Assembly (NCBI GenBank): GCA_011390955.1
Contig: JAABRM010000002.1
Coordinates: 186,001 to 250,000, forward strand
DNA: 64,000 nt
Reading direction: 5' to 3'
DNA from: Oscillatoriales cyanobacterium
Lineage (GTDB): Bacteria; Cyanobacteriota; Cyanobacteriia; Cyanobacteriales; Laspinemataceae
This document shows positions 1 through 64,000 of this stretch, one piece after another (within the stretch, counting starts at the first letter, position 1; each line of letters begins with the position of its first letter). The notes under the pieces were generated by a model that was not told where the DNA came from, searched no databases, and saw nothing but the letters and a program-made list of their open reading frames with translations. Made by a program: the position numbers and the translations under genes.

Positions 1-3514
<3,514 letters not shown>

Positions 3515-4741
3515 ATGAATTCTGAAAGCAACATTAGTCAGGCAGTCCAACAACTTTATGATACTTACCCGTTTCCCCCAGAAACCCTCTTAGATGAACC
3601 CCCACCGGGATATAACTGGCGCTGGAATTGGCCGGTTGCCTATAGTTTTTGCACCGGACAAAAACCAAAAAATCAGGCCATTCGGATTCTTGATGCCGGT
3701 TGTGGTACTGGGGTGGGAACCGACTATTTAGTTCACCTCAACCCGGAAGCCCATGTCACCGCCATTGATTTAAGTAGCGGCGCATTGGAGGTCGCCCAAG
3801 AACGCTGCCAACGTTCCGGGGCAGACCGAGTGACATTTCATCATTTAAGTATTTATGATGTGGGTCAACTGGAGGGGGAATTTGATTTAATTAATTGTGT
3901 CGGGGTACTGCATCATTTACCAGATCCAATTCGGGGGATTAAAGCTTTGGCGTCTAAGTTGGCGCCGGGGGGTTTATTTCATATTTTTGTTTATGCAGAG
4001 TTGGGTCGCTGGGAAATTCAACTGATGCAGAAAGCGATCGGGCTGTTACAACAAAATTCTCGCCTTGACCAACCCACAGGCGAAACCTATCAAGCAGGGG
4101 TGAAAATTGGGCGGCAAATTTTTGCCGCATTACCAGAAAATAACCGGATTTTGAAACGGGAAAAAGAACGTTGGGCAATGGAAAATCACCGGGATGCCAG
4201 TTTTGCGGATATGTATGTGCATCCTCAAGAAATTGACTACAATATTGACACTTTATTTGAATTTATTGATGCATCAGGATTAGAGTTTTTAGGGTTTTCT
4301 AATGTAGATTATTGGAATTTAGAGCGACTTTTGGGCAAGGAACCAGAGTTAATGGAACGGGCAAAACAATTGAGCGATCGCCAACGTTATCGACTGATTG
4401 AATTACTCGATCCAGAAGTAACTCACTATGAGTTTTTCCTCACTCGTCCCCCATTAGCGATCGCTGACTGGTCGAATGATGAGGCATTAAAAGCAGCCTA
4501 TCCCGAAATCAGTCCTTGTTTACATGGTTGGCCCAGTACACAAGTCTTTGACTATAACTACCAAATCGTCGATTTTTCCCCGGCAGAATTTGAATTTATC
4601 CAAGCTTGTGAAACCGCTGATTCTTCGGAAACCGCCAAAAAGACTGTCGCCGAAATATTGGCCAAAGTTGACCTAGATTTAGATGGGGTGCGGAGTCTGC
4701 AAAAACGACAAATTATTTTACTGTCACCGGCTCAAGGTTAA
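3515..4741 (+). CDS. Class I SAM-dependent methyltransferase, substrate unknown
   Basis: The 408-residue protein has a Rossmann-type methyltransferase domain at about residues 50-165. SAM motif I is ILDAGCGTGVGTDYL, the acidic end of strand beta2 is AIDLSSGALEVA, and LINCVGVLHHLPDP is the motif IV region. An N-terminal segment rich in YDTYPFP precedes it, and about 240 residues of all-alpha/beta sequence follow with no motif I can name. The C-terminal half is larger than in a minimal methyltransferase and may choose the substrate. The gene stands alone, divergent from apcE and followed by repeats, so context does not suggest a substrate. Confidence 0.8.
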   Translation: MNSESNISQAVQQLYDTYPFPPETLLDEPPPGYNWRWNWPVAYSFCTGQKPKNQAIRILDAGCGTGVGTDYLVHLNPEAHVTAIDLSSGALEVAQERCQRSGADRVTFHHLSIYDVGQLEGEFDLINCVGVLHHLPDPIRGIKALASKLAPGGLFHIFVYAELGRWEIQLMQKAIGLLQQNSRLDQPTGETYQAGVKIGRQIFAALPENNRILKREKERWAMENHRDASFADMYVHPQEIDYNIDTLFEFIDASGLEFLGFSNVDYWNLERLLGKEPELMERAKQLSDRQRYRLIELLDPEVTHYEFFLTRPPLAIADWSNDEALKAAYPEISPCLHGWPSTQVFDYNYQIVDFSPAEFEFIQACETADSSETAKKTVAEILAKVDLDLDGVRSLQKRQIILLSPAQG

Positions 4742-4758
4742 GCATAGGAAAAAGACTT

Positions 4759-5095
4759 AGAAACCGGGTTTCTTTAGACCATCTTTGTCACCCCACCAAA
4801 ATGCTGATAGAAACCCGGTTTCTTTATTCGTAGGGTGCGTTAGGCGGGCAAACACTTTAGATTTTTACTGATATTTACAAATCCGCCGTAACGCACCAAT
4901 CTTTAGTAAATAAGGTGCGTTACGGCGGGAATGAAGATAATTAATTTGAGCCATAAATTTTGCCCCGCCTAACGCACCCTACCAAAGACGTAGGCAACAG
5001 AGAAACCGGGTTTCTTTAGACCATCTTTGTCACCCAACCAAGAAACCGGGTTTCTTTCACGAAACCCGGTTTCTATCCCGGTTTCTTTGCTTGGT
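4759..5095. repeat. Dispersed repeats: family A copies flanking a family B copy
   Basis: This gene-free stretch is almost all repeat. Family A is a 65-70 bp element with inverted ends AGAAACCGGGTTTCT ... AGAAACCCGGTTTCT around a core reading ACCATCTTTGTCACCC; copies lie at 4759-4825 and, rearranged, at about 5000-5095. Family B, a double-hairpin element bounded by GTAGGGTGCGTTAG and CTAACGCACCCTAC, fills 4830-4982. Both recur many times in the window. The remaining bases to 5177 contain one HIP1 site and the leader of the next gene. Confidence 0.85.
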
Positions 5096-5177
5096 TGCTT
5101 GGGGCGCGATCGCCCTTCATTTGTTTATGCTAGGATTAAGTAGCTTAAACATTAGCAAATAAGAGATTTTCAATAAA

Positions 5178-5498
5178 ATGCCTCAGCCAGCAATCATCAC
5201 AGAACATATTGAAATTACGCCGGGAGTCCTTGGTGGTAAGCCCCGCATTGCCGGTCATAGAATTGCCGTAGCACATATCGCTGAAATGTATCTAAAAATG
5301 GGAATTTCTCTAGAAGAAATTGCGGGCAAATATGATTTATCCCTGGCATCGGTTCATGCAGCAATGACTTATTATTACGATCATCGCTCGGAAATCGATC
5401 GTCATACCGCTGAAAGTCGAATGCGGGTAGAAGAATTAAAGCGCAATAGTCCCCCATCTCCGTTACAAGAAAAGTTGAGGGCAATTAGAGGTGAGTGA
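5178..5498 (+). CDS. DUF433 protein, putative antitoxin
   Basis: The 106-residue protein matches the DUF433 pattern: ITPGVLGGKPRIAGHRIAV, then the helix-turn-helix-like EEIAGKYDLSLASVHAAMTYY and a basic tail. DUF433 proteins are small predicted DNA-binding proteins that usually precede a DUF5615 PIN-like protein and are thought to be the antitoxin half of a VapBC-like module. The next gene is such a partner and overlaps by 8 bases, which implies translational coupling. Family and pairing are read from the sequence; toxin-antitoxin activity is inferred. Confidence 0.85.
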   Translation: MPQPAIITEHIEITPGVLGGKPRIAGHRIAVAHIAEMYLKMGISLEEIAGKYDLSLASVHAAMTYYYDHRSEIDRHTAESRMRVEELKRNSPPSPLQEKLRAIRGE

Positions 5499-5826
5499 GA
5501 AAATTCGGTTTCATTTGGACGAGCATATTGACCCTAATATTGCGCGGGGTTTACGTCGTTATGGCATAGATGTAACCACAACATTAGATGCAGGGTTGCG
5601 GACTCAAAGTGATGAATTACATCTGGCATTTATTCGTGAAGAGCAGCGGGTGATAGTCACCCATGATGATGATTTTCTAATTATGGCCAGTGATATCACC
5701 GATTATCCTGGGATTGTCTATTGTGCGCCTAATTCTCGTTCCGTTGGGGAGATTATCCGTAGTTTGATTTTAATTTATGAAGTCTATACCCCTGAAGAAA
5801 TGAGCGGAAGAATTGAATATATTTGA
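5491..5826 (+). CDS. DUF5615 PIN-like protein, putative toxin nuclease
   Basis: This 111-residue protein starts at a GTG that overlaps the end of the DUF433 gene. It has the DUF5615 PIN-like features: FHLDEHIDPNIARGL with the first acidic residues, then VIVTHDDDFLIMA with the D-D pair and a final PGIVYC strand. PIN-fold proteins are metal-dependent RNases and this family is treated as the toxin of DUF433/DUF5615 pairs. The coding sequence ends just before a block of family A repeats, so the pair sits in repeat-rich, probably mobile, sequence. Confidence 0.83.
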   Translation: MSEKIRFHLDEHIDPNIARGLRRYGIDVTTTLDAGLRTQSDELHLAFIREEQRVIVTHDDDFLIMASDITDYPGIVYCAPNSRSVGEIIRSLILIYEVYTPEEMSGRIEYI

Positions 5827-5852
5827 TATGATTGCAAGGCGATCGCCTCTAT

Positions 5853-6106
5853 CCAGAAACCGGGTTTCTTCAGACCATCTTTGTCACCCAACCAAAATGC
5901 TCATAGAAACCCGGTTTCTTTGCTTGGTTGCTTGCTTGGGGCAACAGAGAAACCGGGTTTCTTTAGACCATCTTTGTCACCCAACCAAAATGCTGATAGA
6001 AAACCGGTTTCTTTGCTTAGTTGCTTGCTTGGGGCAACAGAGAAACCGGGTTTCTTTAGACCATCTTTGTCACCCAACCAAAACGCTGATAGAAACCCGG
6101 TTTCTT
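5853..6106 (+). repeat. Three tandem copies of repeat family A
   Basis: Three near-identical units run head to tail, starting near 5853, 5948 and 6040. Each has the AGAAACCGGGTTTCTT ... GAAACCCGGTTTCTT inverted ends and the ACCATCTTTGTCACCC core; a linker reading TTGCTTGGGGCAACAG joins them. The open frames across this block are produced by the repeat periodicity and are not genes. Confidence 0.88.
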
Positions 6107-6111
6107 TATTG

Positions 6112-6443
6112 GTAGGGTGCCTTATGCGGCAAAAAAATTGAGATTTTTACCGAGATTTATAAATCCGCCGTAACGCACCAATATTTAGCAAAAAAGGTGC
6201 GTTACGTCGGGAATTGAGATGGTTAATTGGAGGCATAAATTCACCCCCGACTAACGCACCCTACCAATTAACTACTGAGTTACTTAATTGGTAGGGTGCG
6301 TTAGGCGGCGACAAACTTTAGATTTTTACCCAGATTTATAAATTTGCCGTAACGCACCAATATTTAGCAATAAAGATGCGTTACGTCGGGAAGGGAGATG
6401 GTTAATTGGAGGCATAAATTTACCCCCGACTAACGCACCCTAC
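6112..6443. repeat. Two copies of double-hairpin repeat family B
   Basis: Copies at 6112-6264 and 6291-6443 are in direct orientation. Each has outer arms GTAGGGTGCGTTAG / CTAACGCACCCTAC and inner arms CCGTAACGCACC / GGTGCGTTACG, about 153 bp in all. The first copy carries changes in its left outer arm (GTAGGGTGCCTTATGCGG) that weaken that pairing. The bases from 6444 to 6499 hold a GACGTAAGTCCT fragment seen elsewhere in the window. Confidence 0.85.
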
Positions 6444-6499
6444 CACTACTACCACTACCCTATCTGTAGGAGTAGGGTTTCTTGACGTAAGTCCTAAAA

Positions 6500-6727
6500 T
6501 CACCAGCGAGGCTTATCCCCTTTTTTAGATTGAACATTGATCCGATCAAACTTTCTCTTAGCTAAAGAAATCATGTCGGAATACTCCATATAGTCATTAC
6601 CAGTAATCTCATCATGCAACTGCCGTCTTTCATCTTTAGTCAAATTCAAAGCTGATACAACATTATCAACCTTTTGCTGTGCAGATTCACGATTTTCTTT
6701 GCGTGTTTTTTCCTCTTTACTTGACAT
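6500..6727 (-). CDS. Small basic hypothetical protein
   Basis: This 75-residue reading frame encodes a charged, mostly helical protein (MSSKEEKTRKENRESAQQ, later LTKDERRQLHDEITG) with a basic C terminus. An AGTAGG sequence sits 5 bases before the ATG and could serve as ribosome binding site. I do not recognise the family. The DERRQLHDEITG segment resembles small helical regulators or antitoxin-like proteins, but this is only an impression. It is the only gene in a repeat-rich stretch between the DUF433/DUF5615 pair and the STAND ATPase. Confidence 0.5.
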   Translation of the reverse strand: MSSKEEKTRKENRESAQQKVDNVVSALNLTKDERRQLHDEITGNDYMEYSDMISLAKRKFDRINVQSKKGDKPRW

Positions 6728-6987
6728 ATTAACCTACTGTATATTTATGGTGAACTGGTTAGGGATAAAACGACAATTATTATATCCCTAAATCCGGATT
6801 GAATACCTCTCCTATGATCCTTGCTAAATCAAAGCTTTGTCCACCACAAAAATGTTCAATTTTGATCCGATATTTTAGCTTGAATTACCTCATTTCATAG
6901 AGTTTTGTTGAAAAACGTTCAAAAATGTATGAAATTGTTCCTAAATGTGAGCTATAATAGACAAAATTCTGCGATCGCCTTGAGTAT

Positions 6988-8358
6988 ATGAATCTTAAAG
7001 AAATGTTACATTTCGCCGATCGGATAGTCCTTGATCGCACCGGCAAACACCTCGACGACCTACAAGAAGCGGTACTGCGAGGCACGGTACAACGGAAGAC
7101 ATACAAAGAAATAGCCAAAAACTTTGATTGTTCCGAAAGCAGCGTTCGGAAAGTTGGCTCAGAGCTATGGCAGATACTTTCAGAGGAGTTAGACGAAGAT
7201 ATTAAGAAATCAAATTTTCGCTCGACAATGGAGAGATTGCAATTTTCTATAGTTTCAAATATTGCACAAAAAGAATCTGTCCAAATTAACAGCATTAACT
7301 TTTGTGGAGAAGCCAGACAACCACCAGATACAACTAACCAAAACCCACAAAATCAAACAACATCTAACCCCCAAAAAACCCCAACGTTCCATCACGATTT
7401 AAGTGAAATGCCCAAGTTAGGCAGCTTCTATAATCGGACGGCTGAACTGGAACTCCTCAAAAAGGAAATACTCACAGAAAAAGCACAACTTTTAACCATT
7501 ACTGGCATGATAGGGATGGGCAAAACCGCCCTGGGGATAAAACTTGTAGAAGAAATTAAACATCAATTTGAATATGTGATTTGGCGTAGCCTGGAAACTT
7601 GCCCGACCGTCGCCCAATTGCAAAATAATTTAACCGAAATTTTTACCGAGGGGGATAATCAAACTTCACGGCTACCCCTGATGAAATATTTACAAAATCA
7701 TCGCTGTTTAATTATTTTAGATGATATCAATTACCTGTTTAGGCGGGGTGAATTGGCTGGTCACTATCAACCAAAATCTGAGGATTATCGCAGTTTATTT
7801 AAACAAATTAAAGAGCGATCGCATCAAAGTTGTTTTATCCTGATTGGTTGGGAATACCCGCGAGAAATTGCTCAAATTAAACACCCAAATACCCCTAACC
7901 CCCGTCTTCACGGGGGCAGGCTTAATCTTGCCCGGTTAGACACTGCATCCGCTCACCAAATTATCGCCGAACAAGGATTAGAACCGGAAGCAAACGGCTC
8001 CCGATTCATCGATCATTATCAAGGCAACCCGTTATGGTTAAAAACTGTAGCTAATTTCATGGTTGAATTAGGCTTAACTGTGACTGAGGTGTTACAAAAT
8101 CAGCCTTTATTATTTCCCCAAGATTTAAAAGATATTTTACAGCAACCGTTGGCTTACCTATCGGAACCAGAAAAGCAACTTTTATCCCTATTAGCTAAAG
8201 AAAATGAGGCGATCGCCCTGGTCAAACTATTAGAAATTGCCCCGATGCCATCTGCCGATTTACTGGATATCCTACAATCTCTTTGCCGTCGTTCTTGGGT
8301 GGAAAAAACCGATCGCCTTTATCGAATGTCACCTGTATTGAGACAGTACCTAGGATGA
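6988..8358 (+). CDS. vMAP-type HTH / NB-ARC STAND ATPase
   Basis: The 456-residue protein begins with the HTH-like vMAP N-terminal domain (residues 1-85, including RTGKHLDDLQEAVLRGT and YKEIAKNFDCSESSVRKV). A proline/asparagine linker follows, then an NB-ARC ATPase: Walker A GMIGMGKTA at about 173-181 and a hydrophobic Walker B CLIILDDI. A winged-helix-like C terminus completes it. There is no WD40 or TPR sensor array, so it is a short form. STAND ATPases of this type are signal-transducing switches linked to conflict or defence systems in cyanobacteria. A small palindromic insertion (CCCCCGT ... ACGGGGG, near 7902-7919) keeps the frame and adds a PNPRLHGGR-like loop. Defence function is inference. 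Confidence 0.82.
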   Translation: MNLKEMLHFADRIVLDRTGKHLDDLQEAVLRGTVQRKTYKEIAKNFDCSESSVRKVGSELWQILSEELDEDIKKSNFRSTMERLQFSIVSNIAQKESVQINSINFCGEARQPPDTTNQNPQNQTTSNPQKTPTFHHDLSEMPKLGSFYNRTAELELLKKEILTEKAQLLTITGMIGMGKTALGIKLVEEIKHQFEYVIWRSLETCPTVAQLQNNLTEIFTEGDNQTSRLPLMKYLQNHRCLIILDDINYLFRRGELAGHYQPKSEDYRSLFKQIKERSHQSCFILIGWEYPREIAQIKHPNTPNPRLHGGRLNLARLDTASAHQIIAEQGLEPEANGSRFIDHYQGNPLWLKTVANFMVELGLTVTEVLQNQPLLFPQDLKDILQQPLAYLSEPEKQLLSLLAKENEAIALVKLLEIAPMPSADLLDILQSLCRRSWVEKTDRLYRMSPVLRQYLG

Positions 8359-8373
8359 GGCGATCGCTCCCAG

Positions 8374-8443
8374 ACAGAAACCGGGTTTCTTAACCAAATC
8401 TCTGTCACCCCACCTTAATCCTTATAGAAACCCGGTTTCTTTG
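8374..8443. repeat. Repeat family A copy downstream of the STAND gene
   Basis: A single copy of the AGAAACCGGGTTTCT ... GAAACCCGGTTTCTT element with the diverged core ACCAAATCTCTGTCACCC. It follows the stop codon of the STAND ATPase by about 15 bases. Confidence 0.85.
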
Positions 8444-8518
8444 CTTGGGATGCTTTGCGATTTCCCTCCGGGACGCTTCGCGAATCGCGCATATTGGTTA
8501 TTTTGCTACTACGCTGAG

Positions 8519-8818
8519 TCAAGAGACTGGTAAAGTTAGGCCAATTTCAGGCAAGCTAGAATCGCTGAGAACAATATCCTCATCCTCTACCTCTCTAATT
8601 TGATTCCAATCAATTACAGCCACCCAAAGATTTTCCTCCTCAGAATATTGCACTTCTCCATCTGCTTCTAAATCTTCACTATACAGGGTCAGCAATTGAC
8701 CATCTTGCAGCTTAATACTTTGACGACTCAAATCAGAAATCGTCCCCACAGAATTAAGCCGAATCCGACCGTGTTCATCGGCATTATGAAAGTCGGCAAA
8801 AATTTTATGAGTCCTCAT
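8519..8818 (-). CDS. Hypothetical acidic protein, second gene of a pair
   Basis: This 99-residue, strongly acidic protein (MRTHKIFADFHNADEHGRIR ..., DLEADGEVQYSEEENLWVAVIDW, EVEDEDIVLS) looks like a compact beta-rich fold. It follows the 110-residue gene by 13 bases on the same strand. An acidic small partner directly after another small gene is typical of immunity or antitoxin genes, but I recognise neither family with certainty. Nothing suggests truncation. Confidence 0.6.
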   Translation of the reverse strand: MRTHKIFADFHNADEHGRIRLNSVGTISDLSRQSIKLQDGQLLTLYSEDLEADGEVQYSEEENLWVAVIDWNQIREVEDEDIVLSDSSLPEIGLTLPVS

Positions 8819-8831
8819 AAAGTTACTCTAA

Positions 8832-9164
8832 TCAGGATGATTGTTTAGCTGGATTGGGAATAGTTGGCGTCAGCAGAAAGCTGGATTGTTCTGGTGTCAA
8901 TCCGGTTAGAGTTGCATGATTCAAACTTCTGCCAGAAGTACGGATCGCATCTCCACCTAAAGCGCGAACCTCACCGACTGTTGTTACACCCACTTGTCCA
9001 TGAGGAATTGCTACTGCTAACTTTTCTATGGACAATCCTACTCCACATTCTACAGAAATTCCTGTGATGCCGCTCGGATGGGTTGCGGTGGCGCGTTGAA
9101 TATCTTCTGGACGATTACGACCACCACGAACTATTAAAGCTTCGTCTGGAATTCTTGTCACCAA
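8832..9164 (-). CDS. Hypothetical protein, first gene of a pair (possible toxin-like)
   Basis: The 110-residue protein has ALIVRGGRNRPEDIQRATA, then HPSGITGISVECG, IPHGQVGVTTVGEVRALGGD and a C-terminal NHATLTGLTPEQ. The glycine-rich, His/Arg-containing segments look like a small enzymatic domain rather than a structural protein. The next gene, 13 bases downstream, encodes an acidic protein. I cannot name the family; a toxin/immunity-type pair is a hypothesis from gene order only. Upstream on the same strand lies a broken frame (9371-9547) that may be what is left of a preceding gene. Confidence 0.6.
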   Translation of the reverse strand: MVTRIPDEALIVRGGRNRPEDIQRATATHPSGITGISVECGVGLSIEKLAVAIPHGQVGVTTVGEVRALGGDAIRTSGRSLNHATLTGLTPEQSSFLLTPTIPNPAKQSS

Positions 9165-9199
9165 TTTAGGCTATTCGATTCAAGTACGGGCTAAAGTTT

Positions 9200-9262
9200 A
9201 TCAGAAACCGGGTTTCTTCAGACCATCTCTGTCACCCAACCAAGAAACCCGGTTTCTAACCC
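9200..9262. repeat. Repeat family A copy, rearranged
   Basis: A copy of the AGAAACCGGGTTTCTTC element with the ACCATCTCTGTCACCC core, ending in the fused arm AAGAAACCCGGTTTCT. It lies between the small gene pair and the ferredoxin region. Confidence 0.8.
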
Positions 9263-9370
9263 GGTTTATGGGCTTCTTGGTCGCTACGATCCACATCGCG
9301 GCTAAATTTTTAACATTTCGTAATATATAGTGATAAATTAAAACCTAGTGACCGATCGCCATGAGATTGC

Positions 9371-9547
9371 TCAACACCAGGGCAAAGAATAGCCTGAACC
9401 AGTCCCTCTGGCACTCAGACGAATCAATGGACGATCTCCTGCTTGACCAGTCGGGATGTTGGGCAATGGGCCGCCCATCGTTCCTTCCACTGTGCGCCCA
9501 TGTTCATCAACATAAATCAAAGTCTCAGATACTAATGAGTAACATCA
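9371..9547 (-). pseudogene. Possible gene remnant antisense to the ferredoxin leader
   Basis: On the reverse strand there is an uninterrupted frame without a start codon. It includes [14 protein letters not shown] and [20 protein letters not shown] and ends at a TGA. The residue composition looks like real protein, unlike the forward frame over the same bases, which would give an unlikely 58-residue extension to the ferredoxin. I take it as a decayed gene fragment upstream of the small gene pair at 8519-9164, on the same strand. The family is not recognised. Confidence 0.3.
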
Positions 9548-9843
9548 AATTTGTCAATAGTGACAATCAGGAAATCAAAGAAGTTGTGGCCGCTCAGGGA
9601 GCCAATTTACGGCTGAAAGCCTTGGAAAACCAAATCGATCTCTACAAATTTTATGGCAAAATGATGAACTGTGGTGGCTACGGTCAATGTGCTACCTGTA
9701 TTGTGGAAATTGTCGAGGGCGAAGAAAATCTTTCCCCTCGAAGCAAAGTTGAAGAGACAAAACTCAAGAAAAAGCCCGCCAACTATAGGTTGGCTTGCCA
9801 AACTCTGGTCAACGGGCCAGTCACCGTGAAAATCAAGCCTTAA
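9535..9843 (+). CDS. 2Fe-2S ferredoxin-like protein
   Basis: The 102-residue protein starting [10 protein letters not shown] has the plant/bacterial 2Fe-2S ferredoxin fold signature: [16 protein letters not shown] with three of the cluster cysteines, and the fourth in YRLACQTLV. The frame stays open 174 bases upstream, but the ATG at 9535 aligns with ferredoxin N termini and the extension looks random, so I use the later start. It is an electron carrier of the kind found near photosynthesis genes. It differs from PetF in the first cysteine loop, so the partner is unknown. psbM follows after about 120 bases. Confidence 0.85.
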
Positions 9844-9965
9844 TTTTTGGGTTTGCTAATTGGTCATTTGTGATGGGGCAAAACCGCCACCGCCAAATGA
9901 CCCGTATGCAAATGATGATATTCTAAGGGAGTTGAACAATCACATTGACATAGAGGTGTTGTAGT

Positions 9966-10079
9966 ATGCAAGTTAACGATCTAGGTTTTATCGCAACCAT
10001 CCTATTTGTAATGGTTCCCGCTGTTTTCCTCTTGATTTTGTACATTCAAACTGCCAGCCGAGAAGGTAAGAAAAATTAG
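9966..10079 (+). CDS. psbM: Photosystem II reaction center protein M
   Basis: This 37-residue protein is a single transmembrane helix with the PsbM N terminus [10 protein letters not shown] and the conserved end YIQTASREG. PsbM sits at the monomer-monomer interface of the PSII dimer in the thylakoid membrane. The length is normal for the family. A candidate intrinsic terminator lies about 30 bases after the stop codon, and the ferredoxin gene lies about 120 bases upstream. Confidence 0.96.
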
Positions 10080-10108
10080 GAAAAACGGCAAAAACTCCTT
10101 AATTAACC

Positions 10109-10146
10109 AAACAGGCACCTAGGTGATTAATCACAGGTGTCTTTTT
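10109..10146 (+). terminator. Likely intrinsic terminator of psbM
   Basis: A hairpin formed by AGGCACCT and AGGTGTCT, with the internal palindrome GTGATTAATCAC, is followed by a T-rich run. It lies 30 bases after psbM and fits rho-independent termination. Confidence 0.65.
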
Positions 10147-10192
10147 GCTTTTCTGGGTGTGGGGCCGCCATCGGTGTGGGGGAGCAGAGTGA

Positions 10193-10275
10193 ATAATTGA
10201 TAATTGATAATTGATAATTGATAATTGATAATTGATAATTGATAATTGATAATTGTTAATTATCAATTGTTAATT
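10193..10275. repeat. Heptanucleotide tandem array (TTGATAA type)
   Basis: About nine units of the 7-mer ATTGATA run in tandem, ending in an inverted segment AATTGTTAATTATC. Short tandemly repeated heptamers are a known feature of filamentous cyanobacterial genomes. The rest of the 523-base gap up to nirA is AT-rich and holds the nirA leader with a good AAGGA ribosome binding site. I read it for GTA-N8-TAC and found none. Confidence 0.85.
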
Positions 10276-10602
10276 ATTTTACCCTGCCCCTCCGCTCCCC
10301 TGCTCCGAAAGCCCCTCCGATCCTCTGCCATCGGATGTGGGGGTTTTTGATGCAAAAAAAGAATTGAAGATATGCAAAATAACCATCAATTATAAATATT
10401 TGTAAAATTGAATACAAAAACCATGAGAATATCACCATAAATTCTATTAAAAATAACGCAAATATAGAGGCTAAATCGTGAGGCATTAAATTAATACTTA
10501 AACAATAAAAGTTATGTTTTGAGCATAATTGATTTACGATTAATTTGTTCGGTAAAAAAAATATTCAAATTTAAAAATTGCCAAAAAACAAGGAATTGAT
10601 TT

Positions 10603-12144
10603 ATGACACCATCGACGATTACCCTAGAGGAAAAACTGAACAAGTTTGAGAAATTTAAAAAGGAAAAAGATGGTTTAGCAGTTAAAGAGCAACTGGATGA
10701 ATTTGCCAGAATCGGCTGGGAAGCGGTTGATGAAACTGACCTAAATCATCGCTTAAAGTGGCTGGGCGTCTTCTTTCGGCCTCTCACTCCGGGTAAATTC
10801 ATGCTGCGTTTGCGGATGCCTAACGGCATTCTCACCAGTCCACAAATGCAGGTTTTAGCAGAAATTGTCGATCGCTATGGAGAAGAAGGTAATGCAGATA
10901 TTACCACCAGGCAAAATTTGCAATTACGGGGGATTCGCTTTGAAGATATTCCCGATATTTTCCGCCGTCTTCACTCGGTCAATTTGACCAGTATTCAATC
11001 GGGCATGGATAATGTGAGAAATATCACCGGATCGCCGGTGGCGGGGATTAGTGCCGATGAATTAATTGATACCAGAGAATTGGTGCAAAAAGTTCAGGAT
11101 ACGATCGCCAATCATGGGGAAGGAAATCCCGAATTTAGCAACTTACCCCGCAAATTTAATATTGCCATTGAAGGGGGACGAGATAATTCCGTTCACGCCG
11201 AAATTAATGATTTGGCTTTTGTCCCTGCTTATAAAAATGGTGCCCTGGGTTTTAATGTTTTGGTCGGTGGTTTCTTTTCGGCGAAACGTTGTGAACCGGC
11301 AATTCCTTTGAATGCTTGGGTGGCACCTTATGATGATGTGGTGGATCTTTGTCGCGCTATTTTAGAGGTTTTTCGGGATTCCGGTTTGCGGGCTAACCGC
11401 CAAAAAGCCCGGTTGATGTGGCTGATTGATGAGTGGGGCATCGAAAAGTTCCGCGCTAAAGTGGAAACCCAGTTGGGCCGCCCTTTGGCAACCGCTGCCC
11501 TGGAAGATGAAATCGATTGGGATAAGCGCGATCATATTGGGGTTTATCCGCAACCGGAACCAGGAATGAATTATGTGGGTTTACATATTCCGGTGGGCCG
11601 TTTGTATGCTTCAGATATGTTTAATCTGGCTCGTATGGCAGCGGTTTATGGGGCAGGAGAACTTCGCCTGACGGTGGAGCAAAATGTGATTATTCCTCAT
11701 GTTAAAGATGCCCATTTAGATGCTTTTTTACAAGAGCCATTGTTAGAGAAGTTTTCCGTTAATCCCACTCCTTTGGCTCGCAGTTTGGTGTCTTGCACGG
11801 GGGCACAGTTCTGCAATTTTGCTCTGGTGGAAACGAAGAACCGCGCGATCGCATTGGTGGAAGAATTGGAAGCCGAATTAGATATTCCCCAGTCGGTGCG
11901 AATGCATTGGACCGGTTGCCCGAATTCTTGCGGTCAGCCCCAAGTGGCGGAAATTGGCTTTATGGGTACAAAAGTCCGCAAGAATGGCAAAACCGTGGAA
12001 GGGGTGGATATTTATATGGGTGGCAAAGTGGGCAAAGATGCTCAGTTGGGCACTTGTGTGACTAAAGGCATTGCTTGTGAAGATTTGAAGCCTTTTCTGG
12101 AAAATTTGTTAATCGAAAATTTTGGCGCAAAGAAGAAGGGGTGA
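10603..12144 (+). CDS. nirA: Ferredoxin-nitrite reductase
   Basis: The 513-residue protein is a sulfite/nitrite reductase with siroheme and a [4Fe-4S] cluster. It reduces nitrite to ammonium with six electrons from ferredoxin. Two ferredoxin-like half-domains alternate with the catalytic domains. The cluster ligands are visible as SCTGAQFCNFA and, about 40 residues later, TGCPNSCGQPQVAEIG. The substrate-side motif EGNADITTRQNLQLRG lies near residue 95. Length is normal for the cyanobacterial enzyme, with no C-terminal ferredoxin extension. It leads the nitrate cluster and has an AAGGA ribosome binding site before the ATG. Confidence 0.97.
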   Translation: MTPSTITLEEKLNKFEKFKKEKDGLAVKEQLDEFARIGWEAVDETDLNHRLKWLGVFFRPLTPGKFMLRLRMPNGILTSPQMQVLAEIVDRYGEEGNADITTRQNLQLRGIRFEDIPDIFRRLHSVNLTSIQSGMDNVRNITGSPVAGISADELIDTRELVQKVQDTIANHGEGNPEFSNLPRKFNIAIEGGRDNSVHAEINDLAFVPAYKNGALGFNVLVGGFFSAKRCEPAIPLNAWVAPYDDVVDLCRAILEVFRDSGLRANRQKARLMWLIDEWGIEKFRAKVETQLGRPLATAALEDEIDWDKRDHIGVYPQPEPGMNYVGLHIPVGRLYASDMFNLARMAAVYGAGELRLTVEQNVIIPHVKDAHLDAFLQEPLLEKFSVNPTPLARSLVSCTGAQFCNFALVETKNRAIALVEELEAELDIPQSVRMHWTGCPNSCGQPQVAEIGFMGTKVRKNGKTVEGVDIYMGGKVGKDAQLGTCVTKGIACEDLKPFLENLLIENFGAKKKG

Positions 12145-12257
12145 TGGTGAATTATGGCGCGATCGCGGCCATCAGATCGCCATTCGATCGCCATCATTTA
12201 TTTTCCTCTGTAATTTCCCTCTGGTTTCTCATCTATTAATCCATTCAAGTATCGATT

Positions 12258-12893
12258 ATGAACGCTAAACAATTTGACGAGCAATTTGCCAATTCTAAGC
12301 CGTTTCAATTCTTTTCTGGACTGGGTTTAGTTATCTTTAGTAGTTTGATGTTTATGAGTTGGCAACGGGCATTGTCAGAAGTGGAAACCGCTAATGCAAC
12401 TCCAGGGGCTATGGCGGCGGCTGTATCCTCAACTACCCCAGAAACTCCCGCGATCGGTCAGCCAATTTCTATGGAATCTCCATCGGAAACTCCGATCGCT
12501 GCTGCGGAAGTACCGGAGACAAACTCAATGGCGATCGCCTCTGTCCCGGAAATTATTGATGCAACTGAACTGCAAGAGTTAAAGGCAAAATTGTCTAAGC
12601 AAATTGAGCAAAATTGGACAGAAGTTCCCACCTTTTCTAGTCATCTAATTTATCAAGTTCAAGTAACTTCAGATGGCGCGATCGCCGCTTATCAAGAGGT
12701 GAATCTCCCCGCCAAAGATTATGTGAATCAAACACCTTTAGTTCAATTAGTTCAATTGAGCAATGATTCCATAAATCACAGCGCTATGAACCGTAGCACA
12801 GAGATGACCCAAAAATCCGTGACTAAGTTCTTGGTCATGTTCACTCCAGGGGGACTGCTGGAAGTGAGTCCGTGGCTGAGTCAAGAATCCTAG
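12258..12893 (+). CDS. Membrane-anchored hypothetical protein between nirA and nrtP (paralog 1)
   Basis: The 211-residue protein has one N-terminal transmembrane segment (FFSGLGLVIFSSLMFMSW), a Pro/Ala/Thr/Glu-rich linker of about 70 residues, and a C-terminal domain of about 100 residues with IYQVQVTSDGAIAAYQEVN and LVMFTPGGLLEVSPW. The C-terminal domain has the beta pattern of TonB C-terminal-like domains, which is an impression rather than a match. It is clearly paralogous to the next gene (13178-13867): QNWTEVPTFSSHLIYQ here against ENWTTNPTFTSSLVYQ there. Position inside the nitrate cluster suggests an accessory role, perhaps with the transporter, but no function is known to me. Confidence 0.75.
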   Translation: MNAKQFDEQFANSKPFQFFSGLGLVIFSSLMFMSWQRALSEVETANATPGAMAAAVSSTTPETPAIGQPISMESPSETPIAAAEVPETNSMAIASVPEIIDATELQELKAKLSKQIEQNWTEVPTFSSHLIYQVQVTSDGAIAAYQEVNLPAKDYVNQTPLVQLVQLSNDSINHSAMNRSTEMTQKSVTKFLVMFTPGGLLEVSPWLSQES

Positions 12894-13177
12894 TCAAAAT
12901 TGCTAGGAACGGAGATCGCGATCGCCTTGACTGGCCACCCAACCATTACCGCCAAACCGAGGCAAAAACTTAACCTTAACGGTAAAGCTCTCAGTTCAAG
13001 CAATCCAGACATTCCCAGGATCAATTGTTCACTGCTAACGTTTAAATTTTGGATCTTATGGTAATGTGCAGCCGCAAAGCGAGAATTTTTGATCTGTTTA
13101 ACCTGAACCAACTAGGCCAAATTATCATAAAATTCTCACACATCCGGGCTACTTTAAAGTAAGGAAAAAAACCTGCT

Positions 13178-13867
13178 ATGTCTACCAACAAAGCGACTGA
13201 AAACCCATCTACCGATCAACATTACCGTTCTGATGCCCTAATTGCCACTGGCGCCACCGTGTCTGTATTGATCCTGGGCGGGGTTCTACAATTCATCTCA
13301 CCCAAGGTGACTCCTGAGAAAATGGCCACGCCTGCGGAGGAAAGTCAACCCGCTGTGACTTACTCCACCAGCTTATCGACCGGCAGTGAAGATGCCAACT
13401 CCCTGGAGATGACTACCTCTGAATTGGTCAAACCGACTTCCGAAAAGACGGAAGAAATTGCCCTGACCACAGAGAACCTTTCCGCCACCAGTACCCAGAT
13501 GACGGAAACAGCGACCGCAGCGCCAGAGGCAACCGCCCCAGGGACTACAATGGCGGACACAGAATCGACTATTACCGATCCGGCAACTCTTCAAGCATTA
13601 AACAGCCAAGTATTGAGCAAAATTGATGAAAATTGGACGACTAATCCCACATTTACCTCTAGTTTGGTGTATCAGATTAATGTCACCGAATCAGGAGCGA
13701 TCGCCTCTTACAAAGAAATCAATGAATCAGCCAAAAATTATAGCAATGAAACTCCTTTACCCAGCTTAATCGATCCGGCGGCAACCTCAGACAAAACTGC
13801 TAAATTTGTGGTGGTTTTTACCCCCAGTGGGCAACTGGAAGTTAGCCCTTGGATTTCCGGTAATTAA
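13178..13867 (+). CDS. Membrane-anchored hypothetical protein between nirA and nrtP (paralog 2)
   Basis: The 229-residue protein repeats the architecture of the preceding gene: a short cytoplasmic N terminus, a transmembrane segment (LIATGATVSVLILGGVLQF), a long Thr/Glu/Ala/Pro-rich linker, and a conserved C-terminal domain ending FVVVFTPSGQLEVSPW. AAGGAAAA precedes the ATG. The linker has diverged freely while the C-terminal 100 residues are conserved between the two copies, so the C-terminal domain, probably on the far side of the membrane, carries the function. A 284-base gap separates the two copies, so they may have separate promoters. Confidence 0.75.
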   Translation: MSTNKATENPSTDQHYRSDALIATGATVSVLILGGVLQFISPKVTPEKMATPAEESQPAVTYSTSLSTGSEDANSLEMTTSELVKPTSEKTEEIALTTENLSATSTQMTETATAAPEATAPGTTMADTESTITDPATLQALNSQVLSKIDENWTTNPTFTSSLVYQINVTESGAIASYKEINESAKNYSNETPLPSLIDPAATSDKTAKFVVVFTPSGQLEVSPWISGN

Positions 13868-14321
13868 ACCTGAAATTTTTCCGAACGGCTGGGTGATAAT
13901 GCAACGAAAAAACAATGAGTTATTATCATTAATCAACTCATTATAAATGAGAAATAAATCATAATTTATTCCATTTTTAGACCTGCATTCACCCCAGCTA
14001 TTCCTGGGTTGTATAATAATTTAGCGAACAAGTTAGCGAAAAATTAAACATCGCAATAATAGTCGAGTTTTTCAATCTAGCGGTAAAAATTCCTCTGGTT
14101 CCCTAGCAATCAAGCCATAAAGCCGATTCATCCGAGGGTAAATTCAGCCCAATAAATATGGTTTAAAAGGGAAAAAAACCTTTCCTACAAGACAATAACT
14201 TTTATCCGGCCAAATAAGTTCATCCAGTGAGGTATTTAGACATCTCTACTAGACCTTCTCTATCTTTAACCGAACAACGAATAACCAACAAACAATTAAT
14301 CGCACTAAATAGAGGTATCTA
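13868..14321. other. Gene-free leader upstream of nrtP
   Basis: This 454-base AT-rich gap separates paralog 2 from the nitrate transporter. I looked for the NtcA consensus GTA-N8-TAC and found only an imperfect GTA-N8-TAG near 14010. No gene, terminator or repeat stands out. Confidence 0.45.
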
Positions 14322-15833
14322 ATGTTAAAAGAATTATGGTCTTTAAAGGGTCGATACAAGATCCTACACCTAACATGGTTTGCTTTCTTTCTCTCCTTTG
14401 TTGTCTGGTTTAACTTAGCGCCTTTAGCCACCGCTTTACAGGAAGATTTAGGATTAGAAGTTGGCCAAATACGCACCCTGGCAATTTGTAACGTTGCCCT
14501 GACCGTACCTGCCCGAATTATTATTGGAATGTTATTAGATAAATACGGCCCAAGAATTACTTATTCTTTGCTCTTAATTTATGCCTCAATTCCTTGTCTT
14601 GGTTTTGCCTTAGCCCAAAATTTTAATCAGTTAGTGATTAGCCGTTTGGCTTTAAGTATTGTCGGGGCTGGATTTGTGATTGGTATCCGCATGGTGGCGG
14701 AATGGTTTCCCCCCAAGGAAATTGGTTTGGCTGAAGGAATTTACGGCGGTTGGGGTAACTTTGGTTCTGCCGGGGCAGCCTTTACTTTGCCCACGGTGGC
14801 AGCGGTACTGACAATGGGCGCGGGTACGGCAATCAACTGGCGAGTAGCGATCGCGCTAACAGGAATTATCGCCGCAGTTTACGGAATTTTCTACTATTTT
14901 AATGTCCAAGATACTCCCAGTGGCAAAGTTTATCAAAAGCCCAAGCGCCACGGTGGTTTAGAGGTTACCAGCCAAAAAGATTTCTGGTTTTTAATCTTAA
15001 TGAATTTGCCCTTGTCTGGAGTTTTGGGAGTTCTCGCTTGGCGCTTAAGCAAAGTCGGATTTCTCAGCCAAACCCAGCTATTCATGGTTTGGTCATTTCT
15101 CATCGGTCTTTATGCCTTCCAAAGTTATAAGTGTTGGGATGTGAATAAAGAACTGATGACCGGCAAAAAGCACTATCCCCCTCAAGACCGTTATGAATTT
15201 TCCCAGGTAGCAATTTTAGAACTCACTTATTTAGTTAACTTTGGTTCAGAACTGGCGGTTGTCTCCATGTTGCCCGCATTTTTTGAAGGAACTTTTGGCT
15301 TGAGTAAAGCTTTAGCGGGGATGATTGCCGCTAGTTATGCCTTTATGAACTTAGCAGCCCGTCCCGGTGGTGGCTTAATTTCTGACACTTTAGGCAGCCG
15401 CAAAATGACCATGACTGTTCTTACCGCTGGGATGGGAATTGGCTATCTGATTTTTAGTAGCGTTCGAGGCAATTGGTGGCTACCCTTGGCGATCGCATTA
15501 ACTATGATGGCATCATTTTTTGTCCAAGCTGGTGAAGGTTCTACCTTTGCAATGGTGCCCTTAATTAAACGTCGAGTTACAGGTCAAATTGCTGGCAACG
15601 TCGGGGCTTACGGAAATGTGGGCGCGGTGCTTTATCTAACTATGTTCAGCCTTTTACCCGAAGGCGATATTGGCAACCGTATCTTTTTCCAAGTGCTCGG
15701 AGTGGCTTCATTAATTGTCGCTTTCTTATGTATGTTTTATCTGAAAGAACCTTTGGGTTCTTTTGCGGAACATCACGAAGATGAAGCCCCGGATACTGCC
15801 CCAATCCGAGAAAAGTTGGAAGTATTGCGTTAG
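14322..15833 (+). CDS. nrtP: Nitrate/nitrite permease of the NNP (MFS) family
   Basis: The 503-residue protein is a 12-helix major facilitator of the nitrate-nitrite porter family. Both NNP signatures are present: GIYGGWGNFGSAGAA in helix 5 and GNVGAYGNVGAVLYL in helix 11. The conserved arginines lie in LVISRLALSIVG-type and AARPGGGLISD segments. A long loop after helix 6-7 (YKCWDVNKELMTGKKHYP) is typical of cyanobacterial NrtP. It imports nitrate across the plasma membrane, replacing the NrtABCD ABC system that other cyanobacteria carry here. narB follows after 115 bases. Confidence 0.94.
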   Translation: MLKELWSLKGRYKILHLTWFAFFLSFVVWFNLAPLATALQEDLGLEVGQIRTLAICNVALTVPARIIIGMLLDKYGPRITYSLLLIYASIPCLGFALAQNFNQLVISRLALSIVGAGFVIGIRMVAEWFPPKEIGLAEGIYGGWGNFGSAGAAFTLPTVAAVLTMGAGTAINWRVAIALTGIIAAVYGIFYYFNVQDTPSGKVYQKPKRHGGLEVTSQKDFWFLILMNLPLSGVLGVLAWRLSKVGFLSQTQLFMVWSFLIGLYAFQSYKCWDVNKELMTGKKHYPPQDRYEFSQVAILELTYLVNFGSELAVVSMLPAFFEGTFGLSKALAGMIAASYAFMNLAARPGGGLISDTLGSRKMTMTVLTAGMGIGYLIFSSVRGNWWLPLAIALTMMASFFVQAGEGSTFAMVPLIKRRVTGQIAGNVGAYGNVGAVLYLTMFSLLPEGDIGNRIFFQVLGVASLIVAFLCMFYLKEPLGSFAEHHEDEAPDTAPIREKLEVLR

Positions 15834-15847
15834 TTAACATTTGACAG

Positions 15848-15888
15848 ATTTGTAGGTTTGGTTGAGAGAATAAACCCAACCTACAAAT
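15848..15888 (+). other. Stem-loop between nrtP and narB
   Basis: ATTTGTAGGTTTGG and CCAACCTACAAAT pair over about 16 positions with one wobble around a short loop. No T-run follows, so it is more likely an RNA-processing or stability element, or a repeat remnant, than a terminator. Confidence 0.45.
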
Positions 15889-15948
15889 ACTCCAAATACT
15901 GAATATTTAGATCGAACAATTATATTTTATCAGCAAAAAATTTTTATT

Positions 15949-18165
15949 ATGACTAACTGTAACCAAACTAACTTAAACAAAACAATTTGTCCTTACTGTG
16001 GGGTGGGCTGTGGTTTGGAAGTATCTCCACCGGCACAAAAGGGAAAACCCACTCATAAAGATGGTGAAGGAACGCCGATTTGGAAAGTTCAAGGCGATCG
16101 CGCACATCCTTCTAGTTTGGGCAAAGTCTGTGTCAAAGGCGCTACAGTTAGCGAATCATTACATAAAGACCGATTGAAATATCCCATGATGCGAGAATCT
16201 CTCGATCGACCCTTTCGCCGCGCCACCTGGGATGAAGCATTCGATCGCATTGTGCAACGCATTCAAACCGTGCGAGAAACCCAAGGCCCAAACGCACTTT
16301 TTCTCTACGGTTCCGGTCAGTTTCAAACCGAAGACTATTACACCGCTGAAAAACTTTTTACCGGCTGTTTAAACAGCAACAATTTTGATACTAATTCCCG
16401 CCTTTGTATGTCCAGTGCGGTGGTGGGTTATACCCAAAGTTTTGGGTCTGATGGCCCCCCTTGTTGCTATGAAGATTTAGAACTTACCGACTTTGCTTTT
16501 CTCATTGGCACCAATACCGCTGAATGTCACCCAATTGTATTTAATCGCCTGCGACAACACCACAAAAAAAACCCCCAAGTCAAAATGGTCGTGGTCGATC
16601 CCCGTCGCACCCAAACCGCTGAAGCCGCTGATTTACATTTAGCCATTCGACCGGGTACAGATATTGACCTATTAAATGGAATCGCCCATTTATTAATGCG
16701 ATGGGGATATATTGATACGTCTTTTATTGATGAATGTACCTCTGGGTTTCCCGCTTTTGCCGAAGTAATTCAGAACACCGCCCCGGAATTGGTAGCGAGA
16801 ACTTGTGGCATTCGGCTGGATGAATTGGAACAAGCAGCCCGGTGGTGGGGTGAGTCACGTCGCGTCTTGTCTCTCTGGTCAATGGGGATGAATCAGTCCT
16901 CGGAAGGAACCGCTAAGGTGCGATCGCTGATTAACCTGCATTTAATGACTGGGCAAATCGGTAAACCGGGGGCGGGGCCATTCTCCCTCACCGGACAACC
17001 GAATGCGATGGGAGGTCGAGAAGCGGGAGGACTTTGCAGTATTTTAGCGGGCTATCGGTCGATTTCAAACCCTCAACATCGCGCCGAAGTCGAACAATTT
17101 TGGGGAATTCCGGCTGGCAGCATTCAGCCCCAACGGGGGATGACCACCGTGGAGATGATCCGGGGTTTAGAAGCGGGAGAAGTGGGTTTTTTATGGATTG
17201 CCGCCACCAATCCAGCGGTGAGTATGCCGGATATCAAGCGGACTCAAGCGGCTTTGCGTCAATCCCCGTTTACGGTTTATCAAGATGCCTATTATCCGAC
17301 GGAAACCGCGCAATATGCCCATGTGTTGTTGCCCGCTGCCCAATGGAGTGAGAAAACTGGGGTGATGACCAACTCGGAAAGGGTGGTGACTTTGTGCGCT
17401 GGATTTCGCGAACCCCCTGGACAAGCTAAAGCGGATTGGGAAATTTTTGCGGAAGTGGGGCGGCGTTTGGGTTTTGCCGATAAGTTTAATTTTGCTAATT
17501 CCGCCGAAGTCTATGGGGAATTTGTCCAATTAACCAAAGGTCGTCCTTGTGATACTTCCGGGTTGAGTCATCAACTTTTGGCGGAACATGGCCCGATTCA
17601 ATGGCCTTTTTCCGCTGACCAAGTTACTCCCAACTTTGCCACGAATAAGCGGTTATATACGGATTTCCGCTTTAATACCCCCGATGGTCGGGCCCGGTTT
17701 GGGGCTTATTATGCCAAAGGTTTGGCCGAACCGCCGAGTCCCGATTATCCGTTTGTGCTGACTACGGGCAGGCTTTATGGTCATTGGCATACCCAAACTC
17801 GGACGGGACGAATTCCCAAGACCGCTAAGATGCACCCAGATCCGTTTATAGAAATTCATCCCCGTGATGCGGAGAAGTTGGGGATTTCTGAGGGAATGCC
17901 GGTGGAAGTGCGATCGCCCCGTGGCAATGCTGTGTTTCCGGCCATGATTACCGAGGCGATCGCCCGTGGGACCGTGTTTGTACCGATGCACTGGGGCTTC
18001 CTTTGGGCCGAAAATGCCGAAGCCAACGCCCTGACTCACTCCGAGTCCTGTCCCGACTCCTTGCAACCAGAGTTAAAAGCCTGTGCGGTGCAGTTAGTCG
18101 CGATCGCCCAAGCAGAAACCGGGTGGCTTCAGACCATCTCTGCCACCCAACAGCAGCGATCGTAG
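15949..18165 (+). CDS. narB: Ferredoxin-nitrate reductase
   Basis: The 738-residue molybdoenzyme reduces nitrate to nitrite with ferredoxin electrons. The N-terminal [4Fe-4S] site is [12 protein letters not shown] followed by [10 protein letters not shown]. The bis-MGD-binding body of the NapA/NarB family follows, with the active-site region [12 protein letters not shown] near residue 145, so Cys in RLCMSS is the likely Mo ligand. A C-terminal MGD domain contains [19 protein letters not shown]. The last 20 or so residues ([13 protein letters not shown]) are encoded by a family A repeat that has become part of the reading frame. NarM, its presumed maturation partner, lies downstream. Confidence 0.96.
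18113..18152 (+). repeat. Half copy of repeat family A inside the narB 3' end
   Basis: The bases AGAAACCGGGTGGCTTCAGA and the following CCATCTCTGCCACCCAAC match the left half and core of family A, with changes that keep the narB frame open. The repeat therefore supplies coding sequence for the narB C terminus. Confidence 0.75.
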
Positions 18166-18171
18166 AAACTA

Positions 18172-18260
18172 GGTTGTTGGTTGTTGGTTGTTGGTTGTTG
18201 GTTGTTGGTTGTTGGTTGTTGGTTGTTGGTTGTTGGTTGTTGGTTGTTGGTTGTTGGTTG
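18172..18260. repeat. Heptanucleotide tandem array (GGTTGTT)
   Basis: About 12 perfect units of GGTTGTT start 7 bases after the narB stop codon. Low-complexity pyrimidine-rich sequence with runs of CCCCTCCG and ACACCCT follows up to about 18355, then the leader of the PsiE-like gene. Confidence 0.92.
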
Positions 18261-18518
18261 CTAGTTATTTGCACCTCTGCACCCCTGCCCCTCCGCTCCT
18301 CCGCCCCTCCGCCCCTCCGCTCCCCTACACCCTACACCCTACACCCTACACCCTGTTCCATGTTGCTTATTCGGTGTTCTACCCCAAGCAACAAACAACA
18401 AATAACCAACAACAAATATTTTTTCTTTTAAAACTTCTAATTAGAAGCCACTGTGCTATAGACTAGGCATAATAATAGTTCCAGTCAATATATCAGCCCT
18501 TTGCCTACCTCCTAGTCT

Positions 18519-18998
18519 ATGGCTCCCAGCAAAAAAACTAAACTTAATAAATTCTTCACAGACATCGCGATGTGGTTTCGCGATGATAATTTCATGTCTG
18601 GCATTCACTGGATGGAAGGATTCTTCTCTAAAGTTCTATCCTTGGTAATGATTTTTATCATTATCGTCTCAGTGGGCGACCTCATTCTTGTGGTGGCTAA
18701 AGATTTTTTAACTACCCCAGATATTTTTTTAGATAAAACATTATTTAAACTGTTTGGTTTATTTTTAGATATTTTAATCGCCCTAGAAGTATTAGAAAAT
18801 ATTACCGCTTATTTACGCAAGCACGTCGTTCAAGTCGAATTAGTCATTGTCACCTCTTTGGTAGCGGTGGCGCGGAAAATCATTATTTTTGACTTTAGCA
18901 AGCTCAAAGGCTTAGATTTAATTGGCTTAGGACTGGCTATTTTTGCCCTTTCCATTAGTTACTGGATTGTCCGCAACTTAAATCGAAAAATAGACTGA
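18519..18998 (+). CDS. PsiE-like integral membrane protein (copy 1)
   Basis: The 159-residue protein has four predicted transmembrane helices and matches the phosphate-starvation-inducible PsiE family pattern: KLFGLFLDILIALEVLENI in helix 2, VVQVELVIVTSLVAVARKIIIFD in helix 3, and a last helix ending in basic residues. The biochemical role of PsiE is unknown. The gene is followed by a close paralog, and the pair sits between narB and narM, so these may be accessory to nitrate use or simply neighbours. A hairpin followed by a T-run overlaps its stop codon. Confidence 0.8.
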   Translation: MAPSKKTKLNKFFTDIAMWFRDDNFMSGIHWMEGFFSKVLSLVMIFIIIVSVGDLILVVAKDFLTTPDIFLDKTLFKLFGLFLDILIALEVLENITAYLRKHVVQVELVIVTSLVAVARKIIIFDFSKLKGLDLIGLGLAIFALSISYWIVRNLNRKID

Positions 18999-19021
18999 TT
19001 TCATCTGAAGTCAGTTTTTTT
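18994..19021 (+). terminator. Terminator or attenuator between the two PsiE-like genes
   Basis: ACTGATTTCA and TGAAGTCAGT form a ten-pair stem with one mismatch, followed directly by seven Ts. It overlaps the stop codon of copy 1 and lies 24 bases before copy 2, so it could lower expression of the second gene and narM. Confidence 0.65.
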
Positions 19022-19044
19022 ATGCAGTCTTTTTTAAAAAAAGC

Positions 19045-19518
19045 ATGAAAAACGAGCGAAACCACCAAATAAATTTAATTAAAAAAATTCTCAGTTTTTT
19101 TGATGACTCAGTTTTTATTTACAGCATTAATAAAATCCAAAAGTTTACTGCCAAAGTCCTATCCTTGGTGATGATTTTTGTGGTCGTTGTGTCAGTGTGG
19201 GACTTAATTATTGTCACCATAGAAGAATTTATGACCGAACCTGTCCTGGTGGGTCATCAAACATTATTTAAACTGTTTGGCTTATTTTTAGATGTATTAA
19301 TTGCCCTGGAAATTCTGGAGAATATTACCGCCTATCTGCAAAGTAATATGGTACAAATGGAGTTAGTGCTGGTGACATCGCTGATCGCCATGGCTCGGAA
19401 AATTATTATTTTTGACTTTAACAAAGCTGGAGGATTTGAGCTAATTGGAGTGGCAACAGCTATCCTGGCTTTATCCCTTAGTTATTTCATTATCCGCCAT
19501 AGCCATCGGCGATTATAA
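19045..19518 (+). CDS. PsiE-like integral membrane protein (copy 2)
   Basis: The 157-residue protein is a tandem paralog of the preceding gene. It keeps LFKLFGLFLDVLIALEILENI, VQMELVLVTSLIAMARKIIIFD and the basic C terminus, while the N-terminal 35 residues differ. It has four transmembrane helices. The conserved core with a diverged N terminus points to duplication followed by drift of the cytoplasmic tail. The narM start lies 41 bases after its stop. Confidence 0.8.
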   Translation: MKNERNHQINLIKKILSFFDDSVFIYSINKIQKFTAKVLSLVMIFVVVVSVWDLIIVTIEEFMTEPVLVGHQTLFKLFGLFLDVLIALEILENITAYLQSNMVQMELVLVTSLIAMARKIIIFDFNKAGGFELIGVATAILALSLSYFIIRHSHRRL

Positions 19519-19558
19519 ATCAGTTAATAGCAAATTAATATCACTCAGTAAAAAGAAG

Positions 19559-20008
19559 ATGACTTTTTTTCAATTTGAAGCGGATTTTGTGGATTCCCTC
19601 AATTGCATCCCCATGCAAGTACGCTATAAACTCGATACTTGTGGGGTGAAGTTAAAATTAGCCCATTGGCATAAGTTTCCCCAAGAAATTCGTTCCCAAT
19701 TGTGCGATCGCCCTTGCGGTAGCTTCACGGAAGTAAAAGACTATCACGACTGGTTACACCAACAAGTAATCGAACATACGGGCAGCGAAGCCAAAGACCT
19801 GCCCATTGAGGAAAATCCCCCGTGGTTAGATAATACAATTGTACCAGAAATGGTGCAAGCCAAAGCCCAAGCATTTAATTTAACCATTACTGTAGAACAA
19901 TGGGCAAACTTGACCCCATTACAAAGATTTGCCTTAATTAAACTCAGCCGTTCCAGCCACGAAAATGCTAATTTTATCCCCGCGATGAAAGAGTTTAATT
20001 TAGCTTAA
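19559..20008 (+). CDS. narM: Nitrate reductase-associated protein NarM
   Basis: The 149-residue protein belongs to the conserved nitrate reductase-associated family. It has FQFEADFVDSLNCIPMQVR at the N terminus, DTCGVKLKLAHWHKF, and PLQRFALIKLSRS near the end. In cyanobacteria NarM is required for active NarB, probably for maturation or cofactor insertion. The frame is open further upstream over the PsiE-like gene, but the ATG at 19559 matches the family start and avoids overlap. Its last bases are duplicated about 200 bases downstream (20201-20229), marking a local rearrangement. Confidence 0.92.
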   Translation: MTFFQFEADFVDSLNCIPMQVRYKLDTCGVKLKLAHWHKFPQEIRSQLCDRPCGSFTEVKDYHDWLHQQVIEHTGSEAKDLPIEENPPWLDNTIVPEMVQAKAQAFNLTITVEQWANLTPLQRFALIKLSRSSHENANFIPAMKEFNLA

Positions 20009-20030
20009 AATAAACCAAAAAATCGTGTTT

Positions 20031-20180
20031 ATATCAGCCTTTTTATTGGGTGGGTGACAGAGATTATTAGAATGTAGGGTGCGTTAGGCTGGCAATTAAC
20101 TTTGGCATAAACAATTAACTCTTATTCCAGCCGTAACGCACCTTTATGACCCTAAATTCTACTAATCTTAAAAATTATTG
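20031..20180. repeat. Left copy of a 150-bp direct repeat flanking the toxin-antitoxin cassette
   Basis: This segment, starting TATCAGCCTTTTTAT and ending CTTAAAAATTATTG, recurs at 21042-21198 with about 90% identity by eye. It contains a degenerate family A arm and a shortened family B element. Its final bases equal the 3' end of the kinase gene at 21186-21198. The following 20201-20229 repeats the narM 3' end. Confidence 0.85.
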
Positions 20181-20227
20181 CTACAATTAATAGCTTAATA
20201 GAGTTTAATTTAGTTTAAAATAAACCA

Positions 20228-20420
20228 AAGAAACCGGGTTTATATCAGCCATAAGGTTGGGTGACAGAGATTTTGCCAAGAAACCCGGTTTCTGAAAGAA
20301 GCGGTAAGCGGAGCTATGCCCAAAGGGCTTATCGCACCCCAAGCAACCAACCAAGAAACCGGGGTTTCTATCAGCCATAAGGTTGGGTGACAGATATCTG
20401 GTTAAGAAACCCGGTTTCTC
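20228..20420. repeat. Two family A copies in inverse arrangement
   Basis: Copies at about 20228-20294 and 20350-20420 have the AAGAAACCGGG arm, a core reading CATAAGGTTGGGTGACAGA (the complement of the usual core) and the closing AAGAAACCCGGTTTCT. They precede the toxin-antitoxin genes. Confidence 0.82.
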
Positions 20421-20499
20421 AATGGGCGATCGCGAGTGGAAGTGATAAAATTTGACCAGGGATTTCTGTTTTAACATTATTAAGCAATAGCCTAATCTT

Positions 20500-20727
20500 A
20501 TGAATACTCTCGACCAAGTGCTAGAAACTGCTTTACAACTCCCCTACGAACAGCAGGAAATGCTCATTAAAATTCTGCAAAATCGCCACCAAGAAAGTCG
20601 CCGGACAGAAATAGCTACGGATGCCAAAAAAACCTTAGCTGACTTCCATGCAGGCAAATTTCAACATCAGTCAGCCGAGGATATTATTATAACACTGCGC
20701 CAGTCTTTGCCAGAGGTAGAACCATGA
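20500..20727 (+). CDS. Putative antitoxin of a RelE/ParE-type pair
   Basis: The 75-residue protein starts MNTLDQVLETALQLPYEQQE, a pattern common in cyanobacterial antitoxins paired with RelE-like toxins. It has an N-terminal helical dimerisation-like segment and a C-terminal acidic helical tail (QSAEDIIITLRQSLPEVEP). The stop overlaps the toxin start by 4 bases (ATGA). Pairing with a recognisable RelE-fold toxin is the main support; the fold itself is not obvious. Confidence 0.8.
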   Translation: MNTLDQVLETALQLPYEQQEMLIKILQNRHQESRRTEIATDAKKTLADFHAGKFQHQSAEDIIITLRQSLPEVEP

Positions 20728-21008
20728 GTTTTCTGGTTTTAACCCCCAAATTCAAACGGGCATTTCGTAAATTTGTCAAAGGAAACCCCGCTCTCCAGCA
20801 ACGGATTGAAAATACCCTTCAACAAATGGAAACCGACGTATTTGCCCCGTCTTTGGGGACACATAAACTAAGCGGCAAACTTGAAGGTCTTCAGTCATGT
20901 TCTTGTGGCTATGATTGTCGTATTGTATTTTCGATTGAAAAAGATCCAGAAACTAATTTTCCAGTGATTGTTTTGCTTGATATCGGAACCCATGATGAAG
21001 TTTATTGA
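20724..21008 (+). CDS. RelE/ParE-family toxin (mRNA interferase-like)
   Basis: This 94-residue protein has the RelE-superfamily layout: LVLTPKFKRAFRKFVKGNPAL in helix 1-2, GTHKLSGKLEGLQSCSCGYDCRIVFSIE in the beta sheet, and a final VIVLLDIGTHDEVY, which is the usual YafQ/RelE ending. Such toxins cleave ribosome-bound mRNA or inhibit gyrase. The start codon overlaps the antitoxin stop. The cassette is enclosed by family A repeats and by a direct repeat, which suggests a mobile or recombined module. Confidence 0.88.
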   Translation: MSFLVLTPKFKRAFRKFVKGNPALQQRIENTLQQMETDVFAPSLGTHKLSGKLEGLQSCSCGYDCRIVFSIEKDPETNFPVIVLLDIGTHDEVY

Positions 21009-21041
21009 ATGTTTTATTTTTTACCAAATAAACCGGGTTTC

Positions 21042-21198
21042 TATCAGCCTTTTTATGGGGTGACAGCGATTATTAGAATGTAGGGTGCGTGTTTGCTGGC
21101 AATTAACTTTGGCATAAACAATTAACTCTTATTCCAACCTAGACGCACCTTTATGACCGTTATACAACCCTAAATTCTACCAATCTTAAAAATTATTG
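21042..21198. repeat. Right copy of the 150-bp direct repeat, reaching into the kinase gene
   Basis: This is the second copy of the repeat described at 20031-20180. Its last 13 bases (TTAAAAATTATTG) are the final codons and stop of the kinase gene on the reverse strand. It starts in a half family A element at about 21030. Confidence 0.85.
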
Positions 21199-22787
21199 TC
21201 TGGAGTCGATTCCGGGACTGGTGCCGGTTCTGTCGTTGGGGTCGCTTCTGGGGTCGATTCCGGGACTGGTGCCGGTTCTGTCGTTGGGGTCGCTTCTGGG
21301 GTCGATTCTGGGACGGGTGCCGGTTCTGGGGTTGGGGTCGCTTCTGGGGTCGATTCCGGGACGGGTGCCGGTTCTGCCGCAGGGGTCCCTGCTTCAGTTG
21401 GGATCGGTTCTTCGGTTAAAGCCGGTTCTTCGGTTAAAGCCGGTTCCTCGGTTAAAGCCGGTTCCTCGGTTAAAGCCGGTTCCTCGGTTAAAGCCGGTTC
21501 CTCGGTTAAAGCCGGTTCCTCGGTTAAAGCCGGTTCCTCGGTTAAAGCCGGTTCTTCGCTCCAACCCGGTTCTTCGCTCCAACCCGGTTCTTCGCTCCAA
21601 CCCGGTTCTACCGTTGGGATTGGTTCTACCGTTGGGACTGGTTCTGGGGCTGGTGCCGGTTTTGCCGTTGGAGTTGGTTCTTTAATTCGAGGCGGTTGTT
21701 CCGTTAAGGCAGGTCTTGGTTTCAAGCTAGGTCTTTGGGTCTGGCTAGGTGTTGGTGCGGGTGCCACAGCGGGAGTTTCCTGGGATTTCGGCCCATTGGC
21801 AACGATCGAGACAAAGCCAATTACGAAAAAAACCCCGGCGACTAACCCCAAACTTAGACCCCAGGGATAATAAGTTGGAGATTTGCTTGGAGATATTGAT
21901 GTAGTGGACGGAGAATGAGAATGAGCGCGGGGGGCGATCGCGAGGGTAACTCCTGTTTGTGCCGGTTGATTAATTTCCTTAAGTTCTAAGAGTACATCGT
22001 CAACGCTTTGATATCTTCTCGGTAAATAACAGGAAACCATTTTATCGAGAACTCGCGCTAATTGATGGCTGACATTAACTTGATGTTTCCAGACAATTTC
22101 TCCGGTAGATGGATCTTCGGGAAATTGACTGGCAGGAATGCCACTTAAGGCTTCAATTCCGATCATCCCCAAGGCATAAATATCACTAGAAAATCTAGGT
22201 TTCCCTGCGGCTTGTTCGTGGGGCATATATCCCGGAGTTCCCACCGCAATTGTGCTGGTAGTTTGTCCGGTGGTGGTGACAGCTAGACCTTGAATCTCTT
22301 TGACAGCGCCGAAATCAATTAAGACAATTTTGCCATCGGATTTGCGGCGCATAATGTTTTGCGGTTTGATATCCCGATGAATGACGTTTTGTTGGTGAAC
22401 GTATTTTAAGACTTCTAAAATTTCAATTAGCAGTGCAACTGTCTGCTTTTCACTGAAGATTTTTCCCGGATAGATTTCTTGGGCTAAATCATCGCCTTCG
22501 ATAAATTCCTGCACGAGGTAAAATTGTCCCCCGGCTTCAAAATAGGCAAACAATCTGGGAATGCGATCGTGTTCTCCCAAATTTTGTAATGTGGCGGCTT
22601 CTTTTTGAAATAAGGTTTTGGCTGTTGACAAAACCTGCGGTTGCAGGCCATAAGTTGAGAGTTGTTTAACGACGCATTTACGAGGAGTGGGCAGTTTTAT
22701 GTCTTCGGCAAGATAGGTGATGCCGAATCCACCTCTCCCCAACTCTGAGAGGATTTGATAGCGATTTTCTAGGATGGTGCCAATCAT
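21186..22787 (-). CDS. Membrane-bound Ser/Thr protein kinase with repetitive extracytoplasmic tail
   Basis: The 533-residue protein has a Hanks-type kinase domain (residues 10-270) with GRGGFGITY, catalytic Lys41, HRDIKPQN with Asp139 and IDFGAVK with Asp158. The activation segment has GTPGYMPHEQ in place of the usual APE triad. A transmembrane helix (WGLSLGLVAGVFFVIGFVSIV) follows at about 310. The outer part is low complexity: PTPSQ-rich, three GWSEEP units, eight ALTEEP units and four PAPVPESTPEATP-type units. No PASTA, WD40 or other ligand domain follows. The tail is encoded by an 18-bp minisatellite and probably acts as a cell-wall spacer. Regulation and targets are unknown. Confidence 0.9.
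   Translation of the reverse strand: MIGTILENRYQILSELGRGGFGITYLAEDIKLPTPRKCVVKQLSTYGLQPQVLSTAKTLFQKEAATLQNLGEHDRIPRLFAYFEAGGQFYLVQEFIEGDDLAQEIYPGKIFSEKQTVALLIEILEVLKYVHQQNVIHRDIKPQNIMRRKSDGKIVLIDFGAVKEIQGLAVTTTGQTTSTIAVGTPGYMPHEQAAGKPRFSSDIYALGMIGIEALSGIPASQFPEDPSTGEIVWKHQVNVSHQLARVLDKMVSCYLPRRYQSVDDVLLELKEINQPAQTGVTLAIAPRAHSHSPSTTSISPSKSPTYYPWGLSLGLVAGVFFVIGFVSIVANGPKSQETPAVAPAPTPSQTQRPSLKPRPALTEQPPRIKEPTPTAKPAPAPEPVPTVEPIPTVEPGWSEEPGWSEEPGWSEEPALTEEPALTEEPALTEEPALTEEPALTEEPALTEEPALTEEPALTEEPIPTEAGTPAAEPAPVPESTPEATPTPEPAPVPESTPEATPTTEPAPVPESTPEATPTTEPAPVPESTPDNNF
21199..21650. repeat. Coding minisatellite in the kinase tail
   Basis: Tandem 18-bp units (forward-strand form GGTTAAAGCCGGTTCCTC) occur eight times, next to three units of GCTCCAACCCGGTTCTTC and about four longer units of the GTCGATTCCGGGACTGGT type. 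All unit lengths are multiples of three, so copy-number change would keep the kinase frame. Confidence 0.9.
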
Positions 22788-23321
22788 TATTTTAAGAAAA
22801 AAAGGGGTAAGAGGCTAGAGGGATTGTATCACAGACATATTCCGGTTAGCAGTGGTCAGTTTGTGCGATCTGTTGGCGATCGCATTGTGGGAGAAACCAG
22901 ATTTTGAATCAAATCTTGGCTAAAATTCAGGCATTTTTCTGCTAAACCCAGTTTCTAGGAATTGCTGATTTTTTGGCTTTGATGGAGGGCAAAGACGAGG
23001 AGGATCCAATCGATAGACATAGGGCATTTCGGCCAACCAATAACCAATAGCCAATAACTAATCAGCAATCAACAACCAAAGAATCCCTACCCAACAACCA
23101 ACAACCAACAACCAACAACCAACAACCAACAACCAACAACCAACAACCAACAACTAACAACCAACAACCAACCAACAACTAACAACCAACAACCAACAAC
23201 CAACAACCAACAACCAACAACCAACAACAAATTAAATCTTATTAAGATTAAACAACTAGAATGGCCGCTGGGCTAAAGGCGTACTACAATGGAAAGGTTG
23301 TCTAGATCCTTTTGCCAGCGC
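22788..23321. repeat. Kinase-purB gap with a heptamer array
   Basis: The first half holds the kinase promoter region and HIP1-like sites. From about 23088 to 23230 there is a long, slightly imperfect CCAACAA heptamer array, the complement of the GGTTGTT type after narB. The purB leader follows directly. Confidence 0.85.
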
Positions 23322-24617
23322 GTGATCGAGCGTTATACCCTGCCCGAGATGGGCGAACTTTGGACAGAAACCTATAAGTTAAAAACTTGGCTGCAAGTGG
23401 AAATTGCCGTTTGTGAGGCGCAAGCTGAACTCGGATATATTCCTGCGGCAGCGGTTGAAGAAATTAAACAAAAAGCAAATTTTGACCCGAAGCGGATTCA
23501 GGAAATTGAGGCGGAAGTCCGCCATGATGTGATTGCATTTCTCACTAATGTGAATGAATATGTGGGCGATGCGGGACGCTATATCCATTTGGGCATGACC
23601 AGTTCCGATATGTTGGATACAGCATTGACCCTGCAAATGGTGGCTAGTCTGAATCTGCTGTTGGAAGTGCTGGAAGATTTGATTCAAGCGATTCGCTATC
23701 AGGCGCAACAACACCGAGATACGGTGATGATTGGCCGATCGCACGGAATTCATGGGGAACCGATTACTTTTGGGTTTAAGTTAGCCGGTTGGTTGGCGGA
23801 GGTGTTGCGTCACCGCGATCGCCTGATTCAACTGCGGAAACGTATCTCTGTGGGTCAAATTTCCGGCGCAATGGGAACTTATGCCAATATTGACCCCAGA
23901 ATTGAGGCGATCGTCTGCCAAAAACTGGGACTCGAACCCGATATCGCCTCCACCCAGGTGATTTCCAGAGAAATTCACGCGGACTTTGTGCAACATTTGG
24001 CCTTGTTGACGGCCTCTATTGAACGGTTTGCCGTGGAAATTCGCAACCTGCAACGCACTGATGTGTTGGAAGTTGAGGAATTTTTCTCTAAAGGACAAAA
24101 AGGTTCTTCGGCAATGCCCCACAAACGCAACCCCGTGCGTTCAGAACGGCTGACCGGGATGGCCCGATTAATTCGCGGCTATGCCATGACCGCTTTGGAA
24201 AATGTGGCCTTGTGGCATGAACGGGATATTTCCCACAGTTCCGCCGAACGGGTGCTGCTGCCGGATGCCTGTATTCTGACTCATTTTATGTTGGTGGAAA
24301 CTACCGATTTGGTGAAACATCTGCTGGTTTACCCCGACAATATGCAGCGCAATATGAATGTTTACGGCGGTGTGGTGTTCAGTCAACGGGTGATGTTAGC
24401 CCTGGTTGGTCAAGGAATGCGCCGCGAGGAAGCTTATGCGATCGTGCAATCTTGTGCTCATCAAGCCTGGAATAAACTTGATGGTGATTTTCATGCCCTG
24501 ATTTGCCAAGATCCCAGGGTGAAAGAAAAACTCACCCCAGAAGCGATCGCCGCTTGTTTCGATCCACAGCAACAACTCAAAAATCTCCCGGAAATTTATC
24601 AGCGATTGGGGATTTAA
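23322..24617 (+). CDS. purB: Adenylosuccinate lyase
   Basis: PurB cleaves SAICAR and adenylosuccinate, releasing fumarate, in purine synthesis. The fumarase/aspartase signature GSSAMPHKRNP is present near residue 270, along with the catalytic-region TSSDMLDTA and GRSHGIHGEP. I place the start at the GTG of VIERYTLPEMG, which gives 431 residues, the normal length; an ATG at 23289 in the same frame would add 11 untypical residues (MERLSRSFCQR). The protein is soluble and tetrameric in its family. The gene stands alone behind a heptamer array. Confidence 0.93.
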   Translation: MIERYTLPEMGELWTETYKLKTWLQVEIAVCEAQAELGYIPAAAVEEIKQKANFDPKRIQEIEAEVRHDVIAFLTNVNEYVGDAGRYIHLGMTSSDMLDTALTLQMVASLNLLLEVLEDLIQAIRYQAQQHRDTVMIGRSHGIHGEPITFGFKLAGWLAEVLRHRDRLIQLRKRISVGQISGAMGTYANIDPRIEAIVCQKLGLEPDIASTQVISREIHADFVQHLALLTASIERFAVEIRNLQRTDVLEVEEFFSKGQKGSSAMPHKRNPVRSERLTGMARLIRGYAMTALENVALWHERDISHSSAERVLLPDACILTHFMLVETTDLVKHLLVYPDNMQRNMNVYGGVVFSQRVMLALVGQGMRREEAYAIVQSCAHQAWNKLDGDFHALICQDPRVKEKLTPEAIAACFDPQQQLKNLPEIYQRLGI

Positions 24618-24647
24618 TTGCGGATTTATTTGGGGATTTAACTAACA

Positions 24648-24820
24648 AAACCACAGAGACACAGAGGACACAAAGTAAGATAATTAAAGTTAGATCATCT
24701 TTGTGTTATTTGTGTCTTTGTGGTTAATTTATCAGAACTTACGCATAAACGCTATTGGTAGGGTGTGTTAGCGAAGCGTAACGCACCAATACCCCAGATA
24801 TAGATTCGTTGCGTAAGTCC
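24648..24820. repeat. Two inverted-repeat elements after purB
   Basis: At 24648-24726 ACCACAGAGACACAGAGG pairs with CTTTGTGTCTTTGTGGTT-like sequence at the other end. At about 24736-24820 ACTTACGCA and TGCGTAAGT enclose a short family B fragment (GGTAGGGTGTGTTAGCGAAG). The purB and TerD genes are convergent, so these may also act in transcription ending. Confidence 0.7.
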
Positions 24821-24858
24821 TATTTATGTAATTGATTTAGTTGAGGTTTGTTTGAGGT

Positions 24859-25452
24859 TTAATTGCTATATTTAAATAACAATTCATTCAGATGATCGAT
24901 GGTCATTGTTTCTCCTAATGGGGTTAATAACCAGCCGTTTTCTTGACGTTTTAAAGTCGCTGTCAATAAGGCGGTTTTTCCCACCCATTCCGGGTTAGAT
25001 AAAGATTGATGAATGAGCACTTGCCCGGAGAAGCGATCGCATAGTCGCCAAAACCCATTTTTTACTTCACTAAAATCTTGTTTTAAATCGGCACCAGAGT
25101 CAATGGCTACCCCAAAGATAATCTGCGCGATCGCCTTTGGCACTTGCTTCAAATCGATCGACATATTCTCATCATCGCCTTCCCCCGCTCCAGTTAAATT
25201 ATCATTAGAAAGAATAATTGCCCCTGAGTCATGTTTGGGATGACCGGCATAAATGAAATCCATTTTACCGCGAGGTAATTTACCCCGGTCATCTAAACAG
25301 AGTGCCACTAAGTCAAGATCGATATCATCTTCTACATCATCTTTAACATCATCTTCCGCATCATCTTCCATCGTCATATCCCACCCTAAACCACATTTGA
25401 GTCGGGTAAAAGGGCTCAATTCATGTTTGATTGGTTCAACAGAATTCATCAT
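24859..25452 (-). CDS. TerD-family calcium-binding stress protein
   Basis: The 197-residue protein has the TerD pattern: LDLVALCLDDRGKLP, DFIYAGHPKHDSGAIILSND, LTGAGEGDDENMSIDLKQVP and IAQIIFGVAID. The acidic positions in NDNLTG and GEGDDEN are the Ca2+ ligands in TerD structures. An unusual run of alternating Asp/Val/Glu (DDAEDDVKDDVEDD) is inserted near residues 30-45, within the first strand region. TerD proteins are linked to tellurite, phage and membrane-stress responses. There is no ter operon here, so the role is open. Confidence 0.83.
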   Translation of the reverse strand: MMNSVEPIKHELSPFTRLKCGLGWDMTMEDDAEDDVKDDVEDDIDLDLVALCLDDRGKLPRGKMDFIYAGHPKHDSGAIILSNDNLTGAGEGDDENMSIDLKQVPKAIAQIIFGVAIDSGADLKQDFSEVKNGFWRLCDRFSGQVLIHQSLSNPEWVGKTALLTATLKRQENGWLLTPLGETMTIDHLNELLFKYSN

Positions 25453-25698
25453 TGTTTGAATTTTGGTCTGGTTATTACTGCTTTCAATAGTTTATCGCAA
25501 TTTTCTGAGTTATTTTGAAGTACAAATACAAAAAAACCTGTGATTCACCCGTTAAGGAACCATGCGCGTCAGCGCTATATGCGGGAATCCAGGAAACCTC
25601 CGTAATTCATCCGCATTGCTACCGCTATATTGTTTCTGCTATCTAATAATTTATTCCTGCCTATTTCATCCTGAATGTTTTCTAGCTTGGGGCAAACT
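25453..25698. other. Short gap upstream of the TerD gene
   Basis: The 246 bases hold the TerD promoter region and a segment with the repeat-like CGCGTCAGCGCTATATGCGGG. No gene or clear terminator is visible. Confidence 0.4.
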
Positions 25699-26955
25699 TT
25701 AAAACTTATCGGTGATTTTTTTCACCTGGGCGATCGCCTCTTCTGGTTTCCCGGAAAGAGGGAAAATCAAAATACTCTGGACTTCTGGATCTTTGACTAA
25801 ACTCTCTAAATGTTTAAATTGTCGCTCTGTAATCGCGATACCATTTGATTGCTTAACATAACCTAACTCTTGAGCAAAATTTTCCTCACTATAAACCTGG
25901 ATAAACACGCGGTCTACACTCCAGTTTTCCCAATCAGCGGCAAAATATTGTTTCGACCAATAAGGATTATGATGACAAAGGTCAAAGCTAACCGCAGGAT
26001 TCGCTTTTTTCATCTCAGCAATCATCTCTTCCACAAACTTAGTTAAACTAGCAGTCCGGTCAACTTTTCCCGGCAGTTCGGCATAATAACCCAGATAATC
26101 ATCCCACTGCACCGCATCAATTTTGGGGTACTTTTTCACAAATTCTACTAAGATATCTTTAAAAAATTCTCCTACTTCGGGAATTTCCACATCCAGGACA
26201 TAATGATCCACTCCGGGATGAGTCCTATCCACCCCAGGGACAATCCATTTCCGGGCAACAGCCAAGTCAAAAACCGGACTATTTTCATCAATTTTTATCC
26301 CCTTTTCAAAATAGGCATGAACTTGCATCCCTTGTTTATGGGCTTCATCGATTAACCAATCTAACCAGCGATCTTGAAATTCATTAGGACAGCTTTCATA
26401 ACCTAAAGTTTTTTGCATCACTTGGCTATTGTACATAGTGCAAGCATTGCCCCAAACCCCATGAATTATCGTATTAATTCCTTGAGAGTGATAATAACGG
26501 ACTCGTTCTCTAATCGTTTGTTCGTCGGTATTATTGGTGATGGCATAACGACTGATATAAACCCCGCGAATAATTTTGCTTTCCCAGGTAGTTCCAGCCG
26601 GCAAATTTACAGCTTGTTTTTGGGTTGTTTTGGGGTTTTTTCCTATGTCGGACTGGGGGGAATTGGGTAATATTTTCGGTGAAGATTGGGTTTGAGGGGC
26701 TGTTTGACTTTCTGGGGGTTTGTCTGATGGTTTTAAAGCAGTAATCTTAGCCGTAATATCGGCAATAAACGGTTGAACTTGTTCGGGAATCGGGATTTGT
26801 TGCACTAAAGGAAAAATTTGGTTGGTAAAAAAATCTTTTTGGTGGGTAAATAACCAATAGCCGCCGCCCATGAAAATGAGGATGATGGAAATAGGAATAC
26901 TACTGCATCCACAGCCACTAGGCTTTTTTTTGACCTTGGTTTCTCGATTGTTCAT
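25699..26955 (-). CDS. Membrane-anchored glycoside hydrolase-like (GHL10-type) protein
   Basis: The 418-residue protein has a cysteine-rich cytoplasmic start (KKPSGCGCSS), a transmembrane helix (IPISIILIFMGGGYWLF), a Pro/Gln/Ser-rich linker to about residue 125, and a TIM-barrel-like domain. Barrel markers are IIRGVYISRYA, INTIIHGVWGN, GMQVHAYFEKG, YVLDVEIPEVGEFFKDIL and IDAVQWDDYLGY. These match the glycosyl-hydrolase-like 10 family. The acidic residues of WDDY are candidate catalytic ones. It probably acts on envelope or extracellular polysaccharide; substrate unknown. Confidence 0.75.
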   Translation of the reverse strand: MNNRETKVKKKPSGCGCSSIPISIILIFMGGGYWLFTHQKDFFTNQIFPLVQQIPIPEQVQPFIADITAKITALKPSDKPPESQTAPQTQSSPKILPNSPQSDIGKNPKTTQKQAVNLPAGTTWESKIIRGVYISRYAITNNTDEQTIRERVRYYHSQGINTIIHGVWGNACTMYNSQVMQKTLGYESCPNEFQDRWLDWLIDEAHKQGMQVHAYFEKGIKIDENSPVFDLAVARKWIVPGVDRTHPGVDHYVLDVEIPEVGEFFKDILVEFVKKYPKIDAVQWDDYLGYYAELPGKVDRTASLTKFVEEMIAEMKKANPAVSFDLCHHNPYWSKQYFAADWENWSVDRVFIQVYSEENFAQELGYVKQSNGIAITERQFKHLESLVKDPEVQSILIFPLSGKPEEAIAQVKKITDKF

Positions 26956-27427
26956 GGTTTAACGATCCTGGTTGGTGGGGAATAAAAAGTTGTTTTTTTT
27001 GTGAGTTTATGGTATAATTATATCATTAATATAAAATAATTGACATGAGTTGGTGATTTCATTCCGTGGCTAGATTAATGTAAATAAAGAACCAAGAAAT
27101 GAAGCGATCGCATCATCATCGGAATGCTGCTGGGTCGGCAGGGGCGGAGATAAATGAGCGAAATTAACCGCCCCGTTTTCTGGGGTTTGGCGCGATCGCC
27201 AGCATTGTCAGCATTAAGGAGTCTCACCCCTTAGTTTAATTATCGCTTCAGTTGTTAGGGGCGATCGGTTAGCATAAATACAGAATCAATATAAATCAAT
27301 CAATGCTCGGGACTGGCAACTTGTAATAAAAGTCAACATTTCCAAATCTAAAAGACTTGATTGTATTGGCAATTGAATCTTTGGCAAATTCCCTGATATT
27401 CTTAGCAACAATACCAGCATAAATTCT
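26956..27427. other. Divergent gap between the GH-like and DUF4126 genes
   Basis: This 472-base stretch is the promoter region for both divergent genes. It contains an AT-rich block (TATAATTATATCATTAATAT near 27011) and several HIP1 cores. I see no gene or structured element. Confidence 0.45.
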
Positions 27428-28033
27428 ATGATTGGACTCTTAGCGGCACTTTCGGCAGCAGCAGCGGGGGGTATGAGAATTGCCCTACCTTTACTTTTAA
27501 TTGGTTTGTTGCAAAATGAGGATCTTTGGTCACGAGTCCCTTTATTGTCAAAGCTTCATCCCCAAGTGGTAATTGCCGTATTGGTAAGCTGGTCATTGTT
27601 TGAACTATTTGCCTCAAAAAAGCTGTTGGGGCAACGAGTATTACAAACGGTTCAGTTAGTTTGTAGTCCCTTTGTTGGGGCAATTATGGGTATGGCGATC
27701 GCGCAACTAACCTTTGTGGGAGAAGACGCGGATGCCCCAGGATTTGTGATTGCAATTATTGGGGTAGTCGGTGGACTATTAGCCTTAGTATTGCAACTGG
27801 TTCAAGTCGGCTGGTTTTATCGTTTGGGACGACTACCTTTTTGGGCAATTTTAGCCCAAGATATCCTCTGTATTTCTCTCGTCTTCTTAGCTTTTGATGC
27901 CCCCAGAGAAGGAGCAATTATTGCCTTATTATTATTGTGGTTAGCGATTCGCAGTTCCCAACAGTGGTATCGCTGGTATATTAACCAAGGAGTTAAACAA
28001 CATCCTCGTCACCACAAGCAAAAACCGGATTAA
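27428..28033 (+). CDS. DUF4126-like integral membrane protein
   Basis: The 201-residue protein has about five transmembrane helices with many small residues. The N terminus MIGLLAALSAAAAGGMRIALP and the inner PFVGAIMGMAIAQL fit the DUF4126 family, small membrane proteins of unknown function. The C terminus is a short His/Lys-rich tail (GVKQHPRHHKQKPD) that would be cytoplasmic. It is divergent from the GH-like gene and convergent with hemH. Confidence 0.65.
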   Translation: MIGLLAALSAAAAGGMRIALPLLLIGLLQNEDLWSRVPLLSKLHPQVVIAVLVSWSLFELFASKKLLGQRVLQTVQLVCSPFVGAIMGMAIAQLTFVGEDADAPGFVIAIIGVVGGLLALVLQLVQVGWFYRLGRLPFWAILAQDILCISLVFLAFDAPREGAIIALLLLWLAIRSSQQWYRWYINQGVKQHPRHHKQKPD

Positions 28034-28057
28034 TACCATTTCCAAAAATTCATGCAT

Positions 28058-28170
28058 CTCTAGGGGCGCAAGCATTGCGCCCCTACAACATAAATTTATT
28101 TCCTGTAGGGGCGCAATGCTTGCGCCTACAACATAAATTTATTTCCTGTAGGGGCGCAATGCTTGCGCCC
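28058..28170. repeat. Family D repeats: tandem hairpins GGGGCGCAAGCATTGCGCCCC
   Basis: Three short palindromic units based on GGGCGCAAgcaTTGCGCCC, in both orientations, are joined by the direct spacer ACAACATAAATTTATTTCCTG. The unit recurs near 44807-44890, and related GTAGGGGCGATTCG palindromes occur near 32492 and 61334. Confidence 0.85.
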
Positions 28171-28212
28171 AAATAAATCTTGGAATTGTAGCAAAATTTT
28201 TTTTATTTGGTA

Positions 28213-28364
28213 TAAGTAGGTGAACATAATTAATTGCACTTTTCGTTCCCTGCCGATAGGCTTTGGATTCCCGTCGGAGTTTACCCCCGCGAATGCGTGG
28301 GGCGGGAATGACAGTTTTTCTTCTGATATGGTCTGTGGTGCATTTATTTCTGCCCACCTACTTA
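28213..28364. mobile_element. MITE-like element, family C (152 bp)
   Basis: The element begins TAAGTAGGTGAACATAATTA and ends GGGCAGAAATAAATGCAC-complement followed by CACCTACTTA, so the ends form imperfect terminal inverted repeats of about 27 bp. The middle contains GGATTCCCG ... CGGGAATGACAG. It has no coding capacity. Full or partial copies recur at 36040, 36820, 60058, 61283 and 61588. It shows a TA target. Confidence 0.85.
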
Positions 28365-28403
28365 AGTAAGGCAAAAATGGGGCAAAAATTCGCGATCGTC
28401 CAT

Positions 28404-28434
28404 AAAAAAATAAAGTCCGCTTTTGGCGGACTTT
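28404..28434 (-). terminator. Intrinsic terminator for hemH
   Basis: AAAGTCCGC and GCGGACTTT form a perfect nine-pair stem around TTTTG. On the reverse strand it is followed by TTATTTTTTT, giving a classical terminator downstream of hemH. Confidence 0.85.
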
Positions 28435-28507
28435 ATATATGTAGCGCATATAGTAGCGCATATATATATGTAGCGCGATTACTTTAACCTATCGATCGCC
28501 CAAGGGA

Positions 28508-29671
28508 TTACAACAATCCGACAAAATGTAACGGCCCATGACCGCTAATTAACTCAACGACCAAAGCAATAAAACCAATCATTGCCAAACGACCATTCCA
28601 AACTTCCGCTGTGGTGGTTAAACCCCACTCCCAACGTTCTTGGGGATACAGTTTGAAAGTCTTCTCTGGACGCATGACTTTGGAGAAATTGACATTGGGA
28701 GCCCGCAAGGCTTCTTCCACTAAATCCGCCAAGTCATTAATAAATACGGGATGAGTATTTAAAGCCGGAACCCGATAAAAATTCTCAATTCCCGCTTCTT
28801 CAGCCACTTCCCGATATTCGATATCAATTTCTTCCAGGGTTTCGATATGTTCCGAGACAAAACTAATCGGCACTATCATTAAATCTTTCACCCCTTTGTG
28901 GGCTAATTCTTCAATGGCTTCATCGGTATAGGGTTTCAACCATTCTATTGGCCCGACGCGACTTTGATAAGCCAAAGTGTAATCATTTGGCCGATTTAAG
29001 GTTTGCATGATTAACTTGGTGCAGTCCTCGATTTCCTTTTGGTACGGATCCCCCAGGTCATCCACATAACTTTGCGGCACCCCGTGAGCACTGAAGAAAA
29101 TATGCACTCGATCGGGATTAGGGGATCGATCCAGTTCGCGAATAATTAAGTCAGCCATTGCTTGCAAATAGCCAGAATGTCTGTACCACGAAGGAATCAC
29201 CGTATAGTCAATCTTTTGTAATTCTGGGTCTTGTTCCCACAAGGTTTCCAATTGCCGGAAGCTGGAGCCACTGGTGCTAATGGAAAATTGAGGATACAGG
29301 GGTAAAATTACTAAGCTGGAGATGCGATCGCGCTTGATCTGAGCGATCGCCTCTTCGGTGAAAGGATGCCAATAGCGCATCCCCACATAAACTTCGGCAT
29401 TATGTCCATTGGCTTCTAGCTGCTGCCGTAGGGCGATCGCTTGTTCTTCTGTAATCCGACGCAGGGGAGAACCCCCGCCTATTTTTTTATAATTTTCTTG
29501 TGATGTTTTTGCCCTGCGACTGGAAATTAGCCACGCTAAAGGTTTTTGCAGCCAGGGAAAAGGCAGGCGAATAATTTCTGGATCAGAAAATAGGTTGTAC
29601 AGGAAGGGGCGGACATCCTCAAGCTGTTCCGGCCCACCTAGATTGAGTAATAATACCCCTACACGGCCCAT
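28508..29671 (-). CDS. hemH: Ferrochelatase with C-terminal chlorophyll-binding (CAB) domain
   Basis: The 387-residue enzyme inserts Fe2+ into protoporphyrin IX. The core (to about residue 320) has [21 protein letters not shown], the catalytic-site [11 protein letters not shown] and [15 protein letters not shown] proline-rich linker leads to a C-terminal transmembrane helix with the CAB/Hlip motif [20 protein letters not shown], typical of type II cyanobacterial ferrochelatase. The CAB domain tethers the enzyme to thylakoids and is tied to control between heme and chlorophyll branches. hemE lies elsewhere in the window (45.2 kb). Confidence 0.97.
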
Positions 29672-29797
29672 AATAGTTATAATTTCCCAAACACTTTAAT
29701 TTTCGTAATCTATTGTAACAATAAAAGCTGAGATGGTATCAGATTTATTGAGAAAGTATTTCGCATTGCCGATCGCACTCACAACAAGGAAAAAGCC

Positions 29798-30424
29798 GTG
29801 GCTACAATTCTCAGAGACTTAAGTTACCAGCACCAATGGTTATATGACAGCATCTCCGGTTTAGCGTCTCTCGCGGTGGGGGGTGAGTCCCGGTTTCGCC
29901 AACTGCCCTTGCAAGGGTTGAACCTCCCCAGGGACACAAAAGTCCTGGATCTCTGCTGTGGCAGTGGTCAAGCGACTGGGGTCTTGGTGCAAAATTTTGC
30001 CGATGTCACCGGGCTGGATGCCTCCCCATTATCCATCAAACGGGCGCAAAAAAATGTCCCCCAGGCATCATATATAGAAGCCTTTGCGGAGGAGATGCCT
30101 ATTTGCGATCGCCTATTTGATTTAGTCCATACCAGTGCAGCCCTTCACGAAATGCAGCCGCAACAGTTGCGACAAATTCTCAAAGAAGTCTATCGGGTCT
30201 TGAAACCAGGGGGCATTTTTACCTTAGCGGATTTTCATCCCCCCACAAATCCGATTTTTTGGCCTGGGGTCGCCATATTTTTCTGGTTATTTGAAACCGA
30301 AACCGCATGGCATTTGTTAAAAACTAACTTACCGGAATTACTCACAGAAGTGGGATTTGTTGTGGAAAATTCCACCCTTTATGCTGGGGGTAGTTTACAA
30401 GTAATTCAGGCCAAGAAAAATTAA
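29798..30424 (+). CDS. SAM-dependent methyltransferase (UbiE/MenG-like)
   Basis: The 208-residue protein starts at a GTG after AAGGAAAAA. Motif I is VLDLCCGSGQATGVL, motif II VTGLDASPLSIKRAQ, and the post-motif region reads LKEVYRVLKPGGIFTLADFH. It resembles class I enzymes acting on small or lipid molecules such as quinones, but nothing fixes the substrate. It is divergent from hemH and convergent with xisHI. Confidence 0.8.
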   Translation: MATILRDLSYQHQWLYDSISGLASLAVGGESRFRQLPLQGLNLPRDTKVLDLCCGSGQATGVLVQNFADVTGLDASPLSIKRAQKNVPQASYIEAFAEEMPICDRLFDLVHTSAALHEMQPQQLRQILKEVYRVLKPGGIFTLADFHPPTNPIFWPGVAIFFWLFETETAWHLLKTNLPELLTEVGFVVENSTLYAGGSLQVIQAKKN

Positions 30425-30522
30425 TTCTTTAAAGGAAGCATTCCGGCAGAAATTTCTGGTTAAAAACTTAAATTGAATCCGGTCATGCTTCGCCCACCCT
30501 AACCGATTAAGCGGACGACGGT

Positions 30523-30864
30523 CTAAGCCACACCATAATCTGTATAAGGGCGCTTGTAGGGGGGATGCAAACCCAGGACAATATCCTCGCGAGGAATTCC
30601 CATTGCCACTAATTCTTCCGCAGGATTCCAATCGGTGAGGTTTTGTTGCAACCAAATTTTACCATCTTTAATATCAAAATGAATAATCGAGCGATAAATC
30701 CGATTTAGCTCTTGCCAACCCACATCCATCCATTGATAATGATCTCGTTGGGTATCAAATATGAGTTGTGTTTCAATTTCAGGATTTGACGGGTAATACT
30801 CATAGTTTGCATAACGAGTGAGCAGGCTTTGAATCGCGACTCGATATTGTTCTACTTTATCCAT
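30523..30864 (-). CDS. xisI: XisI-like protein
   Basis: The 113-residue protein matches the fdxN element excision controlling factor XisI: MDKVEQYRVAIQSLLTRYA, DTQRDHYQWMDVGW, RIYRSIIHFDIKDGKIWLQQN and GIPREDIVLGLHPPYKRPYT. It overlaps the end of xisH by 13 bases. XisI/XisH pairs were named for control of DNA excision in Anabaena heterocysts but are common in cyanobacteria that have neither heterocysts nor an fdxN element, so their real role may be different, for example as a toxin-antitoxin-like or nuclease system. Confidence 0.92.
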   Translation of the reverse strand: MDKVEQYRVAIQSLLTRYANYEYYPSNPEIETQLIFDTQRDHYQWMDVGWQELNRIYRSIIHFDIKDGKIWLQQNLTDWNPAEELVAMGIPREDIVLGLHPPYKRPYTDYGVA

Positions 30865-31265
30865 TTTATAATAATCTCCTTGACTGGATCGTAAACAATT
30901 AAAAGCACTTGATATTTTTTAATGGCTGTTTGAGTAAAATCCAGTTGAAAAAAGCTTTGATAACTTTCTAAGGGAACAGCCAAATATAGGGTACGCTCTG
31001 GGTCAATAGTTTCTAGTGCCAAACGGTAACTGAGAAACTGTCCTAGTGCAGCATAAAAATCGGTGATAGCAGAAGGATTGAGAAAGCTTTTAATTTCCAC
31101 AGCAATTTTTTCATTTTCCCGTTCAGCGGCCAGTAATTTTTCTGCACCCAAATCAATTTGAAAGTCAACTTTCCCATACTTGAACCCAAAGGGGTCTTGG
31201 GTAATGACCCACTGTTCTTTTGTGAGTGCTATTTTAACAACATCGTGAAAACGGTCTTTAGCCAC
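30852..31265 (-). CDS. xisH: XisH-like protein (PD-(D/E)XK nuclease-like)
   Basis: With the GTG start at 31265 the protein is 137 residues, the normal length; the frame also allows an ATG at 31307 that would add 14 residues outside the family. It reads MAKDRFHDVVKIALTKEQW, GKVDFQIDLGAEKLLAAE and EKIAVEIKSFLNPSAITDF. The D ... E-I-K pattern resembles a PD-(D/E)XK nuclease core. It is translationally coupled to xisI. No excision element or transposase is paired with it, but the upstream 500 bases are full of repeats and gene remnants. Confidence 0.9.
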   Translation of the reverse strand: MAKDRFHDVVKIALTKEQWVITQDPFGFKYGKVDFQIDLGAEKLLAAERENEKIAVEIKSFLNPSAITDFYAALGQFLSYRLALETIDPERTLYLAVPLESYQSFFQLDFTQTAIKKYQVLLIVYDPVKEIIIKWIK

Positions 31266-31343
31266 AACAGACAATCCGATAAGCGCGGTGCTATCCAAAC
31301 TTATCATAGCAAGTCAAACAGTGAGTAGGGTATGTATCGCGGT

Positions 31344-31438
31344 CTGTAGGGGTTCTTCCGTGGCGGTGGTTGCCCCAATATTTGTGGTTGCCCAAAAATC
31401 GTTTCGGGGTAGGCACCGCCACGGAAGAACCCCTACAA
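31344..31438. repeat. Perfect inverted-repeat element (about 95 bp)
   Basis: The outer 23 bases at each end (starting TGTAGGGGTTCTTCCGTGG) are perfect inverted copies. The middle contains a second weak stem (GGTTGCCC). The element lies between xisH and the vMAP remnant, and no other copy occurs in the window. Confidence 0.8.
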
Positions 31439-31469
31439 AACTCCCAAAATCAACCATTTCTCTAATCTG

Positions 31470-31649
31470 ATGGACATGACAGACGCGATCGCCCTGGCAG
31501 AAGCGTTGATATTTATGAAAACTGGCAAGCACTTAGACCATGTGCAAAAAGCTGTGGTAGGGTTGATTCGCGAATCAACCCTACGATATTGGTTAAATTT
31601 CCCAAAATATTACCACTTAAATCGGATGGCTATATTAAACCTAAAATAA
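31470..31649 (+). pseudogene. Remnant of a vMAP-type N-terminal domain gene
   Basis: The frame MDMTDAIALAEALIFMKTGK continues HLDHVQKAVV and matches the start of the STAND ATPase at 6988 (ADRIVLDRTGKHLDDLQEAV). Right after KAV a 28-bp perfect palindrome (GTAGGGTTGATTCG and its complement, 31556-31583) is inserted; the frame then runs into unrelated sequence and stops at 31647. Only about 30 residues of the original gene survive, so this is a truncated gene. Confidence 0.7.
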
Positions 31650-31740
31650 CATATTTATCGGTGAAAAATATTAGACATCTCCAAAATAAAAACAAGAGCG
31701 GTGTTACTTGTGGTATAATATGATTTTACCCGGTAAACTT

Positions 31741-31936
31741 ATGAGCCAACTGAGAGATTATATCGACCAGCATCCAGAATCAGCCAAAAGGCTAGTCGGA
31801 CTAGATTACTCACAGCTAATAGAGTTAATTAGTCATGCAGAAAAATTACACAATCAGCAAAAAAAAGCGGCAGAAAATAATAAGATTAGAATTATCAAAG
31901 CAGGTGGGGGACGACCGCCTAAGTTAAGTTTAAGTG
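31741..31936 (+). pseudogene. 5' fragment of a transposase gene
   Basis: The frame from ATG 31741 reads MSQLRDYIDQHPESAKRLVG, then LDYSQLIELISHAEKLHNQQ and IRIIKAGGGRPPKLSL. This resembles the N terminus of cyanobacterial DDE transposases of the IS5-like group that begin with a short helical region before the HTH. It stops being transposase where a family B repeat begins (31937). No catalytic domain remains nearby. Confidence 0.65.
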
Positions 31937-32451
31937 GTAGGGTGCGTTAGTCGGGGCAAAAATTATGACTCAAATTAATTATCTTTATTCCCGACGTAAC
32001 GCACCTTATTGACTAAAGATTGGTGCGTTACGTCGGACTTGGAAATCTCGGTAAAAATCTAAATTTGTTGGCCGACTAACGCACCCTACAAACTGAAGAT
32101 TTTCTCAAAGCATCTCAGTAGTGGTAGGGTGCGTTAGTCGGGGCAAAAATTATGACTCAAATTAGTTATCTTTATTCCCGACTTAACGCACCTTATTGAC
32201 TAAAGATTGGTGCGTTACGTCGGACTTGTAAATCTCGGTAAAAATCTAAATTTGTTGGCCGACTAACGCACCCTACAAACAAGTTAAGCAAACAAGTAGT
32301 AGGGTGCGTTAGTCGGGGCAAAAAATATGAATCAAATTAATTATCTTCATTCCCGACGTAACGCACCTTATTGACTAAAGATTGGTGCGTTACGTCGGAT
32401 TGGTAAATCTCGGTAAAAATCTAAATTTGTTGGCCGACTAACGCACCCTAC
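31937..32451. repeat. Three copies of double-hairpin repeat family B
   Basis: Copies at 31937-32089, 32124-32276 and 32299-32451 are in direct orientation and nearly identical. Outer arms are GTAGGGTGCGTTAGTCGG / CCGACTAACGCACCCTAC (18 perfect pairs). Inner arms are CCGACGTAACGCACC / GGTGCGTTACGTCGG (15 perfect pairs). The copies at 4830 and 6112-6443 have related arms, some with compensating changes. Confidence 0.92.
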
Positions 32452-32472
32452 AAACAAGTTAAGCAAACAAGC

Positions 32473-32557
32473 AAAGAAACCGGGTTTATAGTAGGGGCGA
32501 TTCGCGAATCGCCCCTACTAGAGTCACAAAAATTGTCTAAAGAAACCCGGTTTCTGA
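32473..32557. repeat. Family A copy carrying a nested family D palindrome
   Basis: The left arm AAGAAACCGGGTTTATA and right arm AAGAAACCCGGTTTCT bracket a palindrome based on TAGGGGCGATTCG / CGAATCGCCCCTA at 32492-32519. The usual family A core is mostly replaced. Confidence 0.8.
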
Positions 32558-32558
32558 G

Positions 32559-33470
32559 TTAAAAACTTGTATAAATTGACGAGCCCATATTTTCATCATC
32601 GGTGCCAAAAATAACCCCACCATTCTCCCCGGAAATTAATTCTATACCTTCTACTTTATGACCATCAAATCTATATAAAGGAGCCAATTCTGGATTAGGC
32701 TGGAATTGGAATTGTGATTGATTAACGGTGAAAACACCCGCCACATAAACAGCGGAAGCAAACGGGCCATCATCCCCATTATCCGTTGCCGATGTCACAT
32801 ATAAAGTGCCCGCTGGATCGATTTTAAGATCGGAAATATGGCGGACTTTTTCTGTAGGCCAAGGAACGGTAAATTTAACTGAACCTTGAGCAGAAATTGC
32901 ATAAGTTGTTAAATCCAAAGTTCCCCAATAAATTACCCCTGGCTCGCTGTCCTGACCTCGGTGTCCCCAAGCAATCAATACTTTACCGTCAATTTCCTGA
33001 ATCGCCAATCCTTCAAAATTATTCCCTTTGGGGATTTCTGGTAAATCCAATATTTTCAGAATAGAAATACTTTGGTTATTTTCCACCGTCAAATGATAAA
33101 TTTTTCCTTGACTAGCGGCAGCCATGAAAGAAACCTTGTCCGCACTAGGAACTCTAGTAATAGCTTCTAAATCTATCGGTAAATCAATATCAGACGGCCA
33201 GGTTAAAGGCAAATAATCAACGCTTTGATTTGCTCCAACGGTCACGATCGCTAAACGATTCTCACCGGGTTTTTTATTATCATGGACAATCAAAAAATTA
33301 GCCTGACTATTTGCTTGATTGACCAGCGCTATGCCACTAATACCAAAGTTAATCCCACTACCCACTGGTCGCCACCGGGAAGATCCTACTCCGGGCTGAT
33401 TCACTGTGCATGAAACCAAGAAAGCCACCAGCCAAAATAGTTGATAATTTGGTTGAAAATATTTACGCAT
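32559..33470 (-). CDS. Putative lipoprotein with beta-propeller-like domain
   Basis: The start at 33470 (MRKYFQPNYQLFWLVAFLVS) gives 303 residues and a lipoprotein signal with lipobox LVSC; the longer frame to 33542 would bury the signal. The mature part has repeated four-strand patterns such as FLIVHDNKKPGENRLAIV, DLEAITRVPSADKVSFMAA, NNFEGLAIQEIDGKVLIAW and VEGIELISGENGGVIFG. These suggest a propeller like the SdiA-regulated or esterase-like phytase groups. It is probably tethered to a membrane facing the periplasm or outside. Enzymatic activity cannot be assigned. Confidence 0.65.
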   Translation of the reverse strand: MRKYFQPNYQLFWLVAFLVSCTVNQPGVGSSRWRPVGSGINFGISGIALVNQANSQANFLIVHDNKKPGENRLAIVTVGANQSVDYLPLTWPSDIDLPIDLEAITRVPSADKVSFMAAASQGKIYHLTVENNQSISILKILDLPEIPKGNNFEGLAIQEIDGKVLIAWGHRGQDSEPGVIYWGTLDLTTYAISAQGSVKFTVPWPTEKVRHISDLKIDPAGTLYVTSATDNGDDGPFASAVYVAGVFTVNQSQFQFQPNPELAPLYRFDGHKVEGIELISGENGGVIFGTDDENMGSSIYTSF

Positions 33471-33537
33471 TTGGATAAATCCTTGAGGGTTTCGCGCTCC
33501 CAGAGTAGCATATTTGAAAATAGGGGGAGCGGGGGAA

Positions 33538-33588
33538 AACAATTAACAATTAACAATTAACAATTAACAATTAACAATTAACAATTAT
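33538..33588. repeat. Heptamer array (AACAATT)
   Basis: About seven units of ACAATTA lie upstream of the lipoprotein gene, before a terminator-like hairpin. Confidence 0.85.
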
Positions 33589-33619
33589 TCCCCGCCCTAT
33601 ACTCTCTGCCTTTTGCCTC

Positions 33620-33645
33620 AAAAAAAAACACCCCAAAAAGGGGTG
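33620..33645 (-). terminator. Intrinsic terminator after the DUF4278 genes
   Basis: CACCCC and GGGGTG pair around AAAAA; on the reverse strand the hairpin is followed by nine Ts. It lies about 120 bases downstream of the second DUF4278 gene. A second stem (CTCAGCA / TGCTGAG) sits near 33684-33701 without a T-run. Confidence 0.8.
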
Positions 33646-33765
33646 GTAATCAACCATAAGTTGTTGAGATTTTTTAGCTATGCCTCAGCAATAATGCTGA
33701 GAAATTGAGATTTTTTCTCGATGAAAATATCAGAGAAGAGATCAAAGAAGTTAAACGAGCAATAG

Positions 33766-34083
33766 TTAGCTAACTTCTGCACTTAAGCGGGTCAACATAG
33801 CTTGTTGCCGCTTCATGGCTGCCCGTTGCATACCCATCATGGCTTGACGGGCTTTTTCGCTAACAGACAAAACAGGATTTTTGACATTGTTGGCTTTTAA
33901 ATTGCTCGTATTATAAGCAACGCCGCGATATTTCAAATCTATATTGGTTTGTTGGACTGGGGCTTTTTTCACCGCCGAAAAGCGCCAATCTAACCCGCGA
34001 TATTTACCAACCAATTCAGTTTCATTTGTTTCTACAGTAGCAGGTGTGTAGTCGTAGAAAATACCGCGATAACACAGTTTCAT
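33766..34083 (-). CDS. DUF4278 protein under a glutamine riboswitch (downstream copy)
   Basis: The 105-residue protein has the DUF4278 motif twice: MKLCYRGIFYDYTP at the start and LKYRGVAYNT after residue 48, linked by VGKYRGLDWRF. The C terminus is basic and Gln/Met-rich. AAGGAGG precedes the ATG. It is a tandem paralog of the gene at 34263 (about 75% identity by eye in the first 60 residues). A glutamine-riboswitch structure (34121-34214) lies in its leader. DUF4278 proteins are small, cyanobacterial and of unknown function; the leader suggests they respond to nitrogen status. Confidence 0.88.
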   Translation of the reverse strand: MKLCYRGIFYDYTPATVETNETELVGKYRGLDWRFSAVKKAPVQQTNIDLKYRGVAYNTSNLKANNVKNPVLSVSEKARQAMMGMQRAAMKRQQAMLTRLSAEVS

Positions 34084-34120
34084 AGTCTTGGCCTCCTTAT
34101 TTCATCGTGGATAAATGTGA

Positions 34121-34214
34121 GGCGCGTTCCTTCGGGATGACTATGTAAATGTTCCCTACTTCCGTCTCCCTAGTAGCGAGTGAAATAGACGCGCTATTTT
34201 TAGAGAGATGAACG
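34121..34214 (-). promoter_or_regulatory. Glutamine riboswitch (glnA / Downstream-peptide motif), copy 1
   Basis: On the reverse strand the leader reads CGTTCATCTCTC at the 5' end, GGGAGACGGAAGTAGGG in the middle and CCCGAAGGAACGCG at the 3' end. CGTTC pairs with GAACG (P1), TCTCTCTA with TAGGGAGA (P2), and the highly conserved GACGGAAGTAGG and CCGAAGGAACG are those of the glutamine aptamer known from cyanobacterial glnA and Downstream-peptide RNAs. The 3' end is 38 bases from the DUF4278 start. A TTGACT at 34250-34255 could be a -35 element. Confidence 0.9.
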
Positions 34215-34262
34215 TTTTTTTATTGATGTTTGTTAATGTTTGAAAACCAAGTCAAAGCTTGA

Positions 34263-34583
34263 TTAAGCCAGCACGGGGACTAAGCCAACTTCTGCATTTA
34301 AGCGGCTCAACATAACTTGTTGTCGCTTAACGGTGTGCCGTTGCCGATCCATCATGCCTTGGCGAGCTTTTTCGCTGACAGATAATGCGGGGGTTTTTGC
34401 TGGGTTGGTATTATAAGCAACGCCGCGATATTTCAAGTCTATATTGGTTTGTTGGACTGGGGCTTTTTTCACCGCCGAAAAGCGCCAATCTAAACCCCGA
34501 TATTTACCGACAAATTCGCTTTGAGTTGTTTCTACTGCTGGGGGGGTGTAGTCGTAGCAGACGCCGCGATAGCAGAGTTTCAT
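34263..34583 (-). CDS. DUF4278 protein under a glutamine riboswitch (upstream copy)
   Basis: The 106-residue protein has the same layout as its neighbour: MKLCYRGVCYDYTP, VGKYRGLDWRFSAVKKAPVQ and LKYRGVAYNTNPAK, with a basic C-terminal tail. AAGGAGC precedes the ATG. Its leader carries the second riboswitch (34619-34719) and a GTA-N8-TAC box. Its terminator region is missing: the stop is followed at once by the promoter and riboswitch of the other copy, so transcription may read through both genes. Confidence 0.88.
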   Translation of the reverse strand: MKLCYRGVCYDYTPPAVETTQSEFVGKYRGLDWRFSAVKKAPVQQTNIDLKYRGVAYNTNPAKTPALSVSEKARQGMMDRQRHTVKRQQVMLSRLNAEVGLVPVLA

Positions 34584-34618
34584 AATGCTTGCTCCTTAAG
34601 GTCATTCAGAAGAACTGA

Positions 34619-34719
34619 GGCGCGTTCCTTCGGGATGACTGGTTTGAATAGTCCCTACTTCCGTCTCCCCAAGGTTTACAGCGGCTTAGAGTTAAGCAGC
34701 TATCTGGGAGAGATGAACG
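34619..34719 (-). promoter_or_regulatory. Glutamine riboswitch (glnA / Downstream-peptide motif), copy 2
   Basis: The reverse strand reads CGTTCATCTCTCCC, then a long variable P2 hairpin, GGGGAGACGGAAGTAGGGAC, and GTCATCCCGAAGGAACGCG. P1 (CGTTC/GAACG), P2 (TCTCTCC/GGGGAGA) and P3 (GACT/AGTC) all form. The conserved core equals that of copy 1, while the P2 extension differs in sequence, as expected for a maintained structure. It lies 35 bases upstream of the DUF4278 start. Confidence 0.93.
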
Positions 34720-34736
34720 ATTTGTTTTTGCTTTCT

Positions 34737-34772
34737 GTATCTATTGTTACTGTTTTTTTTGAAAGTGTCAAG
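34737..34772 (-). promoter_or_regulatory. Promoter with NtcA-type box upstream of riboswitch copy 2
   Basis: GTA-TCTATTGT-TAC at 34737-34750 is an exact GTA-N8-TAC NtcA consensus. TTGACA on the reverse strand (34772-34767) is a good -35 element, and 17 bases later AACAATAGAT offers a -10 region that the NtcA box covers. A box over the -10 region is the arrangement of NtcA-repressed promoters. A chance match of this consensus is expected about every 4 kb, so this needs testing. Confidence 0.6.
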
Positions 34773-35033
34773 TAAATTAATAGTTTTTAACAATTTTTGC
34801 GAAAAATGGCGGGCGGTAAAATCTGAAAGTCCTGCCAAATCTAGCTTTGAGCGGTCGATCGCTGAAGACCGGGAAACTCCTAAATGCTTAAATGGGTCAA
34901 ATTGTCAAGATCCCATTGTCAACACCACAGCACTAAGTACAGCAATAAGTACAGCAGTAAGCAATGATGCTGGGTTGGCGATCGCTTCAAGTTTTCCTGA
35001 CAATTTTTATTTTCTGCTAAGAGGATAATTTCT
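34773..35033. other. Divergent gap without a supported gene
   Basis: The short frame across this stretch (34744-35028) has no family resemblance and biased composition. A TACAGCA-type short repeat lies near 34935-34960. This is most likely the leader of the secreted protein gene at 35034. Confidence 0.4.
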
Positions 35034-35822
35034 ATGGCATATCTGCGGCATCAAACTCTAACCGTTGGCTTAATCCTGGGTGCGATCGCCTGCCTCGTGG
35101 CGCCCAACATTCGCCCCACCGTCGCCACGATCCTGGGTGACACTCAGCCCGTCTCGGCAATTCCCACCGAGCGATCGCCCATCATATCGGCCCAAAATGT
35201 TTCCCCAGGGCAAATCGAAGGCACCTGGGAACTTAGGGATGCCCAACGTCCCGATAAGCAAAAATATACCGGAACCGTAGAAATTGAGGCTTTTCGGGAC
35301 ACCAATAATCTGTACAATCTTTCTTGGGAAACCTCAGCAGGAGACTATACTGGCTTAGGCTTCTTGGAAGGCGATCGCCTATTAGTAGGTTACGGACTTG
35401 ATGAAGAAATTTATGGAGCCGTTCTCTATAAAATTAATGATGATGGCACCTTAGAAGGCCGATGGACTTATTCTCAGGCAGATGGCGCCGTGGGCACGGA
35501 AAGGGCGATCGGTGGCATACGCGGCAGAATAGAAGGAGAATATAGAATCGATGGCACCGACCCCGGTCGGCCTGATTCCAAGTACAATGGACTACTGAGA
35601 ATTAACAAAGTCAAAAACATTTATCAAGTTTCCTGGATTGTAGAAGATCAAGTCTTGCTTGGGGTGGGTTTACAGGTCGATGATTGGTTAATTGTCGGTT
35701 GGGGGCAAGGAAATAGTTTTGCCGTCATGGACTATAAAATTGAGCGTGATAAAGTCAAAGGACGTTCAGCTATGTCTGGGCAAGAAAACCTGGGTAAAGA
35801 AGAACTCCGACGGAAAAATTAA
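35034..35822 (+). CDS. Secreted hypothetical protein with two related beta domains
   Basis: The 262-residue protein has a signal-like N terminus (LTVGLILGAIACLVAPNIRP). Two similar domains follow: YTGTVEIEAFRDTNNLYNLSW with GLGFLEGDRLLVGYG, then YNGLLRINKVKNIYQVSW with GVGLQVDDWLIVGWG. The internal duplication implies a small beta-sandwich or barrel repeated twice, found in many cyanobacterial exported proteins of unknown role. The C terminus is basic. It is divergent from the riboswitch/DUF4278 module; no link is implied. Confidence 0.7.
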   Translation: MAYLRHQTLTVGLILGAIACLVAPNIRPTVATILGDTQPVSAIPTERSPIISAQNVSPGQIEGTWELRDAQRPDKQKYTGTVEIEAFRDTNNLYNLSWETSAGDYTGLGFLEGDRLLVGYGLDEEIYGAVLYKINDDGTLEGRWTYSQADGAVGTERAIGGIRGRIEGEYRIDGTDPGRPDSKYNGLLRINKVKNIYQVSWIVEDQVLLGVGLQVDDWLIVGWGQGNSFAVMDYKIERDKVKGRSAMSGQENLGKEELRRKN

Positions 35823-35823
35823 T

Positions 35824-36039
35824 TATTGTTGTTGGTTGATTGTTGATTGTTGTTTGTTGTTTGTTAATTGTTGTTTGTTGTTTGTTGTTTGTTGATTGTT
35901 CTTTGTTCTTTGTTCTTTGTAACCACCAACCAATAACCAATAACCACCAACCAGTAACCACCAACTAACAACCACCAACCACCAACCAACAACAACCAAC
36001 AACCAACCAACAACCAACCAATAACTAACAACCAATAAC
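35824..36039. repeat. Heptamer-like tandem arrays upstream of smpB
   Basis: A TTGTTTG/TTGATTG array (to about 35915) is followed by an AACCACC/AACCAAC array, which are complements of each other and could fold into a long imperfect hairpin. The CAACCAA array continues at 36169-36258 on the other side of a MITE. Confidence 0.88.
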
Positions 36040-36168
36040 TAAGTAGGTGAACATAGTTAATTGCACTTTTCGTTCCCTCCCCGATAGGCTTTGGATTCCC
36101 GCCTTCGCGGGAATGACAGTTTTTTTCTCATGGGGTATGTAGTGCATTTATTTCTGCCCGTCTACTTA
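36040..36168. mobile_element. MITE-like element, family C, inserted in a heptamer array
   Basis: The element runs from TAAGTAGGTGAACATAG to CCGTCTACTTA and splits the CAACCAA array (AATAAC before, ACAACC after). It lacks part of the middle compared with the 28213 copy. The TA at each end fits a TA target duplication. Confidence 0.85.
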
Positions 36169-36266
36169 ACAACCACCAACCAATAACTAACAACCACCAA
36201 CCAACAACAACCAACAACCAACCAACAACCAACAACCAACCACCAACCAACAACTAATCAAGAATT

Positions 36267-36734
36267 ATGGCTGAAAAAACCCAGAAAATGAAATTACTCA
36301 CAGATAATCGACAAGCGCGGTTTCGCTATGAAATTCTGGAAACCTATGAAGCGGGAATTGAACTTAGAGGAACTGAGGTCAAATCTATTATCGCAGGCAG
36401 CGCTAATTTACAAGATGCTTATGCCTTAGTTAGAGGTGGTGAAGTTTGGCTATTCAACGCCCATATTTCCCCATTTCAACAAGCCAGTCAGTATTATAAC
36501 CACGAACCTCGCCGCGATCGCAAACTCTTGTTGCACCGCAAAGAAATTAACAAACTGGTGGGCAAAATCGAGCAGAAAGGGTTAACCTTGGTGCCGTTAA
36601 AGATGTATATGAGTAACAACAAAGTCAAAGTAGCCCTGGGACTCGCTAGGGGTAAGAAACTTCACGATAAACGTGAGGATGTGAAACGTCGGGACGATCA
36701 ACGAGATATGCGTCGGGCACTTAAACAATATTAA
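36267..36734 (+). CDS. smpB: SsrA-binding protein SmpB
   Basis: The 155-residue protein has the SmpB core: NRQARFRYEILETYEAGIEL, GTEVKSIIAGSANLQDAYA, AHISPFQQASQYYNHEPRRD and KLLLHRKEINKLVGKIEQKG. A lysine-rich tail (KLHDKREDVKRRD) completes it. SmpB binds tmRNA and brings it to stalled ribosomes in trans-translation. Length is normal. No ssrA gene was found in this window. The upstream region is entirely repeat arrays and a MITE, so the promoter must lie within or before them. Confidence 0.97.
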   Translation: MAEKTQKMKLLTDNRQARFRYEILETYEAGIELRGTEVKSIIAGSANLQDAYALVRGGEVWLFNAHISPFQQASQYYNHEPRRDRKLLLHRKEINKLVGKIEQKGLTLVPLKMYMSNNKVKVALGLARGKKLHDKREDVKRRDDQRDMRRALKQY

Positions 36735-36753
36735 GAAGTAGCAACATAACAGT

Positions 36754-36783
36754 GAAGGGTCAGGTAGAGATACCTGGCCCTTC
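36754..36783 (+). terminator. Hairpin after smpB
   Basis: GAAGGGTCAGGTA and TACCTGGCCCTTC pair over 13 positions with one G-U around GAGA, followed by only a short AT-rich stretch. It is the likely smpB terminator. Confidence 0.65.
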
Positions 36784-36819
36784 ATTACACCCGATCTTGT
36801 CAATTATGATGAATTAATT

Positions 36820-36910
36820 AGGTGAACATAATTAATTGCACTTTTCGTTTCCCGCCGATAGGCTTTGGATTCCCGCCTGCGCGGGAATGACAGATTTTCT
36901 TCTCATGGGG
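36820..36910. mobile_element. Truncated MITE, family C
   Basis: The left part of the element (TTAGGTGAACATAATTAATT, then CTTTTCGTTTCCCGCC and GCGGGAATGACAG) is present, but the right inverted end is missing; sequence turns into GGACTTACGCC at the HD-gene end. Confidence 0.75.
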
Positions 36911-36923
36911 GCGGAAAACGGAC

Positions 36924-37784
36924 TTACGCCACTTCTACCTTATTATTTAAAGGTTGAGCGTGTTCTACGCGGAAGACATTGGCATAAAGGTTGGCAATAA
37001 TTTGTTTGCCTTCTTGAGTCAGTTCAAGATACTTCAGGGCATGGTGAATATAGGGATAAACGCCGTGCCAATAAAACTTGGGATAATTGTCCCGTAAATC
37101 CCCCGGATTTTTATAGTTTAAACTGGCATTTGTGCCGGTTTCTTCAAATTCATAAAACAGCGCACTAATCTTTTGCAAATAGCGCGGGTCACTCATTTGA
37201 CCAATCAGATCCGCCGCTCGAACCAGTCCCGGATAATTCACCGTATCCTGATGATCCTCATCGGAAGGCACCGGAAAACGAGTCAGTTCGATGTTCCGCA
37301 TAATGGTCTGAGCATCAATCAGTTTGTGACCGCAGAAGCGTTCGCTAATAAAAAGTTTACCCCGATCCACATGATAGGGGGTTAGGCTGGCATCGGTTGC
37401 CCCGGAAGGCAAGGACACCGTTTGAGCATCAATTCCGGTGGCATAAAATCCTAATAATTTGGAGTCTTGGCGGCAAACCCCTTTGACGTAGCCAATATCG
37501 TGACACAGTAGGGAAATGGTGAAATGTAACCAATCTTCGCAGGAAACCCCACCCTCGCGGATATGCTTGCCCCGCAAAATTTCCTGACCGACTAATGTCA
37601 CCAGGATGGTATGTTCGACATTGTGATACAGGGCATCACTGTTGGCGATATTTTCTAAGGCCATTCCACCGGCCCAGGCAATAATCTCCGCGTAGTCTGG
37701 TTTATAACCTCCATAAGTCCTATGGTAGGCATCTTGAAGTTGATCGACAAAGGCGTTAATGAGTAGTTCAGTGGAGTTAAACAC
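36924..37784 (-). CDS. HD-domain metal-dependent phosphohydrolase
   Basis: The 286-residue protein starts at a GTG 9 bases after AGGAGGT. HD-type metal ligands are visible in SDALYHNVEHTILV (His) and LLCHDIGYVKGVC (His-Asp), with further ligands in GLVRAADLIGQMSD. The fold matches the cyanobacterial HD hydrolase family whose members act on nucleotides or phosphate esters. Substrate is unknown; second-messenger or nucleotide hydrolysis are possible. It is convergent with smpB. The C-terminal 90 residues (YPKFYWHGVYPYIHHALKYL) are conserved-looking helices. Confidence 0.82.
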   Translation of the reverse strand: MFNSTELLINAFVDQLQDAYHRTYGGYKPDYAEIIAWAGGMALENIANSDALYHNVEHTILVTLVGQEILRGKHIREGGVSCEDWLHFTISLLCHDIGYVKGVCRQDSKLLGFYATGIDAQTVSLPSGATDASLTPYHVDRGKLFISERFCGHKLIDAQTIMRNIELTRFPVPSDEDHQDTVNYPGLVRAADLIGQMSDPRYLQKISALFYEFEETGTNASLNYKNPGDLRDNYPKFYWHGVYPYIHHALKYLELTQEGKQIIANLYANVFRVEHAQPLNNKVEVA

Positions 37785-38271
37785 TGTAATTGACCTCCTG
37801 TAGGCGTTTTGTTTGAGGAAATTTAAGACTTATCCACGGTTGTGACATTTAGGGTTGTGTAGGGGTAATGCCCCCGTTTCGTCCCTATATATAGGGTGAG
37901 TGCGTAAGTCCTAAAAGTAACTGATAAGAATTTCTAACAAATAGCAAGTATCATTAATGTTTTTGTTATTCATGCCTAACGGTAGTCGTCACGATTGACA
38001 AGTATTCAGATATCAAGGATAACTTTCAGCTTAAAAGAATTTAGGGATTTCTGCCAATCATATCTCATCTTAAATCTAAATGGGTTAAGTCTGGGTTGCT
38101 TTTGGCCTACGTCCTGGCTGAAGATAGAGATATCCGATTTTGAGCATTAGGCCGTCCCAAAACCTGAGAACGGCGGATTGGCGATCGCACCGTGAATCAA
38201 AGAGTTTTCCTGGTTTTCCCCGTTTTCCCGATCGCGATCTAGCTAGGTTAAAGAAACGTTGAGGAGTACCC

Positions 38272-38364
38272 ATGATTGCCATTTTTCCAGCGGTATTTTC
38301 TCCGCTATATGCGGTCGATAACTGGCGCGGACTTAATTGCGATCGGGGCATAACTGAGGGCTAA
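38272..38364 (+). CDS. Possible 30-residue peptide
   Basis: ATG 38272 is preceded by GAGGAG at a 5-base spacing. The frame gives MIAIFPAVFSPLYAVDNWRG and ends ...NCDRGITEG. The first 15 residues are hydrophobic. There is no family match and no other support, so this could be chance. Confidence 0.25.
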   Translation: MIAIFPAVFSPLYAVDNWRGLNCDRGITEG

Positions 38365-38427
38365 CCTATCTAATTTTTAGATATATTTTGTTGAACCAAA
38401 AAATTATATTTTCTTAATAATTTTAAT

Positions 38428-38458
38428 CACTAAAATCAGATCTTTTCTGATTTTAGTG
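38428..38458. terminator. Strong stem-loop downstream of the exported-protein gene
   Basis: CACTAAAATCAGA and TCTGATTTTAGTG form 13 perfect pairs around a 5-base loop. It lies 114 bases past the stop of the 38572-39012 gene on the reverse strand; the following reverse-strand bases are AT-rich without a clean T-run. Confidence 0.5.
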
Positions 38459-38571
38459 AAATTAACAAAATTTAATATGTTAATTATTGGATTTATGTGA
38501 ATATCAAACCATGCTTAGGGATGATTGCTGAAGCTTAATCTTTGCATCAGAAAATCATCCCTCGGTCAAAT

Positions 38572-39012
38572 TTAAAATAGCTTAAATCCTATTTGACCAT
38601 TGAATCCGCGAATATTATGATAGCCAGCGCCAAAGAAAAAATTACCGTCGGGTCGAATTTGTACCCCAGCAGAATAGGCAAATTCTGACCCGTCGCTATT
38701 GCCTTTTTCATAGAGTCCAACGCCACCATAGCCAGAAATTAGACTAATAAAAGGAGGATTAATAAATTTCAGCACATCCACCCCCACAGCGTTTTGATTA
38801 TTGATGCCCAATTCAGCGCCAAAACCTAAAGCCCGAACCCCGACGGAATAAGTAAGTTCGCTGTCTTGAACACCGAGAGATGCCCAAGGTTGGGGAGTTA
38901 GTTGTGCGCTGGCTGGTTTGGCGGCAAAAGTGTTGCTGGCCGCGATCGCACTTCCTACTAAAGCAGTTCCGATTAGCGCATTTCTGATTAAAGATATACT
39001 TTTTCTAACCAT
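38572..39012 (-). CDS. Exported protein, small outer-membrane-barrel-like
   Basis: The start at 39012 (MVRKSISLIRNALIGTALVG) gives 146 residues with a signal peptide ending near FAAKPASAQ. The mature part alternates glycine and aromatic residues (SVGVRALGFGAELGINN, ISGYGGVGLYEKGN, NFFFGAGYHNIRGFNGQIGFKLF). It ends in a C-terminal phenylalanine, a usual outer-membrane beta-barrel signature. The upstream frame extension to 39069 is rejected because it would hide the signal peptide. Function is unknown. Confidence 0.7.
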   Translation of the reverse strand: MVRKSISLIRNALIGTALVGSAIAASNTFAAKPASAQLTPQPWASLGVQDSELTYSVGVRALGFGAELGINNQNAVGVDVLKFINPPFISLISGYGGVGLYEKGNSDGSEFAYSAGVQIRPDGNFFFGAGYHNIRGFNGQIGFKLF

Positions 39013-39168
39013 GATGATTATTTTGCCTTTTTTTGGCCTAATATATGCCCATAAAATATCAACTGTCACCTAAAAAATTAGCCTATATTTGATAAAATAA
39101 GCATGATAATTAGACTACGTTTTAAACGGATAAACTTGATATTTTATGGTTAAATAAGTTAGAGTAAA

Positions 39169-40092
39169 TTAAAAAGATAAAGTTCCAATTTGGCCATCCA
39201 GTTCAACGATCGCCCCTACAGGTAATGCGGCATTGGCCCCATCGTGACCAAAGGCCAAATCAGAAACAATGGGAATGCCTAAATCTGAAAGGCGATCGCG
39301 CAACACTTCCGCCACAGTCAAACTGGGATTTTTGGCTAAATTATCACAATCGCTAAACCGGCCCAAAGCAATCCCTCGTACTCCGGCAAAAGCCCCCATC
39401 ATCCGCCACTGTGTCAACATTCGATCGATGCGATAAGGGGCTTCTCCGACATCTTCAAACGCCAAAATCACCCCATCTAAAGATGGCTGAACGGGGGTAT
39501 GTAGCAGATAGGTGGCTACGGTAAGATTTCCGGCAAGTAAACGTCCGGTGACTTTCCCACCGCCCCAGGCTTCCCCGGTCAACGGGGCTAAAGGGCGTCC
39601 TTCTACTAGGTCGAAAAGTCGCTGCACCGACCAATCCGGTTCATCTGGCAAAGTGGTTAATACCGGCCCATGTACGGCGCCAACCCCTTGCTGATAGAGA
39701 CTCCACAGCAAAGCGGTGATATCGGAAAACCCAATTAACCATTTAGGGTTTAATTGACCGGATGTGTCTTTGGGCCAATGCCAATTTTCCAGTAACCGGG
39801 CGGCGCCATAGCCCCCACGGGCACAGAGGACGCCATTACAGAGGCGATCGCGCCAACTTTCGGTCAACTGCTGCCGACGCTGACTATCGGTGCCCGCTAA
39901 ATAGCCCCAGACGCGATCGTAACCGGGAGATAATTCAACTTGATAACCGCGCTGACGCCAAATTTCCAACCCTTTTGCCCAAGTTTCTGATATTAGAGCC
40001 CCACTGGGGGCAACCAAATTTATGCGATCGCCTGGTTGCAAAGGTGCAGCAAATTGAATATCCGATGGGAAATTTTCCTGTTGAGATTGCAT
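39169..40092 (-). CDS. LD-carboxypeptidase / MccF-like S66 peptidase
   Basis: The 307-residue protein is an S66 serine peptidase. Ser123 lies in LIGFSDITALLW (nucleophile), the catalytic Glu in ILAFEDVGEAPYRIDRML, and the His in FGHDGANAALPVG. The N-terminal domain has INLVAPSGALIS and VLCARGGYGAARLL. Enzymes of this family trim L,D-bonds of murein tetrapeptides during cell-wall recycling or cleave microcin C-type aminoacyl nucleotides. With no microcin context, murein recycling is the likelier role. No signal peptide is seen, in line with cytoplasmic action. Confidence 0.9.
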   Translation of the reverse strand: MQSQQENFPSDIQFAAPLQPGDRINLVAPSGALISETWAKGLEIWRQRGYQVELSPGYDRVWGYLAGTDSQRRQQLTESWRDRLCNGVLCARGGYGAARLLENWHWPKDTSGQLNPKWLIGFSDITALLWSLYQQGVGAVHGPVLTTLPDEPDWSVQRLFDLVEGRPLAPLTGEAWGGGKVTGRLLAGNLTVATYLLHTPVQPSLDGVILAFEDVGEAPYRIDRMLTQWRMMGAFAGVRGIALGRFSDCDNLAKNPSLTVAEVLRDRLSDLGIPIVSDLAFGHDGANAALPVGAIVELDGQIGTLSF

Positions 40093-40227
40093 TTCAGTTA
40101 TTTTAGCCAGAATGTTTTAACTAGAATGTTTTAACTAGAATATCTTAGCCAGAATATCTTAGCCTAATTTATCAAGATATAAAAAAGGTGCGATCGGGAA
40201 TATTTGAAAAACCGTTATAAACGTTGC

Positions 40228-41643
40228 TCAATCTGGTAATTCTTCTCGATAATTATCCCCAGGGGAAATTGAAGGATGCATAGTAGATGGGGATTGATAA
40301 CCAGAAGTTTTATTGAGTTGACTTAATTGACTCAAAGCCCATCGAGCCGTTTCTTGAACTTCCGGATCCGTATCATCAACCGCATGAGTTAATAACTGCG
40401 TAATTTGATTAATCAAATCATAAATCCGGGTTAAATCTCTAATCGCATTTTTACGAACATCAGGACTTCGATCTTGCAGGGAGAGTGCCAGGGCTCGGTT
40501 CAGGGGTTTGAGAGTCCGAGTGCCAATTTCTGACAATGCCCCCAGAATTAAACTGGTTTGCTTAGAATCGGAATCAATGATTAAATCTACTAAAGGCTGT
40601 ATTGCCCTAGAATCACCTTGTTGACTCAGTTCCCAAATAGATTTACGTCGTTTTACTGGGTCGGGATTTTGTAAATCTTTAATTAATTCTTCGATAATAT
40701 CGATTTTGGCCAAGCGAGTAGTTTCGTCGATCGCTAAACTTCTGTTGTTTGTATTTGTATTGGCGGTAATTTCTAAATTTTCTTGAGGAAAAGATGCCCG
40801 GTTTTCTGGGAGGTTAGGCAAAGGTTGCTCTGCCGGATGGTTTCCGTGATGCTCTGGTTGATTTGCCGATTGATTTGCCGATTGATTTGCCGATTGATTT
40901 GCCGATTGATTTGCCGATTGATTTTGATGATTTGATGACCGATTAAAAGGCTGAACATCCTCGGTTATTATTGGCGCATCTGGAGATTTTCTGCCAAAAA
41001 AACCCCGAAAAAAATTTCGCTTTTTTGTGGGTTTATTTTGGTGACTATCTGGCCGATCTTTTTCAGAATTTGGCTCGGATTTTGGTTGATGATTTTCCGC
41101 TGAATTGTTATCAATGGCTGAGAGGTTAGGGGGCAGATTATGGAGTGAAACTTCAGCAGAATTTTGCTCCGTCGGATCTGCGATTGCTTCACTTTCTTCA
41201 TGTTGGTTGCCGGTGGTTGTCTGAGAATTAATCTCGGAGAATGATTTTTCCTCGTCGGCACCCTCGGCATTAGTTGATTCATCACCCTCGTTTTCAACGC
41301 TGGAATTGGTGACTAGATAGAATAATCCAGCAAAAATAGACGCACCGAAGATCGTCGCAAAGATAATTAAAGCGATCCAAAATAAATCTTTGTTAGACTT
41401 ACTTTTATTTTCACCAGTGGCGATCGACTCTAAGTATTCAGAATTACTGAGAATATTGGCATTTGCTGAAGCCTGGAATGGCTGACCCAACGAGTTAGAC
41501 CCCAGAAAAGTCTCAGAGGTGCTCTGGGACGCTTCCCTGGTAGAAATCCGAACTTGCCCGATTTGACTCGCTGAACTAGGATCGCAGCCGAAGCTACTCA
41601 GACTGATGATTAAAGATAAAATAAGACGGTAAGAGGTCATCAT
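40228..41643 (-). CDS. Membrane-anchored HEAT-repeat protein with NQSA repeats
   Basis: The 471-residue protein starts with a signal-like segment (LILSLIISLSSFGC), has a transmembrane helix (FWIALIIFATIFGASIFAGLFYLV) near residue 90-110, and a long hydrophilic Asn/Glu/Ser-rich region with five NQSA units. The C-terminal 130 residues hold HEAT-like repeats: DPVKRRKSIWELSQQGDSRA, IDSDSKQTSLILGALSEIG, SPDVRKNAIRDLTRIY and DPEVQETARWALSQL. Related HEAT domains occur in phycobilin lyases, but the C-terminal repeats here look like a protein-binding scaffold. The 12-bp coding repeat (GATTTGCCGATT) lies at about 40858-40920. Confidence 0.75.
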   Translation of the reverse strand: MMTSYRLILSLIISLSSFGCDPSSASQIGQVRISTREASQSTSETFLGSNSLGQPFQASANANILSNSEYLESIATGENKSKSNKDLFWIALIIFATIFGASIFAGLFYLVTNSSVENEGDESTNAEGADEEKSFSEINSQTTTGNQHEESEAIADPTEQNSAEVSLHNLPPNLSAIDNNSAENHQPKSEPNSEKDRPDSHQNKPTKKRNFFRGFFGRKSPDAPIITEDVQPFNRSSNHQNQSANQSANQSANQSANQSANQPEHHGNHPAEQPLPNLPENRASFPQENLEITANTNTNNRSLAIDETTRLAKIDIIEELIKDLQNPDPVKRRKSIWELSQQGDSRAIQPLVDLIIDSDSKQTSLILGALSEIGTRTLKPLNRALALSLQDRSPDVRKNAIRDLTRIYDLINQITQLLTHAVDDTDPEVQETARWALSQLSQLNKTSGYQSPSTMHPSISPGDNYREELPD

Positions 41644-41759
41644 AACCTTTAACTAACCTTACTCAGGGTGAAAAGCAGCAACCAGAGTCATCATATCCCG
41701 GAGTTTCAGCTAAGGTCATCCTTTCGATCGCCGATATGATTTCGCGTTTCCGCAAAAGA

Positions 41760-41806
41760 CAAGTGCGATGCCCGTCTCTGGATCCGAGTCAAGCAGAATC
41801 GCACTT
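41760..41806 (-). terminator. Terminator-like stem after the EamA gene
   Basis: CAAGTGCGAT and ATCGCACTTG form ten perfect pairs, and the reverse strand continues TCTTTTGC. It is 21 bases downstream of the EamA stop and separates that gene from the HEAT-protein gene. Confidence 0.6.
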
Positions 41807-41826
41807 GTTTTGATGCCAATAACCGT

Positions 41827-42945
41827 TTAAGAATCAGATTCTAGGCTCTGAACTTTTACCGGAACTTCAATCGGTGGGTTTTCTTTGACAAATGACAGAC
41901 GCAATTTTTCGGGGGTAGATGGATTTCCCAGATAAACACTGGCTGCGTTTGACTGCTGGAATTTGAGTTTTTCAGCGATCGCCTGCCGCTGATTAATTAA
42001 ATAGATACTAACCAGGGTCAGACCGACACCGATAGATTGCACCCTAGATAACGTTTCCGACAAAAAGATATTACCAAACATTAATGCAAACACAGGTGTG
42101 AGGAAAGTCAGCGCACTGAGACTGGTGAGATTGCCTTTGGCGGCAAAATAGAAAAACAGACCATAGGCGATCGCGCTCCCAAACACAGTGGAATATGCCA
42201 AAGCAAGCCAACCATCCCAGTTAATATTAACCCACTGTTCTGATTCTGTCGTGGCACTAATCACCCACAACGGAATCCCGCCCAAAATCATGTGCCATCC
42301 GGTAGCCACTACGGGATCCGCTTCCCGGGCTAAACGACGCATCATCACCGTTCCCGCAGCCATTGATAAAGCGGACAAAAGCATCAACCATTGACCATTG
42401 TCAAATAACTGGCTGAAGTCTAGAGACGGCATTAAATTTTGTCCATGCAGCCAACCGACGATCCAAGCATCGGGCAATCCAATCAGACTAATGCCCAAAA
42501 TACCAATAATCAAGCCGATCGCACCGATCGCCCCAATCACTTCCCCAAATAACCATGCGGATAACAACGCCACTGCCAGGGGTTGAGAATCAATCATCAC
42601 CGATCCTAACCCAGCGTTAGTTCTGACCAAGCCTTCCGCCAAAAACCCTTGAAACATCATCCCATCGACCACCGCAAAGGCGAGGATCCACAGCCATGCT
42701 TGGACGGTTTTCGGCTGGGGACGACCACTCAAAAAAGCGACCAACAATACCAAGGCCCCCGCAGGCACTAAGCGAACTCCCGCCATAAACATGGGTGTGG
42801 TGTGGGGCATCACCCCTTTCATGGCCACCATTGCCGTTCCCCAAAAGAAAAATGGTGCGATGAGGAATAGCAACCGGATCGCGGAGTTAAGCGGTGACGC
42901 AATGGTAGATTCTTTGCTGGCCGGAAATTCAAGTTGTTTCAACAT
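41827..42945 (-). CDS. EamA-family (DMT) transporter
   Basis: The 372-residue protein has ten predicted transmembrane helices in two EamA repeats. Repeat one includes FFWGTAMVAMKGVMPHTTPMF and GLVRTNAGLGSVMIDSQPLA; repeat two includes AYSTVFGSAIAYGLFFYFAA and LSALTFLTPVFALMFGNIFL. These are drug/metabolite exporters of the plasma membrane; the substrate cannot be told. A 60-residue soluble C terminus rich in Ser/Lys/Pro follows. The motif MFMAGVRLVPAGALVLLV marks the usual helix-2 region. Confidence 0.9.
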   Translation of the reverse strand: MLKQLEFPASKESTIASPLNSAIRLLFLIAPFFFWGTAMVAMKGVMPHTTPMFMAGVRLVPAGALVLLVAFLSGRPQPKTVQAWLWILAFAVVDGMMFQGFLAEGLVRTNAGLGSVMIDSQPLAVALLSAWLFGEVIGAIGAIGLIIGILGISLIGLPDAWIVGWLHGQNLMPSLDFSQLFDNGQWLMLLSALSMAAGTVMMRRLAREADPVVATGWHMILGGIPLWVISATTESEQWVNINWDGWLALAYSTVFGSAIAYGLFFYFAAKGNLTSLSALTFLTPVFALMFGNIFLSETLSRVQSIGVGLTLVSIYLINQRQAIAEKLKFQQSNAASVYLGNPSTPEKLRLSFVKENPPIEVPVKVQSLESDS

Positions 42946-43325
42946 AAGCTGGTTAAAAGATTTTGGTTAAACTGTCGTACCGCGAAGCGGATCGAGCAAC
43001 GCCAATCGCGCTCCGGGGGACTTGAAGGAGGCGATCGGTGCCATCGTTTTGCTGATTTTAATCATTGTACTAAATTATGTACTTATATGTAGTTATGTTA
43101 ACTTTTTTAAGAATTTTCTCTTTTCCGTTAAGGAATCGCAATTTTCCGTGGAAGGGAGCCAGGGTTACAGCGATCGCGCGATCGGTTCATCGATCGGTTC
43201 ATTTCAGCGAAAAAATATCAGATTGCTCAACCCTGCTTGTAAACTGATAGATAAAGAAAGTCATAATTAAGGCAGTCAGCACCCTGACTCGCTGTCCTGA
43301 TTCACGAATATTTGTTAATTACCCC
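42946..43325. other. Divergent gap between the EamA gene and sppA
   Basis: The 380 bases hold the promoters of both genes and a TACCGCGAAGCGG-type small repeat near 42975. A hydrophobic forward frame from a TTG at 43022 has no family signature and is not called. Confidence 0.45.
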
Positions 43326-44156
43326 ATGATTTGGCCGTTTAAGAAGTTTCGTAAACAAATTGCTCGAATTGAAATTACCGGCGCGATCGCGTCTAGCACC
43401 CGTAAAAAGGTCTTAGAATCTCTCAAAATCGTTGAAGAGAGAAAGTTTCCCGCCTTGCTGCTGCGAATTGATAGCCCTGGGGGCACCGTGGGAGACTCCC
43501 AGGAAATCTACAGCGCCCTGAAGCGACTAGGCGAAAAAGTGAAAATCATCGCCAGCTTTGGCAACATTTCCGCCTCTGGGGGCGTGTATATCGGCATGGG
43601 CGCCCATCATATTATGGCCAACCCAGGCACGATCACTGGCAGCATTGGGGTAATTCTCCGAGGCAATAATATCGAACGCCTCCTAGAAAAAATCGGTGTG
43701 TCGTTCAAAGTAATCAAATCAGGCCCCTATAAAGATATCCTCGCCTTTGACCGAGAACTGACTGACCCAGAAAAAAATATTCTCCAAGAGTTAATCGACA
43801 CCAGTTATCAACAATTTGTGGAAACCGTCGCCACCTCGCGGAATTTAGCCGTGGAAACGGTGAAAAATTTTGCTGATGGGCGGATTTTTACCGGACAGCA
43901 AGCTTTGGCACTGGGCATTGTAGACCGTCTGGGAACTGAGGAAGAAGCCCGTGTTTGGGCCGCAGAGTTAGTCGGTCTCGACCCGAAAAAAACTCAGTGC
44001 ATTACCCTCGAAGAACGAAAACCGACATTAAATCGGTTGTTGGGAAATCAGGTGACCACAAATTTTTTGGCGATCGGGGGACTGACTGCCCAGCTTGATT
44101 GGTTGGAATTTGAACTGGCCACCAGCGGTCAACCGTTATGGCTTTATCGACCTTAG
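43326..44156 (+). CDS. sppA: Signal peptide peptidase SppA (S49)
   Basis: The 276-residue protein is the short form of SppA. It has LLLRIDSPGGTVGDSQEIY, the nucleophile Ser84 in GNISASGGVYIGM, and the lysine of IKSGPYKDI as general base. The family PGTITGSIGVILRGNN and FADGRIFTGQQALALGIVD segments are both present. The enzyme degrades cleaved signal peptides in the membrane; in cyanobacteria SppA-type proteases are also linked to phycobilisome and PSII turnover. There is no N-terminal membrane helix, as in several cyanobacterial short forms. Confidence 0.93.
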   Translation: MIWPFKKFRKQIARIEITGAIASSTRKKVLESLKIVEERKFPALLLRIDSPGGTVGDSQEIYSALKRLGEKVKIIASFGNISASGGVYIGMGAHHIMANPGTITGSIGVILRGNNIERLLEKIGVSFKVIKSGPYKDILAFDRELTDPEKNILQELIDTSYQQFVETVATSRNLAVETVKNFADGRIFTGQQALALGIVDRLGTEEEARVWAAELVGLDPKKTQCITLEERKPTLNRLLGNQVTTNFLAIGGLTAQLDWLEFELATSGQPLWLYRP

Positions 44157-44164
44157 ACCAATCT

Positions 44165-44280
44165 TGTTATGGGTTATTTGTTGTTTGTGCTTGGTTATTT
44201 GCATTAAATAATAAGTAACAAATAACAAATAACTTATAAAAATAACAAGCAACAAATAAAAAATACAAAATTACAAAATA
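44165..44280. repeat. Heptamer-like AAATAAC / GTTATTTG array
   Basis: Short units of GTTATTTGTT and their complement AACAAATAAC lie back to back between sppA and aroH, allowing a weak hairpin. Confidence 0.65.
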
Positions 44281-44302
44281 AATGATCGTGGAGGATTGTA
44301 AC

Positions 44303-44719
44303 GTGGAGTGGACAGTTCGGGCGATTCGTGGCGCTACCACAGCGGAGAGTAATACGATTCAGGGGATCCGAGTTGCGGTGACGGAATTACTGGATGCTTT
44401 GGAAGTCGGAAATCAGCTAGATCCAGAAACAATTATTAGTGCCACATTTACCGTGACTCGCGATCTGGATGCGATTTTTCCCGCAGCGATCGCCCGTCAA
44501 AGACCAAAATGGGATCGGGTGGCTTTGCTAGATGTACAACACATGCACGTGGAAAATGACCTCAAGCGTTGCATTCGCTTTTTGATCCATGTGAATCTGC
44601 CCATATCCCATCCAGAAATATATCACCCCTATTTGCGTGAGGCGAAAAATCTCCGACCGGATCGGGGTGCGCCCTTGTCTCACCTTCCACCGACTCCCGC
44701 GATCCATTCCGCTAAGTAA
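44303..44719 (+). CDS. aroH: Chorismate mutase, AroH class
   Basis: AroH converts chorismate to prephenate for Phe/Tyr synthesis. The 138-residue protein has the AroH pattern: VRAIRGATTAESNTIQGI with the active-site Arg, LDPETIISATFTVTRDLDAIFPA, and VALLDVQHMHVENDLKRCIR. The GTG at 44303 gives M-EWTVRAIRG, and GGAGG lies 8 bases before it; the ATG at 44282 would place that Shine-Dalgarno inside the gene. The C-terminal tail after YLREAKNLRPD is slightly longer than usual. hemE follows after about 475 bases. Confidence 0.92.
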   Translation: MEWTVRAIRGATTAESNTIQGIRVAVTELLDALEVGNQLDPETIISATFTVTRDLDAIFPAAIARQRPKWDRVALLDVQHMHVENDLKRCIRFLIHVNLPISHPEIYHPYLREAKNLRPDRGAPLSHLPPTPAIHSAK

Positions 44720-44744
44720 TAGACAATTCTGGCAAAATTCGTGC

Positions 44745-44930
44745 CAAGCCCCCCTTTTTAAGCTAATCTTGTAGGGGTTTTGAAACCACGAAAAATCGTT
44801 ATTTGCAATGCTTGCGCCCCTAGGGTCTGGTTTCCTTTCGCTAGAGTCGGGTTTGCCAAGCTAGGGGGCGCAAGCATTGCGCCCCTACAAAACCCCTAAA
44901 AGATTAGCTTTTTAAGGGGGGTTGGGGGGA
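44745..44930. repeat. Large nested inverted repeat between aroH and hemE
   Basis: The outer arms CCCCCCTTTTTAAGCTAATC and GATTAGCTTTTTAAGGGGGG are almost perfect complements. Inside, GTAGGGGTTTTG pairs with CAAAACCCCTA, and inside that a family D palindrome (GCAATGCTTGCGCCCCTA / TAGGGGGCGCAAGCATTGC). The three layers make a hairpin about 185 bases long. The gap from 44931 to 45193 holds no other feature. Confidence 0.85.
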
Positions 44931-45193
44931 TCGAGATCGGTATTTTGTCAGAATTGTCGATTAATTTTCCGGTACAGCCTGCTCAGAAATAATCCCCTAA
45001 AGCCCTCACCCTAAATCCCTCTCTAATGCTTATGAGAGGGACGAGAGAGATTCGATGGGATTATTTGTGAACAAGCTGTAACATCGAAGATAACGTCGAA
45101 GATAACATCAAGGATTGTAAAGACAGTAAAAATCAGGATCCGGGCAGTGGTAAGCTTAACGGTTGTATTTAATCGATTAATAGTCAAGTACAG

Positions 45194-46258
<1,065 letters not shown>

Positions 46259-46637
46259 TCATCGATCCCCCCAACCCCCAGATCCCCCCTGACCCCCCTT
46301 AAAAAGGGGGGAACCGCTTAAAAACGCCACTCGGCTTTTTGGTATTTATATTGTAGGGTGGGCAAAAGTCCACGATTATATATGCTAGGGTGGGGTGAAT
46401 ATTTTTGCCCACCCTACGAATCTTGTTGGGGCAATTCTTCCAGGGATTGCCCCAATTCACGTTTTTAGGGAGCAATTTAGGGAGCAATTTAGGCATCTAG
46501 CGGCGGAAATAGGGACTGAAATTGGGAAATTTTGCTTTGATGCAATTGAAAATCTGGCGATCGCACTATAGAATCTAAGTCTAAAATTGAAAATCTAGCC
46601 CATCACTCACCCAGCTTATCCTGAGAGATTTTTTCTA
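46259..46637. other. Repeat-bearing gap between hemE and the epimerase
   Basis: It holds a CCCCCCTTAAAAAGGGGGG palindrome near 46294-46312 and an intact family G repeat at 46352-46418. Family G is bounded by GTAGGGTGGGCAAAAGT and TTTTTGCCCACCCTAC. The remainder is the epimerase leader. Confidence 0.8.
46352..46418. repeat. Family G repeat (intact copy)
   Basis: A 67-bp element with inverted ends TAGGGTGGGCAAAAGT / ATTTTTGCCCACCCTA. Its middle is CCACGATTATATATGCTAGG. The second copy, near 60031-60223, is split by a MITE. Confidence 0.85.
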
Positions 46638-47837
46638 ATGAACCCCAAGCGGATTTTTATTACTGGTGCGAGTGGCTGTATCGGTCACTATATTACTCAA
46701 GCCCTGATTCACCATACGGAACACGAACTCTACCTGCTGGTCAGAAACCCGGATAAACTTCGAGTTGACCTCAAATATCGTCCGGGAATCGAACTGTTGC
46801 GGGGAGATATGCAACACATCGATCGATATGCCCCTCTGTTACAAACCATTAATGTGGCGGTATTAACCGCTACTGCTTGGGGAGGCGGAGATGTTTTTGA
46901 TGTGAATGTCCTGAAAACCATGCAGTTGATGCAATATCTGGATCCCGCATTCTGCGAACAGGCGATCTATTTTTCTACTGCGAGTATTCTCGATCGCCAA
47001 AACGAACCCCTCAAAGAAGCGAGACAATTGGGGACTGATTATATTAGAACTAAGTATGATTGTTACTCTCGATTATCTCGGTTAGCGATCGCCTCACGAA
47101 TTACCACCCTATTTCCCACCCTCGTATTTGGGGGTGAAGATACCGGAATTCCTTCCCATCTCACCACGGGATTACCCGATGTGCTGAAATGGATGAATCT
47201 AATTCGCTTCCTGAAAGCTGAGGGCAGTTTCCACTTTATCCATGCTGCCGATATTGCCCAAATTGTGCTGCATTTAATTGAAAAACCCCCGGTTCCCGCC
47301 CAACCTTTTGTATTAGGAAATCAGCCCGTCACCGTTAATCAAATTATCGCGGAAATTTGTGCATATTTAGAGAAAAAAATTTATTTTAGAATTCCCTTGT
47401 CTGATTGGTTAACCGATTTAATTATCAACTGGTTTAAGATTCAAATGAGCGCTTGGGATCGCTTTTGTTTAAACTATCGTCATTTCACTTATGAAAATGC
47501 GGTCAGTCCGGCTAGTTTCGGCTTAACCAATTATTGCGATAGCATTACAGATATCCTGAAGAAAACATTGTCTCCTGGGTCACAGGCTGATTCCTGGGAG
47601 AATGTAACCAAAAGAAATGCTGCCCTTGTGTCCGCAACTATCACTCCAGGGGGGGATACTGATGCACCAGATTCAGCCTTAGACTTAAATAATTTTGCGG
47701 ATTCAGAAGATAAAAAGGCTGAATTAGAGTTAAATCAATTTGCGGATTATCACTCCAATTATCAATCAGAAGAAAATGGGGCAAAACCGGAAAAAAACTA
47801 CCCGGTCGAAAATGAGCCAATTGATGAAAATAATTAA
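46638..47837 (+). CDS. NAD(P)-dependent epimerase/dehydratase-like (extended SDR) protein
   Basis: The 399-residue protein has the SDR nucleotide-binding motif RIFITGASGCIGHYI, the second-strand YLLVRNPDKLR, and a modified active-site region: YFSTASIL with YIRTKYDC, where the Tyr-x-x-x-Lys would lie. The domain ends near residue 300. The last 90 residues are an acidic, Asn/Ser/Glu-rich tail (NNFADSEDKKAELELNQF) that is unusual for the family and probably disordered. It is a sugar-nucleotide or sterol-type reductase by family; substrate unknown. petL is convergent, with a strong terminator between. Confidence 0.85.
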   Translation: MNPKRIFITGASGCIGHYITQALIHHTEHELYLLVRNPDKLRVDLKYRPGIELLRGDMQHIDRYAPLLQTINVAVLTATAWGGGDVFDVNVLKTMQLMQYLDPAFCEQAIYFSTASILDRQNEPLKEARQLGTDYIRTKYDCYSRLSRLAIASRITTLFPTLVFGGEDTGIPSHLTTGLPDVLKWMNLIRFLKAEGSFHFIHAADIAQIVLHLIEKPPVPAQPFVLGNQPVTVNQIIAEICAYLEKKIYFRIPLSDWLTDLIINWFKIQMSAWDRFCLNYRHFTYENAVSPASFGLTNYCDSITDILKKTLSPGSQADSWENVTKRNAALVSATITPGGDTDAPDSALDLNNFADSEDKKAELELNQFADYHSNYQSEENGAKPEKNYPVENEPIDENN

Positions 47838-47900
47838 CTAAACGCGAATTAAATAAACGCGCTTGTTTCGCCGAAAATGAGATCGGAAAATAATTAAATA

Positions 47901-47946
47901 AAAAAATAGAGATTTTCCGAGGGGATCGGCAAATCTCTATTTTTTG
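47901..47946. terminator. Bidirectional terminator between the epimerase gene and petL
   Basis: AAAAAATAGAGATTT pairs with AAATCTCTATTTTTT, extended by CCGA/TCGG in the loop. There is a T-run on either strand, so both convergent genes can use it. Confidence 0.85.
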
Positions 47947-47987
47947 TAATTTTTGGTGATGCGATCGCCTTAACCTTTTCGATCCGA

Positions 47988-48089
47988 TTAGATCAGTTTA
48001 ACGGCTCGCAAACCAAAGAACAGCACTAAAGCGGTGACGAAGGCACCACCCAAGAGAGTGAAGTAAGTAACGGCTCCAGCAGCAGTCAT
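47988..48089 (-). CDS. petL: Cytochrome b6f complex subunit PetL
   Basis: This 33-residue frame gives MTAAGAVTYFTLLGGAFVTA then LVLFFGLRAVKLI. One transmembrane helix followed by FGLRxxKxx is the PetL pattern. PetL is a small stabilising subunit of the b6f dimer. The gene is divergent from an aroB 5' fragment, and another copy of the same aroB 5' sequence is the real gene 4.5 kb away, so petL and aroB were probably direct neighbours before the insertion of the protease island. Confidence 0.85.
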   Translation of the reverse strand: MTAAGAVTYFTLLGGAFVTALVLFFGLRAVKLI

Positions 48090-48138
48090 TTATGTTTCTC
48101 CAATTAACAGCATGGTTCTTAATATTGAAACATACTGC

Positions 48139-48284
48139 GATACAATTAAGCCGATTAATGCTTGTTTCGAGGGTCTGAGTCATGGGGTCTGTCATTGATG
48201 TAGCGCTGCCGGAAAATTCCTATCAAATCGCGATCGGCCCTATGGGCATAGCTTCGCGTACCGGCCATCACACCTTGGACGAAC
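48139..48284 (+). repeat. Left copy of the 119-bp aroB 5' duplication, with a 27-bp insertion
   Basis: From GATACAATTAAGCCG to TTGGACGAAC this matches 52625-52743 with very few changes (for example CACC against CAGC near the end). After CGATCGGCC a 27-bp stretch CTATGGGCATAGCTTCGCG + TACCGGCC is added. Confidence 0.93.
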
Positions 48285-48295
48285 CAGTGGGTTAG
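48182..48295 (+). pseudogene. Truncated aroB 5' fragment
   Basis: The frame begins [19 protein letters not shown] like the real AroB at 52668, then has nine inserted residues (PMGIASRTG) from the 27-bp insertion, continues HHTLDEP and stops. Only the first 30 codons of aroB are left, so it cannot make enzyme. It keeps the aroB leader, so it may still be transcribed toward the protease gene at 48332, which lies on the other strand. Confidence 0.85.
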
Positions 48296-48331
48296 CGGTG
48301 ACTTGGAGACTTGATATAAGTGCTCATCAAG

Positions 48332-49615
48332 TTAATCTGACAATAGAGATTCAACTTCTCGCGCCAGTTCAGCCACAGTCTGCTCGACGGACTCAAAATC
48401 AGATCGGGACACTGTTTCTGTTTTGGACTCAGAGGCAAGGTTCATTATAGTGTCAAGACAGGAGTTGATGTCAATGACAAACTCACCTCGAGTAGCAGTT
48501 CTAGCCAACCGCCAAGTTCCATCCGCAAGGGGGTTCATACATCCATCATATCTGTCTACCAGGTTTTTAACCGCTTGGAAGGCAGGATCCCCAGGATCGA
48601 TAATCAGGTCATTGAATTTGTTCAACTCATTTCTTAAAGAATCTGCATTGGGGACATTTGCGACTATTTGGGCAAACTCAGACGGATTAACAGGGGGGCG
48701 TTTAAAGTGCTTACTTAATCGATAATGCTCTATTTTCTCTTGTTCACGGATAAAATCACTCACCTGAATTCCCCAACTGGTATCAATACAATTAGCGTGA
48801 GAGGAATCATACGTTCTCCCTCTTCCGTGAATGCCAATCATCTCGCCTTGTTCGTTAAACACCGGGCCTCCACTCATACCCGAGGCTGTTTCAGCGGTAT
48901 AACAAAGGCTATAATTGCCGTTTGGATCGGCTGGATTGAGAATTTGTTTGAGTTGTCCTTCGCTTAAAATCCGCACGCGATCGGCCTCTTGGTCATAGGG
49001 CCACCCTGATACAAAGACAAAATCCCCCTCTCCCAGACCACTAGAATCTCCAATGGGAACAATGGGATAATCTTTATTGCTTTCAAACTGGATTAAAGCA
49101 AGGTCATAGCCATCCACAACTTTTCGCTGCGAATCAAACTCGCCAAATCGAGTGATGATTTGGTCAGTTTCGTCTGGTCGATCGAGATTTGGATATGCTG
49201 GCTCATAGTTGTTAATCTGATGTAACTCACCATCATAGGTTCGAATCACGTAAGAACCTCGGAATGGAGCCACGTGCTGATTGGTCAAAACATAATAAGT
49301 CGATCCCCTTCGGGCTACCAACATACCAGAACCAGCGTTGATGAACTTTTGTCCTCGATCGAGTGCAGCACCAAAATTTTCTTGACTCAATTCATCTGGA
49401 ATGATAAAAACAGTGGTGGTTCGAGCAATATAATTAATTGTTTCCCAATTCCCATGAGCGGCAACTTGAAAACTTGTCACCGTTCCGATATCCCTAGAAT
49501 CAATTGGGCGGATTGTCCCATTGACTTCTACAGCAGTCATGGTCAGGTATAAAATTAAACCGACGATCGCGGGAATGAATAACTTTGTTAAATATCTGGG
49601 TATTTTGAGTAACAT
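48332..49615 (-). CDS. Exported trypsin-like serine protease with C-terminal SLH-like segment
   Basis: The 427-residue protein has an N-terminal membrane/signal segment (FIPAIVGLILYLTMTAVE) and an S1/S46-type chymotrypsin-fold protease domain: His114 in YVLTNQHVA, Asp171 in DGYDLALIQFE, Ser248 in ETASGMSGGPVFNEQGEMIG. C-terminal to it, residues 354-395 (YDGCMNPLADGTWR ... TRGEFVIDINSCLD) match the second half of an SLH motif, followed by an acidic coiled-coil-like end. It is the last gene of a five-gene operon. The SLH part could hold the protease on the cell wall. The triad is complete, so it is probably active. Confidence 0.85.
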   Translation of the reverse strand: MLLKIPRYLTKLFIPAIVGLILYLTMTAVEVNGTIRPIDSRDIGTVTSFQVAAHGNWETINYIARTTTVFIIPDELSQENFGAALDRGQKFINAGSGMLVARRGSTYYVLTNQHVAPFRGSYVIRTYDGELHQINNYEPAYPNLDRPDETDQIITRFGEFDSQRKVVDGYDLALIQFESNKDYPIVPIGDSSGLGEGDFVFVSGWPYDQEADRVRILSEGQLKQILNPADPNGNYSLCYTAETASGMSGGPVFNEQGEMIGIHGRGRTYDSSHANCIDTSWGIQVSDFIREQEKIEHYRLSKHFKRPPVNPSEFAQIVANVPNADSLRNELNKFNDLIIDPGDPAFQAVKNLVDRYDGCMNPLADGTWRLARTATRGEFVIDINSCLDTIMNLASESKTETVSRSDFESVEQTVAELAREVESLLSD

Positions 49616-49672
49616 TGTTTTAGGAAATGAAGCATAGATTTGGATTAGATTAAGCGAATTTTCACCAGAACG

Positions 49673-50101
49673 TTAGATTGGAGGGGAATCAATAAAGGGA
49701 GAATTTCGCAGTAAATTGACTTGTTCTTGCAGCGCATTAATGATATTTTTCAGGTTGGCCACTTCATCGTGAGTCACAGGATTGCTTTTAGCATCTAAGA
49801 TTGCTTCTTCTACTTGTTGCATACATAAATTTAAATTGGCCGCTAGTTCATAGCGAGTTAAAGCCCTGTTGCCTCGAAACGTGCCATCGGGATAAGGTAA
49901 AAAACAATTGTACTTACGACCCAAAGATTCTAAAGCTTGATAGTAGTAATCAGTCGGTTGAACATCTACTGGCCGTTGAAAATCAAATTCCGCTAAAGTC
50001 TGAATGGGAGTGATTAAAATTACCGAAAAGGCAATAATTACCCCTGTAATGATGCTAACCAAACTTAGTCTAAGCATCGATGGTGTAGATTTACGTTTCA
50101 T
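49673..50101 (-). CDS. Small exported SLH-domain protein (copy 1)
   Basis: The 142-residue protein has a signal/anchor (LSLVSIITGVIIAFSVILIT) and one SLH domain: VDVQPTDYYYQALESLGRKY, then PYPDGTFRGNRALTRYELAA and LNLCMQQVEEAI. A short coiled coil (VANLKNIINALQEQVNLLR) follows. This is the N-terminal part of cyanobacterial OprB-type porins without the barrel. SLH domains bind peptidoglycan-linked polymers, so it is likely a wall-bound adaptor. It lies 57 bases upstream of the protease gene and 40 bases downstream of copy 2. Confidence 0.85.
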   Translation of the reverse strand: MKRKSTPSMLRLSLVSIITGVIIAFSVILITPIQTLAEFDFQRPVDVQPTDYYYQALESLGRKYNCFLPYPDGTFRGNRALTRYELAANLNLCMQQVEEAILDAKSNPVTHDEVANLKNIINALQEQVNLLRNSPFIDSPPI

Positions 50102-50141
50102 GGCATTTGCTCAAACTATTAAAGATAGAAAAGATTTGAAT

Positions 50142-50609
50142 TTAAATCGAAAAATCATTTGAAGAAGAAGACTCTTTTAGTTCTCGGATAGATTTTTGGA
50201 GATTTTTGAGAGATTCTTGTAATTCAGCCCAGTCTGCGGCAGTTGCGGTCCGTGTGCGTGGTTTGATCTGGATGGTTTGCTCTATGCGCATGAGCATAGC
50301 GTTAAACCATTGGGCAAGTTCGCCTCGCCTCACTGCGCGATTTCCTCGAAAAGTCCCATCGGGATAAGCTACGGGTACGCCATAATTTGTCACCAGATAA
50401 TCTAGGGCTTGAAATGCCCAATCCGTGGGCATGACATCCCTCAATTCACTGGCTGATGATACCGAAGCTTGTTCAGTAGTAAAGATCGATGTATCGGCTT
50501 CTGTGGCTAAAATTTGTGGGGTAAAAATTGTCGCCGTTACAATCAGGATTAAACTCGTCCCCAGGGCAATAATCCCGAAAAATAAAATATTCCAGTGATA
50601 TTTGAACAT
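50142..50609 (-). CDS. Small exported SLH-domain protein (copy 2)
   Basis: The 155-residue protein has an N-terminal hydrophobic segment (ILFFGIIALGTSLILIVTAT), an SLH domain (LRDVMPTDWAFQALDYLVTN, then AYPDGTFRGNRAVRRGELAQ) and a helical tail with EELQ/LKNLQKSIRELKESSSS character. It is a distant paralog of copy 1. It differs from porin SLH domains in lacking the usual cysteine and in a double Arg (AVRRGE). Two single-SLH proteins in one operon suggest a hetero-oligomer or alternative anchors. Confidence 0.83.
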   Translation of the reverse strand: MFKYHWNILFFGIIALGTSLILIVTATIFTPQILATEADTSIFTTEQASVSSASELRDVMPTDWAFQALDYLVTNYGVPVAYPDGTFRGNRAVRRGELAQWFNAMLMRIEQTIQIKPRTRTATAADWAELQESLKNLQKSIRELKESSSSNDFSI

Positions 50610-50662
50610 AATTGATTCAGGGATCTAATATTGTCAGATAAAGTTAGTTAAATTTAGTAAAT

Positions 50663-51583
50663 TTAGATTTCCTCAGAACTCTGGTTCCGATATACGGGTT
50701 GTTCTGGGAAAGCCGGAAACGGTATTGACGAAGATTTCAGTCTTTGCTGAAAGGTAGAAATAGGAATTGCCCAACTAAACTGGGACATTTGCTCGTACAG
50801 TTCTGAAGATGGGAATGTACCATTGGTAAACTGAAAGGCCTCAATTCCTTGCAAGACAGCTTGGCCACGTCCGTGAATGCCAATTAATTCACCCTGCTGA
50901 TTAAAAACCGGTCCACCACTCATGCCGCCGCTAGTTTCGTTGGTATAAGCAAGCTGATATCCTCGGAGTAAACTGTGATGGGATAACACCATAGCCAAAT
51001 TCCCTTGAGTGAATCTAAAAGCTCTCCAGCCCCAATCGTCAGTGATATCTAAATTGTTGCCGTCTCTAGGTTGGTAGTTGGGAAACCCTGAAATATAAAT
51101 GGGGTCGCCAATAGAAATCTGTTCGAGATTTCCCAAGGTAGCGACAGAATAATGGTTCTGGCTTTCAAAGCGGATCAGTGCCAAATCGATTCCTGGAAAA
51201 TCAGGTAGGTTCTGACGCACCCCAAGATGAATTTTTCCATCTGCGGTTAGCACTTGATAGGTTTGCTCTGAACTGCTATTCGCAACATGATCGCAGGTTA
51301 AAACTGTATAGGTTTGTCCCTCGCGAGAAATGAGGACGCCAGAACCGGCGCCTGGGTTGGTCAAAATTCTGACGGTGACTTGTCTGGCAACTTGAACGAC
51401 TGACCTGGTTGTGGCTTCTTGAGAAAGGAAGGTGGAATTGTGAGAAAATACGGGTTGAGAGAATTCTTGAAGCAATTTTGCCAGATCGGGCACCGCCACA
51501 AAATTCAGGCATCCCGTGAGTAAAATTGTTCCCCAACTCATATTCCAAGAGTATAAACGTTGAATATGAAGTTTAGGAGTCAT
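50663..51583 (-). CDS. Exported trypsin-like serine protease
   Basis: The 306-residue protein has a hydrophobic N terminus (MSWGTILLTGCLNFVAV) and a chymotrypsin-fold domain: His99 in YTVLTCDHVANSS, Asp133 in FPGIDLALIRFE and Ser222 in ETSGGMSGGPVFNQQGELIG. The GIHGRG after the Ser block is shared with the 48332 protease, so they are related, but this one has no SLH segment. It is preceded by the COP23 gene (134 bases) and followed by SLH copy 2 (53 bases). All triad residues are present. Confidence 0.87.
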   Translation of the reverse strand: MTPKLHIQRLYSWNMSWGTILLTGCLNFVAVPDLAKLLQEFSQPVFSHNSTFLSQEATTRSVVQVARQVTVRILTNPGAGSGVLISREGQTYTVLTCDHVANSSSEQTYQVLTADGKIHLGVRQNLPDFPGIDLALIRFESQNHYSVATLGNLEQISIGDPIYISGFPNYQPRDGNNLDITDDWGWRAFRFTQGNLAMVLSHHSLLRGYQLAYTNETSGGMSGGPVFNQQGELIGIHGRGQAVLQGIEAFQFTNGTFPSSELYEQMSQFSWAIPISTFQQRLKSSSIPFPAFPEQPVYRNQSSEEI

Positions 51584-51717
51584 GGTGAAATGGAATGATT
51601 AGATGCTTTAGTCGGATTACCATGAGTCATCCCAAAACGATCGTCCGTTGGGGAACTCAAGAACTGATGAACCAATCAAGACCGAACAATCAAGATTAAA
51701 TCGAGATTAAATCTTGA

Positions 51718-52299
51718 TTAAATTATGTCGTCGTCATGCCCTTGTATTGGTTCTGTCTCGCCTTCCTCTAGCATTTCTTCAACCATCTGTCCAAACCGGA
51801 CAACGGTTCGAGGAATATTTTCTTGGCCAGGAGTTCCCTGTTGATAAGGATTAGCACGGCGATTGAGGAGGTTAGCGAGAAATTGACCAGGATCTCGCCC
51901 TGGAGAGATGGTTACTAAAAGGTTGTTGGAATTGCAACGAGATTGCTCATTATTCACCCAACAAATCACATCGTAACCGTTGACTACACCTGTGGTTAGG
52001 AGCACAGAACTAAATAGACCGCCAACTTCTGTCACCACGCTATTTAAACGAGATGTCACCTCGTCGCAACGTCGCTTGGGAGTCCAGCCACTTCCCTCGA
52101 AAGCAGCACTATTCCAAGTAATCAGGGGTTCGGTTTTTTTCCCCGACGCGCTGACGGCTATGGTTGCATAACCCCCTCCCGCTCCTATACATTGAAAGGT
52201 AGTTTTGTTCGCAACAGCAGGTTGACTGGTCAGGGCGATCGCAGCCGTCAAAGTTGCACTCGCGATCGATAAGGTTGGTACAATTTTTTTTATAGACAT
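51718..52299 (-). CDS. COP23-domain exported protein
   Basis: The 193-residue protein has a clear signal peptide (LSIASATLTAAIALTSQPAVA) and a COP23 domain: TTFQCIGAGGGYATIAVSAS, PLITWNSAAFEGSGWTPKRRCDEVTSRLNS, DVICWVNNEQSRCNSNNLLVTI and FLANLLNRRANP. COP23 was named for a circadian, membrane-located 23-kDa protein of Cyanothece; its activity is not known. Four cysteines could form two disulfides. A Glu-rich tail ends in GHDDDII. It is the first gene of the operon. Confidence 0.87.
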   Translation of the reverse strand: MSIKKIVPTLSIASATLTAAIALTSQPAVANKTTFQCIGAGGGYATIAVSASGKKTEPLITWNSAAFEGSGWTPKRRCDEVTSRLNSVVTEVGGLFSSVLLTTGVVNGYDVICWVNNEQSRCNSNNLLVTISPGRDPGQFLANLLNRRANPYQQGTPGQENIPRTVVRFGQMVEEMLEEGETEPIQGHDDDII

Positions 52300-52624
52300 A
52301 TGACTTCGCTCTAATTCTATAGGTAGATTTTTCCTTCGAGATTTTTTGATTGATTTAACAATTCGGATAGTTTTTGATCTATTGTGTCAGCCAGTGGAGT
52401 GAGGTTTTTGCTGCGGTTGCAACCATCGATCGGGAAATTGTCCGAACTATTCACGCACTTATATGTGTATTATAACCTAAATTTAAGTGTAAGTGCTGAC
52501 TCGAAATCAGGTTTTTAGCACCTCTGTTGGGGAATGTGCCAATAAATAGCCCAACCCCAGACCCCCGATGAAAGCGGGTACAGGCTCTAAGAATCAAAGT
52601 ATTTTTGATTTTGGCGAAGGTATT
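52300..52624. other. Promoter region of the protease operon
   Basis: The gap between the COP23 start and the right copy of the aroB duplication must hold the operon promoter. It contains a CCCCAGACCCCCGATGAAAGC fragment near 52550 and an AT-rich block. No gene or clear motif is visible. Confidence 0.45.
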
Positions 52625-52743
52625 GATACAATTAAGCCGATTAATGCTTGTTTCGAGGGTCTGAGTCATGGGGTCTGTCATTGATGTAGCGCTGCCGGAA
52701 AATTCCTATCAAATCGCGATTGGCCATCACAGCTTGGACGAAC
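52625..52743 (+). repeat. Right copy of the 119-bp aroB 5' duplication
   Basis: This is the aroB leader and first 25 codons, repeated at 48139-48284. Distance between the two starts is 4486 bases, equal to the protease island. Confidence 0.93.
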
Positions 52744-53795
52744 TGGGGGTCAAAATGCAGGGACTCTCCGATGTGGTGTTAGAGGGTTCTGGCGGTCAGA
52801 AATTAGGCAAAAAAGTGCTGCTGGTGTCTAATCCCGTGGTGTTTGACCATTACGGGGCAAGAGCGATCGCCGCTTTGGAGTCTGCCGGATTTGAAGTGTC
52901 TCGCTGCATTCTCCCGGACGGAGAAGAATATAAAACTCTGGCAACTATTCAAAAAATTTATGATACTGCCCTAGAAAATCGCCTGGAACGTTCCTCCACA
53001 ATGGTTGCCCTCGGTGGCGGAGTGATTGGCGACATGACTGGATTTGCCGCTGCCACTTGGTTACGGGGGATTAACTTTGTCCAAGTGCCCACCACCCTGT
53101 TGGCAATGGTGGATGCTTCCATTGGCGGCAAAACTGGGGTGAACCATCCTCAAGGCAAAAATCTGATTGGTGCTTTTTATCAACCGCGTTTAGTTTTAAT
53201 TGACCCTTTGGTGCTGCAAACCCTGCCGGTGCGGGAGTTTCGGGCGGGGATGGCGGAAGTGATTAAATATGGGGTGATTTGGGATGCGGAATTATTTGCC
53301 CGAATGGAAGCGGTAGAACGCCTCGACGAGTTGGGCTATTTGGGAGAAAGCTTGCTGCAAGATATTTTAGTCCGCTCTTGTCAAAGTAAAGCGGATGTGG
53401 TGGGCAAAGACGAGAAAGAAGCGGGACTGCGGGCAATTCTGAATTATGGTCACACTATCGGTCACGCGGTGGAAAGCTTAACCGGCTATACGGTGGTGAT
53501 TCACGGTGAAGCGGTGGGCATTGGGATGGTGGCAGCTAGTCGGTTAGCGGTGGCTTTGGGACTTTGGGATGAACTGTGCGATCGCCGTCAGTTGGCTTTG
53601 ATTGCGAAAACCCAACTCCCGACTAAACTGCCAGAGGGTTTGGCAATTGAGGCTATTTTAGATAGTCTGCTGATGGATAAGAAGGTGAAAGCAGGGAAAG
53701 TCCGGTTTGTTTTGCCGACAGCGATCGGGGCGGTGACGATTACGGATCGAGTGCCTGCGGATACGATTCGAGAAGTGTTGAGTACGATGTATTAG
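52668..53795 (+). CDS. aroB: 3-dehydroquinate synthase
   Basis: AroB converts DAHP to 3-dehydroquinate in the shikimate pathway, using NAD+ and a divalent metal. The 375-residue protein has the NAD-binding [19 protein letters not shown], the substrate loop [19 protein letters not shown] and the metal ligands in ...[11 protein letters not shown] (His/Glu region) and [12 protein letters not shown]. Length and start ([17 protein letters not shown]) are normal. Chorismate mutase AroH, a later step, is encoded 8 kb upstream. Its leader has been copied to the petL side. Confidence 0.97.
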
Positions 53796-53811
53796 ACGAT
53801 CGCCAAATCGC

Positions 53812-53931
53812 AAAAGCCCCCCTTTTGAAGGGGGGTTGGGGGGATCGTCCGTTATTTTGCCAGAGGTCTACTCTCGAAACATTTTAAAAGCCCCCCTTTT
53901 GAAGGGGGGTTGGGGGGATCGTCCGTTATTT
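53812..53931. repeat. Two direct 46-bp repeats with CCCCCCTTTTGAAGGGGGG hairpins
   Basis: Units at 53812-53857 and 53886-53931 are identical over about 46 bases and each has an eight-pair C/G stem. They lie between convergent aroB and larE and may act as terminators. Related stems occur near 44745 and 46294. Confidence 0.85.
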
Positions 53932-53934
53932 AAT

Positions 53935-54753
53935 CTATCGATTGGCCAAAACTTCTGGAGATAAAACCTGGTTGAGTTTGCCACTACGATATCCTTCTAA
54001 ATCAAGGGTGACGTAAACAAAGCCAAATTCTTGAAAGGTTGACACCAGTTGGGGTAAATCGGTGGTTAAAATAAACGGTTTAATTTCTTCCGGGGGTAAT
54101 TCAATTTTGGCCGTATCTCCCACGGAACGAACCCGCAGATTTTTTAATCCTAACTGGCGTAAATAACGTTCGCCCCGACCGACTCGCTGCAATTTGGCCA
54201 AGGTGATTTCTTCTCCATAAGGAAAGCGGGAACTGAGGCAAGGTTGGGCGGGTTTATCCCACCACGGTAAACCCAATTCTTTGGCTATTTGGCGGACTTC
54301 TAATTTAGTAATGCCTACTTCGGCTAAAGGCGATCGCGCCCCTCTTTCTTTGGCGGCTTGAATGCCAGGACGATAATCTTGTAAATCATCCGCATTCACC
54401 CCATCCACCACATAAGGATAACCCCGTTCCAGGGCTAAGGGTTTTAAGGTATCATGCAGTTCACTTTTGCAAAAGTAGCAGCGATTTACTGGGTTAGAAG
54501 TGTAGTTAGGATTGGCCATTTCATTGGTGATAACTTCTTCATGGTTAATGCCAATATCCGCTGCTTGAATGCGGGCATCTTCTAAATCTTCGGGCAATAA
54601 TGAAGGCGAAATTGCCGTTACCGCTAAAGCGCGATCGCCCAGAACATCATAAGCAACTTTGGCCACCAAGGTACTATCAATTCCCCCGGAATAAGCAATT
54701 AAGGCTCGATCCATTTCCGCAAAGATATTCTTTAGTTGCTTCAGTTTTTCCAT
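53935..54753 (-). CDS. larE: ATP-dependent sacrificial sulfur transferase LarE
   Basis: The ATG at 54753 (MEKLKQLKNIFAEMDRALIA) gives 272 residues, normal for LarE; the longer frame starts at TTG 54795. The PP-loop is IAYSGGIDSTLVAK. CYFCKSELHDTL with its Cys pair and VVDGVNADDLQDYRPG match the family, and QPCLSSRFPYGEEIT contains the cysteine that gives up sulfur (or carries the cluster) in LarE. It makes the nickel-pincer nucleotide for lactate racemase, but no larB, larC or larA is in the window, so the target here may be different. Confidence 0.92.
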   Translation of the reverse strand: MEKLKQLKNIFAEMDRALIAYSGGIDSTLVAKVAYDVLGDRALAVTAISPSLLPEDLEDARIQAADIGINHEEVITNEMANPNYTSNPVNRCYFCKSELHDTLKPLALERGYPYVVDGVNADDLQDYRPGIQAAKERGARSPLAEVGITKLEVRQIAKELGLPWWDKPAQPCLSSRFPYGEEITLAKLQRVGRGERYLRQLGLKNLRVRSVGDTAKIELPPEEIKPFILTTDLPQLVSTFQEFGFVYVTLDLEGYRSGKLNQVLSPEVLANR

Positions 54754-54814
54754 GAGTTTAGAGTGCTGTGAAATAGAACAAAAATCAGGCGCCAACCTTG
54801 AACAGTCAACAAAT

Positions 54815-55591
54815 TTAAAACTCTTTTTGGCGAAGAATTAAATTAGCGATCGCCAACAATAGGACAATATAAATTACAGCATAAATCCCATTAAAAAGCA
54901 ATGTAGGAAAATCAGGGAGAATCCCATAAACTGCTTGATTTTTTAAATCCAGCTTGGTCAAATCTGGTAAAATTAAGTATAAGTTTCGGGTAAAACCGAT
55001 CAAAGCCGGATTTTCACTTAGTTCCCCAGCTTTAATAATATCAGGACTCAAGTGTCCCATCACATAAACTCCCACACTTAGGAGGGTGGCTAACAAAGAA
55101 CTGGTAAACACCCCCAAAGCAATGGCCACGGCGGTGAGTAAAGCCAGTTCTAAGAATATAAAAAATAGGGCGATAACAATGCTTAATAACGGATATTCTA
55201 CCCGATTTAAACTCAAAAAAACCAGATAAATTAGACTGGTACTAAAAATTAAAATTGCCAGGACTCCAGTAAGTCCGAAATATTTGCCAACAATCAAATC
55301 AGCGCGGCTAATGGGTTTAGCTAACAGGACTAAAACCGTGCGTTTTTCAATTTCTTTGTTAATTAGTCCAGTGCCGACAAAAATTGCCACAATTAATCCG
55401 AGTACCCCAATACCGGCAATGCCTAAATCGGTGATAATTTTGTACTCGGTTCCCAGGGCAAATTCTCGCAGCAGTCGCAAAGTGCCGAATAAAAAGATTG
55501 CAAACAAAGCAATCAGATAGAGCACCCGTTCGCGCATCACTTCCCAAAACACATTAATGGCGATCGCCAAAATTCTCGAAAAATTCATCAC
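54815..55591 (-). CDS. ABC-2 type transporter permease
   Basis: The 258-residue protein has six transmembrane helices and the NosY/ABC-2 pattern: FWEVMRERVLYLIALFAIFL, INKEIEKRTVLVLLAKPISR and ADLIVGKYFGLTGVLAILIF. The ATPase partner is not in the window, so the complex is incomplete here. The substrate is unknown; related permeases export polysaccharide, lipids or ions. larE follows in the same direction, with about 60 bases between, so the two may be co-transcribed. Confidence 0.85.
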   Translation of the reverse strand: MMNFSRILAIAINVFWEVMRERVLYLIALFAIFLFGTLRLLREFALGTEYKIITDLGIAGIGVLGLIVAIFVGTGLINKEIEKRTVLVLLAKPISRADLIVGKYFGLTGVLAILIFSTSLIYLVFLSLNRVEYPLLSIVIALFFIFLELALLTAVAIALGVFTSSLLATLLSVGVYVMGHLSPDIIKAGELSENPALIGFTRNLYLILPDLTKLDLKNQAVYGILPDFPTLLFNGIYAVIYIVLLLAIANLILRQKEF

Positions 55592-56326
55592 GATACTCCT
55601 CCAATAATTCAGATTAACTTATTTCCATAAAAAACAGCCCGGAGGGAGTGTTTCTGCTAATCAATTAGCCAACCACAGGGAATCGGGACAAATAAATGAT
55701 ATGTTAGGAAATGCATGGTGGGCTTGTACCCACTCATCCCTGATTAATGATACTAATATAGCAATTATACCCGATTGGCAGTTTTTTTTAACTTTGAAAC
55801 CCCTAGGCCAGCCAAAATCACACCGAACCTTGACCGTTGAGTTTCTGACATTCGTCTTGTCGGCATCACATATAGTAATCCAGTTTGATTTCCCCAGCAT
55901 ATTCTCAGGGTGGAGAGACAAAAATTATACTAATGATAAAGGAAAGCCAAAGCCAAACGAGTTTTTACCCGCATAACCCACGTGTTATAGTAAATCGGTA
56001 CTCATACGGGATGCGATCGCCAAAAATTGTCAAAAATATGTCTATCTTGTGATATAATACCAGGAATTAAAAACTTACTTAATAATTAAATAGAATTAGG
56101 CTAAATTTAATTGAAAAAAGTTTCTAATATTTACCAAAAAAACTAAATGTTGCCAAAATGATAAAAGTTAGATAGTAAACCAATAAATCCGGTGATAAAT
56201 TTAAGCCGTAGAAAAAATATCGAGTTAATATTAATTATTTTTTGATAAAAAATTAACCTTAAAATCAAAGCTATAGTAGCAATTAATTTTAAATTTTTTT
56301 CTGGTTCTATAAGTTATAAACAAAAT
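55592..56326. other. Long divergent gap upstream of the hybrid histidine kinase
   Basis: The 735 bases become very AT-rich toward the kinase start (56040-56320). Frames at 55661-55976 on both strands overlap each other and have no family features. One HIP1 site lies near 56012. No motif or RNA element is recognised. Confidence 0.45.
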
Positions 56327-59300
56327 ATGTGGCAAATTCTCAAAGACATCTTTTCCCCTAGTCAATATATGCCCCACGGCCACTGCTACCTGTGGCAAAC
56401 CCCCCTAGTTTGGCTCCATATAACTAGCGACTTTCTAATCGCTGTGGCTTATTTTTCTATTCCCGCGATGTTAATCTATTTCACGATCAAACGGCGGGAT
56501 CTGCCTTTCTTTGGATTTTTTTACTTAGTGGGTGCTTTTATTGTTTCCTGTGGCGTCGGGCATTTATTGGATATTTGGACATTGTGGCATCCCGCTTACT
56601 GGCTTTCCGGATTTGAGCGAGCGTTCACCGCTTTAGTCTCGTGCTACACTGCCTTAAGAATGGTGGATTTACTGCCAAAATTTTTATCCTTAAAAAATCC
56701 AGAAGAATTAGATAAGCTGAATCAAGCACTACAGCAAGAAATTGCCGAAAAAAAACGAGCGGAAAGTACATTAACAAACATTGTATTAGGCACCGCAACA
56801 GCCACCGGAAACGAGTTTTTTTCGGCGCTGGTGACTCACCTAGCCGCCGCCATCAATGTCCCTTACGTCCTAGTTTCTGAAGCAATTGGAGATCCTCCCC
56901 ACAAGTTAAGAACTTTAGCAATTTGGGCTGAGGGTTCTTTGGTAGATAACATTGAATATGATATCGCTGGTTCCCCTTGTGAAATAACTACAATTAGAGG
57001 CCAAAAATACTATCAATGCACGGAAAAATTGCTGGAAAAATTTCCGGAAAATAGTTTAATTAAGCGACAGCAACTTGAAAGTTATATGGGGCAACCCCTG
57101 GTGGATAGCTCAAAACGCGCGATCGGTAGCCTATGTATTCTGGACAAGCAACCAATTAACCAAGATCGGAATACTGAAGCAATTCTCAAAATTTTTGCCG
57201 CACGAGCAACTGTAGAATTAGAGCGAAAATGGGCTGAGGAGGCGATAAAAAAAGCTTATGATGAATTAGAAATGAGAGTGCAAGAACGGACTAATGATTT
57301 ATTGGCGGCTAACCTAGCCTTGGAAAGTGAAATTAAAGTGAGAAAAGCGATCGAAAAAACTTTACGATCTAGTGAATCTCGCTTGAGAAGAAAACAGTCA
57401 GGGCTACTTTATTTAGCCAAAAGTCAAACTATATATAAAGGAAGTCTGACTCAGGCATTACAAGAAATTAGTGAAATCGCCTGCAAAATCTTAAACGTCG
57501 CCAGAGTTAGTGTTTGGTTTTATAGTCAGAACAAGTCGGAAATTATTTGTGCCAATCTTTATGAATCTACCCTGAAGCAACATAGTCAAGGCCAAAAGTT
57601 ATATTGGGCTAATTATCCCAACTATTTCATGGCTTTAGAAAATGAAATTTGCATCGCGGCAGATGATGCTAAACGCGATCCGAGAACCGCTGAGTTTACG
57701 GAGAGTTATCTGACTCCGTTATCGATTAGTTCTATGTTGGATATCCCGATTTATTTAAAAGGAGAAACTAAGGGAGTTATTTGTATCGAACATATCGGAG
57801 AAACCCGAACCTGGGAAATTGACGAGCAAAATTTTGTTCGTTATTTGGCGTATATGATTTCTCTGGCAATTGAATCACGCGATCGCATCAAAGCGGAACA
57901 ATCTCTCCGGGAAATTGCGGAACGAGAACGGGCGATCGCGAAAATTATTCAAAAAATGCGTCAGACCTTTGATTTTCACACAATTTTCTCTGTAACTACC
58001 GAAGAATTACGCCAAATTCTCCAGTGCGATCGCGTCGCCATCTATCGTTTTAATCCTGACTGGAGTGGTGAATTTGTTTGTGAATCAGTCAGCGGTGGTT
58101 GGATGCGTCTATTGCCGCCAAACCCGGATAATTCCAACTTAACCGATAAGTTTATGAACAACGAAGAATGTACCTTAAAACACTTTGGCAACCCAGAAAC
58201 TAGCGTTCAAGATACTTATTTGCAAAAAACCAAAGGAGGTGCTTACACCAAGGGAACTCGTTATTTACTGGTAGAAGACATTCACAACTCAGGATTAGAA
58301 TCTTGTTACGTTGACCTATTAGATCAATTTCAAGTCAGGGCTTATATTACCGTCCCCATTTTCTGTGGCAATAAAATCTGGGGACTCCTGGCGAGTTATC
58401 AAAATTCTGGGCCACGGCATTGGAGTCAATCTGAGATTAAGTTAGTCGTGGAAGTTGGCACTAATTTAGGGGTGGCTTTGCAACAAGCAGAATTATTTAA
58501 TCAGATTAAACAACAGTCTGCCGCTTTAGAACAAGCGGCGATCGAAGCGGACGCAGCGAACCGCGCTAAAAGTGAATTTTTGGCCAGCATGAGTCACGAA
58601 TTGCGGACACCCCTGAATGCGATCTTGGGTTTTACTCAAATTCTCAATAGCCAATCGGATCTGACCAGCGAACAGCAACAGCATATTCAAATTATTCATC
58701 GGTCTGGGGAGCATTTGCTGTCCTTAATCAATGACATTTTGGAAATGTCCAAAATCGAGGCGGGTCAGATTACCTTAAATCAAAATAGTTTTGACTTGTA
58801 TAACTTGCTGGATAGTCTCGAAGAAATGTTCCGGTTAAAAACTTCAGCCAAAGGGATCGAACTAATTTTCGAGCGGACGGAACAAGTGCCTCAATATGTG
58901 AAAACTGATGAGGGTAAATTACGCCAAATTTTGATTAATCTCTTGAGTAATGCGATCAAATTTACCGATGAAGGCAGTGTTCAAGTCCGGGTAAAACTTC
59001 TGGAAGATGAACGTTTAAATTTTGAGCAGCAATTCTCAGGAAATAACCAACCGACTCCCCTCTACTTTGAAGTGGAAGATACCGGGTTTGGGATTGCCCC
59101 AGCAGAACTGGATAAATTATTCGATCCTTTTGTTCAAACTGAAACAGGTCGGCGATCGCAACAAGGTACAGGATTAGGTTTACCCATTAGCCAAAAATTT
59201 ATCCTGATGATGGGTGGAACTTTAACCGTTAATAGTGCGATCGGTCGGGGGTCTACTTTTGGATTTGATATTCATATAGATCGCGCCGATCTAAGTGAAA

Positions 59301-59998
59301 TCGCCACCCCGACTAAGTACCCGAAGGTGATTGGTTTAGCACCGGATCAACCTCAATACCGCATTCTGGTGGTTGAGGATCGACTGGAAAACCGTCTGTT
59401 ATTAATGAAAATCCTTTCGCGATGGGGTTTCTCAGAAGTTCGGGAAGCGACCAACGGTCAGGAAGCGCTGGATTTGCTGAAAACTTGGCAGCCAGATTTA
59501 ATCTGGATGGATATGCAAATGCCCGTGATGAATGGCTATGAAGCGACCAAAAAGATTAAGGCGAATCCGGTCAGCCAAAAAACCGTAATTATTGCTTTAA
59601 CCGCTAGTGCTTTTGAAGAGGATCGGCAGGAAATATTAGCAATTGGTTGCGATGATTTTGTGCGGAAGCCTTTCCAGGAAGCAGAACTTTTAGCGAAAAT
59701 GGAAAAGTATCTCGGAGTTCGTTATTTATATGAGGAGTCAGAAGTATCTCCCCAGTCTAAACCGGCAGTTTCTCCCGATAAAACTGAACATGATATCCAG
59801 TTTTATTTGCAGCAAATGTCCCCGGAATGGTTGTCAGAAGTTTATCTAGCCGCAGAGGAATGTAGTGATGAAATGATTTTTCAGCTTTTGGCCAAAATTC
59901 CACCGGAAAATGCTGTGTTGCGGCAAACATTGAGTGATTTAGCGAATAACTTTCTGTTTGATGAAATTATGGAGTTAACCAAACCAACTGAAAATTAA
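56327..59998 (+). CDS. Ethylene-receptor-type hybrid histidine kinase with GAF domains
   Basis: The 1223-residue protein starts with an ETR1-like ethylene-binding membrane domain of three helices. Asp35, Tyr42, Ile45 and Pro46 lie in TSDFLIAVAYFSIP, and Cys75 and His79 (copper ligands in ETR1) in FIVSCGVGHLLDIW. A coiled coil and three GAF-like domains follow. The third has the phytochrome/cyanobacteriochrome layout with Cys660 in LESCYVDLLDQFQVRAY. The kinase part has His757 in SHELRTPLNAIL and LLSNAIKFTDEG. A receiver with Asp1062 (IWMDMQMPVMNG) and a short C-terminal domain end it. It resembles the Synechocystis ethylene/light receptor Etr1. Ethylene and bilin binding are inferred. Confidence 0.92.
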   Translation: MWQILKDIFSPSQYMPHGHCYLWQTPLVWLHITSDFLIAVAYFSIPAMLIYFTIKRRDLPFFGFFYLVGAFIVSCGVGHLLDIWTLWHPAYWLSGFERAFTALVSCYTALRMVDLLPKFLSLKNPEELDKLNQALQQEIAEKKRAESTLTNIVLGTATATGNEFFSALVTHLAAAINVPYVLVSEAIGDPPHKLRTLAIWAEGSLVDNIEYDIAGSPCEITTIRGQKYYQCTEKLLEKFPENSLIKRQQLESYMGQPLVDSSKRAIGSLCILDKQPINQDRNTEAILKIFAARATVELERKWAEEAIKKAYDELEMRVQERTNDLLAANLALESEIKVRKAIEKTLRSSESRLRRKQSGLLYLAKSQTIYKGSLTQALQEISEIACKILNVARVSVWFYSQNKSEIICANLYESTLKQHSQGQKLYWANYPNYFMALENEICIAADDAKRDPRTAEFTESYLTPLSISSMLDIPIYLKGETKGVICIEHIGETRTWEIDEQNFVRYLAYMISLAIESRDRIKAEQSLREIAERERAIAKIIQKMRQTFDFHTIFSVTTEELRQILQCDRVAIYRFNPDWSGEFVCESVSGGWMRLLPPNPDNSNLTDKFMNNEECTLKHFGNPETSVQDTYLQKTKGGAYTKGTRYLLVEDIHNSGLESCYVDLLDQFQVRAYITVPIFCGNKIWGLLASYQNSGPRHWSQSEIKLVVEVGTNLGVALQQAELFNQIKQQSAALEQAAIEADAANRAKSEFLASMSHELRTPLNAILGFTQILNSQSDLTSEQQQHIQIIHRSGEHLLSLINDILEMSKIEAGQITLNQNSFDLYNLLDSLEEMFRLKTSAKGIELIFERTEQVPQYVKTDEGKLRQILINLLSNAIKFTDEGSVQVRVKLLEDERLNFEQQFSGNNQPTPLYFEVEDTGFGIAPAELDKLFDPFVQTETGRRSQQGTGLGLPISQKFILMMGGTLTVNSAIGRGSTFGFDIHIDRADLSEIATPTKYPKVIGLAPDQPQYRILVVEDRLENRLLLMKILSRWGFSEVREATNGQEALDLLKTWQPDLIWMDMQMPVMNGYEATKKIKANPVSQKTVIIALTASAFEEDRQEILAIGCDDFVRKPFQEAELLAKMEKYLGVRYLYEESEVSPQSKPAVSPDKTEHDIQFYLQQMSPEWLSEVYLAAEECSDEMIFQLLAKIPPENAVLRQTLSDLANNFLFDEIMELTKPTEN

Positions 59999-60030
59999 TT
60001 CCGATATCTTTCCCAGCCTAGTATTTATAT

Positions 60031-60223
60031 TGTAGGGTGGGCAAAAGTCCACCATCATAAGTAGGTGGGCAGAAATAAATGCACCAGAGACCATATCGCA
60101 AGAAAAACTGTCATTCCCGCGAATGCGGGAATCCACAGTCTATCGGCGGGGAACGAAAAGTGCAATTAATTATGTTCACCTACTTATATGGTAGGGTGGG
60201 TAAAATTTTTTGCCCACCCTACG
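60031..60223. repeat. Family G repeat interrupted by a MITE
   Basis: The left half TGTAGGGTGGGCAAAAGTCC (60031-60057) and right half GGTAGGGTGGGTAAAATTTT ... CCACCCTAC (60187-60223) are the two ends of the family G repeat that is intact at 46352-46418. The MITE at 60058-60186 separates them. Confidence 0.88.
60058..60186. mobile_element. MITE-like element, family C, inside a family G repeat
   Basis: The element runs TAAGTAGGTGGGCAGAAATA to TATGTTCACCTACTTA, in the opposite orientation to the 28213 copy. It has the inner CATTCCCGCG / CGCGGGAATG stem. Removing it and one TA restores the family G sequence. Confidence 0.92.
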
Positions 60224-60251
60224 AATGTTAGTAAATGGTATAATTACGATC

Positions 60252-60283
60252 TCGTTCCCAGGCTCCAGCCTGGGAACGAAGGC
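60252..60283. terminator. Perfect hairpin after the Uma2 gene
   Basis: CGTTCCCAGGCT and AGCCTGGGAACG pair perfectly around CC, six bases past the Uma2 stop. It lacks a T-run, so it could be a repeat unit as well as a terminator. Confidence 0.55.
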
Positions 60284-60288
60284 TTTCT

Positions 60289-61176
60289 CTAATCACCAGT
60301 TCCCAGTTCTGAATCGGTAATTCCGGCTTGCCGTAACCGTTCCTTTAACTGGGCTAACTGTTGTTCTGCGGCTTCAGCCCGCAGCCGTTCTTGTTCAGCT
60401 TTTTGCCGTTCTTGTTCGGCTTTTTGCCGTTCTTGTTCAGCTTTTTGCCGTTCTTGTTCGGTTTTTTGCCGTTCTTGTTCAATTCGCTCAGAACCCCATA
60501 AGAGCATGGTTTCCGACTCATCCCACCACCGTAACCAATAGGTGTTATGTTCTAAGCGAGTTCCTTGCCAAACTCCCAAGAATAAGTTAATCCCTGGGAT
60601 AAAATAACGTCCTTGAGGATCGGGTGCTTGGATTTCATACTTTCCCGATTCCAGGTGGCGGACTTCCAAAACTCCTGTATCGGTGTCAAAGGTGACATAG
60701 ACCGGAATTTGCAAAATCTGCTCATAAAACCACATTTTTCCATAGGGATAAATGGGTCTAAGGGAATACTCCCCAGTGTCGGTGTCTGAGAGAAATTCCA
60801 TCACTACTGCCGGAACATCCCCTTCGGTGTGGGGGGTGTAACTTCGACGCACAACCCCCTGGGCAACCGGGAAGACATGGGAAACGTAAAACCAATCGGG
60901 GGCTTTAATTACGGTTTTGTCGTTGATTCTCGTACAAATCCCCATGTTGGAGGCAATGAGCATATTGGGGGTGATTAGCCCTGCTAAATCAAGGGCTTCG
61001 GTGAGTGCAGCCGCGAGTAAGGGTTGATTGATATTTTCCACGGGGTCATCAGGTAGGACAAAATCCGCCGGGAGTTTTTCCCAAACGATTTTATAGTTAT
61101 TTTTTGATGTGACGGTGTTGTCAGTTTTTGATCTGACAGCGTTGTCAGTTTTTGGCATGGCGGCGTTGACGATCAT
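60289..61176 (-). CDS. Uma2-family endonuclease-like protein with a heptad-repeat tail
   Basis: The 295-residue protein has the Uma2 (DUF820) restriction-endonuclease-like domain: NMGICTRINDKTVIKAPDWF, GDVPAVVMEFLSDTDTGEYS and KMWFYEQILQIPVYVTFDTD. The usual PD-(D/E)xK positions are the Asp in APDW, the Glu in VVMEFLS, and the final S-type motif. About 60 residues of coiled coil follow, made of four to five near-identical QKAEQER heptads coded by a 21-bp tandem repeat. Uma2 genes are very abundant in cyanobacteria; their DNA target and role are unknown. Confidence 0.85.
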   Translation of the reverse strand: MIVNAAMPKTDNAVRSKTDNTVTSKNNYKIVWEKLPADFVLPDDPVENINQPLLAAALTEALDLAGLITPNMLIASNMGICTRINDKTVIKAPDWFYVSHVFPVAQGVVRRSYTPHTEGDVPAVVMEFLSDTDTGEYSLRPIYPYGKMWFYEQILQIPVYVTFDTDTGVLEVRHLESGKYEIQAPDPQGRYFIPGINLFLGVWQGTRLEHNTYWLRWWDESETMLLWGSERIEQERQKTEQERQKAEQERQKAEQERQKAEQERLRAEAAEQQLAQLKERLRQAGITDSELGTGD

Positions 61177-61221
61177 AGTTTTTTGAGTATAGTTCGATCG
61201 GCCGTTGGTTGGATTTTTGGT

Positions 61222-61278
61222 AATGTTATTAGTTGTTAGTTGTTAGTTGTTAGTTGTTAGTTGTTAGTTGTTAGTTAT
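61222..61278. repeat. Heptamer array (TTAGTTG)
   Basis: Seven units of TTAGTTG lie upstream of the Uma2 gene, followed by a degraded MITE. Confidence 0.88.
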
Positions 61279-61282
61279 TGCT

Positions 61283-61423
61283 TAAGTAGATGTGCATAAA
61301 TAAATAAGGGGTACAGACTCTATTGGATACAGTGTAGGGGCGATTCGCTTGCTCGCCCCTACACTGTATCCAAGGATTTACTTCGGGGAACGAAAAGTGC
61401 AATTAATTATGTTCACCTACTTA
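61283..61423. mobile_element. Degraded MITE, family C, carrying a nested family D palindrome
   Basis: The ends TAAGTAGATGTGCATAAAT and TATGTTCACCTACTTA are those of family C, but the middle is replaced by TACAGTGTAGGGGCGATTCG and its complement (about 61328-61370). Confidence 0.75.
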
Positions 61424-61587
61424 TTGGTTCAAATAACGAATAACCACTAACCACTAACTAATCACCAGTAACTATAGCGGTTATTGTCAGAATGAAGTAC
61501 AGAGGTTTTCTTGATTCTAGCGGGCGCGGGAATGACAGGTTTTTTGTACTTCATAACTATGACAATTGCTATCATTATAATGATAAT

Positions 61588-61716
61588 TAAGTAGACGAGC
61601 AGAAATAAATGCACCGCAGACCCCATTAGAAGAAAAACTGTCATTCCCGCGAATGCGGGAATCCACAGCTTATCGGCTGGGAACGAAAAGTGCAATTAAT
61701 TATGTTCACCTACTTA
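61588..61716. mobile_element. MITE-like element, family C, ending in the DUF3082 stop codon
   Basis: The element runs TAAGTAGACGAGCAGAAATA to TATGTTCACCTACTTA. Its last three bases, TTA, are the stop codon (TAA) of the DUF3082 gene on the reverse strand. It has the same orientation as the 60058 copy. The 160 bases before it hold remnants of a CCCGCG-type stem and no gene. Confidence 0.88.
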
Positions 61717-62031
61717 ATTGTTGGGAGGAGTGGGTTGGCTGGTGAACCGTTGAATTAATATTTGGATGCCGAGGGCAAATAAGCCTAATGCGGCAAAGGC
61801 AAAAACAAACGTGCCTAGGGTGCTAACGCCGACTACTAAAGTTCGCACGGCGCCAGCAATGGTGATGACCGCTTGGTTATCGGAGTGTATGGGTTTGTTG
61901 GCAAAGCTTTGGCTAATGGAACTGGTGAGTAAATAAGCACAATAGGCGATCGCGCTGGCGACGGCGGAACCGCTAAAACACCGCCAAATGGTTGGTTTAA
62001 CTGCTTCTTGAGATTCTGGTTGTTGGTTCAT
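61714..62031 (-). CDS. DUF3082 membrane protein
   Basis: The ATG at 62031 (MNQQPESQEAVKPTIWRCF) gives 105 residues with two transmembrane helices (SGSAVASAIAYCAYLLTSSI and VGVSTLGTFVFAFAALGLFAL). The longer frame to 62151 runs through a heptamer array and is rejected. DUF3082 is a conserved cyanobacterial family often found next to ispE, as here. Function unknown. The last codons (TPPNN) and stop border the MITE. Confidence 0.82.
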   Translation of the reverse strand: MNQQPESQEAVKPTIWRCFSGSAVASAIAYCAYLLTSSISQSFANKPIHSDNQAVITIAGAVRTLVVGVSTLGTFVFAFAALGLFALGIQILIQRFTSQPTPPNN

Positions 62032-62041
62032 ATATTTTTTG

Positions 62042-62166
62042 GTTGTTGGTTGTTGTTGGTTGTTGGTTGTTGGTTGTTGGTTGTTGGTTGTTATTTGTTG
62101 TTGGGTAGGGATTCTTTGGTTGTTGTCCAAATAACAAATAACAAATAACAAATAACAAATAACAAA
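62042..62166. repeat. Heptamer arrays between ispE and DUF3082
   Basis: A GGTTGTT array (about 62042-62099) and an AAATAAC array (62127-62166) fill the gap between the two genes. They supply a spurious N-terminal extension rich in Gln/Asn/Thr to the DUF3082 frame. Confidence 0.88.
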
Positions 62167-63111
62167 TTAATGGTCTATTTGAATGCCGGAGGGAATTAAC
62201 TCAGCGACCCAAAAGTCTAAATCTGGGTGATTTAGGGTGTTTTTCACGGTCATAGATGCTTGTTGGGCTTTTTCCGGGGACTCCGCGAGGGCAAAGACCG
62301 TGGGACCAGAACCGGACATCATTACGCCTAAAATATCGGTGTTTTCAAAGGCAGAACGCAATTGCGCTACTTGGGGATAGGCAGGTAAGGCGACTTTTTC
62401 TAGGTCGTTGTGGAGGAGTTGGCCAATTTTCTGACCATCTCGGTGGGCGATCGCGGAAATCATCTGCCCGGAGTGAAACCTTTGCCGCCGTTCCTGTAAC
62501 TCTTCTGGCTCAGAAACGTAAGTGTGACCAAATTTTTGGCGATAGGTGCCATAAGCCCAAGCAGTAGAAATTTCTAGAGAGCGATATTTGGCCAAGACGA
62601 CGGATATGGGTGGTAAGTCGGGCAACGGTTCGAGGATTTCGCCGCGTCCGGTGGCTAATGCGGTGCCCCCAGAAACACAAAAAGGAATATCGGAGCCTAA
62701 CTGCGCCGCCAATTCCTGCAATTCCGGTCGGGTCAGTCCCAGTTGCCAGATTAAATCGAGTCCGACTAAGACGGCGGCGGCATTGCTGGAACCCCCAGCC
62801 AGTCCCGCTGCCACTGGAATTTGTTTTTCAATATTAATGTCTACGGCGCCGTAGCGATTAAATGCCTGGGGAAATTGTTTGGCCATTAATTCCGCAGCGC
62901 GATAAGCCAGGTTGGTTTTATCTTGTGGGACTTGGTTGCTGTTACAGGCGCAATGGAATTGTTGCGTGCCATTGGCTCGCAAGTGAACCCGGTCAGCTAA
63001 GGAGATACTTTGCAGTACCATTGCTAGTTCGTGGTAGCCACCGGGAGCATTGCCGATAATTTCTAAATAGAGATTTATTTTAGCCGGAGCAATTAAGGAG
63101 TAAGAGCGCAT
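62167..63111 (-). CDS. ispE: 4-diphosphocytidyl-2-C-methyl-D-erythritol kinase
   Basis: IspE phosphorylates CDP-ME in the MEP isoprenoid pathway. The 314-residue GHMP kinase has SLIAPAKINLYLEIIG with the catalytic Lys/Asp region, the ATP loop PVAAGLAGGSSNAAAVLVGL and the third motif GVMMSGSGPTVFALAE. Length is normal. It lies 20 bases after rsmA in the same direction, so the two are probably one transcription unit, and DUF3082 follows beyond a heptamer array. Confidence 0.97.
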   Translation of the reverse strand: MRSYSLIAPAKINLYLEIIGNAPGGYHELAMVLQSISLADRVHLRANGTQQFHCACNSNQVPQDKTNLAYRAAELMAKQFPQAFNRYGAVDINIEKQIPVAAGLAGGSSNAAAVLVGLDLIWQLGLTRPELQELAAQLGSDIPFCVSGGTALATGRGEILEPLPDLPPISVVLAKYRSLEISTAWAYGTYRQKFGHTYVSEPEELQERRQRFHSGQMISAIAHRDGQKIGQLLHNDLEKVALPAYPQVAQLRSAFENTDILGVMMSGSGPTVFALAESPEKAQQASMTVKNTLNHPDLDFWVAELIPSGIQIDH

Positions 63112-63131
63112 TGATTTGGGGATTTGGCGAC

Positions 63132-63986
63132 CTAGTTGTTGACAGGGGATGACTCAAGATTAGATAGGCTGAGATGATTACTCAGACTGACCCATTGCTC
63201 GACACTGAGGTCTTCAGCGCGGGCTTGAGGGTTAATTTCTAATTGTTCCAGGATTTGGGTCAAGCGATCGCTTTCGATTAATCCTTTCAGGTTATTTCTT
63301 AACATTTTGCGTTTGTTGGCAAAGCCCACTTTGACCAAAGTTTCCAGTTGTCGGGGGTCTTCTGCGGCAGGGGCGATCGCACGGGGTTTGAGTCGTACCA
63401 CCGCTGACTCTACCTTCGGTGGGGGATAGAATGCTTTGGCTGGAACCGGGCAAATTAATTCACAATCGGCTAAATATTGCACCCGCACGGATAAAGCGCC
63501 AAATGCTTTATTTCCCGCTGTGGCATAGAGGCGATCGGCGACTTCTTTTTGTACCAGTAAGACAATGGACTCATAAGGATTGGTCGCCGGTTGGCCAATT
63601 TTTCCCAGAAGTTTTTCTAGAATTGGTCCGGTAATGTTGTAGGGAATATTCGCCACTACTTTATTCGGTTGCTGAAATTTGGGGTCTTGGTCAGCCAATA
63701 ACGCCTCTAAATCCAGAGATAAAATATCTCCCGATAAGAGTAAAAAATTTTCTGCGGTTTTGAATTTTTTGGTGAGTTTCTCGCAGAGGTTACGGTCAAT
63801 TTCTACGGCGGTGACTGAGGCAGCGTAGGGCAGTAATTTTTGGGTCATTACCCCGGTGCCTGGGCCAATTTCCAAGATGCGATCGCTTGGGGACAAGTTC
63901 GCCGCCTCGACAATTTTAAATAATACTTTTTCGCTTCTAAGCCAATGTTGAGCAAATCGCTTACGCGGTCTAATAGAATCACCCAT
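63132..63986 (-). CDS. rsmA: 16S rRNA (adenine1518/1519-N6)-dimethyltransferase
   Basis: RsmA (KsgA) dimethylates two adenines in the 3' hairpin of 16S rRNA late in 30S assembly. The 284-residue protein has KRFAQHWLRSEKVLFKIVEA, motif I ILEIGPGTGVMTQKLL, the acidic VTAVEIDRNLC, and the catalytic VVANIPYNITGPILEKLL. The C-terminal helical domain has FANKRKMLRNNLKGLI. It is the first gene of an rsmA-ispE unit, an arrangement common in bacteria. The start ATG is 15 bases from the right edge, so the promoter lies outside. Confidence 0.97.
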   Translation of the reverse strand: MGDSIRPRKRFAQHWLRSEKVLFKIVEAANLSPSDRILEIGPGTGVMTQKLLPYAASVTAVEIDRNLCEKLTKKFKTAENFLLLSGDILSLDLEALLADQDPKFQQPNKVVANIPYNITGPILEKLLGKIGQPATNPYESIVLLVQKEVADRLYATAGNKAFGALSVRVQYLADCELICPVPAKAFYPPPKVESAVVRLKPRAIAPAAEDPRQLETLVKVGFANKRKMLRNNLKGLIESDRLTQILEQLEINPQARAEDLSVEQWVSLSNHLSLSNLESSPVNN

Positions 63987-64000
63987 GTTTTTACTTGGTA

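Follow-up and report, generated by a model that had tools for sequence, protein, structure and literature searches.

What do two trypsin-like proteases, two small SLH proteins and a COP23-domain protein do when they are encoded side by side? In the window, the whole stretch of 64,000 nucleotides analysed from the genome of a filamentous cyanobacterium, five open reading frames follow one another on the minus strand with gaps of 134, 53, 40 and 57 nt, an arrangement that the original prediction had reported and that was reproduced exactly from the ORF coordinates. It had read these genes as a surface proteolysis device and had stated that no system with this set was known; we found no description of such a module in the literature searched. 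The cluster and its borders comprise the following features.

48139..48239: direct repeat, left copy, 101 nt, 99% identical to the right copy
48240..52624: inserted segment of 4385 bp holding the five genes, absent from the same-genus genomes G001 and G002
48332..49615, minus strand: trypsin-like serine protease B, 427 aa (Trypsin_2, 76.4 bits, cut-off 27.6), with a C-terminal SLH + coiled-coil module at residues ~339-424 (NF033921, E 2.2e-14)
49673..50101, minus strand: free SLH + coiled-coil protein resembling a porin stalk without its barrel, 142 aa (NF033921, E 7.5e-26)
50142..50609, minus strand: a second such free stalk-like protein, 155 aa (NF033921, E 6.6e-22)
50663..51583, minus strand: trypsin-like serine protease A, 306 aa (Trypsin_2, 79.4 bits, cut-off 27.6)
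51718..52299, minus strand: COP23-domain protein, 193 aa, first gene of the cluster (PF14218, 100.5 bits, above the curated family cut-off of 27)
52625..52725: direct repeat, right copy, covering the aroB upstream region and 5' end

The five-gene cluster is an insertion of about 4.4 kb flanked by a direct repeat. Both G001 and G002 show the empty site, at which G002 has one copy of the repeat; the genome with the cluster contains no third copy. Neither a transposase nor a recombinase is found among the five genes, and the insert ends show no similarity to those of the cluster in Arthrospira sp. PCC 9108 (L020), so that the segment lacks both the enzymes and the conserved ends of an autonomous mobile element. 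A phage origin was considered and set aside, as PHROGs returned generic protease or unknown families and one marginal match to a tail protein. The Arthrospira genome carries the same five genes in identical order at 44-58% identity, with no flanking genes common to the two clusters in the compared stretch. Orthologues were identified there for the 155-aa stalk protein (L020:9639-10091, support 99/97), the 142-aa stalk protein (L020:10128-10565, support 98/98) and protease B (L020:10510-11898, 48% identity), and the three types of stalk chain have therefore been kept in two species of two genera. The Arthrospira data do not demonstrate a clean insertion: the sibling genome G299 matches L020 4733-7447 at 94%, left repeat copy included, and 79 nt of the right repeat copy match at 92%, yet G299 does not share the downstream flank, and pieces of the repeat occur elsewhere in the genome.

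The original prediction assigned a single SLH domain to each of the two small proteins and an SLH half-motif to the end of protease B. Pfam SLH alone does not bear this out, as the small proteins score 17.2 and 19.4 bits, under the cut-off of 20.8, and the tail of protease B gives no match at E <= 1. The porin model NF033921, on the other hand, matches all three chains over approximately the first 95 of its 485 positions (9-95 in the 142-aa protein, 1-91 in the 155-aa protein and 10-94 in the protease B tail), with scores of 90.8, 77.8 and 53.0 bits that all lie under the whole-protein cut-off of 100 bits. The two small proteins thus keep their SLH assignment in the form of SLH + coiled-coil, and the half-motif, SLH-type as claimed, is corrected to the SLH + coiled-coil part of a porin because of this N-terminal match. 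No OprB barrel was found in the three chains at E <= 1, so that they share the N-terminal SLH + coiled-coil of SLH/OprB porins while lacking the barrel and falling short of the family cut-off; eight full-length porins above that cut-off are encoded in the genome. A profile of the SLH + coiled-coil part matches solved OmpM and SlpA chains, and the a/d positions are hydrophobic (6/6) in each of the three chains, a full three-heptad pattern which would fit a trimeric stalk of the OmpM/SlpA type. The stalks of OmpM and SlpA are trimers and their SLH parts bind the wall, according to the available parts of PMC10628300 and PMC9388160.

When loci were picked by protease similarity alone, 13 of 14 encoded COP23, a protease and a full-size SLH porin, whose SLH + coiled-coil stalk connects the outer membrane with the wall, in that order, which argues that the SLH parts of the cluster are, as judged from their sequences, the wall-binding SLH + coiled-coil stalk of the porin family minus the barrel. 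A tree on 99 columns places the three tails on three separate branches and does not single out the porins of these operons as their specific ancestor. The predicted docking to the wall holds in so far as the modules fall in a family that binds wall polymer. The predicted surface location was set aside: modules of the porin type (SLH/OprB, OmpM-like) act under the outer membrane, and the site of the proteases is therefore likely to be the periplasm rather than the cell surface. All five translations have hydrophobic N-termini, as judged by eye.

Both proteases possess the complete His/Asp/Ser triad that had been claimed for them (H99, D133 and S222 in the numbering of the 306-aa protease). These residues are invariant across 10 aligned proteases, and the triad is found in 61 of 62 proteases partnered with COP23. 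The AlphaFold model of protease B is weak (mean pLDDT 65.2), with helices at 376-396 and 404-426 predicted at low confidence.

The association of COP23 with proteases extends well beyond this locus. A trypsin-like gene lies directly downstream of 8 of the 12 COP23 genes in this genome, where ~0.013 would be expected per gene (binomial ~5e-13); an excess over chance was the outcome on which the original prediction had staked itself. Of 10 plasmids with a COP23 match, five of them conjugative, 9 likewise have COP23 and protease genes as neighbours. In an even sample of the class, linkage to a protease holds for only 10 of the 49 COP23 genes from other genomes; most of the unlinked genes belong to one solo clade, and COP23 therefore functions without a protease neighbour as well. 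Single-chain fusions of the two domains were found in three loci (L031, L081 and L082), with COP23 after the protease, opposite to the order in operons; the L031 fusion has no normal triad. Distances among COP23 proteins and among their partner proteases correlate (r 0.64 for 62 pairs, a value reached in 0 of 2000 permutations), although such co-divergence is also possible for operon-mates without physical contact. The commonest extra domain of the partner proteases in this genome is a set of TPR repeats, and locus L018 encodes a COP23-linked protease joined to a PBP_like_2 solute-binding domain. A Calothrix plasmid seemed to carry a third fusion of trypsin and SLH (84% cover), but the protein combines trypsin with TPR repeats. 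For many COP23-protease pairs no porin lies close by, and the wider conserved unit is COP23 plus protease, followed in one group by a porin. The arrangement of all five genes is rare and represents an inserted variant.

In the COP23 tree, whose bootstrap is not fully settled, the cluster protein is sister to the Arthrospira COP23 (support 100/99) and lies outside a solo clade of 29 rows (support 100/100). It has four conserved cysteines and a single-chain predicted structure with a mean pLDDT of 79.5. Foldseek returned no known fold at E <= 0.001, VIA-align reached a best Z of 4.7 over 62 residues, and no solved sequence relative was found at E <= 1; the failure to match a known fold does not establish a new one. 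The literature examined gives no molecular activity for COP23.

As the best explanation for the cluster we propose a periplasmic, wall-docked proteolysis module, a reading to which we give even chances. By analogy with the three identical chains of OmpM/SlpA, three different chains would together build a stalk that is fixed to the wall and keeps protease B in the periplasm; protease A would be the partner of protease B. COP23, presumably a secreted domain and usually encoded just before the protease, would bind that enzyme and serve as an inhibitor, a chaperone or an adaptor for substrates, of which we prefer inhibitor or adaptor. The module may then trim or destroy proteins arriving in the periplasm or misfolding there. 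The retention of three types of stalk chain in two species suggests that three chains without a barrel form a stalk bearing one protease. A stricter form of this proposal, in which a tether has become an enzyme platform made of an obligate 1:1:1 wall-bound heterotrimer of paralogous stalks with one protease under COP23 control, is put forward tentatively and is somewhat improbable.

A role in conflict or defence, in which the protease would be a mobile effector attacking proteins of phages or competitors within the periplasm and COP23 would be its guard or its partner for immunity, appears unlikely. It would fit an accessory, inserted cluster, neighbours carried on plasmids of which half (5/10) are conjugative, and many divergent paralogues within one genome, and the available text of PMC7159879 describes trypsin-like proteases with the co-occurring partners Trypco1 and Trypco2 in conflict systems of multicellular bacteria. 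The text of that paper does not contain COP23, however, and the PADLOC matches (LmuA, E 1.8e-15 and 6.9e-12; RT-Protease_XI) are limited to the generic protease domain, the insert having none of the other components of the matched systems; we therefore rejected assignment to a known defence system. Slightly less probable is control of outer-membrane tethers, whereby free stalks would mix with the cell's own porin stalks or rival them in binding wall polymer, and stalks would be cut by the proteases, loosening the outer membrane or turning over porins. In favour of this, the stalk modules belong to the porin type, a porin is part of the wider operon, the eight full-length porins of the genome are possible targets, and Synechocystis releases more vesicles when Slr1908 is lost (as given in the available part of PMC8707739). 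Porins as substrates are speculation, though; the intact porin beside the same protease in operons fits porin destruction poorly, and many COP23-protease pairs lack a nearby porin. We consider it very unlikely that the module serves nutrient acquisition by processing proteins or peptides that enter through a neighbouring porin, since the cluster has neither barrel nor transporter and the domain most often added to the partner proteases of this genome is the TPR repeat rather than a binding protein, even though an SLH/OprB porin stands in the operon at 13 of 14 loci, NF033921 is named an iron uptake porin, and the L018 protease bears a solute-binding domain. Mere chance proximity of five genes for secreted proteins without joint function is still less probable given the same order in Arthrospira between different flanking genes and the COP23-protease linkage across many lineages and on plasmids, although promoter- and terminator-like sites around the cluster were no more frequent than chance in our scan and a single transcript is only presumed.

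The pairing of COP23 with proteases, three fusions included, provides a direct, testable hypothesis for a strongly day-night-regulated envelope protein family. Should the stricter heterotrimer proposal be true, COP23-type proteins would form a large family in cyanobacteria, carried in part on plasmids, whose members are partners dedicated to secreted proteases, and the COP23 family would gain its first molecular role. The cluster, which is compact enough to be transferred into a laboratory cyanobacterium, also indicates that an outer-membrane tether may lose its barrel and become an enzyme anchor.

Compared with known systems, the cluster proteases share the trypsin-like fold and His/Asp/Ser residues of the periplasmic Do/HtrA/HhoA proteases, which are also their nearest solved sequences (E 1.1e-6), but fall outside this group: they have no PDZ domain at E <= 1 in a domain search and, at 42.2 and 49.2 bits, stay below the cut-off of 416.2 set for the model. 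Lamassu LmuA and RT-Protease resemble them weakly in the protease domain, whereas the insert has no SMC-like or reverse transcriptase partner, no cluster gene matching these components at E <= 1. The trypsins of NTP-dependent conflict systems, as portrayed in the available part of PMC7159879, are similar in having a recurring partner gene (Trypco1/Trypco2), mobility and multicellular hosts; the insert differs in having no MoxR, vWA, STAND, GTPase or NucA, and its proteins are of the secreted type. The circadian oscillating protein COP23 (PF14218) shares its domain with the cluster protein, which differs in standing outside the solo clade and beside proteases. Finally, the cyanobacterial SLH/OprB porins (NF033921; SomA/SomB, Slr1841, Slr1908) and the OmpM/SlpA tethers have the same SLH + coiled-coil N-terminus as the cluster chains, but the latter have no OprB barrel, carry a protease on one chain, and are of three types where the known proteins have a single one.

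The five minus-strand genes are separated by gaps of 134, 53, 40 and 57 nt, as the original prediction of a surface proteolysis operon had it, and encode the following products.

51718-52299, minus strand: COP23 (100.5 bits; cut-off 27)
50663-51583, minus strand: trypsin-like protease A (Trypsin_2 match)
50142-50609, minus strand: small SLH protein (NF033921 match, N-terminal part of the model)
49673-50101, minus strand: small SLH protein (NF033921 match, N-terminal part of the model)
48332-49615, minus strand: second trypsin-like protease, B, with an SLH tail (Trypsin_2 and N-terminal part of NF033921)

Trypsin_2 scores 79.4 and 76.4 bits in the two proteases (cut-off 27.6), and the His/Asp/Ser triads are complete as predicted, their residues being invariant in an alignment of ten proteases. 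The proposed SLH modules were recovered in part: NF033921, the cyanobacterial SLH/OprB porin model, matches all three chains over approximately the first 95 of its 485 positions, with scores under the cut-off set for a whole protein, whereas Pfam SLH falls under its own cut-off in the two small proteins and has no match at E<=1 in the tail of protease B. Where the COP23 gene ends, the 134-nt gap before protease A holds an AT-rich inverted repeat (51688-51719; 15-nt arms, 2-nt loop).

A profile of six chains from the window and from Arthrospira matched SlpA and OmpM chains among solved structures (7zgx at E 2e-14; 8bz2, 8bym and 8bys at E 7e-13 to 5e-12), and a three-heptad stretch in each tail has hydrophobic residues at six of six a/d positions, equalled by 12, 65 and 11 of 5000 shuffles. 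Judged by sequence, the three modules are the stalk (SLH and coiled coil) of a porin that tethers the outer membrane, with the barrel absent. In a tree of 37 such modules each window chain paired with one Arthrospira chain (support 100/98, 98/98 and 99/97), indicating that the three chain types predate the split of the two clusters. Elsewhere in the same family, two adjacent genes (L142:8064-11237, genome G005) encode barrel-less proteins, 474 and 534 aa long, that each contain three SLH and coiled-coil modules and may be single-chain stalk trimers.

The identical five-gene set and order is found in Arthrospira sp. PCC 9108 at 44-58% identity. Among 243 sampled genomes of the order, the full-length protease-SLH fusion was found in the source genome only, with just six candidates per genome scored; within Arthrospira it was present in one of two genomes searched. 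The Arthrospira cluster is flanked by L020:2560-4908 and 12241-15482, which by eye we take to be a caspase-like gene region on one side and type I restriction-modification genes on the other. When protease B was used as query against 59 genomes (the source and 58 relatives), 22 matches were obtained beyond the source genome, of which 16 were fetched: all 14 at E<=3e-42, plus two from the remaining eight, which scored lower. COP23 lies upstream in all 14 strong loci, as two copies in eight, and in 13 an SLH-module gene of 527-693 aa follows downstream on the same strand. Five of these 13 and the gene at locus L121 were scanned with NCBIfam, and all six exceeded the porin cut-off (402-459 bits); the others were classed by SLH profile and length. 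We class the cluster with the COP23, protease and porin operons, as a variant that bears proteases but lacks the barrel.

The linkage between COP23 and protease genes is well above chance. The source genome (7.12 Mb, 113 contigs) encodes 12 COP23 genes and 19 Trypsin_2 genes, collapsed from 22 stretches, and in 8 of the 12 cases a protease gene lies directly downstream on the same strand (simple binomial ~5e-13; ~1e-11 without the window locus). Among these eight proteases, TPR repeats occur in some and a PBP_like_2 domain in one, and others have no additional domain. Two very similar COP23 and protease-TPR pairs, L016:218-2792 and L017:570-3365, close to where contigs C77 and C51 end, reflect recent duplication or an assembly effect. 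In 24 named loci from a COP23-similarity search, 22 of 25 COP23 genes are linked or fused to a protease. An even class sample of 59 genomes, including the source, had a COP23 match in 41; without the source genome only 10 of 49 recovered COP23 genes are linked, a weak hit in locus L129 having been missed by the profile and standing outside the 49. This lower rate is explained by the COP23 tree (103 domains, after seven duplicates and one short row were dropped; bootstrap not fully settled), in which 29 solo rows form one separate long-branched clade (100/100). Outside it 60 of 74 rows are linked, a biased rate, since rows beyond the source genome and class sample came from similarity searches with proteins of the window or paralogues of these. 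No COP23 gene of 111 had its nearest protease at 1.5-6 kb, some stretches ending earlier at contig ends. One solo-clade COP23 (L038:6261-7172) comes from a metagenome bin labelled Chloroflexaceae, through transfer or mis-binning.

Distances among COP23 proteins correlate with those among partner proteases (r = 0.64 over 62 pairs, 0/2000 permutations as high; r = 0.45 over 31 thinned pairs, 0/2000; r = 0.71 over the eight pairs of the source genome, 2/2000). Since operon-mates co-diverge without touching, this indicates that the pair is a coherent unit and does not demonstrate contact. Of the 62 partner proteases, 61 retain the whole triad; that of locus L031 looks degenerate, D and N replacing H and D in the alignment. 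Single chains join protease, beta helix and COP23 at loci L081 and L082, and AAA_35, protease and COP23 at L031. The latter belongs to Kamptonema sp. UHCC 0994 and is 989 aa long (L031:5463-8432); fusions of COP23 to a right-handed beta helix (DUF1565) lie at L081:6354-8720, L082:7887-10181 and L081:9038-10507, two of them also with a protease domain.

The AlphaFold model of COP23, built from 23 sequences, is confident in its core (mean pLDDT 79.5, pTM 0.70) and gave no convincing structural or sequence relatives, and four cysteines are invariant in all 12 paralogues of the source genome. The papers on COP23 in cyanobacteria that our search found are, by title and abstract start, transcript or stress-response studies. 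In UCYN-A, COP23 is described as a membrane protein with strong day-night transcript change (PMC6315102). Our search, light on subscription journals, found no work pairing COP23 with trypsin or joining OprB with trypsin-like proteins in cyanobacteria. A survey of prokaryotic serine proteases records SLH with a subtilisin in one species (PMC2605481).

The cluster occupies an inserted segment, bounded as follows.

48240-52624: inserted segment
48139-48239 and 52625-52725: direct repeat of 101 nt, copies 99% identical

Both same-genus genomes of the sample have an empty site, with the near flanking genes in the same order at 85-97% protein identity and nothing between them; at the empty site the repeat is present once. 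The right copy is the aroB upstream region and 5' end, and the left is a duplicate degrading after an indel; no third copy is found in the source genome, and no recombinase gene in the insert. G+C in the insert, 43.3%, is close to the 44.5% and 43.4% of the flanks. Alternatively, the siblings may have lost the segment through recombination between such repeats, instead of its gain in the source genome. Besides the insertion itself, the repeat stretch hardly differs from that of the sibling genomes while the flanks differ by ~5-12%, which suggests possible constraint on the intergenic region between petM and aroB. A short minus-strand ORF (~47990-48095), with the epimerase gene on one side and the insertion on the other, is, judging its translation by eye, presumably petM, encoding the small cytochrome b6f subunit. 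The Arthrospira cluster is flanked by an imperfect 79-nt repeat, its site rearranged and repeat pieces present elsewhere too.

Beyond the observed composition, conservation, linkage and insertion, the porin family and hydrophobic N-termini suggest that the wall-stalk cluster proteins would sit in the periplasm. In the proposed mechanism the stalk chains would assemble, COP23 would act on the protease, and the module would destroy or trim periplasmic proteins. The module may also serve defence or competition, given that it is accessory and that its core COP23-protease pair occurs on plasmids. COP23 hits are present in ten plasmid records, half of which (five) are typed as conjugative, and nine have a protease gene beside the hit; the tenth (Nostoc carneum) has none within the 1.1 kb between COP23 and the record edge. 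Three of the ten plasmid loci (L171, L172 and L173) also have annotated serine/threonine kinase genes in the vicinity of COP23 and protease.

The cluster was not assigned to the porin or HtrA families, nor to the known families of conflict systems. NF033921 porins possess a barrel, whereas the window stalk chains lack it and one bears a protease. In OmpM and SlpA the stalk is built from three identical chains and gathers the SLH parts (PMC10628300, PMC9388160); the window operon instead encodes three different single-SLH chains, which by this analogy suggests a heterotrimeric stalk.
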